Position numbers and translations under genes: made by a program
From: Peptococcaceae bacterium
Lineage (GTDB): Bacteria > Bacillota > DSM-12270 > Thermacetogeniales > Thermacetogeniaceae
Assembly: GCA_023249405.1 (NCBI GenBank)
Contig: JAHFCR010000032.1
Location: 3,342-35,522, forward strand
Reading direction: 5' to 3'
Length of the DNA: 32,181 nt
The notes under the pieces: model-generated
What the model was told of the DNA's origin: nothing
The model's input: the letters and a program-made list of their open reading frames with translations, nothing else
The model's database searches: none
Shown here: piece after piece, positions 1 through 32,181 of the stretch
Layout of the letters: every line of letters starts with the position of its first letter
Numbering within the stretch: position 1 is the first letter of the stretch

Positions 1-1656
1 CCCACCGTCGATCCGGTACTGCATGGCGGTGATGCCCTGTTTCCCATCGTAGGCCTGCGCATACAGGTTCACCTGCCCGCCGATGGCGATCTCCGCCGGA
101 GCAATCAGGTCGATCTGCTGGTCTCTGCCCAGGTCCTTGAAAAAGCTGCGCACTCCGTCAGGCGTCGTGTAGACCAGCCGGTACCCGAAGGGCGAACCGT
201 CCTTGCCAACCGGGTAACGCCACCAGGAACCACAGAGCGAGCTCGTAGACTGCTCGGGGAACCCGCTGTTCAGTGCGGCGTTCAGATGCCAGTGGCCGTC
301 AAAGATCATCTTGATCTTGTAGTCTTTGAGGATGCTGGCCACGTCCGCCCAGTTCAACCAGTCCGATGAGGGCTGGTGGAAGAACAGGATGATGTTCTTG
401 TCCCTGTTGGCCGGGAGGTCTTGCTGCAACCAGGTCAGCTGTTCCTGGGGCAGCCGGACGGCGTTGACGCCGCTTGATGAATTGCCGGTCTCGTCCGGGT
501 CCAGGGCAATGTAGTGATAGTCTCCCTGGTCAAAGGAATAGTAGCGCTGGCTCCCGGTCATCGCAGTAAACAGGCCGTTGCCGTAGTAAACTTTGAGGTC
601 TACAGGGATGCGCGGATCGTCCGGGCCCGTATAGTAGTTGGTGCCGCCCAGGTCGTGGTTGCCGGAGACATTATACAGGGGGATGCCGGCGTCTTTCAGG
701 GGCTGGGCAACATCATTGTTATAGAGTTGGTACCAGGCAAGCCCCGTAGCTCCCGTAGCGAGTTTCTTGCTGTCCGCCAAGGCTACCAGGTCGCCGGTGT
801 TCACCACGAAGGATGGCTGCAGGCTTTTCATCTCGTTGACGAACTGGGCGGCATAGGCCTCCGGGTTGTAGCCGGGATCGGCCTGCAGATACTTTACGGC
901 GTCAGCAGTGCTGCTAAGATGCATGTCAGTTACCTGGACGAACAGGTTCGAGCCGCCAGTGCCACCGGGGTTAACGGTGAAGCTGACCGGATCGCTGACC
1001 ACTCCGCCGATGGTGGCGGTGACAGTACCTGTCCCGGGGCTGACCGGTGACAGGATGCCGACACTCAGGCTAACAAAACCGGCCCCAGACGCGATCTGCC
1101 AGGTAACCTGGAAACTGGAGATGTCGTAAGGGTTGTTGGACTGGTCATAACCTGCTCTGGTGAGGTTGTTCAGGTCGTACACCACACCGCCCACCGTCAG
1201 GTCGGGGATAGGACCGTTCAGCGTTACCCTGGTTAGAACCGGCGCCGGGGCGTTGGCGACGGTAAAGACCTCGTGGCCAACCGTCCCGCCTCCGGCCACG
1301 TCTACGGTCCAAGTACCCGCGGGGGCTATGGCCGGCACTGCAAAATCGAAACCGAAAGCGCCGTCGGCGGCGCTGGTCGTTTGGCCGACGAAACAGATTG
1401 CCCCGTTGGCATCCTTAACAGTAAGACCAAGAGGTACGCCTGCCTCCGGCCCGTTATTGTAGATGCTGCCAGTCACACTCACGGCGCCGCCGGGAACAGC
1501 TGAAGCAGGAACGTTCAGCGTGATCGTGGGGATGGAACCGCCGCCACCAACCTGGTCAGCCGATACCAGCTGTCCGGAAAACCCGGCGCCGAGAGTTGTC
1601 GCCAGTACCAGTAGCATAACAACTGCGCAGTATTTCCAATCCCTCTTGATTAACAC
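1..1656 (-). CDS. Exported metallophosphoesterase, C-terminus cut by window edge
   Basis: The reading frame runs off the left edge; 552 codons are visible. The start is GTG at 1656, with an AGGTGG ribosome binding site 6-7 nt upstream. Residues 1-33 form a signal peptide (basic start, hydrophobic core, Ala-rich end). Residues about 45-140 are an Ig-like module closely resembling the N-terminus of the SLH protein just upstream (shared 'TLNVPAS', 'TVKDANG' and 'QTTSAA'). A second beta-sandwich-like stretch follows. From about residue 238 the calcineurin-like phosphoesterase motifs appear in order: D244-x-H246 (TDMH), G288-D289, GNHD (332-335), FFHQP (H427) and GHWH (454-457), so all usual metal ligands are present. 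Substrate is unknown; phosphomonoester or diester hydrolysis outside the cell is inferred. After the GHxH motif a further beta-rich domain begins and is cut off. Confidence 0.85.
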   Translation of the reverse strand, partial: MLIKRDWKYCAVVMLLVLATTLGAGFSGQLVSADQVGGGGSIPTITLNVPASAVPGGAVSVTGSIYNNGPEAGVPLGLTVKDANGAICFVGQTTSAADGAFGFDFAVPAIAPAGTWTVDVAGGGTVGHEVFTVANAPAPVLTRVTLNGPIPDLTVGGVVYDLNNLTRAGYDQSNNPYDISSFQVTWQIASGAGFVSLSVGILSPVSPGTGTVTATIGGVVSDPVSFTVNPGGTGGSNLFVQVTDMHLSSTADAVKYLQADPGYNPEAYAAQFVNEMKSLQPSFVVNTGDLVALADSKKLATGATGLAWYQLYNNDVAQPLKDAGIPLYNVSGNHDLGGTNYYTGPDDPRIPVDLKVYYGNGLFTAMTGSQRYYSFDQGDYHYIALDPDETGNSSSGVNAVRLPQEQLTWLQQDLPANRDKNIILFFHQPSSDWLNWADVASILKDYKIKMIFDGHWHLNAALNSGFPEQSTSSLCGSWWRYPVGKDGSPFGYRLVYTTPDGVRSFFKDLGRDQQIDLIAPAEIAIGGQVNLYAQAYDGKQGITAMQYRIDGG

Positions 1657-1695
1657 GAGTTTCACCACCTTTCAGATTTAAATGAACCGCTTCTC

Positions 1696-1711
1696 AGCAC
1701 AACCTTGTGCT
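1696..1711. promoter_or_regulatory. Inverted repeat in 5' leader of the partial phosphoesterase gene
   Basis: AGCACAA-2 nt-TTGTGCT, a perfect 7-bp inverted repeat about 40 nt before the GTG start. It could be an operator or a small leader hairpin. No regulator can be named. Confidence 0.3.
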
Positions 1712-1765
1712 CGTCTATACAAGATCTGGCCTCATACTATATTTTTCCAGTTAATGCCAATTCAT

Positions 1766-1784
1766 ATTGTAAGTCATTTACAAT
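1766..1784. promoter_or_regulatory. Palindromic operator-like site ATTGTAA-N5-TTACAAT
   Basis: A perfect 7-bp inverted repeat with a 5-nt spacer, between the SLH gene stop (1816) and the partial phosphoesterase start (1656). On the minus strand it lies just upstream of an AT-rich stretch (about 1730-1750) that may hold the promoter. The symmetry suits a dimeric repressor or activator; identity unknown. Confidence 0.35.
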
Positions 1785-1815
1785 CACCTGTCTCTTTGTG
1801 GCTGTGGAGATGCCG

Positions 1816-3504
1816 TTACTTGCGCACGTTGAGGAAATTGCCGATCATGGCGCAGGCTTCGGCCCTGGTGGCGCCGTGCTGCGGTCTGAAGCTGTTGTTC
1901 TCCGGATAGCCTTTGATCAGGCCGTCTTTAACGGCCACCGCCACGAATCCCCTTGCCCAGCCGGAGATACTGTGATCGTCTGTGAAACCGGTCTTGTCGT
2001 TCCGGCTTGCCTGGACCTCATCCTGACTGCCCAGGGAGTTAATCAGAATACAGGCCATCTGCTCCCGTGTAATCGGACTGCCCGGGTTAAAGATGCTGCC
2101 ATCGCCCTTGACAATACCGGCATGAGAGGCACCCTCGACAGAGCCATAGTACCAGTCCCCGGGGGAAACGTCTTTAAAGTCCGGCGCTGCGGGGCTGAAG
2201 GCATCCAGCTTCAGCACCCTGCCCATGATGGAGACGAACTCCGCCCTGGTGATGCCGCTTTCCGGCTTAAAGATGCCGTTCGGGTAGCCGCTGATGTAGC
2301 CCAAGCCACTCAGGTTATTGATGACCTTGCTTGCCCAGTAGGAGGCCGGGACATCGGTAAAGACCTGCGGAGCAGCAGGAGCAGCAGGAGCAGCCTGCCC
2401 TGCCATCACGGCAAAGCTGGTGAAGTGGTCCACGGTCACCGAGATGGTATTACCGGAGACCGTCCCACCCAGGCTCACCCACTGCGATGAAACCGTATCG
2501 TAGTAACAGATGGACGGGATCTCCCCAGGGTTCAGGGCCGCGGGATCAAGGCTGAAGGTCAGGGTGACCGGCTTATCGAAACTGTAGCTGTCCTTGCCGT
2601 CCACCGTGAATTGGTATACGGAGCCAAGCAGTTGGAAACCGGAGGGGGCAGCTGGGGAATTGCTCGCTTTCTGCACGCTGACATCGACAGCGGTGCTGCC
2701 CTGGAGGGCGCCGGCGGGAATGCTGACCCTGGCGTCGCTGCCCAGGCTGATGCTGCCTCCTGCCGCCGGATTGACCGTGGCGCTGCCGCTGGTGCTGGTC
2801 ACGGCTTCAGGGGCTGGGGCGCCGCCGCCGGGAGAGGGCTCCTGCGCGGCCGCCTGCACGGTGACCAGGCAAGTGGCAGTTCTGCTGCCATCTGTTGTGG
2901 TCACGGTAATGGTGGCGGTACCTGCGGTCACTCCCCGTACCAGTCCACCGGAATCAACGGTGGCCACCGTTGGGTTGCTGGAGGACCAGGTAACGCTCTT
3001 GTTGGTGGCGTTAGCCGGGACAACCGTGGCTGTCAGAGTGTCGCTGCCTCCAGCGGATATGGTATCGGTGGTCTTGCTCACGTTGACGCCTGTAACAGGG
3101 ATGCTGGTATTGCCGCCCTGCACAGTTAAGGTCTTGCTTGCCGTCGCCCCACCCCCGGACACGAACACCTGCCAGTTGCCCGAGGCATCGGTCGGCAGAC
3201 CGATATCGAAGCTGAAGGAGCCGCCGGCAGCGCTGGTCGTTTGATTCACATATTTTTCATTCCCGTTGGCATCCTTGACAGTGATGCCCACGGCCACCCC
3301 CGCTGCCGGCCCGTTGTCGCTGATGCTGCCCGCCACGTGCACGGCACTGCCAGGGGCAGCCGAAGCAGGAACATTCAGCGTAATTGAAGCGTCCGCCATA
3401 GCAATACCCGAGCATGAGAGGACTAAAGACAACACAAGCAGGAATGTAATTCCTGCACGGTAGCCAACATTGATTGCCAACAAAGGCTTTCGCCTGGATA
3501 GCAT
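1816..3504 (-). CDS. S-layer-homology surface protein with Ig-like and Big2 domains
   Basis: 562 residues. The ATG at 3504 is preferred over an in-frame TTG at 3525 because the GGAAGGG ribosome binding site lies between them. Order: signal peptide (about 1-38, ending 'GIAMADA'), an Ig-like module (about 40-130) shared with the partial phosphoesterase downstream, a Big2 domain (about 135-215; 'VTWSSSNPTVATVDSGG'), a Pro/Gly/Ala linker, a ZU5-like beta domain (about 235-365; 'VSIPAGAL', 'PVTLTFSLD'), an Ala/Pro linker, then three SLH domains (about 385-560), each with the F-x-D-V/D start and the ITRAE/ATRAE-type motif. SLH triplets bind pyruvylated secondary cell-wall polymer, so this is a wall-anchored non-enzymatic surface protein. 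A strong terminator sits about 30 nt upstream of its start, so expression needs read-through or a promoter I cannot see. Confidence 0.9.
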   Translation of the reverse strand: MLSRRKPLLAINVGYRAGITFLLVLSLVLSCSGIAMADASITLNVPASAAPGSAVHVAGSISDNGPAAGVAVGITVKDANGNEKYVNQTTSAAGGSFSFDIGLPTDASGNWQVFVSGGGATASKTLTVQGGNTSIPVTGVNVSKTTDTISAGGSDTLTATVVPANATNKSVTWSSSNPTVATVDSGGLVRGVTAGTATITVTTTDGSRTATCLVTVQAAAQEPSPGGGAPAPEAVTSTSGSATVNPAAGGSISLGSDARVSIPAGALQGSTAVDVSVQKASNSPAAPSGFQLLGSVYQFTVDGKDSYSFDKPVTLTFSLDPAALNPGEIPSICYYDTVSSQWVSLGGTVSGNTISVTVDHFTSFAVMAGQAAPAAPAAPQVFTDVPASYWASKVINNLSGLGYISGYPNGIFKPESGITRAEFVSIMGRVLKLDAFSPAAPDFKDVSPGDWYYGSVEGASHAGIVKGDGSIFNPGSPITREQMACILINSLGSQDEVQASRNDKTGFTDDHSISGWARGFVAVAVKDGLIKGYPENNSFRPQHGATRAEACAMIGNFLNVRK

Positions 3505-3533
3505 CGGAATCTTCCCTTCCTTCAAAAAGCGGA

Positions 3534-3580
3534 AATAAAAAATGGGGGGGGGAAGAAACAGGTTTTACCGTTTCTTCCCC
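3534..3580 (-). terminator. Rho-independent terminator after the beta-propeller gene
   Basis: On the minus strand an 11-bp stem (arms 3570-3580 and 3549-3559, GGGGAAGAAAC/GTTTCTTCCCC) is followed by a C-run and then ATTTTTTATTT. It lies directly after the propeller gene stop and just before the SLH gene ribosome binding site. Confidence 0.8.
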
Positions 3581-3587
3581 TTCACCC

Positions 3588-5543
3588 TTAGTTGACTGTA
3601 ACCGGTGTCGACAGATCGTTTGCCAGTGATTGCCAGGAAACGCTGGTAGACCAATCGTTCCAGAAGAATCCCTTGATCGTATAGCTGCCGCTGGTGGCAG
3701 GCTGGAACAGGACTGTGTACTCGGTATCCGGACTGTTCGGCACCTGGAAGGTGGCAGCGTTCAAAAACGTAGCTTGATCATGGGCGTCCAGAACTTCCAG
3801 GATCGCCAGCCCGGGCTGGCTGCTGCTGGAGTTGCTGCTGGCCGTCCACTTCAGGTAGTACTGGCTGCCATGGGTCAGGGAACCGCTCACCGGCTGTTTG
3901 TCGCCGTCCAGCACCATGAGGCTCTTGATGTCAGCAGCAAAGCCTTCGGTAAAGCTGGCGGTGTCGTGATCGCTCCACTGACCGTTATTCGTGTCATAGA
4001 CTGCTGCGATCACCGTGGTGGTGGTATTCGCGTCCAGCGTCAGAGAAAACGGCGAACCAGAGTAATAGACAGAGCCGGCAACTCCCACCAGCGACGGGCT
4101 GTTGCCATCCTTGGTGTAGTAGACAGCCTGTCCGACGGACAGGGAAGCGCTGATGCTGACGGATACGGTCTGCGGCGAGGTGTAATAGTTGTCGCCGTGG
4201 GGCGTAATGGCAGGAGCAGACGGAAGATTGCCATAGGTGTAGGTAAACGGCAGGCTGTTGCTCTGCCCACCGTCGCCATAAACAGCAACAGCAACAGTAC
4301 CGCTGCCCGCAGGCGCCACCGCGGTGATCGACGTATTGCTCAGAGCAGTAACATTGGCCTTGGTATTGCCAAAGTACACAGCAGTCACCGTGCTCAGGTT
4401 GGCGCCGGCGATAGTCACCGGGTAGCCGCCGGACGGCAAGCCGTGGCTGGGGGTCAAAACAGTCAAAAATGGCGTGCTGCCGACAGTGGCTACAGTGATC
4501 TCGCCAATTGCCGGGTGTTGCCCTGAGCTGCTGTACCAGAGGTTGCCGCTCCCATCGCAGGTGATCCCGATCGGGTGAATGCTGCTGTCGATGGTAGATT
4601 CGGCGATGGCGCCGGTGGCGGTCACCATGCCGATGGCCGGAGTAGCGCCCGCATCGGTAAACCAGAGGTTGCCGTCATGGCCAAGGGTCATGCCGTACGG
4701 CTTGCTGCCGCTATTCAGGCCGGTGGTGTACTCGTTGATGGCGCCGGTGGCGGGGTTCACACAACCGATGGCCGGAGTGGCGCCCGCATCGGTAAACCAG
4801 AGATTGTTGTCTGGGCCGAGGGTGATGCAAACGGGCAAACTGCCGCTATTCAGGCCGGTGGTGTACTCGTTGATGACGCCGGTGGCGGGGTTCACGCTGC
4901 CGATGATGCCTGCCAGCGGATCGGTGAACCAGAGATTGTTGTCGGGGCCGCTGGTGATACCGAACGGCCAACTACCACCGTTCACGGGGTACTCGGTGAT
5001 GGCGCCGCTGGTGGTTATCTTGCCGATGGACGGATTGGAGCCCGCATCGGTGAACCAGAGGTTGCCATCGGTGTCGGGGCCGCTGGTGATGCTGTTCGGG
5101 ATGCTGTCGTAGGCCAGGCCGCTGGTGTACTCGTATACCTGGCCGCTTACCGAGACCCTGCCGATGGCCGGTGTGGGTCCCGCATCGGTGAACCAGAGGT
5201 TGCTGTCTGGGCCGAGGGTCATGCTGTACGGATTGCTGTCCTTGTTCAAGCCGCTGGCGTACTCATAGATCCGGCCAGACACCGAGTCCGCCGTGCCAAT
5301 GGCCGGAGTGGGCAGTCCCGCATCGGTAAACCAGAGATTGCTGTCTGGGCCGAGGGCGATGCTGCTCGGGCTGCTGCCGCCGATCAGGCCGCTGGTGTAC
5401 TGCTGGCCTCCCAGTGAGCCCGTTGCGGCCTCTGCGCTACCGGCTGCCAGTAAGATATTCGGCAGCAGCAGAGCGCACGCCAGGACACAGGAGAAAAGTG
5501 CCATCAGGGCTTTCCTGTGCTTCTTTCGTTGCCAGAAATTCAT
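3588..5543 (-). CDS. Exported seven-bladed Vgb-like beta-propeller protein with IPT/TIG and chitobiase-C-like domains
   Basis: 651 residues; ATG with an AAGGGGG ribosome binding site 6 nt upstream. The signal peptide spans about 1-40. Residues about 45-345 hold seven repeats built on 'GPDxNLWFTDAG...PAIG', the virginiamycin-B-lyase/NHL propeller signature, enough for one closed seven-blade propeller. Then follow an IPT/TIG domain (about 350-435), a chitobiase C-terminal-like domain (about 440-530; 'YYTKDGNSPS') and a C-terminal module (about 540-651; 'FLNAATFQV', 'GFFWNDWSTS') that recurs in the 1558-residue protein. I see no convincing lyase active site in the blades; a binding or scaffold role is as likely as catalysis. 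It has no SLH or LPxTG anchor. Confidence 0.8.
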   Translation of the reverse strand: MNFWQRKKHRKALMALFSCVLACALLLPNILLAAGSAEAATGSLGGQQYTSGLIGGSSPSSIALGPDSNLWFTDAGLPTPAIGTADSVSGRIYEYASGLNKDSNPYSMTLGPDSNLWFTDAGPTPAIGRVSVSGQVYEYTSGLAYDSIPNSITSGPDTDGNLWFTDAGSNPSIGKITTSGAITEYPVNGGSWPFGITSGPDNNLWFTDPLAGIIGSVNPATGVINEYTTGLNSGSLPVCITLGPDNNLWFTDAGATPAIGCVNPATGAINEYTTGLNSGSKPYGMTLGHDGNLWFTDAGATPAIGMVTATGAIAESTIDSSIHPIGITCDGSGNLWYSSSGQHPAIGEITVATVGSTPFLTVLTPSHGLPSGGYPVTIAGANLSTVTAVYFGNTKANVTALSNTSITAVAPAGSGTVAVAVYGDGGQSNSLPFTYTYGNLPSAPAITPHGDNYYTSPQTVSVSISASLSVGQAVYYTKDGNSPSLVGVAGSVYYSGSPFSLTLDANTTTTVIAAVYDTNNGQWSDHDTASFTEGFAADIKSLMVLDGDKQPVSGSLTHGSQYYLKWTASSNSSSSQPGLAILEVLDAHDQATFLNAATFQVPNSPDTEYTVLFQPATSGSYTIKGFFWNDWSTSVSWQSLANDLSTPVTVN

Positions 5544-5861
5544 TTGGTTACCCCCTTTCTTTTTGTCGCCACTACTCAGGACGATTCTCGCAAAGCCTTG
5601 TTTTCAAAGGATGCCCACCGCAATTCCTGCTCGCCTCTCTATAATGAAGCCCCAGGAAGCACTGGTTGACGCCCGTTTGATTACGCTCCACCATCTCCTC
5701 TCGCCAGGCCGGTGAGGGCACCTTTCATAATTTTTAAGACAACCCGGGTTGGCGCCCATAAGCACCAGAGTTTTCTGGCCGTTACCGACTTCTTCTCATG
5801 CTAGTATCGTATTGTTAATTGTTTATTGGCACCGGGTGAAGATGATGTAAATAAAGTCGCC
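5544..5861. other. 318-bp intergenic region with palindromes, no gene seen
   Basis: Leader of the propeller gene. It contains a perfect 12-bp palindrome CAACCCGGGTTG (5740-5751) and a small hairpin CCAGAAAACTCTGG (minus strand) close by. An AT-rich stretch near 5805-5835 includes one TTAACA hexamer but not a phased series. No convincing -35/-10 pair or known riboswitch was recognised. Confidence 0.4.
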
Positions 5862-7049
5862 TCACCCCTCCCCCTCCGTTACTTTCGCTCTGCCCGCCAG
5901 GGCCGGAATCAGTTGCGCTGCAATGTATGAGACGAGCGGGACGGTGAGAATTACCGCAATGCTGCCGGAAACAATTTGAACGGCATAGATACCGATCATA
6001 TTGCTGTTGAGCAACTGATAGTAGGAGACATTCCATGAAAAGATCAGAATCAGCGTGTTTAGCGCAGCCCCCGTAAAGGCGATGATCAGGGTGTTGGCCA
6101 TGGTGCCCATCATGTCGCGCCCCACATTCATCCCGGACTTGAACAGGTCTTTTACACCCAGGCCTTTGTTGCCGATGTAAACTTCGTTCACCGACGAGGC
6201 GATGGAGATGGCGATGTCCATGATGGCGCCCAATGACGAGATCAGGATCGCCGCGAACAGGAGTTGGCTGATCTTCATGTGCGTCGTCCCGGCAATCTGA
6301 ATCAGGGCGTCGGACTCATTGGTGCTGTATCCTGACAGGTGGGTAATTGCCAGGGCCACCGCCAGTATCAGGTCCGAGATGGCCACCCCTGCCGCTGCCC
6401 CGAGAATGGCGGACAGGGTCTTGGCGCTGAAGCCTCCGAGCAGAACCAGCGCCACGCACAAGGTGACTATCACCACCCCCACAGCCGCCACTGCGGGCGA
6501 ATAACCGCGGTAGAGCAGGGGGATGAACAGAAAGACGATACTGGTGAAGGTGAAAATGATGCCCAGCACGGACTTGATACCCCGGCTGCCTCCAATGGCG
6601 CATAGAATTACAATAAACAGCAGGGCGAAAATATAAAGGAATGGCCCCCTGTCATAACTGTAGATCCAGACGTCATAGGTATTTTTATCGGCGGTGTCGA
6701 TGCAGACGATCACCTCTGAGCCGGCCGTGGCCTTAACGTTGGTCGTATAATTGAGGTAGTTTTTTACGGTCATCAGTTGACCCCGATGCTCGCCCGTAAG
6801 GACCCTGATCTGCACCATCTGACTGCCCACATAGAGCCCGCTGCCATGGTCCAGCATCAAGGACTCTGACTGGATACCCAATACTGCCGCTTTTTCATAA
6901 TTGACATAAGAACCGGGTTGGGAACTGTAAAGATGATAGAACGGGGTGCTCTTGAAAAAGCTAAAAATCAACACCAGATAGACCAACAGCACCGCCGCTA
7001 CAACCGCACCGGTGATCAGGCTTTTTCGAGTTAAGTTGAATTTCAGCAT
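5862..7049 (-). CDS. YibE/F-like integral membrane protein
   Basis: 395 residues; ATG with a GAGGAG ribosome binding site. It has an N-terminal membrane anchor (about 12-32), an extracytoplasmic beta-rich segment (about 40-125, 'GEHRGQLMTVKNYL', 'GSEVIVCID') typical of the YibE/F family, then about seven membrane helices (about 133-385), with the family-typical 'GAIMDIAISIASSV' and 'NVGRDMMGTMANTLI' segments. The family occurs in many Firmicutes, and its molecular function is not established. It is flanked by exported phosphoesterase and propeller genes. A terminator lies upstream of it and no promoter is evident between the two. Confidence 0.88.
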   Translation of the reverse strand: MLKFNLTRKSLITGAVVAAVLLVYLVLIFSFFKSTPFYHLYSSQPGSYVNYEKAAVLGIQSESLMLDHGSGLYVGSQMVQIRVLTGEHRGQLMTVKNYLNYTTNVKATAGSEVIVCIDTADKNTYDVWIYSYDRGPFLYIFALLFIVILCAIGGSRGIKSVLGIIFTFTSIVFLFIPLLYRGYSPAVAAVGVVIVTLCVALVLLGGFSAKTLSAILGAAAGVAISDLILAVALAITHLSGYSTNESDALIQIAGTTHMKISQLLFAAILISSLGAIMDIAISIASSVNEVYIGNKGLGVKDLFKSGMNVGRDMMGTMANTLIIAFTGAALNTLILIFSWNVSYYQLLNSNMIGIYAVQIVSGSIAVILTVPLVSYIAAQLIPALAGRAKVTEGEG

Positions 7050-7090
7050 CGCTAACTCCTCAGCAACAAAATGATCTGCAGTGACGCCAA

Positions 7091-7135
7091 ATTATTTTAA
7101 AATATCGGCGCATGCAAACGGTTTACATGCGCCGA
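7091..7135 (-). terminator. Terminator hairpin after the purple-acid-phosphatase-like gene
   Basis: On the minus strand TCGGCGCATG (7126-7135) pairs with CATGCGCCGA (7105-7114), and the loop has an extra AAAC/GTTT pairing. An A/T-rich tail ATATTTTAAAAT follows. The stem is strong, but the U-tract is interrupted. Confidence 0.65.
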
Positions 7136-7184
7136 ATACGTCTGTACCCTTATGTCTTGCTCACGATACCCACTTTTATGGCTG

Positions 7185-8699
7185 CTAAGATTTAGTGATG
7201 GAGTACTGATCGATGGCAGTCATATCGTTAGTTCGATAGGTAACGATGGAGAAATGGTTGGAATCAAGGGTGACGTAGGAGAAGGTGGGCACATGCAGCT
7301 GCCACCTGCGGGCGCTAAACCACGCCGGCGTTGGCAATTGCCCGTTCCAATCGTAGAATTTGCTGCCGCTGCCGGAGTCGAGGGTCAGATAGAGAGTGCC
7401 GGTGGGATTCACCACGCTGCCGTTGAGGGTGGTCTGGTTCATCTGCGCCGCCCCGTTGAGTATCTGGTAGGACCTGGTGTACTCATGGTCATGGCCGGAC
7501 ATCACGATATCGATGTGATACTTGTCAAACACCGCCGGATAATTGGCCCTTCTGAACTGGATGTCCGGATCGGTGTAATGGTTGGCCTCGCTGTATACCG
7601 AGTGGTGAAAACTGACGATCCTCCACTTGGCGTTCGGATTGGCGGCGATGGCCTGTCCGATAAAAACGTCGTGCGTGGCAACGCTTAGGGTGTTGCTGTT
7701 GAGCACCATAAACAGGGCATTGCCATAGGTATACCAGTAGTCGCCGTCGTTGCCAAATGCGCTGGCGCCGTATTGTGTGGACTGGTTGGGCAGATTATAG
7801 TGATAGGCGAAGTACGGGCCCAGGGAATAATCATGGTTGCCATCGATGTTGGCCACCGGAAGGCTCGTCATCTGAGGCACGAAATATTCGGCATATTCCT
7901 GATCTTGCCCTCCCTCTACACCACCAGTCCCTATTCCTGGCGTATCATCCCGATCTTTGGTCGTTTCATTGTTGACCTGATCGCCGAGGGACATCAGAAA
8001 GCTGACGTCGGGGAACTTGTTGAGGGCCTTAGTCACCGTGTCCCGCCAGCCGGCTCCGTCGATTGCAACGGATTGTTGAGCATCTTTAGTGTCTTGCGCT
8101 GGTTGACCGGGGGTAAGAACCTCACATCTAGCCCCGATCTGCGGGTCGCCTACAGCCAGGAAGCTGAAGCTGCCGGGCTTCTTGGTAGTGAAAGTATAAA
8201 TGGAACTCCAGTTGGCTTCGGTATTGTCGCCGAAGCGATACAGATACGCTGTCGAATTGGAGAGACCGCTCACCGTTACTTTGTTCTGATAAAAACTGCC
8301 CGGGCTGAGAGCGGTAGCTGAAGTGCCGTAGTAGGAGGCAACGCTTGTCCCATAAAACGCTGTCACACCGGTGCTGGGAAAGGTAGTGCCATCCCAATTG
8401 GCGGGCTTGGCGGCAATTTGCACCGTCGGGATGGGAGATGTTGGATTGGGAGCTGTGGAAGTGGGCAGTGGAAGAGTCAAACCGCTAGTGGTGGCCCATG
8501 AAAAGCAGAGTTGCGTGGCGTCGCTGCCGGGGGTGATGTTCAGCATGCTGATACCGTTGAGGCCGCCGTAGTAGCTGGAGGCACTGGCGGCAACCGGAGC
8601 GCCGGCGCCGACGTTGATGACCAGCCCGGCAACGGCCATTGCAACTACCAACAGCGATGACAATAAGATATAACCGACTTTTCTAAGCTTGCCTGGCAT
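7185..8699 (-). CDS. Exported purple-acid-phosphatase-like metallophosphoesterase
   Basis: 504 residues. The ATG at 8699 is chosen because AGGAGGGG lies just upstream of it; an in-frame TTG at 8723 has no such site. The signal peptide covers about 1-42. Residues about 45-175 form a purple-acid-phosphatase N-terminal, fibronectin-III-like domain ('SGLSNSTAYLYRFGD'). The calcineurin-like catalytic domain follows: D185-x-Q187 (VGDPQ), LGDQV, GNHD (287-290), FHHS and GHDH (402-405, SGHDHEYTRS). The D-x-Q first motif is normal for bacterial members of this group. It probably releases phosphate from organic phosphoesters outside the cell; true substrate unknown. No wall anchor is visible. A Pho-box-like promoter precedes it. 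Confidence 0.88.
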   Translation of the reverse strand: MPGKLRKVGYILLSSLLVVAMAVAGLVINVGAGAPVAASASSYYGGLNGISMLNITPGSDATQLCFSWATTSGLTLPLPTSTAPNPTSPIPTVQIAAKPANWDGTTFPSTGVTAFYGTSVASYYGTSATALSPGSFYQNKVTVSGLSNSTAYLYRFGDNTEANWSSIYTFTTKKPGSFSFLAVGDPQIGARCEVLTPGQPAQDTKDAQQSVAIDGAGWRDTVTKALNKFPDVSFLMSLGDQVNNETTKDRDDTPGIGTGGVEGGQDQEYAEYFVPQMTSLPVANIDGNHDYSLGPYFAYHYNLPNQSTQYGASAFGNDGDYWYTYGNALFMVLNSNTLSVATHDVFIGQAIAANPNAKWRIVSFHHSVYSEANHYTDPDIQFRRANYPAVFDKYHIDIVMSGHDHEYTRSYQILNGAAQMNQTTLNGSVVNPTGTLYLTLDSGSGSKFYDWNGQLPTPAWFSARRWQLHVPTFSYVTLDSNHFSIVTYRTNDMTAIDQYSITKS

Positions 8700-8915
8700 A
8701 AATTCCCCTCCTAAAATTTGCAATGTTTTTTCTCAATACCTGGTTTCGCTTTGGGCGCTGCGCTTGAAAAGCCCTGCCCCTGCGTCAATCCTTCTCAACC
8801 TTTTTAACTGTCACTGCACGAAAACAAACTCCGTCCAATCAAACCAAGTAGATCAATATCCACCTCCCGCCTGAAGGCCCGCCCATCATTGCCCGTCCAA
8901 CCAACCTTAAAGATC

Positions 8916-8979
8916 AGCATAAGCTCCGAATATTAAGATAAGATAAAGCTCTGAAGAATTTAATGTTAATCTCTGTTGA
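8916..8979 (-). promoter_or_regulatory. Candidate PhoP-dependent promoter of the phosphatase gene
   Basis: Minus strand, in order: TCAACA (8979-8974), 4 nt, TTAACA (8969-8964), 5 nt, TTCTTC, 5 nt, TTTATC, 5 nt, TTAATA (8936-8931), 9 nt, TATGCT (8921-8916) as -10. Bacillus Pho boxes are TT(A/C/T)A(C/T)A repeats at about 11-bp phase. The match is good for the first, second, fourth and fifth hexamers and poor for the third. The leader from here to the start is about 210 nt, with no recognised riboswitch. Confidence 0.5.
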
Positions 8980-9076
8980 CATAAGAATTTCGCTTTCTGG
9001 GCCGGCATTGCCGTGGCAAACGCCGTTACTGGCGGATAGCCTCGACGCTGTTTCCTTAGAGTTAGAGCAGAAGTAG

Positions 9077-9116
9077 AAAAAATGACGGGAGAAGTGGTCA
9101 ACCCACTTCTCCCGTC
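9077..9116 (-). terminator. Strong terminator after the 1558-residue protein gene
   Basis: On the minus strand a perfect 14-bp stem (GACGGGAGAAGTGG at 9116-9103 with its complement at 9097-9084) closes a 5-nt loop and is followed by A and six T. It sits 6 nt past the stop codon. Confidence 0.93.
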
Positions 9117-9122
9117 CTCGTC

Positions 9123-12100
9123 CTAGTTGACTGTCACCGTTGTCGACACATCAGTTGCCAAAGGTTGCCAGGTAGCGCTGGTCGACCAGTCGTTCCAGAA
9201 GAATCCCTTGACCGTATAGCTGTTGCTGGCAGCAGACTGGAACAGGACCGTATACTCGGTATCCGGGCTGTTTGACACCTGGAAGGTGGCAGCGTTCAAA
9301 AACACCGCCTGATTATTGGCGTCCAGGGCCTCCACGATCGCCAGGCCGGGCAGGGCGCCGTCGGAGTTCTTGGAGGCTCTCCAAGATAGATAGTATTGCC
9401 TGCCATGAGTTAGCGGCCCGGTGACAGGCTGTCTGTTCGCATCCAGCACCGCAATGCTTCTGATGGTAGCGCCGGCAGTGCCCTTAGTAAAGGTTGCAGT
9501 AACCGGCGTGCTCCACAGGCCGGTAGCGGGGTCGAACGCCGCTGCCGTCACCGTCGTGGTTCCGGTAAGAGTGAAGGGCCTTGAATACACGTAGCTGTAA
9601 ACCGTGGGAGCCGAGCCGTCCAGGGTATAGCAAGCCATGTCCCCTGCGGGGATATTGCCAATGCCCACCGTCTGGGTATTGGTAAAGTAGCCGCCGTTAG
9701 GGGTGATGGTGGGCGCAGCCGGAGCAACGCCTACACCGCTCTGTTTCTCGATGCCGAAGGTTTCCATGACGTAGGGTTGGGCGTTGTTCTTGTTCTGGTC
9801 GATCTCGTAGGAGATCACACTCAGTTTGCCGCCGTCGACGGTGATACTTTCGAAGGTCTGGATCTGGCCCCTCTCCGGCCTGGTGGTATCGTTCGGGTCG
9901 GGCCCGTATTGGGCGGCATGGTTTTCGTCAGCGTTATCAAAAAGATTGAAGTAGCTGGGATCGATGGTCTTGCTCTTGTAATACACTTTGGCGCCGGCAG
10001 CGCCGGGGATCAGATAGATGGAACCGCTCGGGTTGACGATGTATTTGATGCCCTGCCCATTAAATGTTTCAGTGATCTGGGTCTCGGCCGCCGCCGCACC
10101 GTCCGCCTTGATCGGCTTGCTGCGGGCATAGATGTGGTCATGCCCCTGCAGCACCAGGTCGATGCCCAGGCTGGCCATCGCCGGAGCGACCTTGGCTCTG
10201 AGTCCGGTGGCTCCGGCTATGTCTGAGTCGGTGGCATGGTTGGCAGTGGTGTAGGGTCCCTTGTGCAGAACGGCGATGATCCATTTTGCTCCCGCGGCCC
10301 TGGCCGCCTGTACGTCAGACTGCATCCACTGCAGCTGGGCCGGGCTGAAATCGGCATAGTCGGCCGAGCTATCGTTGGTGTTCAGCACAATGAAGTGAGC
10401 ATTGCTGTAATTGTAGGAGTAGTAATCGCCCTTGGCGGTGTCCTGGCTGTTGGGCGCTTCAAGGTCGAAATGCTGGATGAAAGCGTTGGTCGTCGCATCA
10501 TGGTTGCCGGCGACCGGAACGATGGTGGTGCCCAGCAGGCTGGCTTGCGCCTGGTTCAGCATCCAGTTCCATTCCTGCTCGTTGTTTCCGTCTTCCACGA
10601 TATCGCCGTTGAGCGCCAGGAACTTGGCGTTGCTCACCGTGGCCAGGGCATTGGCGATGGTCTGCGACGAGAGGGTGGCCTCACCCTCGTCCAGGGCCTG
10701 GGTGTCGGCCAGATCGACGAAGGTGAAGGCGCCGCTGGTAGGCGCCGTTTGGAAGGTTCCGACTGCGCTCCAAACATCCAGAGTCGCATCGCCAACCCGG
10801 TAGCGGTAGCTGGTGTTGGCCTGCAGTCCCGTAGCCTCGGCCTTGTGGACCCGCTCGCCGGGGGAGTTCGTGGAGGCCGTCCAGGCACCGCTGAATTTGG
10901 CAGCCTGGCTCCAGTCGGGAGTGGTCCCGGCATTCGGCTCCACCTGCAGGTCGCTGGCACCAGACGCGCTGCCGGTGTACCAGGTGAAGCCCTCTGCTCC
11001 GGCCGGGTCGCCGTTGATGGTGGCCGTTATTTTGCTCACCGTATCGTAAGTGTTGGCGTTGCCGCTGGCGATCCGGCCCTCGATCGCTGCCGTGATGCCG
11101 GATGCTCCAGCCGCAGTCACTGCGGCGCTGCATGCCTGCATGACATCGATGCCTGTATCTGTAGAGGCAACATTTTTGAAAACAACAAAGCCGTCGCCGC
11201 CCCCGGACACGAAGTTGTTGGTGGCCACCCTGTAGGCGCCAGTCATGTTGACCGGGGTACCGTCGGATTTGGTGATGCGGAACACCCTGCTGCCAACGGG
11301 CTGTGTCATGTCATAGGAGAACTTCAGGCCGGAGATCTGCACGCCCCTGCCGTCCGGGTAGCCGGATTGGGGTGTCAATGCCTCCTCCAGTACCGTTTTT
11401 ACCTGGGCGCCGGTCATGTTGCAGGTGGTGATGGTGTTCCCGAAGGGCTGAAAGGCCAGCATGGTGGAATAGGTAATGGTTCCCTGGGGAATGTCGATGC
11501 GCAGACCACCGTTGTTCATGAAGCCGAAATCGGCATTGACCTTGTTGCGGATGACATCGGTCGACCAGTTGCCGGCCAGCGACTCGCCACAGGGGGAGAC
11601 AGCCTGGGCGCGGGTCAGGGTGATGGCGGCAGAACCCAGCACCTCGTTGAGGATGGGGCCCTCATCGAGCTTGGTCTGGGCAACGATCTGATAGACCTGC
11701 TGAGCAACGGCGCCATCGATCTTCGGCGAGGCTGCCTTATACCCGAAGGGGAAGGCAGTACTGCCGGTATCTTCAGGGTAGTAGCCGCTGTTGGCGTTTG
11801 TGAACACCGGCTTGCCATCGCCGCCCAGATAGAACTTCAGGTCGATGAACCCGTAGCCGTAGGCGTTGCCGATCTCCAGCGGGATGGTCGCTCCTGCATT
11901 GGTAGTCACCGTAGTGTTGACGATAGAGTGCGTGTGGCCGCCCAGAACGGCGTCAACACCGGTCAGTTGTTTGGCAATGTCCACGATCGGGCCGGAGGCG
12001 CCGTTGTTGTAATTATCGCCCTCATGGATCAGGGCGATCACTACCTGGGCGCCATGCGCCCTGGCATCAGCAGCGGCGGCATTGACGCAGGTCACGTTGC

Positions 12101-13799
12101 TCCGCACGTCGTAGGGAGCGATGTTGTCCGCCAGCACGATGTTCGGCGTATCCTCGGTGAGACCGCCGACGACGGCGATCTTCTCCCCGTCCAGGGTGAA
12201 GATCTGATAGGGATCGAAGACGGTGTTATTGGTGCCTTTGTAGAACAGGTTGGCGCAGACGAAGGGGTAGTTGGAGTAGACACTCTGAGTGATACCGGTG
12301 ACCTTATCCAGGCCCCAGTCGAACTCGTGGTTGCCGACGGCGGACGCCGCCACACCCATGGCGTTAAAGACCTGCATCACCGGCTTGCCGTACTCCAGGT
12401 TGGACATAGCGGTACCCTGGTAGTTGTCGCCGCCGGACAGGATCAGCGTCCGGGTAGGATTGTTGGCAAAAACGACGTCACTGACGTTCTCGGCCAGCTC
12501 GGCAGCCACCGGAGTGCCAGAGGTAGTTTCCAGCGTGCCGTGCAGGTCGGTGACCTCCACGATGTCGAACGTAGCCGGATTGACCTGCACCTGGATCGGG
12601 CCGGAAGCGGTCGCCCCGCTCTCGGTCACGGCGCTGCCCTTGACCACGATGCTCACGTTCACCGGAGTAGTCACCGGGGGGGATGCGGTGCCGGAGACAG
12701 TGATCAGGATGCTGTTGGCGCCGGGCACCTTGGCAGCGGTATCGGTAAGCCCAGCTGGAAGGCCGGTCATAGCGAGATCGGAGGCATAGACCGCATCCCT
12801 GACGGTGCCACTGCTAATTTTAATCGTCCAGGTGCTGTCGCTGGATACCGTGGTGTTGCCTGCAGTCATGGCCACAGTGGCATCGGTGGCGGCGCCAGCC
12901 ACCTGTACGGGACCCTGGGCGGGGGGCTGGAACCAGTCGATGATATTGTTGAAGATGTTGCTGTTGGACAACGAAGAGTCTCCCAACTCGTAATCGGAGA
13001 AAAAGGTTGTTCCCGCCGCCACCAGTTTGCCGCCTCCGGCCAGTTGCTCGGCGCCCAGCATGTGCAGCTGGCCGTCCGGCGGGGTGACCCTGCCGTCATG
13101 ATCGGAGTCTGTTCCGGACGTGGTGCTGTTCGGCTTGACCATCCAGTCGATGGCGCTGTCATTACCGTAGACCTGCAGATAGACCGACGAGCCGCTGTAC
13201 ATCCTGAACGGCAGGCCGGTGTCGCCCGATTTCACCAGATTGTACTTGGGGGCCTCGTACTGGGAGAAATTAATTTTATAAGCGCTTCCGACCTGATTGG
13301 CGGGGTTGCTGTCCGTCAACTCGTCGTCGTTAAAGCGCATGTCAGACCCCAGGGTCTGGAGCACCGCATTCCCCTGTGCAGAACTCGCATAGGCGCCTGT
13401 TCCATCACCGTAATCCGCGCTGCAGGTGACGATCAGGTTGCCTCCGGCATAGACGTAGTTCGTCACGGCCGTCATCTCATCGGAGGAGAGCACGGACGTC
13501 TTGCCGGGATCGGTGATGATCAGCACCTTTGCCCCGCTCAGGACGCTCGACGTCAGGGTGCCGGTGTTCACGACCACATTGAAGCCTTTGGCTTGAAGAG
13601 CGGTTTTCATCATGGTGCCACTGTTAGGATAGGATCCGTTCGCTGTGTAGATATTGGCGTGTCCAGCGTCAATCACCGCCACCGGCTGGCTGCCGTCGGC
13701 CAAAGCCCGTCTGGACGCCGGAGCATAACCGAGAGTGAACACGAACATGACCAGGAGCGCTACTGTCAACCATCGGGTCAGGTTTTTGTTCAGAAACAT
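9123..13799 (-). CDS. Giant exported protein: DUF4350-like domain, 5'-nucleotidase and purple-acid-phosphatase-like domains fused
   Basis: 1558 residues from ATG 13799 (AAGGAAGG 7 nt upstream). The signal peptide spans about 1-35. Residues about 40-290 are a Rossmann-like domain ('VAVIDAGH', 'VLIITDPG', 'YAGGNLIVTC') of the DUF4350/GATase-like kind. An Ig-like domain follows (about 300-410). The first enzyme is UshA/5'-nucleotidase-like: D418-x-H420 (TDLHG), GGDNYQG, GNHE (489-492) and GGHTH (620-624), followed by its 5'-nucleotidase C-terminal domain (about 690-900; 'NNGGLR', 'FQPFGN'). A fibronectin-like domain leads into the second enzyme: D1032-x-Q, NGD, GNHD (1098-1101), LHKGPY and GHDH (1219-1222). 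A chitobiase-C-like domain (about 1365-1445) and the C-terminal module shared with the propeller protein end it. A nucleotide-scavenging role is inferred. It is bounded by terminators and probably monocistronic. Confidence 0.9.
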   Translation of the reverse strand: MFLNKNLTRWLTVALLVMFVFTLGYAPASRRALADGSQPVAVIDAGHANIYTANGSYPNSGTMMKTALQAKGFNVVVNTGTLTSSVLSGAKVLIITDPGKTSVLSSDEMTAVTNYVYAGGNLIVTCSADYGDGTGAYASSAQGNAVLQTLGSDMRFNDDELTDSNPANQVGSAYKINFSQYEAPKYNLVKSGDTGLPFRMYSGSSVYLQVYGNDSAIDWMVKPNSTTSGTDSDHDGRVTPPDGQLHMLGAEQLAGGGKLVAAGTTFFSDYELGDSSLSNSNIFNNIIDWFQPPAQGPVQVAGAATDATVAMTAGNTTVSSDSTWTIKISSGTVRDAVYASDLAMTGLPAGLTDTAAKVPGANSILITVSGTASPPVTTPVNVSIVVKGSAVTESGATASGPIQVQVNPATFDIVEVTDLHGTLETTSGTPVAAELAENVSDVVFANNPTRTLILSGGDNYQGTAMSNLEYGKPVMQVFNAMGVAASAVGNHEFDWGLDKVTGITQSVYSNYPFVCANLFYKGTNNTVFDPYQIFTLDGEKIAVVGGLTEDTPNIVLADNIAPYDVRSNVTCVNAAAADARAHGAQVVIALIHEGDNYNNGASGPIVDIAKQLTGVDAVLGGHTHSIVNTTVTTNAGATIPLEIGNAYGYGFIDLKFYLGGDGKPVFTNANSGYYPEDTGSTAFPFGYKAASPKIDGAVAQQVYQIVAQTKLDEGPILNEVLGSAAITLTRAQAVSPCGESLAGNWSTDVIRNKVNADFGFMNNGGLRIDIPQGTITYSTMLAFQPFGNTITTCNMTGAQVKTVLEEALTPQSGYPDGRGVQISGLKFSYDMTQPVGSRVFRITKSDGTPVNMTGAYRVATNNFVSGGGDGFVVFKNVASTDTGIDVMQACSAAVTAAGASGITAAIEGRIASGNANTYDTVSKITATINGDPAGAEGFTWYTGSASGASDLQVEPNAGTTPDWSQAAKFSGAWTASTNSPGERVHKAEATGLQANTSYRYRVGDATLDVWSAVGTFQTAPTSGAFTFVDLADTQALDEGEATLSSQTIANALATVSNAKFLALNGDIVEDGNNEQEWNWMLNQAQASLLGTTIVPVAGNHDATTNAFIQHFDLEAPNSQDTAKGDYYSYNYSNAHFIVLNTNDSSADYADFSPAQLQWMQSDVQAARAAGAKWIIAVLHKGPYTTANHATDSDIAGATGLRAKVAPAMASLGIDLVLQGHDHIYARSKPIKADGAAAAETQITETFNGQGIKYIVNPSGSIYLIPGAAGAKVYYKSKTIDPSYFNLFDNADENHAAQYGPDPNDTTRPERGQIQTFESITVDGGKLSVISYEIDQNKNNAQPYVMETFGIEKQSGVGVAPAAPTITPNGGYFTNTQTVGIGNIPAGDMACYTLDGSAPTVYSYVYSRPFTLTGTTTVTAAAFDPATGLWSTPVTATFTKGTAGATIRSIAVLDANRQPVTGPLTHGRQYYLSWRASKNSDGALPGLAIVEALDANNQAVFLNAATFQVSNSPDTEYTVLFQSAASNSYTVKGFFWNDWSTSATWQPLATDVSTTVTVN

Positions 13800-13980
13800 C
13801 AATACGCCTTCCTTTCTGTTTTAATGATCTGCCTATTTACGCTCACCCCGTCTGACAAGCCATCGTTTTTTCGATAACACCCCCCCCTGACTGCCTGTAC
13901 TCTTACTTGAGAGCGCTACAGACAAAGAGCCACCAGCAGCGATAGCGGCGGCGGCGGCGAGTGTAGCAAGGTGTTCTCTA

Positions 13981-14046
13981 ATGATAGCCCGGATGTATTA
14001 ATCTGCTGTAAAAATTATGTTATTTTGCCAATAAGATTTTGGTTAA
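13981..14046 (-). promoter_or_regulatory. Candidate PhoP-dependent promoter of the giant phosphoesterase gene
   Basis: Minus strand: TTAACC (14046-14041), 6 nt, TTATTG (14034-14029), 5 nt, ATAACA (14023-14018), 5 nt, TTTACA (14012-14007), 5 nt, TTAATA (14001-13996), 9 nt, TATCAT (13986-13981) as -10. Hexamers recur every 11 bp, as in Bacillus Pho boxes, and the 9-nt gap to -10 equals that of the neighbouring phosphatase gene. The remaining leader of about 180 nt (13800-13980) is GC-rich with GCC triplets; no known riboswitch was recognised in it. Confidence 0.55.
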
Positions 14047-14080
14047 CCCCCATAACCGCCTATCAGATTCGCATGGGGCA

Positions 14081-14116
14081 ATTAAAAAGCCCATTCCTCA
14101 ACTGCTCGGAATGGGC
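14081..14116 (-). terminator. Rho-independent terminator after the DUF6199-like gene
   Basis: On the minus strand GCCCATTCC (14116-14108) pairs with GGAATGGGC (14097-14089) across a 10-nt loop, followed by TTTTTAAT. It lies about 95 nt downstream of the small gene and immediately upstream of the giant gene's promoter region, insulating it. Confidence 0.88.
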
Positions 14117-14212
14117 ATAACGCCACATGAATTTATTAAAAATCGCTGAACATCATTGCGCCGCGATCAAAACCGTCTTACAAGCACAAAGCTCGCTCTT
14201 TGGGCAGGCCTG

Positions 14213-14440
14213 TTAAAACCTGCTCACTATGTACGGCAACAAAAACAAGCACAGCACCAAAAGCATTGTTGCCACGCCAACCAATCTTCGCGTCATAAAA
14301 AAGGCGGCAGTGGGCTCTCTTACGGCTTTCCAGCCTTCAAATGTTTTCCATATCATTCTCGGGTTGAATGCATTTAACAAACCTACAATAAATATAAGTA
14401 TGAAAACAATCGTGGGAATGATCATGATTCCCTTGGGCAT
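14213..14440 (-). CDS. Small DUF6199-like membrane protein
   Basis: 75 residues with two hydrophobic helices (about 6-24 and 50-70) flanking a polar loop. The loop has 'NPRMIWKTFEGWKA', the N-P-R...W...GWK pattern I associate with DUF6199 proteins of Firmicutes; function unknown. The ATG at 14440 is used. A TTG one codon earlier is possible and lies nearer ideal spacing from the GGGGG at about 14451-14455. It has its own terminator downstream. The family call is from memory of the motif and is moderate. Confidence 0.65.
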   Translation of the reverse strand: MPKGIMIIPTIVFILIFIVGLLNAFNPRMIWKTFEGWKAVREPTAAFFMTRRLVGVATMLLVLCLFLLPYIVSRF

Positions 14441-14507
14441 CAACAGTTAGCCCCCTTTTTCTTTAGTCTCCTTGGGATTATGGCGGGATTAGCCTGGCTT
14501 CATCCGA

Positions 14508-14658
14508 CGTCTAACCGCCCACTAATACCCCCGCTTCAAAAAGTGGTGGGTTAAGGGGTACATTTTGGCTGGGTACCGGGGCACCCCGGTGGCGTGGGAT
14601 CGGCTCAGCTAAGCATCAGGTGGGGTAAAAACCCGTCTGATGCCAGTTTCACCTTATC
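14508..14658 (+). repeat. Structured interspersed repeat, copy A (overlaps topB 3' end)
   Basis: About 150 bp matching copy B at 28213-28361. It has a first hairpin region (CCCCCGCTT...AAGTGGTGGG), a GC-rich centre with ACCGGGG-CA-CCCCGGT, the string GGGATCGGCTCA, then a second hairpin (14613-14643) with arms GCATCAGGTGGG/CCCGTCTGATGC, pairing 12 bp with two G-U wobbles. The topB stop codon TGA lies inside the repeat edge. No coding capacity. Confidence 0.75.
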
Positions 14659-16747
14659 GCTCCTGTTTTCCCCCGTCGCCCGGTTCTCCCAGCGCCTTTT
14701 TCAACAGATCTCCCAGGTTGCTGCCGATCGCTCCCTGATCGCTGTACTGGGCGATCAACTTCTGGTTCAGCCGGCTGGCGCCCGGCGAACTCTTGAAGCC
14801 GCCGTAGCCATCATTGTCCACCGGCTGCCGGTGACCACACTCCCGGTCGGGGCAGAGCAGCATCTGGCCGTGCCGGCCATTGACCAGCAGCATGAACTTG
14901 CCGCAGGCCGGGCACTTGGTCTTGGAGACATTGTCCGCATGATAGACGGTGGTGCTATCCGACCGGACATTCCTGACCAGTTCCTCGGTGTGCTGCCTGA
15001 TGGCGGTCAGGAACTTCGTCTTGTTTTCCCTGCCCTGGGCAATGCCGGACAGAGACCGCTCCCAGCGGGCGGTCAGCTCCGGCGTCTTCAACGCCGGCGC
15101 CACCAGATTCACCAGTTGGATCCCCTTGGAGGTGGGCGCCAGTTCCTTGCCGCTGCGTTCGACATAGTTATGGTCCAGCAGTTTCTCGATGATCTCCGCC
15201 CGGGTGGCCGGTGTCCCCAGCCCACCCTGCTTGACGGCCTCGCGCAATTCTTCGTCCTCGATCAGTTTGCCGGGGCTCTCCATGGCGGTCAGCAGGGTGG
15301 CCTCCGTGTAGCGACCCGGGGGCCTGGTCTGCTTTTTGGCGACCTTGCAGGACCTGACCTTTTTCACGGCCCCTTTGTGCTGCTGGGCCAGCGTCTGCTC
15401 GGGCAGCGCCTCCTCCCCCGCCTTCTCCTCCCTGTCTGTCAACTGCACCGTCACCGCCCGCCAGCCCTGGGACTTGGCTACCCGGCCACAGGAGTAAAAG
15501 CGCTCTGCCTGGACCTCTGTGACCAATGTGGTCTGGTCATAGGTGTAGGGAGGATATAATACGGCCAGGAAACGCCTGGCAATCAGGTCGTAGAGGTTTC
15601 TCTCCTCGATCGTCAAGTCTTTCAATTGCAGGGGCTGTTCGGTCGGGATAATGGCATGGTGATCCGACACCTTGCTGTTATCCACGAAGCGCTTGCCCGG
15701 AGCCGGGGGTTTCTGCAGCAGCGGCGCCACCAGCGGCGCATAGGGACCGACGCCCATCGACCGCAAACGGGCCGGCAGCGTCGGCACGATGTCGGTGGTA
15801 ATATAGCGGGCGTCGGTGCGCGGGTAGGTGACCAGCTTATGCCGCTCGTACAAGACCTGCAAGACCTGCAGGGTTTTCTGGGCCGACCAGCCCAGACGGC
15901 GGTTGGCATCCCGCTGCAATTCGGTCAGATCGTAGGCCAGGGGCGGCGGCTCGCTCTTGCCCTCGGTCTTGACTTCGACGACCGTACCCGATTGGTCGCG
16001 CACCCGGGCGGCGATCTCCTCAGCCCTGGCGTGGTCGAAGAGACGCCCACTGCCGCCGGAGCCGCGCCAGTCGCCGAAGTAGTCGCCGAAATCGGCTCTA
16101 ATTGTCCAGTAATCCACCGGCACAAACTCCTTGATCTCCTTCTCGCGCTGCACGATCATGGCCAGGGTGGGGGTCTGCACCCGGCCGGCGGTCAGCTGGG
16201 CATTGAACTTGCAGGTCAGCGCCCGGGTCACGTTCAGCCCGATCAGCCAGTCGGCCTCGGCCCGGCAAGCGGCGGCGTCATACAGGTTGTCATAGGCATT
16301 GCCGGGCTTGAGACTGGCAAAACCGTCCCGGATGGCGGCATCGGTCTGGGAGGAGATCCACAGGCGCTTGAAGGGCTTTTTCCAATTGGCCAGGGTCATG
16401 ATCCAGCGGGCGACCAACTCGCCCTCCCGGCCAGCATCGGTGGCGATCACCAGTTCGCTGATATCCGAACGCTGCATCAGCGATTTGACGGCGGCGAACT
16501 GGTGGGAGGACTGCCTGATCACCTTGAGTTTCATGTGCGGCGGGACCATGGGCAGGTCCTCCAGCCGCCACTGTTTATATTTCTGGTCATAGTCCTCGGG
16601 CTCGGCCAGGGTTACCAGGTGCCCCAACGCCCAGGTGACCACGTACTGCGCCCCCTCGAAAAAGCCCTTGTTCTTGGCGGTACAGTTCAAGACTCTGGCA
16701 ATTTCCCGGGCCACGCTCGGTTTTTCCGCCAGCACCAGCCGTTTCAT
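14654..16747 (-). CDS. topB: DNA topoisomerase III
   Basis: 697 residues. The ATG at 16747 is chosen because the protein then opens with the family-typical 'MKRLVLAEKPSVAR' and GGGGTGAG precedes it. This type IA topoisomerase relaxes or decatenates DNA by single-strand passage. The TOPRIM domain is at about 1-140, with the Lys-Pro-Ser start, and the metal-binding acidic residues at 104 onward (TDAGREGE). The catalytic tyrosine is Tyr308 in 'TYPRTDARY'. 'GRVQTPTLA' follows the type IA pattern. A single C-terminal zinc-ribbon-like segment (CPACG...C-P-D-R-E-C) ends the protein. Length is normal for Firmicute TopB. It stands alone on this strand, divergent from the small membrane protein gene, with a plausible promoter at 16824-16832. 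Confidence 0.97.
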   Translation of the reverse strand: MKRLVLAEKPSVAREIARVLNCTAKNKGFFEGAQYVVTWALGHLVTLAEPEDYDQKYKQWRLEDLPMVPPHMKLKVIRQSSHQFAAVKSLMQRSDISELVIATDAGREGELVARWIMTLANWKKPFKRLWISSQTDAAIRDGFASLKPGNAYDNLYDAAACRAEADWLIGLNVTRALTCKFNAQLTAGRVQTPTLAMIVQREKEIKEFVPVDYWTIRADFGDYFGDWRGSGGSGRLFDHARAEEIAARVRDQSGTVVEVKTEGKSEPPPLAYDLTELQRDANRRLGWSAQKTLQVLQVLYERHKLVTYPRTDARYITTDIVPTLPARLRSMGVGPYAPLVAPLLQKPPAPGKRFVDNSKVSDHHAIIPTEQPLQLKDLTIEERNLYDLIARRFLAVLYPPYTYDQTTLVTEVQAERFYSCGRVAKSQGWRAVTVQLTDREEKAGEEALPEQTLAQQHKGAVKKVRSCKVAKKQTRPPGRYTEATLLTAMESPGKLIEDEELREAVKQGGLGTPATRAEIIEKLLDHNYVERSGKELAPTSKGIQLVNLVAPALKTPELTARWERSLSGIAQGRENKTKFLTAIRQHTEELVRNVRSDSTTVYHADNVSKTKCPACGKFMLLVNGRHGQMLLCPDRECGHRQPVDNDGYGGFKSSPGASRLNQKLIAQYSDQGAIGSNLGDLLKKALGEPGDGGKQER

Positions 16748-16823
16748 CCACTCACCCCGCTGCTCAGCGTTCTTATTCCATAAACAGGTTCTCCATAAAG
16801 GGCTTAAAACCAATGCTACAGCA

Positions 16824-16832
16824 ATTATAGCA
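16824..16832 (-). promoter_or_regulatory. Extended -10 promoter for topB
   Basis: The minus strand reads TGCTATAAT, a full TGnTATAAT extended -10, about 77 nt before the topB ATG. The -35 position carries only a weak hexamer (TCTGAA), which is usual for extended -10 promoters. Confidence 0.5.
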
Positions 16833-16939
16833 CAATCTTTCCCAGGTTCAGACGCGCCGCAGCCTCCAGCTTAGTTTGCAGGATTCTGCCTAGCGACTGG
16901 TGTATTTTATTAAGAACTTGCATAGCGGAGGTATCGCTT

Positions 16940-17170
16940 ATGAACAGGAGAGGCGCTGGCGTGGGTTTCTGCCTTATCGCCGCATTACTGTTTTTGTCCA
17001 GATATATCACTGCCGCCATCTACATTTCCAACATGCTGGGGTCCTGGGGTCCCGATATTTTTGTCAAGGGACTCGCTTACGTTGGAGGCAGCTTGACAAC
17101 GTTAAGCGTCATTTCTTTGATCGCAGGAATCATCTATCTCCTTTTCGCAGAAATTAAAAAAGAAAGCTAA
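16940..17170 (+). CDS. Small two-helix membrane protein, unknown function
   Basis: 76 residues with GGAGGT 7 nt before the ATG, which supports it as a real gene. There are two hydrophobic segments (about 9-30 and 48-70), separated by a Gly-rich loop ('GSWGPDIF'), and a short basic/acidic tail (EIKKES). I do not recognise the family. It is followed closely by the RNA methyltransferase gene on the same strand and may be co-transcribed. Confidence 0.7.
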   Translation: MNRRGAGVGFCLIAALLFLSRYITAAIYISNMLGSWGPDIFVKGLAYVGGSLTTLSVISLIAGIIYLLFAEIKKES

Positions 17171-17233
17171 TTGCAATCTGATTTTGTGGCAAAATACCGT
17201 CTCTGGACGAAAGGAGTGTGCATCATAGGCTCA

Positions 17234-18364
17234 GTGGATTTGATCGCCACCGCCACCTTCGGGTTGGAGGCGGTGGTGGCCCGTGAGGTGCAGTTGCTCG
17301 GCTATGGAGATGCCAGGGTGGCCAACGGCAGGGTGAGCTTCAAGGCCGGCCCGGAGGCGATCTGCCGGGCCAACCTCTGGCTGCGCAGCGCCGACCGGGT
17401 GCTGATCAGGATGGGCGAATTTTCAGCCCTATCCTTCGACGAGTTGTTTGAACAGACCAAGGCACTGCCCTGGGCGGACTGGATCCCCGAGAATGCCAAC
17501 TTTCCCGTCGAGGGGAAGTCGATCAAGTCCAAGCTGTTCAGCGTGCCGGACTGCCAGGCAATCGTCAAGAAAGCGGTGGTGGAGAGCCTGAAGGGCCGCT
17601 ATCACCGCCAGTGGTTCGAAGAGACAGGTCCACGCTGCACCATCGAGGTGGCCCTGCTGAAAGATGTCGCCACCCTGACCATCGACGCCACTGGCCCTGG
17701 CCTGCACAAGCGCGGTTACCGCAAGCTGAGCAGCGCTGCCCCACTCAAGGAGACCCTGGCTGCAGCCATGATCAGTCTGAGCCACTGGCGGGCGGAGCAA
17801 CCCCTGCTCGATCCGCTGTGCGGTTCCGGCACCATTCCCATCGAAGCGGCCCTGATCGGGCTCAATATCGCCCCGGGATTGAACAGGGAGTTCGTCGCCG
17901 AAAGCTGGCCGGTGATACCGGAGAACCTATGGCGTGATGCCCGCCAGGAAGCCCGGGACCTGGCCCGCCGGGATCCCCAATTACAGGTCCGCGGCACCGA
18001 CATCGATCCGGAGGTGCTCAGCCTCGCCCGCTACCATGCGCGCCAGGCCGGGGTGGCCGAACTGATCTCCTGGCAGCAGGCGCCCCTGGCAGAGTTGCAG
18101 ACCAAGCGCCAATACGGCTGCATCATCTGCAACCCGCCATACGGCGAGCGAATGGAAGACGCCCAGAGCGTGGAGCGCCTTTATAGGGAGATGGGGCGGG
18201 TGTTCAAATCGCTGGATACCTGGTCCTTCTATGTATTAACAGCCCACCACGGATTCGAGAAACTGTTTGGCCGCCGGGCCGCCAAGAAACGGAAGCTGTA
18301 TAACGGCCGCATCGAGTGCAGCTTTTACCAGTTCTTCGGCCCTCCCCGCCCCCACGCCCGCTGA
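17234..18364 (+). CDS. THUMP-domain RNA guanine-N2 methyltransferase (RlmL/YpsC family)
   Basis: 376 residues from GTG 17234. The N-terminus 'DLIATATFGLEAVVAREV' and a THUMP domain (about 40-155) lead to a Rossmann methyltransferase: SAM site 'DPLCGSGTIPIEAAL' (about 192-206), then the catalytic 'NPPYGER' (N-P-P-Y) near residue 300. It resembles the N-terminal half of E. coli RlmL and B. subtilis YpsC, which methylate or are predicted to methylate guanine N2 in rRNA. The start is uncertain. The best ribosome binding site, AAAGGAG (17210-17216), is correctly spaced only from ATA 17225 or ATC 17222, while GTG 17216 overlaps it and GTG 17234 is 17 nt away. Confidence 0.9.
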   Translation: MDLIATATFGLEAVVAREVQLLGYGDARVANGRVSFKAGPEAICRANLWLRSADRVLIRMGEFSALSFDELFEQTKALPWADWIPENANFPVEGKSIKSKLFSVPDCQAIVKKAVVESLKGRYHRQWFEETGPRCTIEVALLKDVATLTIDATGPGLHKRGYRKLSSAAPLKETLAAAMISLSHWRAEQPLLDPLCGSGTIPIEAALIGLNIAPGLNREFVAESWPVIPENLWRDARQEARDLARRDPQLQVRGTDIDPEVLSLARYHARQAGVAELISWQQAPLAELQTKRQYGCIICNPPYGERMEDAQSVERLYREMGRVFKSLDTWSFYVLTAHHGFEKLFGRRAAKKRKLYNGRIECSFYQFFGPPRPHAR

Positions 18365-18407
18365 TGCGGGCTGGCCCATTACGCAACGGATGAAAGGGAT
18401 GACAAGG

Positions 18408-19616
18408 ATGAATGACGCTGAAACTGAAAGGACCTATCCCCTCCGCTGGGCGATACTGCTGATCGTTGCCGTGACACAGGTGATCTTAAACATTCTACAA
18501 TTTCAAGTAGCCGGTTTGGCTGATCGCCTCATACCGGCCATGCACCTCCAGCCAGGGCAGTTTGCCATGGTCCTCACCGCTCCCATGCTGACCGCCGCTC
18601 TTTTTGGCATCCCCGCCGGCGCCCTGGCGGATCGCTTCGGCGCCAAAGCAACGATTGCAGCCGGCCTGATCGTCACCACCATCAGCAGCTTCGGCCGGAT
18701 CACCGCCGGTAGTTTTGGCGTTCTTTTCGCCTGGATGTTCGCTCTCGGCTTTGGAACCGCTTTTATCAACGCCAACGCATCCAAGATCCTGGGCGCCTGG
18801 TTTCCGCGACGGCAGATGGGGACCGCCATGGGAGTCTATATCGCAGCAGCTAATGCCGGCATCGCTATTGCTCTAGCTACCTCAGCACTGTTCCCGTCTG
18901 TCCGCAACGCCTTTATCTCCTCCGCGATCGTCATGCTGTGCGCCCTGGTGCTATGGCTGTTCCTCATACAGTCAAGCCCGGCAGGGACGCCGCCGGCGCC
19001 GATCCAACCGGTCACAGAATATCTGGGGGTGGCTGTTAAAAACAGATACATCTGGTTTGGGGCGGTGGCCATACTGCTCTTCATGGGCTCATGGGTCGCC
19101 CAGACCGGAAATCTGCCCAATGCGCTCGCTCAATCCAAGGGAGTCAGCCCGGTCATTGCCGGTCTGACGGCATCCTCTCTCAGCCTGGCCTTCATCATCG
19201 GCTCTGTTATCGGTCCCATCCTTGCCGAGAAACTCGGCCTGATCAAACCCCTGCTCACTCCAACAGCAATTTTGGCCGCAATCGCCTCTTACCTGGCCTG
19301 GCTAGTTCCCTTCGGGGCGTCAACCTGGATGCTGCTGATGATCACCGGAGTCTTGCTCGGCGCCTCCGTGCCGCTGATCATGTCGCTGCCGATGCTGCTT
19401 CCCGGGATTGGACCTGTTTACGCCGGCAGCGCGGGTGGCATCCTCAGCATGTTTCAAATGGGCGGCGCCTTTCTCATCCCGTCCTATGTGATCATACTGC
19501 TGGCAGGGTCGAACGTAGATCTGGCGTTCTTGTACATCAGCATCGGCTATCTCCTCTTTGGCGCGGCGCTGCTGTCCATCCCCGAGCTGGGCCGGATGGG
19601 GGCCGCGAGCAGATAA
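18408..19616 (+). CDS. MFS transporter
   Basis: 402 residues, about 12 hydrophobic helices. The ATG at 18408 has AAAGGG 9 nt upstream; ATGs at 18390 and 18399 are also in frame. The loop between helices 2 and 3 carries 'GALADRFGAK', the MFS signature G-x-x-x-D-R/K-x-G-x-R/K. A similar segment 'AEKLGLIKP' occurs in the second half. The style (polytopic, 'SWVAQTGNLPNALAQSKGV') is that of the NarK/CynX/oxalate-formate antiporter branch, but the substrate cannot be read from sequence. It starts 43 bp after the methyltransferase stop and ends in a terminator, so it probably closes a three-gene transcript. Confidence 0.9.
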   Translation: MNDAETERTYPLRWAILLIVAVTQVILNILQFQVAGLADRLIPAMHLQPGQFAMVLTAPMLTAALFGIPAGALADRFGAKATIAAGLIVTTISSFGRITAGSFGVLFAWMFALGFGTAFINANASKILGAWFPRRQMGTAMGVYIAAANAGIAIALATSALFPSVRNAFISSAIVMLCALVLWLFLIQSSPAGTPPAPIQPVTEYLGVAVKNRYIWFGAVAILLFMGSWVAQTGNLPNALAQSKGVSPVIAGLTASSLSLAFIIGSVIGPILAEKLGLIKPLLTPTAILAAIASYLAWLVPFGASTWMLLMITGVLLGASVPLIMSLPMLLPGIGPVYAGSAGGILSMFQMGGAFLIPSYVIILLAGSNVDLAFLYISIGYLLFGAALLSIPELGRMGAASR

Positions 19617-19629
19617 AGGCACACCGTAA

Positions 19630-19659
19630 ACGCGAGGACCGTCCTCGCGTATCGTTTTT
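19630..19659 (+). terminator. Rho-independent terminator after the MFS gene
   Basis: ACGCGAGGA-CCG-TCCTCGCGT forms a perfect 9-bp stem with a 3-nt loop, followed by ATCGTTTTTG. It lies 13 nt after the stop codon. Confidence 0.88.
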
Positions 19660-19768
19660 GTAGCTGGAACTCAGGACTTAAACCGCTTGGCTTAGATTGG
19701 GCTTTGCAACTGGCAGGGCGGGATGACCTGCAGCAGGCGCTAGAGGAGGCTTCCTTAAAATTATAAAA

Positions 19769-20725
19769 CTATGATTCAAAGGAAAATGGGTCAGGCAGGC
19801 GCTTCTGCACTGACCGGGATGAAGCGATCAAATTCTGAAGCTGCGACAGCAGCATGCCGGCGAACATCAGGGCGCACCCCAGGATGCTCCGTAACCCCAG
19901 ACTCTCGTGGAGCAGGATGGTGCCCCCGAGGGCCGCGAACACCGTCTCCATACTCATGATGATCGCCGCCGGGGCCGGCTGGGCATGCTTCTGGCCGAAG
20001 ATCTGCAGGGTGTAGGCCACGCCGACCGACAACAGCCCGCTATAGAGAATGGGGATGCCCGCCTGCCGGAGACCGGCCGCGGTGATCGGCTCCCAGATCA
20101 GGGCCACCCCCAGGCTGAGCGCTCCGCAGACGGCAAACTGGGTGCAGGCCAGTTTCAGGGTGTCCACCTTTCGGGTGAAGTGATCGATCACCAGGATGTG
20201 CGCCGCCCAGAAAAATGCCCCCACCAGTTCGAGCAGATCCCCGTAAGACATGGCAAAGCCCTGCTTGATGCTTAAAAAATATAACCCTGCCAGGGCGATG
20301 ACGGCGCCCAGCCAATTGCCGAGGCTGATGTACTTTTTGAGGAATATCCCCAGGATCGGCACCAGCACTATGTACAGTCCGGTGATGAAGGCCGCCTTGC
20401 CGACTGTCGTGTCGGCATAGATCAGTCCCACCTGCTGCAGTGATGCGCCGCTAAACAGGATCAGCCCGCAAATCAGGCCGGCCGGCATGACAACGCGGAG
20501 GCTCCCCCGGTCAGACCCACCATCCCGTGATCTGAAAACTGAAGACCTATTGCCAAAGAAGAGGATCAGGGGAAGCAATGACAGGCTGCCCAGAGCAAAC
20601 CTGACACCGTTAAAGGTGAACGGCCCCACGAAAGCGACCCCGACCCGCTGCGCCACGAAGGCAGATCCCCAGATAATGGCAGTCAGCAAAAGCAACAGGT
20701 TAGATTTTAGCGTCTGTGAGTTCAT
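19769..20725 (-). CDS. EamA/DMT-family transporter
   Basis: 318 residues with about ten hydrophobic helices in two homologous EamA halves (about 7-150 and 160-300). 'LLLLTAIIWGSAFVAQRVG' opens the first half and 'AAHILVIDHFTRKVD' the second. The ATG at 20725 follows an AGAGAAGAG ribosome binding site. Such proteins are drug/metabolite exporters or amino-acid exporters; the substrate here is unknown. It lies downstream of the trp operon on the same strand, with a 266-bp gap containing hairpins. An amino-acid export role is possible but only a guess. The C-terminus (about residue 300 on) is hydrophilic. Confidence 0.9.
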   Translation of the reverse strand: MNSQTLKSNLLLLLTAIIWGSAFVAQRVGVAFVGPFTFNGVRFALGSLSLLPLILFFGNRSSVFRSRDGGSDRGSLRVVMPAGLICGLILFSGASLQQVGLIYADTTVGKAAFITGLYIVLVPILGIFLKKYISLGNWLGAVIALAGLYFLSIKQGFAMSYGDLLELVGAFFWAAHILVIDHFTRKVDTLKLACTQFAVCGALSLGVALIWEPITAAGLRQAGIPILYSGLLSVGVAYTLQIFGQKHAQPAPAAIIMSMETVFAALGGTILLHESLGLRSILGCALMFAGMLLSQLQNLIASSRSVQKRLPDPFSFES

Positions 20726-20751
20726 ATCTCTTCTCTTTTATGATCCGGCCT

Positions 20752-20812
20752 CATAAAAGCAAAACTTGCTTCAGGTGAGGTTTTTACCCCATCTGAAGCT
20801 CGTTGAGCTAAT
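20752..20812 (-). repeat. Structured interspersed repeat, copy C (short form)
   Basis: About 60 bp matching the distal hairpin part of copies A and B, in the opposite orientation. On the plus strand GCTTCAGGTGAGG pairs with CCCCATCTGAAGC around a TTTTTA loop. The third base pair is T-A where copy B has A-T, a compensatory change. It lies between the EamA gene start and the trp operon end; the rest of the element is missing. Confidence 0.65.
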
Positions 20813-20842
20813 CTTGTCCGGACACTCCTATTCCAATACACA

Positions 20843-20863
20843 GCGGCCCTTAAACAGGGCCGC
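20843..20863. terminator. GC-rich hairpin downstream of trpA, possible trp operon terminator
   Basis: GCGGCCCT-TAAAC-AGGGCCGC is a perfect 8-bp stem with a 5-nt loop in the 266-bp gap between trpA and the EamA gene. No T-run follows on either strand, so termination is only a possibility. A weaker GC-rich inverted repeat lies nearer trpA (about 20944-20960). Confidence 0.35.
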
Positions 20864-20991
20864 CTCAATTATATCATATCAACCCTTGATATTTGCTTCA
20901 GATCGGGTTATTCGTTCGCTGCGGCAAAACAAAACCATCTCACCGGCGCACCGGCCTTTTCAATGAATGCTGATCGTAAACAGGCTTACTA

Positions 20992-21843
20992 TTAGTCCAC
21001 CCGGCTGATCGCCTGCTTCAGGCTGCCGACTAGGGCGGCGACCCGTTCCAGCATCTGTTCCCGGTCTGCGGCATACTGCTCGACCAGGCTGACAATGGCG
21101 CTGCCCACGATCACGGCATCTCCCAGCTGCGCCATCAAGGCTGCCTGCCCCGGACTGGAGATACCGAAGCCGATCGCCAGCGGCTGGGTGGTGCAGGCCC
21201 GTGCCCGTTCCATGAACTCCTCGATGCCGGGGGGAAGCCCTTCCCGGGCACCGGTGACGCCGGTCAGAGAGACACAGTAGACAAACCCCCCGGCCAGGCG
21301 CCCGATCCGGTCCAGGCGCTGAGGGGTGCTGGTGGGCGCGGCGAAGGGGATGAGATGTACATGGCAGGGGTGCATTTCCGCCAGCAGCGGAGCGCTCTCC
21401 TCCACCGGCAGATCCGGGATGATCAGCCCGTCCACACCCGCGGCGGCAGCTGCAGCTGCAAAGGAGGCCAGTCCATAATGGAGCACGGGATTATAATAGG
21501 TCATCAACAGCAGTGGAACGGAGGTCCTTTCCCGCAGACTTCGCACCAGCCCGAGGATTCCGGCCAGAGTCGTTCCGCCGGCCAGGGAACGCAACGAGGC
21601 GCGCTGGATCACCGGGCCGTCGGCCATCGGATCGGAGAAGGGCACGCCCAGTTCGATCAGGTCGGCCCCGGCCCGCTCCATGGCCAGCACCAGTTCGGCG
21701 GTGGTATCGTAGCCGGGGTCGCCGGCAGTGATGTAAGCGATCAGGCCCTTGCGGCCACCCCGCCGCAGCCGGTCGAAGACAACATCGATCCGGTTGCATC
21801 CGGCGCTGTCCACCGGTGTCATGCCAGGTTCAGCTGGCAACAT
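20992..21843 (-). CDS. trpA: Tryptophan synthase alpha chain
   Basis: 283 residues. It cleaves indole-3-glycerol phosphate to indole and glyceraldehyde-3-phosphate, and channels indole to TrpB. A TIM barrel; the catalytic Glu lies in 'LIELGVPFSDPMADGP' (near residue 59) and the catalytic Asp in 'YITAGDPGYD' (near residue 70 by family alignment). The phosphate-binding 'GFGISSP' and 'VGSAIV' loops are present. The ATG directly follows the trpB stop (TAG-ATG), with GGGGGTG 6 nt upstream inside trpB. A second in-frame ATG seven codons on is less likely. It ends in 'RVD' and is the last gene of the operon. Confidence 0.97.
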   Translation of the reverse strand: MLPAEPGMTPVDSAGCNRIDVVFDRLRRGGRKGLIAYITAGDPGYDTTAELVLAMERAGADLIELGVPFSDPMADGPVIQRASLRSLAGGTTLAGILGLVRSLRERTSVPLLLMTYYNPVLHYGLASFAAAAAAAGVDGLIIPDLPVEESAPLLAEMHPCHVHLIPFAAPTSTPQRLDRIGRLAGGFVYCVSLTGVTGAREGLPPGIEEFMERARACTTQPLAIGFGISSPGQAALMAQLGDAVIVGSAIVSLVEQYAADREQMLERVAALVGSLKQAISRVD

Positions 21844-23046
21844 CTATTTCACCCCCAGGATTTGCGTAATGGCAGGAACATCCTTGTCGCCCCGTCCGGA
21901 GATGTTGATGATCATGATCTGATCACTGTCCATCCCGGGCACCAGCTTGACGGCGTAGGCCACGGCATGGGCGCTCTCCAGGGCCGGCAGGATCCCCTCG
22001 GTCCGGGACAGCAGTTGAAAGGCCTCCAAGGCCTCACTGTCTGTGACCGCCACGTACTCGGCGCGCCCGGAATCCTTGAGGTAACTGTGCTCAGGCCCCA
22101 CCCCCGGGTAGTCCAGGCCGGCGGAGATGGAATAGGCCTCCACCACCTGCCCGTGCGGGTCCTGCAGCAGGTAGCTGAGAGCGCCGTGCAGCACCCCGAC
22201 CTGGCCGGCGGTCAGGGTGGCAGCGTGCTGGCCGGTAGCAATCCCCTGCCCCGCCGCCTCCACCCCGATCAGGCGCACCGGGTCATCCAGGAAGGGGTGG
22301 AAGATCCCCATGGAGTTACTGCCACCGCCCACACAGGCCACGATGCAATCCGGCAGCCGCCCTTCCTGCTCCAGCAACTGCGCCCGGGCCTCCACCCCGA
22401 TCACCGACTGGAAGTCCCGCACCATCATCGGGTAGGGGTGCGGCCCGCCGACGGTCCCCAGCAGGTAATAGGTGTTCCGGACGTTGGTCACCCAGTCGCG
22501 CATCGCCTCGTTCATGGCATCCTTCAGTGTCCGGTTGCCGCTGGTCACGGGTACCACCTCGGCTCCCAGCAGCCGCATCCGGAAGACGTTCAGCTCCTGG
22601 CGCCTGATGTCCTCTTCACCCATGAAGACAGCGCACTCCATATCGAACATGGCCGCCGTAGTGGCAGCAGCCACCCCGTGCTGGCCGGCGCCGGTCTCGG
22701 CGATCACCCGCCGCTTGCCCATCCGTTTGGCCAGCAGCGCCTGGCCCAGGGTGTTGTTGATCTTGTGCGCCCCGGTATGGTTGAGGTCCTCCCGCTTCAG
22801 ATAGATGCGGGCGCCCCCCAGGCGCCTGGTCAACCGCTCGGCAAAATAGAGCGGGCTGGGACGTCCCACATAATGTTTCAGGTAATAGCGGAACTCCTCG
22901 TCAAAGGCCGGATCCTGCCGGGCCTCTGAATAAGCCCTGGTCAGTTCATCCAGAGCCGGCATCAGCGTCTCCGGAACGAACTGCCCGCCGAAGGCGCCGA
23001 AGTGGCCGCCTGCATCAGGTAGTTCAATCTTAGTAGTCAAGCTCAT
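21844..23046 (-). CDS. trpB: Tryptophan synthase beta chain
   Basis: 400 residues, the usual TrpB1 length. It condenses indole with serine to tryptophan using pyridoxal phosphate. The PLP-binding lysine is in 'HTGAHKINN', the cofactor phosphate loop is 'GGGSNSMG', and '[14 protein letters not shown]' opens the protein as expected. '[10 protein letters not shown]' (catalytic Glu) is intact. The start overlaps the end of trpF by 17 nt and the stop abuts trpA, so translation is likely coupled, matching the alpha2-beta2 complex. Confidence 0.98.
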
Positions 23047-23653
23047 GATTCAACCTCCTCACCGTCCTGAGCAACGCTGCGATCTTGACCGGGTCCTTGA
23101 CGCCGCCGGTCTCCACCCCGCTGCTTACGTCGATGGCATATGGCCTGGCCTGGGAGACCGCCTGCTCCACGTTGTCCGGGGTGATCCCTCCGGCCAGGAT
23201 GATGTAATGCCCTGATCCGGCCTGACGGGCCAGCTCCCAGTTGAAGCTCTGTCCGGTGCCCCCCGCCTGGCCGGGTACGTAAGCATCCAGCAGGCAGGCA
23301 GCCACGTCATATCTGGCCACCTGTTCCAGCACCGAATTGTCACGCACCCGGAATCCCTTGACCACCGGCAGCCGCCAGCCCCGGCAGTAGGCCGGGGGTT
23401 CCTCCCCGTGAAACTGCAGCAGGCCCAGCCGGCAGGTCTCGGCTATCTCCTGCGCCTGCTGGCGGGGGGCGTCCACAAACACTCCCACCGTGCTGATGAA
23501 AGGAGGCAGGCGTTCGATGATCCGTGCGGCCTCCCCGGGCTCTATCCGCCGCGGGCTGGGAGCGAAGACGAAGCCCAGGGCGTCGGCGCCGGCATCCACC
23601 GCTGCCAGGGCGGCCTCCAATGTCCTGATCCCGCAGATCTTAACCCGCACCAT
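23030..23653 (-). CDS. trpF: Phosphoribosylanthranilate isomerase
   Basis: 207 residues from ATG 23653. This start gives the canonical '[11 protein letters not shown]' with the general-base Cys; an upstream in-frame ATG lies deep within trpC and is rejected. It converts phosphoribosylanthranilate to CdRP, the third step of tryptophan synthesis. The general-acid Asp is in 'IDVSSGVE', and phosphate loops 'LAGGI' and 'SSGVETGG' are present. The start overlaps the trpC stop by 14 nt and the stop overlaps trpB by 17 nt. Confidence 0.97.
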
Positions 23654-24500
23654 CGGCAGCAGCCCCCTCCAGCAGCATCCGGACCGCCCCTGCCAGATCA
23701 TCCTGCTCCATCAGGGCCTCCCCGACCAGCACGGCGTCCACCCCGGCCTCTCCCAGGCGCAGCACCTGCTCAGGGGTGCGGATGCCGCTCTCGCTCACCA
23801 CCGTCACGCCTGGCGGGATCAGAGGCAACAGATTGAATGTTGTCTCCAGATCAGTCTTGAAGCTGTGCAGATCCCGGTTGTTGATCCCTATCAGCCGCCC
23901 TCCGGCCGCCGCAGCCAGGATCGCCTCGGAGGCGCTGTGCACCTCGACCAGGGCCGTCAGGCCCAGATCGGCTGCCAGTCCCAGGTAATCCTCAAGTTGG
24001 CTGGGGGCCAGGATGGCGGCGATCAACAGCACCGCGTCCGCCCCCAGAGCGCGGGATTCGAAGATCTGGTAATCGCTGATGATAAAGTCCTTGCGCAGCA
24101 GCGGCAGCCCGGCCGCCTCCCGGGCCATGGCCAGGTAGTCCGCATGCCCCTGGAAGAAGGCCTCGTCGGTGAGGACGGAGAGCGCCCGCGCCCCACCCAG
24201 TTCGTAGGCCCCGGCAATGGCCGCCGGGTCGAAATCCTGACGGATCACTCCCCGGGACGGTGAGGCCTTCTTGATCTCGGCGATCAGCTTGACGGGAGCG
24301 GTGGCCGCCGATGGCCGCCTCATCCCTGATCTCTCCGGGGCGAGGCGATCAACTCCCCTCTCCTCCCGTTTAACGGCGGCGTGAAAATCCCGTGCCGGCG
24401 GGGCATCCTTTGCCTGGAGCCTCAGATCCCTGGCAGGCCTGCAGGAACGCCGGTACTCGACCTCATCCCGTTTCACCGGCAGAATACGATCTAAAAACAT
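23640..24500 (-). CDS. trpC: Indole-3-glycerol phosphate synthase
   Basis: 286 residues, slightly longer than the roughly 260 usual. The extra length is a polar, Arg-rich insertion at about residues 45-68, between the N-terminal helices and the barrel. Catalytic 'IAEIKKASPSRG' (Lys), 'LLRKDFIISDYQI' (Lys), 'GINNRDL' and 'SESGI' are all present. It closes the indole ring from CdRP. It starts 12 nt after the trpD stop and overlaps trpF at its end. Confidence 0.97.
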   Translation of the reverse strand: MFLDRILPVKRDEVEYRRSCRPARDLRLQAKDAPPARDFHAAVKREERGVDRLAPERSGMRRPSAATAPVKLIAEIKKASPSRGVIRQDFDPAAIAGAYELGGARALSVLTDEAFFQGHADYLAMAREAAGLPLLRKDFIISDYQIFESRALGADAVLLIAAILAPSQLEDYLGLAADLGLTALVEVHSASEAILAAAAGGRLIGINNRDLHSFKTDLETTFNLLPLIPPGVTVVSESGIRTPEQVLRLGEAGVDAVLVGEALMEQDDLAGAVRMLLEGAAADGAG

Positions 24501-24512
24501 GCTCCCACTCCC

Positions 24513-25544
24513 TCAAGCACATTGGCTGGTAAAGGATACCAGTCTCTCCAGCTTGGCCATAGCCGCCCCCGAATCGATGATCTCCGCCGCCAACTGCACA
24601 CCGTCCCGGATGGTGTCCACCTTTCCACCGACTACCAGGGCCGCGGCGGCGTTCATCAGCACCACGTCCCGACAGGGGCCCGGGACACCGTTCAGCACGT
24701 CGCGGGTGATCCGGGCATTCGCCTCGGCATCGCCACCCAGGATCTCCTCCAGGCATCCCTGTCTGAGACCGAGGTCTGACGGCTCCAGGTAATAGGTCTT
24801 GATCTGGTCTCCATTCAACTCGCTGATCCGGGTCTGGCCGGTGTGGGTGATCTCGTCCAGGCCGTCACTGCCATGCACGATCATTGCCCTGCAAGCGCCA
24901 AGTTTTCGCAGAACGCAGGCGATCACCCCGGTGAGGTTGGGGTCGTAAACACCCAGCAATTGGATCTGGGCTCCCGCCGGGTTGGTAAGAGGCCCTAGCA
25001 GATTGAAGACGGTGCGAATACCGATCTCCCGCCGGGGGCCGACGGCGTGCTTCATGGCGGCATGGAACACCGGGGCAAACAGGAAGCCGATCCCGGTCTC
25101 CTCCAGGCAGCGCTCCACCTCTGCAGGGGTTACTGCCACGTTGACCCCCAGGGCTTCCAGTACGTCAGCGCTGCCGCAGCGGCTGGAAACCGAGCGATTG
25201 CCGTGCTTGGCCACCGCCAGACCGGCTCCGGCCACCACGAAGGCCGCGGTGGTAGAGATGTTGAAGGTAAACCGCTGATCGCCGCCGGTGCCGCAGGTAT
25301 CCACCATCTGGTGACAGCGTGGGGCGATCCGGCTCACCTTCGCCCGCATCGCCCGGGCAAAGCCGGCGATCTCCTCCACCGTCTCCCCCTTCAGCCGCAG
25401 GGCGGTGATCAGGGCAGCGATCTGTGCCGGGGTTGCCTCGCCTTCCATAATCTGCCCCATGGCCTCTTCGGCCTCCACCTCCGATAGCGGGTAATGATTG
25501 ACCACTTTCTCGATGGTCTGTTTCATGCAAGTTTCTGTCCCCAT
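24513..25544 (-). CDS. trpD: Anthranilate phosphoribosyltransferase
   Basis: 343 residues; ATG 25544 with AGGGGGAG 5 nt upstream (an ATG six codons later has no such site). It joins anthranilate to PRPP. The PRPP-binding glycine-rich loop 'DTCGTGGDQ', 'KHGNRSVSSRCGSADVLEALG', and 'GPLTNPAGA' are intact. It is a stand-alone TrpD with no fused glutamine amidotransferase. A 93-bp gap separates it from trpE, where many operons carry trpG. The gap holds only short direct repeats (AAGTACGTC twice) and no coding remnant I can recognise. Confidence 0.97.
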   Translation of the reverse strand: MGTETCMKQTIEKVVNHYPLSEVEAEEAMGQIMEGEATPAQIAALITALRLKGETVEEIAGFARAMRAKVSRIAPRCHQMVDTCGTGGDQRFTFNISTTAAFVVAGAGLAVAKHGNRSVSSRCGSADVLEALGVNVAVTPAEVERCLEETGIGFLFAPVFHAAMKHAVGPRREIGIRTVFNLLGPLTNPAGAQIQLLGVYDPNLTGVIACVLRKLGACRAMIVHGSDGLDEITHTGQTRISELNGDQIKTYYLEPSDLGLRQGCLEEILGGDAEANARITRDVLNGVPGPCRDVVLMNAAAALVVGGKVDTIRDGVQLAAEIIDSGAAMAKLERLVSFTSQCA

Positions 25545-25637
25545 TTTTACTCCCCCTATCTCAAGACGTACTTCTCGGACGTACTTTAAAAAAGCTTCAG
25601 CGTGCTTCCTGGGGCGAACACCAGACCGGCATGTCTT

Positions 25638-27203
25638 TTATAGCTCTGCTTTAAATCTTTTTCCGGCATCCTGCCTCTTGCCTCCGACCTCCGAAATGGC
25701 CTGCAACAGCGCCTCGGCCTTGCGCATCGTTTCCTCATACTCCCGCAGCGGATCGGAATCGGCCACGATCCCGGCCCCGGCCTGTACGTAGGCGATTCCA
25801 TCCTTGATCACGATCGTCCTGATGGTGATGCAGGTATCCAGGTTGCCGTTGAAACCCAGGTAGCCGATGGCGCCGCCATAGGGGCCGCGCCTGGTGGCTT
25901 CCAGCGACTCGATGATCTCCATCGCCCGGATCTTGGGCGCCCCGGACAGGGTGCCCGCCGGAAAGCAGGAGGCCAGGGCGTCGTAGGCATCGCGCCCTTC
26001 GGCCAGCCGGCCCTGGACCACGGACACCAGGTGCATCACGTGTGAGTACCGCTCCAATTCCATCAGCCTGGTCACCTTGACGCTCCCATAGGTGCAGACT
26101 CGCCCCAGGTCGTTACGGCCCAGATCGACCAGCATCAGGTGCTCGGCGCATTCCTTGGGGTCAGCCCGCAACTCCTTGGCGAGAGCATCGTCCGCATCCT
26201 GACTGCCGCCTCGCCGCCGGGTGCCGGCGATCGGCCTGGTCTCCGCCGTCCCGTTCTCCACGCGCACCAGCATCTCCGGCGAGGAACCGACGATCTGTAA
26301 CTCCCCGAAGCGCAGGTAGTACATGTAGGGAGATGGATTGAGAGAACGCAGCCGGCGGTACACCTCGAAGGGATCGGCCCCCAGCTCCGCCTGCAACCGC
26401 TGTGACAGCACCACCTGAAAGATATCCCCGGCCTCGATATACTCTTTCGCTCGCCGGACGCTGTCCATGTACTGCTCTTTGCTGACATTCGAGGTAACAC
26501 TGACATCACCCCGGCCAGAGATGGCTCCGGGATCATGCATGAGACCACTGGCCTGTGAACTACTGCCGGGGATAGTCTCGCCGTCCGCTGCCGGAGCCGG
26601 CAGCGGACTCGTAATGCGCCGTCTGACCCGATCGATGGTGGACAGCGCTTCATTATATGCAGTCGCCGGGTCATCCCCCTTGGGAACAAGAGCAACGATC
26701 TTGACGGAATGCCGGACATGATCGTATATGAGCACGACCCTGGTGAGGATGAAGAAACAGTCGGGCAGTTTCAGGTCATCCATGGCAATTTCCGGCAGCC
26801 GCTCATGATGGCGTACCAGATCGTAGCCAAAGTAGCCCACCGCCCCGCCGAAGAAGCGCGGCTCATCCGGCACCGGTCCCACCTGCAGGCTATCCAACAA
26901 CTGGCGCAACCTGGCCAACGGTTCACCATCCTCTAATATTTTCTGACCGCCACGCTCGATAGTGATCTGCCGTCCCTTGGCCTGGTAGATCAGCAGAGGC
27001 TCAAATCCGATAAAGGAGTAGCGGGCCAGTTGCTCACCGCCTTCGACACTCTCCAGCAAGTAAGTGTAGGACCCGGCGGCAGCCTTCATGAAGATGGAGA
27101 TCGGAGTCTCGAGATCTACCACCAGTTCATCCCACACCGGGGTAATCTCGAACCGGTCGTTTTCAGGCTGCTCCAGGTAGTCCTGACGCAAAGGATAGGC
27201 CAT
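25638..27203 (-). CDS. trpE: Anthranilate synthase component I
   Basis: 521 residues. The ATG at 27203 is chosen: GGAGG lies 10 nt upstream, and the protein opens 'MAYPLRQDYLEQ'. An ATG-like frame 12 codons earlier would start inside the terminator hairpin. It converts chorismate to anthranilate with ammonia from TrpG. The Trp feedback site 'YLLESVEG' (L-L-E-S) is present near residue 46, as are 'GTRRRGG', 'VDLGRNDLGRV', 'FPAGTLSGAPKIRAM' and 'GGAIGYLGF'. A low-complexity linker (about 215-245) separates the N-domain from the catalytic core. First gene of the operon, under an attenuator. Confidence 0.97.
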   Translation of the reverse strand: MAYPLRQDYLEQPENDRFEITPVWDELVVDLETPISIFMKAAAGSYTYLLESVEGGEQLARYSFIGFEPLLIYQAKGRQITIERGGQKILEDGEPLARLRQLLDSLQVGPVPDEPRFFGGAVGYFGYDLVRHHERLPEIAMDDLKLPDCFFILTRVVLIYDHVRHSVKIVALVPKGDDPATAYNEALSTIDRVRRRITSPLPAPAADGETIPGSSSQASGLMHDPGAISGRGDVSVTSNVSKEQYMDSVRRAKEYIEAGDIFQVVLSQRLQAELGADPFEVYRRLRSLNPSPYMYYLRFGELQIVGSSPEMLVRVENGTAETRPIAGTRRRGGSQDADDALAKELRADPKECAEHLMLVDLGRNDLGRVCTYGSVKVTRLMELERYSHVMHLVSVVQGRLAEGRDAYDALASCFPAGTLSGAPKIRAMEIIESLEATRRGPYGGAIGYLGFNGNLDTCITIRTIVIKDGIAYVQAGAGIVADSDPLREYEETMRKAEALLQAISEVGGKRQDAGKRFKAEL

Positions 27204-27218
27204 AGCACGCTTCCCTCC

Positions 27219-27252
27219 AATACAAAAGCCAGCACCCAAATGAGTGCTGGCT
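27219..27252 (-). terminator. trp operon attenuator terminator
   Basis: On the minus strand AGCCAGCAC (27252-27244) pairs perfectly with GTGCTGGCT (27235-27227) over an 8-nt loop, then TTTGTATT. It lies just before the trpE ribosome binding site. A competing antiterminator is possible: ATGAGCTG at the end of the triplet array can pair with CAG-CA-CTCAT in the 5' arm and loop, with a 2-nt bulge. Confidence 0.85.
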
Positions 27253-27276
27253 CGAATGCTCTAACAGCAAATAACC

Positions 27277-27324
27277 CTCAGCTCATCTCAGCTCGTCTCG
27301 GCTCGTCTCGGCTCGTCTATGCTC
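27277..27324 (-). promoter_or_regulatory. TRAP (MtrB) binding site: ten (G/U)AG triplets
   Basis: The minus strand has ten triplets, nine GAG and one TAG (the second), each separated by exactly 2 nt over 48 bases. TRAP is an 11-subunit ring that binds 9-11 (G/U)AG triplets spaced 2-3 nt in the trp leader when tryptophan is plentiful, freeing the terminator. The array starts about 50 nt after the predicted transcription start and ends 24 nt before the terminator stem. More GAG/TAG triplets lie upstream (about 27340-27372). Confidence 0.85.
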
Positions 27325-27381
27325 ATATTGCTATGCAGTTGTCACAATCTCTTCACTCGGCTATGCTCTAAACTCACAAAT

Positions 27382-27411
27382 AGTATACCGGCTGCCGCCT
27401 TGTCCTGTCAA
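27382..27411 (-). promoter_or_regulatory. Sigma-A promoter of the trp operon
   Basis: The minus strand has TTGACA (27411-27406, perfect), an 18-bp spacer, and TATACT (27387-27382). Transcription would start near 27375 and give a leader of about 170 nt containing the triplet array and attenuator. Confidence 0.88.
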
Positions 27412-27503
27412 TAGACCTGCCGCACTTTGTTTACGCACAATGGAGAACCTTTCGGGCTGGGCAAGAGTTTGTTTATGCCAGTACTCGCAGATGGTGGCAT
27501 AAT

Positions 27504-27812
27504 TTATGCGATCTCTATGTTTTGCATACGAAAGAGCCTTGCTGCATTAAAAACTTGCAGAATGTATACTTTCTCCTTACGAACCGTATAAACCAAGCAA
27601 TAATTTTTATGGATAATTTCCCGGATCTGGGGCTGTCCTATTTCCGGTACGACCCTGCCCATCTCCGGAAAATCCAGTATGCTCCTGCATACTTCGAGAA
27701 GTTCATCCGCAAAACGGATCGCGCTCTCTATGCCATCCCTGGCTATATATCCCGTTATCTCCTCGATGTCTAAAGCAGCTTGTTTAGTAAGAATAAAAGT
27801 TCTCTTAGACAT
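27504..27812 (-). CDS. ParE/RelE-family toxin
   Basis: 102 residues. The fold pattern of the RelE/ParE superfamily is clear: 'LTKQAALDIEEITGYI' helices, 'PEMGRVVPE', 'REIIHKNYCLVYTV' beta strands and a C-terminal 'VFNAARLF'. ParE members poison gyrase and RelE members cut mRNA; sequence alone does not decide, but the helical 'DIEEITGYIARDG' start favours ParE. It starts 3 nt after the antitoxin stop with only a weak ribosome binding site, suggesting coupled translation. Base composition is clearly AT-richer than the flanking trp and dusB genes, consistent with horizontal acquisition. Confidence 0.88.
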   Translation of the reverse strand: MSKRTFILTKQAALDIEEITGYIARDGIESAIRFADELLEVCRSILDFPEMGRVVPEIGQPQIREIIHKNYCLVYTVRKEKVYILQVFNAARLFRMQNIEIA

Positions 27813-27815
27813 TTG

Positions 27816-28103
27816 CTATTTACCATCTAATATCTTACTTTTCAATCCCTGAAAAAAATCTTCCCCATCCACCACCTGATCAGACTCTACATCCCGTAAT
27901 CCTGACACAAGCCCCTTCATAAAACATAACTCTTCCAGCTTTCGCTGGTATTCTTCTACAGATTCAAGCACGGCTGCCGGCCGGCCATGCTGCGTTAAAA
28001 TAATCGTCCGACGGTTTTTCTTTAAGCTTTCAAGAATTTCAGAGGTATTGGCGCGGAATTCGGTAACAGGTTGAATATCAGTAGTCAAATCCAGGTTTTC
28101 CAT
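27816..28103 (-). CDS. Phd/YefM-family antitoxin
   Basis: 95 residues from ATG 28103, with AGGAGG 7 nt upstream (an in-frame ATG at 28133 lies 5' of that site). The N-terminal DNA-binding Phd/YefM fold is visible: 'PVTEFRANTSEILESL', then 'ILTQHGRPAAVLESVEEYQ'. The C-terminal acidic tail (about 60-95, 'DVESDQVVDGEDFF') is the usual toxin-binding part. It neutralises the toxin encoded 3 nt downstream and should repress its own promoter, where a palindrome overlaps the -10 box. Confidence 0.9.
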   Translation of the reverse strand: MENLDLTTDIQPVTEFRANTSEILESLKKNRRTIILTQHGRPAAVLESVEEYQRKLEELCFMKGLVSGLRDVESDQVVDGEDFFQGLKSKILDGK

Positions 28104-28118
28104 ATTATTGCCTCCTAA

Positions 28119-28164
28119 AAAGTCTTTATACATTAATTATAAAAGACTTTAAAAAGACCTGCAA
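28119..28164 (-). promoter_or_regulatory. Promoter and operator of the toxin-antitoxin pair
   Basis: Minus strand: -35 TTGCAG (28164-28159), 17-bp spacer, -10 TATAAT (28141-28136, perfect). An inverted repeat, AAAGTCTTTTATA (28150-28138) and TATAAAGACTTT (28130-28119), flanks a 7-nt centre and overlaps the -10, fitting antitoxin autorepression. Confidence 0.75.
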
Positions 28165-28212
28165 TGACCTTTTTCTTTGTCCCTTTCCCCGGCATACACC
28201 ATTTATCCGATA

Positions 28213-28361
28213 GCTTAGCGCCCCTAATACCCCCGCTTCTGAAAGCGGTGGGATAAGGGGCGCTAAGCCGGGTGCCCGGGTGCCCTTTGGGCGGGGCGGG
28301 ATCGGCTCAACTAAGCATCAGATGGGGTCAAAACCCCATCTGATGCAAGTTTCGCTTTATG
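28213..28361 (+). repeat. Structured interspersed repeat, copy B (best preserved)
   Basis: About 150 bp, non-coding. The first structure has outer arms GCTTAGCGCCCCT (28213-28225) and AGGGGCGCTAAGC (28256-28268), a perfect 13-bp pairing. They enclose an inner CCCCCGCTT/AAGCGGTGGG stem with a bulge. A GC-rich spacer and GGGATCGGCTCA follow, then a second perfect 13-bp hairpin GCATCAGATGGGG/CCCCATCTGATGC (28315-28346). It begins 16 nt past the dusB stop, read in dusB direction, the same relation as copy A to topB. Confidence 0.8.
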
Positions 28362-28377
28362 AAGACTGGTAAGAGAG

Positions 28378-29343
28378 CTAAAGCTCTTCCCGGTAGGATT
28401 GCAGCAGGAGACGCACCTCGCCGGGGGTGCGGGCGGAGTTGATGGCTGCCCGGCGCTGAGCGGCGCCGGGCAGCCCCTTGAGGTACCAGGCCAGCTGTTT
28501 GCGCATCTGCAACAGGGCGGTGTCGGCGCCCTTCAGAGACAGGGTCAGATCGAAATGGGCTAGGGCCTGGGCGATCCGCTCGTGGGGCGAGGGTTCCGGC
28601 AGCAATTCACCTATTTTCAGAAAATGCCCGGTGCGGGAGAACAGCCAGGGGTTGCCCAGAGCGCCGCGAGCGATCATCACGGCGTCGCAGCCGGTCTCCT
28701 CCAGCATACGCCTGGCGTCCTGGGGCGTGAAGATGTCCCCGTTGCCGATCACCGGTATGGAGACTGCCTGTTTGACTGTCCGGATAGCGCTCCAATCCGC
28801 CTGCCCGGTATAGAACTGGTCTCGGGTGCGACCGTGCACTGTCACCGCAGCCGCTCCGTTATTTTCAGCCAGCCGGGCCAGGTCCGGGGCCACCAGCTCC
28901 CCCCCGCTCCAGCCCTTGCGCATCTTCACTGTCACCGGGGTGGGCGCCACCGCCGACACCACCGCCCGGATGATGGCTGCCGCCCGGGGCAGGTCCTGCA
29001 TCAGGGCGCACCCCTCATGATTCCTGACGATCTTCGGGGTCGGGCAACCCATGTTGATATCTACCACCGCTGCTCCCCGCTCCACCGTCACCCGCGCCGC
29101 CCGGGCGGCCTTATCCGGATCCGCCCCGAATATCTGCACCGCCACCGGCCAGTTCTCCCCGCCCAGGTCAAACAGGTCATAGGTACGGGCGTTCCGGTAG
29201 AGAATGGCGTCGCAGTTGACCATCTCTGTAAACACCAAACCGCACCCTGCCTGGTGCGCCAGGATGCGGTAAGCCTTGTCGGTAAAGCCGGCCATGGGAG
29301 CAGCCAGAACCCGGTTTGGCAGGGTCAGGCCACCGATGGCCAA
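28378..29343 (-). CDS. dusB: tRNA-dihydrouridine synthase B
   Basis: 321 residues. This FMN-dependent enzyme reduces specific uridines of tRNA to dihydrouridine. TIM-barrel motifs are all present: 'PMAGFTD', 'NMGCPTPKI' (catalytic Cys), 'VKMRKGW', 'TVHGRTRDQFYTG', 'GNGDI', 'ARGALGNPW' and the C-terminal 'KQLAWYLKGLPGA'. Placement beside coaX, birA and nadC is common in Clostridia. The start is odd: the only start codon at the right place is TTG 29343, without a visible ribosome binding site. The frame is open back to a TAA about 70 nt upstream, with no ATG or GTG. Confidence 0.95.
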   Translation of the reverse strand: MAIGGLTLPNRVLAAPMAGFTDKAYRILAHQAGCGLVFTEMVNCDAILYRNARTYDLFDLGGENWPVAVQIFGADPDKAARAARVTVERGAAVVDINMGCPTPKIVRNHEGCALMQDLPRAAAIIRAVVSAVAPTPVTVKMRKGWSGGELVAPDLARLAENNGAAAVTVHGRTRDQFYTGQADWSAIRTVKQAVSIPVIGNGDIFTPQDARRMLEETGCDAVMIARGALGNPWLFSRTGHFLKIGELLPEPSPHERIAQALAHFDLTLSLKGADTALLQMRKQLAWYLKGLPGAAQRRAAINSARTPGEVRLLLQSYREEL

Positions 29344-29518
29344 AGAAGAGCAACCGTTTTCGCCAGTAATAAGCGGTTCAACTCCTTGTACATGTGTCGT
29401 ACTCCGTGGCCCTTAGCGCCCTGCAGGGTACCCGGCGCCTGACGGAGAACCGTACCGCTCTTACGCCGGACTTCCCTAGCACAGCATGAAGACCTTAAAC
29501 GCGATAATGAACCCGACC
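29344..29518 (-). other. Structured coaX-dusB intergenic leader, unidentified
   Basis: 175 bp with several inverted repeats on the minus strand: CCGGCG with CGCCGG, CTCCGT with ACGGAG, and CATG-C-TGT with ACACATG. A 22-codon frame follows (ATG 29393 to TGA 29325, 'MYKELNRLLLAKTV...'); it overlaps the dusB start by 19 nt and could couple its translation. I match it to no known riboswitch; it may simply be a leader or an RNA processing region. Confidence 0.3.
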
Positions 29519-30289
29519 TCAATCGCTGCGGTTGCGCTCATAGATCAGCTTGAGTCCAAGCAGGGTCAGGTTGGGATCGACATGGTCGACGATCGCAGTG
29601 CCCTCACAGATCAGACGCGCCAGACCACCGGTAGCTACGACCACGGCATCCTGGCCGATCTCGGCTTTGATGCGCGTCACGATGCCGTCAACCTGTCCCA
29701 CAAAACCGAAATAGATGCCTGCCTGCATGCTGACCACGGTATTCTTGCCGATCACCTGCGCCGGATGGGCGAACTCGACGCGCGGCAGCTTGGCCGCCTT
29801 CACGAACAGCGCTTCAGTGGAGATGGCGATGCCTGGAGCGATCGCCCCCCCCAGATACTCTCCCTCACGCGAGATTGCACAATAGGTAGTGGCAGTGCCG
29901 AAGTCGACCACCACCGCAGGGCACCCGTAGATATGCGCTGCAGCCACGGCATTGACGATGCGATCTGCTCCGACCTCGCGAGGGTTTTCATAGCGGATCG
30001 GCATACCGGTCTTGATGCCGGGGCCAATGACCAGGGGTTCCCTGCCAAAGTAACGGCGGCACATGGTGATGATGATCGGGGTCAGTGGCGGCACCACCGA
30101 AGATAGCACCAGGGCTTCGATCTCACTAAAAGAGAGTCCGCGGTGGTCGAACAGGTTCTTGACCAGCATCCCCAGGTCGTCGGCGGTGCGCCGGGTATCC
30201 GTCCCGATCCGCCAACTGACGGTCAACTCATCATTTTTAAAGATGCCCAATACGATATTAGTATTGCCAACATCAAAGACCAGGATCAT
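29519..30289 (-). CDS. coaX: Type III pantothenate kinase
   Basis: 256 residues; ATG with GGGAGG 8 nt upstream. It phosphorylates pantothenate, the first step of coenzyme A synthesis, and belongs to the ASKHA fold. The P-loop-like '[10 protein letters not shown]' (6-15) and the catalytic '[11 protein letters not shown]' (general-base Asp) are present, with '[10 protein letters not shown]' and 'GGAIAPGI' completing the sites. This type is insensitive to CoA feedback. Followed by dusB, preceded by birA with a 62-bp gap. Confidence 0.97.
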
Positions 30290-30351
30290 GGCGCTCGCCT
30301 CCCGCCCAGTGCTCTACTTAATATTCATATCTGAAGATTCCTGATAACGTT

Positions 30352-31326
30352 TTATCTGAGCAGAGTAACCTCACCGACGATACAACGGCGAATCTGCCCG
30401 TCGTGTAGACGTACCAGCAGACTGCCATCCTCATCCAGGCCGCAGGCCACTCCCGAGAACTCTTCCCGCCCCGCCTGCACCTGCACAGCGCTGCCTATGG
30501 TCGCCTGGCATGCCAGCCACTGCTCCCTGACGGCCGTAAAACCGCTCCGGCAAAAGCGATCATAGTCCTCTTCGAACAGTTCCAACAATCGCCGTGCCAG
30601 TGGTACCCGCGGCACCGGCCGTCCGGCAATCATGCTGAGTGAGGTGGCCCGGTCCGCCAGTTCCGGCGGGAAATCATCCGGTTGCTGGTTGACGTTGATG
30701 CCGATCCCGACTACCAGAAAGTGCACCTGCTCAGGCGCCGCTTCCATCTCCACCAGGATGCCGCACAGTTTCCGGCCATCGTAGACGATGTCGTTCGGCC
30801 ACTTGATACCCGTTCGCAAACCAAGCTGTTCGTTGATCGTCCGGGCGCAGGAAGCCCCGGCGACCAGGGTCACCTGCGGCACCCGGTAAGGCGCCAACTG
30901 GGGACGCAGCACCAGAGACATCCAGATGCCCGCCTCCGGAGGCGAATGCCAGGGACGCTGCCAGCGTCCCCGCCCGGCAGTCTGTTCCTCCGCCACCACC
31001 AGAGTCCCCTCGGGACAGCCCTGGCGGGCCAGGTCCTGGGCCACCTGATTGGTGGAGCCGGCGCTGCGCAGGTGGTAGACCTGCCTCCCGAAGCTGCGGG
31101 TATGCAGACCCTTCTGGAGTTCCCGGGGATAGAGCAGGTCGGGCGCCCGCTCCAGAAGATAGCCCTGGTTATGGCCTCCAACAATATCGTAACCCTGCGC
31201 CCTCAGGGTTTCGATCTGCTTCCAGACGGCGCTCCGGCTGACCCCCAGGGTCCGGCTCAGGTCCGCTCCGGAAATATGGCGCTCCCGGTTCTGTTCCAGG
31301 ATATCGAGTATCTGTTCACGGCTCAT
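30352..31326 (-). CDS. birA: Bifunctional biotin-protein ligase / biotin operon repressor
   Basis: 324 residues. An N-terminal winged helix-turn-helix (1-65; 'ISGADLSRTLGVSRSAVWKQ') is followed by the ligase core: biotinyl-AMP loop 'GRGRWQRPW' in place of the usual GRGRxGR-x-W pattern, 'KWPNDIVYDGRKLCGILVE' with the biotin-binding Lys, 'GIGINVNQ', and a C-terminal SH3-like domain (about 270-324, ending 'GEVTLLR'). It attaches biotin to carboxylase carriers and, with its DNA-binding domain, should repress biotin genes. The ATG is 31 nt after the nadC stop, consistent with an operon. Confidence 0.95.
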   Translation of the reverse strand: MSREQILDILEQNRERHISGADLSRTLGVSRSAVWKQIETLRAQGYDIVGGHNQGYLLERAPDLLYPRELQKGLHTRSFGRQVYHLRSAGSTNQVAQDLARQGCPEGTLVVAEEQTAGRGRWQRPWHSPPEAGIWMSLVLRPQLAPYRVPQVTLVAGASCARTINEQLGLRTGIKWPNDIVYDGRKLCGILVEMEAAPEQVHFLVVGIGINVNQQPDDFPPELADRATSLSMIAGRPVPRVPLARRLLELFEEDYDRFCRSGFTAVREQWLACQATIGSAVQVQAGREEFSGVACGLDEDGSLLVRLHDGQIRRCIVGEVTLLR

Positions 31327-31357
31327 AGCAACATCACCACTAGCGGTTCCTGATTAC

Positions 31358-32181
31358 CTATTTAATATCTCCCACATCCATGCTGATGTCCAGCGCCTTG
31401 ACGGAATGGGTGATGGCGCCAACCGAGATCAGGTCGACACCGGTCTCTGCCACCGCCCGGATATTGGCGGCGGTGATATTGCCCGAGGCCTCCAATCGCG
31501 CCCGGCCACCGGCCAGCTGCACCGCCTCGCGCATCAGGCCGGTGGGCATGTTGTCCAACAAAACCAGATCGGCGCCGGCATCCAGGGCCTCTTGAAGCTG
31601 AGCCAGGCTCTCCACCTCCACCTCGACCCGCACTGTATGGGGGGCCGCAGCCTGGGTGCGGCGCACGGCCGCAGCGATGCCCCCGGCCAGTTTTATATGG
31701 TTGTCCTTGATCAGGATGCCATCAAACAGACCGGCCCGGTGATTGTGACCACCGCCAGCCCGCACCGCATACTTCTCTAAAACACGCAGGCCGGGAGTGG
31801 TCTTCCGGGTGTCAACCAGGCAGGCGCCGGTACCGGAGATCAGACCGGCCAGGTACCGGGTGGCAGTGGCGATGCCGGAAAGGTGCCTCAGAAAGTTCAG
31901 GGCGGTGCGTTCCCCGGTCAACAAAGCCCGGCCGGCGCCACGCACCCTGGCAATGACGCTGCCCGGCTTCAGTTCACTGCCATCCGGCAGCAGTTCCTCA
32001 AATACTACTCCGGAATCCAGTATCTGAAAGACGCGTTCCGCCACCGGCAGGCCGGCCAGCACACCAGCTTCCTTGCTATGAATCAGGGCCACCGCGGTCG
32101 CTCCCCTGTCAACCAGAGCATCAGTCGTCAGGTCGCCTCCGCCCACATCCTCGGCCAGCGCACTCAGCACCACTTCCTCGA
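31358..32181 (-). CDS. nadC: Nicotinate-nucleotide pyrophosphorylase (carboxylating), N-terminus beyond the edge
   Basis: The frame continues past the right edge as ...EEVVLSALAEDVGGGDLTTD, so the native start is probably outside. About 274 residues are visible; only the first 10-15 are missing. It makes nicotinate mononucleotide from quinolinate and PRPP in NAD synthesis. 'TRKTTPG', 'VRAGGGHNHR' (quinolinate/PRPP binding), 'KDNHI', 'VEVEVES', 'LLDNM', 'EASGNI' and 'ISVGAITHS' are all present. First visible gene of the nadC-birA-coaX-dusB run. Confidence 0.95.
   Translation of the reverse strand, partial: EEVVLSALAEDVGGGDLTTDALVDRGATAVALIHSKEAGVLAGLPVAERVFQILDSGVVFEELLPDGSELKPGSVIARVRGAGRALLTGERTALNFLRHLSGIATATRYLAGLISGTGACLVDTRKTTPGLRVLEKYAVRAGGGHNHRAGLFDGILIKDNHIKLAGGIAAAVRRTQAAAPHTVRVEVEVESLAQLQEALDAGADLVLLDNMPTGLMREAVQLAGGRARLEASGNITAANIRAVAETGVDLISVGAITHSVKALDISMDVGDIK

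Follow-up and report, generated by a model that had tools for sequence, protein, structure and literature searches.

A predicted TRAP attenuator ahead of the trp operon of a Peptococcaceae bacterium, and related triplet arrays in its phylum

The leader of the trpEDCFBA operon in this Peptococcaceae bacterium is very probably a TRAP-dependent transcription attenuator. Five observations carry this reading: the sequence anatomy of the leader, the presence of MtrB in the genome, the genome-wide specificity of the triplet array, its co-occurrence with mtrB in other genomes, and the co-variation of the antiterminator strands. The window referred to throughout is the whole stretch of DNA analysed, 32,181 nt long, from a genome of 3.57 Mb that is 99% complete.

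Anatomy of the trp leader and its ring protein

All leader elements and trp genes are read on the minus strand of the window. By consensus match, a -35 element, TTGACA (27406–27411), and a -10 element, TATACT (27382–27387), separated by an 18-nt spacer, form a near-consensus, promoter-like pair, from whose predicted start the leader extends for about 150 nt to a T-tract. Between this pair and trpE, just as the original prediction had it, lie ten (G/U)AG triplets, nine GAG and one UAG, with spacers of exactly 2 nt (27277–27324), and these make up the predicted TRAP binding site. In 200 dinucleotide-preserving shuffles of the window, no run on either strand was longer than four strict triplets (a length reached in 9 of the 200), against the ten observed. 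A UAG located 6 nt upstream of the strict array (27331–27333) is a candidate eleventh triplet, and the same-genus leader L158 has identical spacing between UAG and array. Ten strict triplets and one spaced triplet correspond to what is expected of a TRAP-dependent trp attenuator (about 7–11 triplets with 2–3-nt spacers), and seven or more triplets are enough for stable TRAP binding (PMC4027176).

The array is followed, after 25 nt, by an intrinsic terminator (27224–27251; sequence and fold), whose hairpin GCCAGCACTC-ATTT-GGGTGCTGGC (27251–27228) precedes TTTT, and which occupies the place of an attenuator's terminator, between the array and the first gene. A hairpin had been predicted here with a stem of 9 bp; the stem has 10 bp, including one G-U pair, and a 4-nt loop. 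The Shine-Dalgarno sequence of trpE, GGAGGG (27213–27218), and its ATG (27203–27201) come next. This layout bears on whether TRAP might act mainly on trpE translation and not on termination, a second mode known from B. subtilis, where TRAP also represses trpE translation (PMC13170310). An array overlapping a start is indeed present in this genome, at trpB2, but the array considered here stops 58 nt before the trpE Shine-Dalgarno sequence, with the terminator in between, and both the terminator and a co-varying antiterminator recur in relatives. Translation as the main point of control at trpE is therefore very improbable, and transcription attenuation is the reading that we prefer.

Downstream of the leader, Pfam matches give the operon order trpEDCFBA without trpG: trpE (25638–27203; anthranilate synthase component I, 521 aa from the ATG; PF00425, PF04715), trpD (24513–25544; PF00591/PF02885), trpC (23640–24500; PF00218), trpF (23030–23701; PF00697), trpB (21844–23046; PF00291, and its position between trpF and trpA) and trpA (20992–21843; PF00290). 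This order without trpG, and MtrB supplied in trans, are shared with the B. subtilis trp system, as are some 11 (G/U)AG triplets and competition between antiterminator and terminator (PMC4027176, PMC13170310); the triplets here differ in being mostly GAG and in having exact 2-nt spacers. As to the surroundings, a ParE-like toxin and Phd/YefM-like antitoxin pair (27504–28133, minus strand) lies directly upstream of the trp promoter. An EamA-family transporter gene (19769–20725, minus strand) lies 3' of trpA, beyond a 266-nt gap with a hairpin-like stretch; it possibly encodes an exporter and is a candidate member of the operon. Among the matches listed for TrpE, most of the best named relatives are Desulfobacterota-type MAGs with an identity of about 50%.

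The original prediction had named the absence of mtrB as grounds for its own refutation. The genome contains one mtrB gene (G000:C63:3347-3547), encoding a protein of 76 aa that matches the family (PF02081) with an E-value of 5.3e-35 and a score of 121 bits (cut-off 21.3), and that aligns to solved TRAP chains at 2e-23. Glu36, Lys37, Asp39, Glu42, Lys56 and Arg58, which are RNA contacts or their partners in TRAP crystal structures (PMC4854314), have identical counterparts in E37, K38, D40, E43, K57 and R59. In TRAP, Phe32 stacks against the third triplet base (PMC4854314); this MtrB has Leu there, as do the MtrB proteins of both same-genus relatives and of a second genus in the family, while the position of His33 is Ser in this genome and Ser or Thr across the genus (L001 1489–1719, minus strand; L301; L302). 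As judged from sequence, PF02081 membership is not in doubt despite the one changed contact residue, Phe32 to Leu, because the family score lies far above the cut-off. In the other genus with the same Leu (G006, G011; L042, L045), a strict six-triplet array was not found. The original prediction had also suggested looking for Anti-TRAP (rtpA, PF15777), and here the genome differs from B. subtilis: a search of it returned a single weak match below the cut-off, the zinc finger of DnaJ, and no Anti-TRAP.

In many Clostridia the trp genes are instead controlled by T-box leaders, which resemble the attenuator in sensing tryptophan status by transcription attenuation and differ in doing so through an RNA aptamer that binds uncharged tRNA. 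The genome does use such elements, with 11 matches to RF00230 before aminoacyl-tRNA synthetases, ilvB, cysE, a second DAHP synthase and others. If a T-box controlled the trp operon, the triplets would be incidental; however, the window as a whole gives no match to any Rfam family, so that the trp leader has no T-box (RF00230) and no such aptamer, the leader is short, the array is far beyond chance and mtrB is present, which leaves this alternative scarcely credible. The original prediction had described TRAP control as best known in Bacillus and T-box control of trp as more usual in Clostridia; TRAP control looks common, not rare, in the phylum. Separately, a T-box-like element upstream of the second DAHP synthase gene (G000:C47, L201) scores below the gathering threshold.

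Antiterminator and proposed switch

For attenuation the last triplets had been predicted to pair with the 5' part of the terminator, giving a mutually exclusive antiterminator. In the leader, ATGAGCTG (27286–27279), within the last triplets, is able to pair with CAGCACTCAT (27249–27240), which comprises the terminator 5' arm plus the loop, and with neighbouring pairs the duplex reaches -13.2 kcal/mol. Across 39 leaders with both an array and a terminator, the last triplets (with the linker) pair with their own terminator 5' arm and loop at a mean of -13.0 kcal/mol, compared with -11.2 ± 0.35 kcal/mol when partners are swapped among leaders; none of 5000 permutations was as good as the own partners, although the set includes related leaders and shared ancestry of both halves could explain part of this difference. 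More telling than the permutation result is that the terminator loop follows the triplet, since the terminator itself has no need of the loop sequence: AUGAG is found with CUCAU in most leaders and CUGAG with CUCAG in L183 and L299/L300, and these carriers of the CTCAT to CTCAG change come from different families. The predicted antiterminator is accordingly supported by co-variation of the last triplets with the terminator arm over the 39 leaders. A different pairing, in which the flanks of the array would close it as a loop, was considered and rejected (own flanks -8.05, permuted -7.85 ± 0.23 kcal/mol; 365 of 2000 permutations as good).

The arrangement differs from that of B. subtilis in the overlap between the two structures: here roughly 10 nt of terminator arm and loop pair directly with the last triplets, whereas in B. 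subtilis the antiterminator (+60 to +111) shares only 4 nt with the terminator (+108 to +133) (PMC4027176). When the leader is folded with the array masked or unmasked, as had been suggested, the terminator wins at equilibrium in the complete leader either way, and before the 3' arm is made the antiterminator is populated at only 0.30–0.47. The switch would therefore have to be kinetic, set by timing during transcription.

That RNA binding depends on tryptophan, that MtrB forms a ring and that regulation runs in the direction given below are assumed by analogy with B. subtilis, and the following sequence of events would then apply. At high tryptophan, a tryptophan-loaded MtrB/TRAP ring would wind the nascent leader round its rim by way of the triplets at 27324–27277, with the UAG at 27333 probably, and the 5' triplet group described below perhaps, also contacting the ring. 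Bound in this way, the last triplets could not pair with the terminator 5' arm and loop (CAGCACUCAU), the terminator at 27251–27228 would form, and transcription would end ahead of trpE. At low tryptophan, the free triplets would pair with the emerging arm (AUGAG:CUCAU), terminator formation would be delayed, and the polymerase would read through.

Triplet arrays in the genome and across the phylum

Runs of six strict triplets are confined to three sites in the genome, each of them at tryptophan or chorismate genes: the trpE leader, the leader of a pabA/trpG-aroF-pabB-pabC operon, and the start of trpB2. The pabA/trpG operon (G000:C24; L012 1486–5540, minus strand; aroF encoding DAHP synthase) has an eight-triplet array with its own terminator, and the same ring would be expected to attenuate it, in contrast to trpG of B. 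subtilis, where a start-site array serves translational control. At trpB2 (G000:C135; L013 4436–4467, plus strand) the six strict triplets overlap the Shine-Dalgarno sequence and the ATG, a geometry suggestive of translational repression in which the ring would block ribosome binding; an array overlapping the trpB2 start is also present in at least nine relatives. This layout resembles the translationally repressed trpG, trpP and ycbK sites of B. subtilis, as do arrays that overlap the trpP start in relatives. The literature examined does not list trpB2 among the targets of TRAP.

A repetitive array might in principle have come about by slippage, as a simple tandem repeat (period 5/10, GAGCCGAGAC) with no binding protein. 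The trp array is partly near-periodic (GAGCC GAGAC repeated), and microsatellite-like arrays do exist, namely GAGCA repeats in G122 and G402 and TAGCA repeats in G018. Against this, the three arrays of the genome have different spacers and all lie at tryptophan genes, among related genomes the spacers vary while (G/U)AG is kept, the trp array is placed between promoter and terminator, and arrays co-occur with mtrB. We consider slippage exceedingly unlikely, and a TRAP binding site the better explanation of the array.

The co-occurrence with mtrB was seen in two samples. Among 61 relatives, 25 of the 26 array-bearing genomes have mtrB. Among 398 genomes of the phylum, 102 of the 200 that have mtrB carry arrays, as against 8 of the 198 that lack it (Fisher p 1.6e-28, a value that treats related genomes as independent and so overstates their independence, while the pattern spans many families), and at least one of the eight array-positive genomes lacking mtrB (G402, with its GAGCA repeats) is a microsatellite case. 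A backward reading of the pattern did not serve as a null for the array search: GAG is identical in both directions, so that the same sites are recovered. The exact six-triplet array is absent from 98 of the 200 mtrB genomes, probably on account of looser spacing. One genome, G039, has two mtrB genes (G039:C7:49982-50182 and G039:C29:85806-86000) and no strict array.

Additional RNA elements and candidate targets

Two further elements lie 5' of the array. The first is a triplet group, GAG-CA-UAG-CC-GAG-UGAA-GAG (27349–27368), which the original prediction had placed at about 27340–27372 and proposed as an additional contact. It is absent from the same-genus leader L158, but similar groups are seen elsewhere: 5' of the main array, 27 of 137 sites bear another strict cluster of three or more triplets, whereas shuffles give 1.8 ± 1.3, and with this statistical enrichment the group is a possible additional TRAP contact. 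The second element, AACTGCATA (27332–27340), matches a box, AAYYRMATA, that was noted on 71 sites, where it precedes the first triplet by a few nucleotides. The box was recorded as a prediction from these sites and then tested on 66 others, a few of which are closely related to discovery sites (e.g. L242 and L176): 17 of the 66 carry it with at most one mismatch, compared with 3.9 ± 1.8 in shuffles and with 4 and 3 in two windows further upstream. Since the box lies at varying distances from the promoter, it is probably not a promoter element.

In relatives, arrays precede trpE, trpD, trpB, trpB2 and trpP (PF17099), and in G005, which belongs to the same family as the genome studied, an array lies before DAHP synthase, followed by trpE. 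Another precedes the gene of a substrate-binding protein resembling TrpX (its best NCBIfam match, at a score just under the cut-off). In three genomes of different families, arrays lie before the alpha subunit of indolepyruvate:ferredoxin oxidoreductase (TIGR03336, above the cut-off), with terminator-like hairpins (L161 996–1090, plus strand, where the gene is iorA; L217 553–648, plus strand; L233, minus strand). A phenylacetate-CoA-ligase-like gene (below the PaaK cut-off) follows close downstream in two of these three genomes, and a further gene of this kind has its own array (L231). An arylacetate-CoA ligase and a reductive indolepyruvate oxidoreductase together would turn indoleacetate into indolepyruvate. 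Plausibly, these arrays mark a salvage route from indoleacetate to tryptophan that is switched off by tryptophan, and since the route would lead to tryptophan, repression by tryptophan would make sense.

In two genomes of 6.6–7.3 Mb (L206 and L207) arrays lie over the start of a methyltransferase-like gene, a family guessed from sequence, with L206 lacking a Pfam match. At L186 (971–1077, plus strand) an array and a terminator precede the gene for a DctP-type solute-binding protein of a tripartite transporter, possibly an importer of an aromatic acid or of tryptophan.

By kind, the trp leader is ordinary TRAP attenuation. Less familiar are the frequency of such sites outside Bacillus, the candidate targets trpB2, DAHP synthase, TrpX-like protein and indolepyruvate:ferredoxin oxidoreductase, and the AAYYRMATA box. 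Work on TRAP has dealt almost exclusively with Bacillus, and a search of the open-access literature, with subscription papers outside its scope, yielded no account of TRAP sites outside that genus. Read jointly, and tentatively, with the balance tipping slightly against the full statement, these observations might mean that TRAP is a major tryptophan regulator in much of the phylum outside Bacillus, with a regulon that goes beyond the biosynthesis and transport genes and is wider than that of B. subtilis by trpB2, DAHP synthase (the first enzyme of the shikimate pathway) and indolepyruvate:ferredoxin oxidoreductase with arylacetate-CoA ligase, and with AAYYRMATA as a second conserved RNA element 5' of the triplets. 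The leader, the ring gene and the co-occurring sites in related anaerobes offer a large natural collection of variants, both of the RNA code and of the ring, among them a ring in which Phe32 is replaced, and they name new candidate TRAP targets, trpB2 and indolepyruvate oxidoreductase among them, whose control by tryptophan is directly testable.
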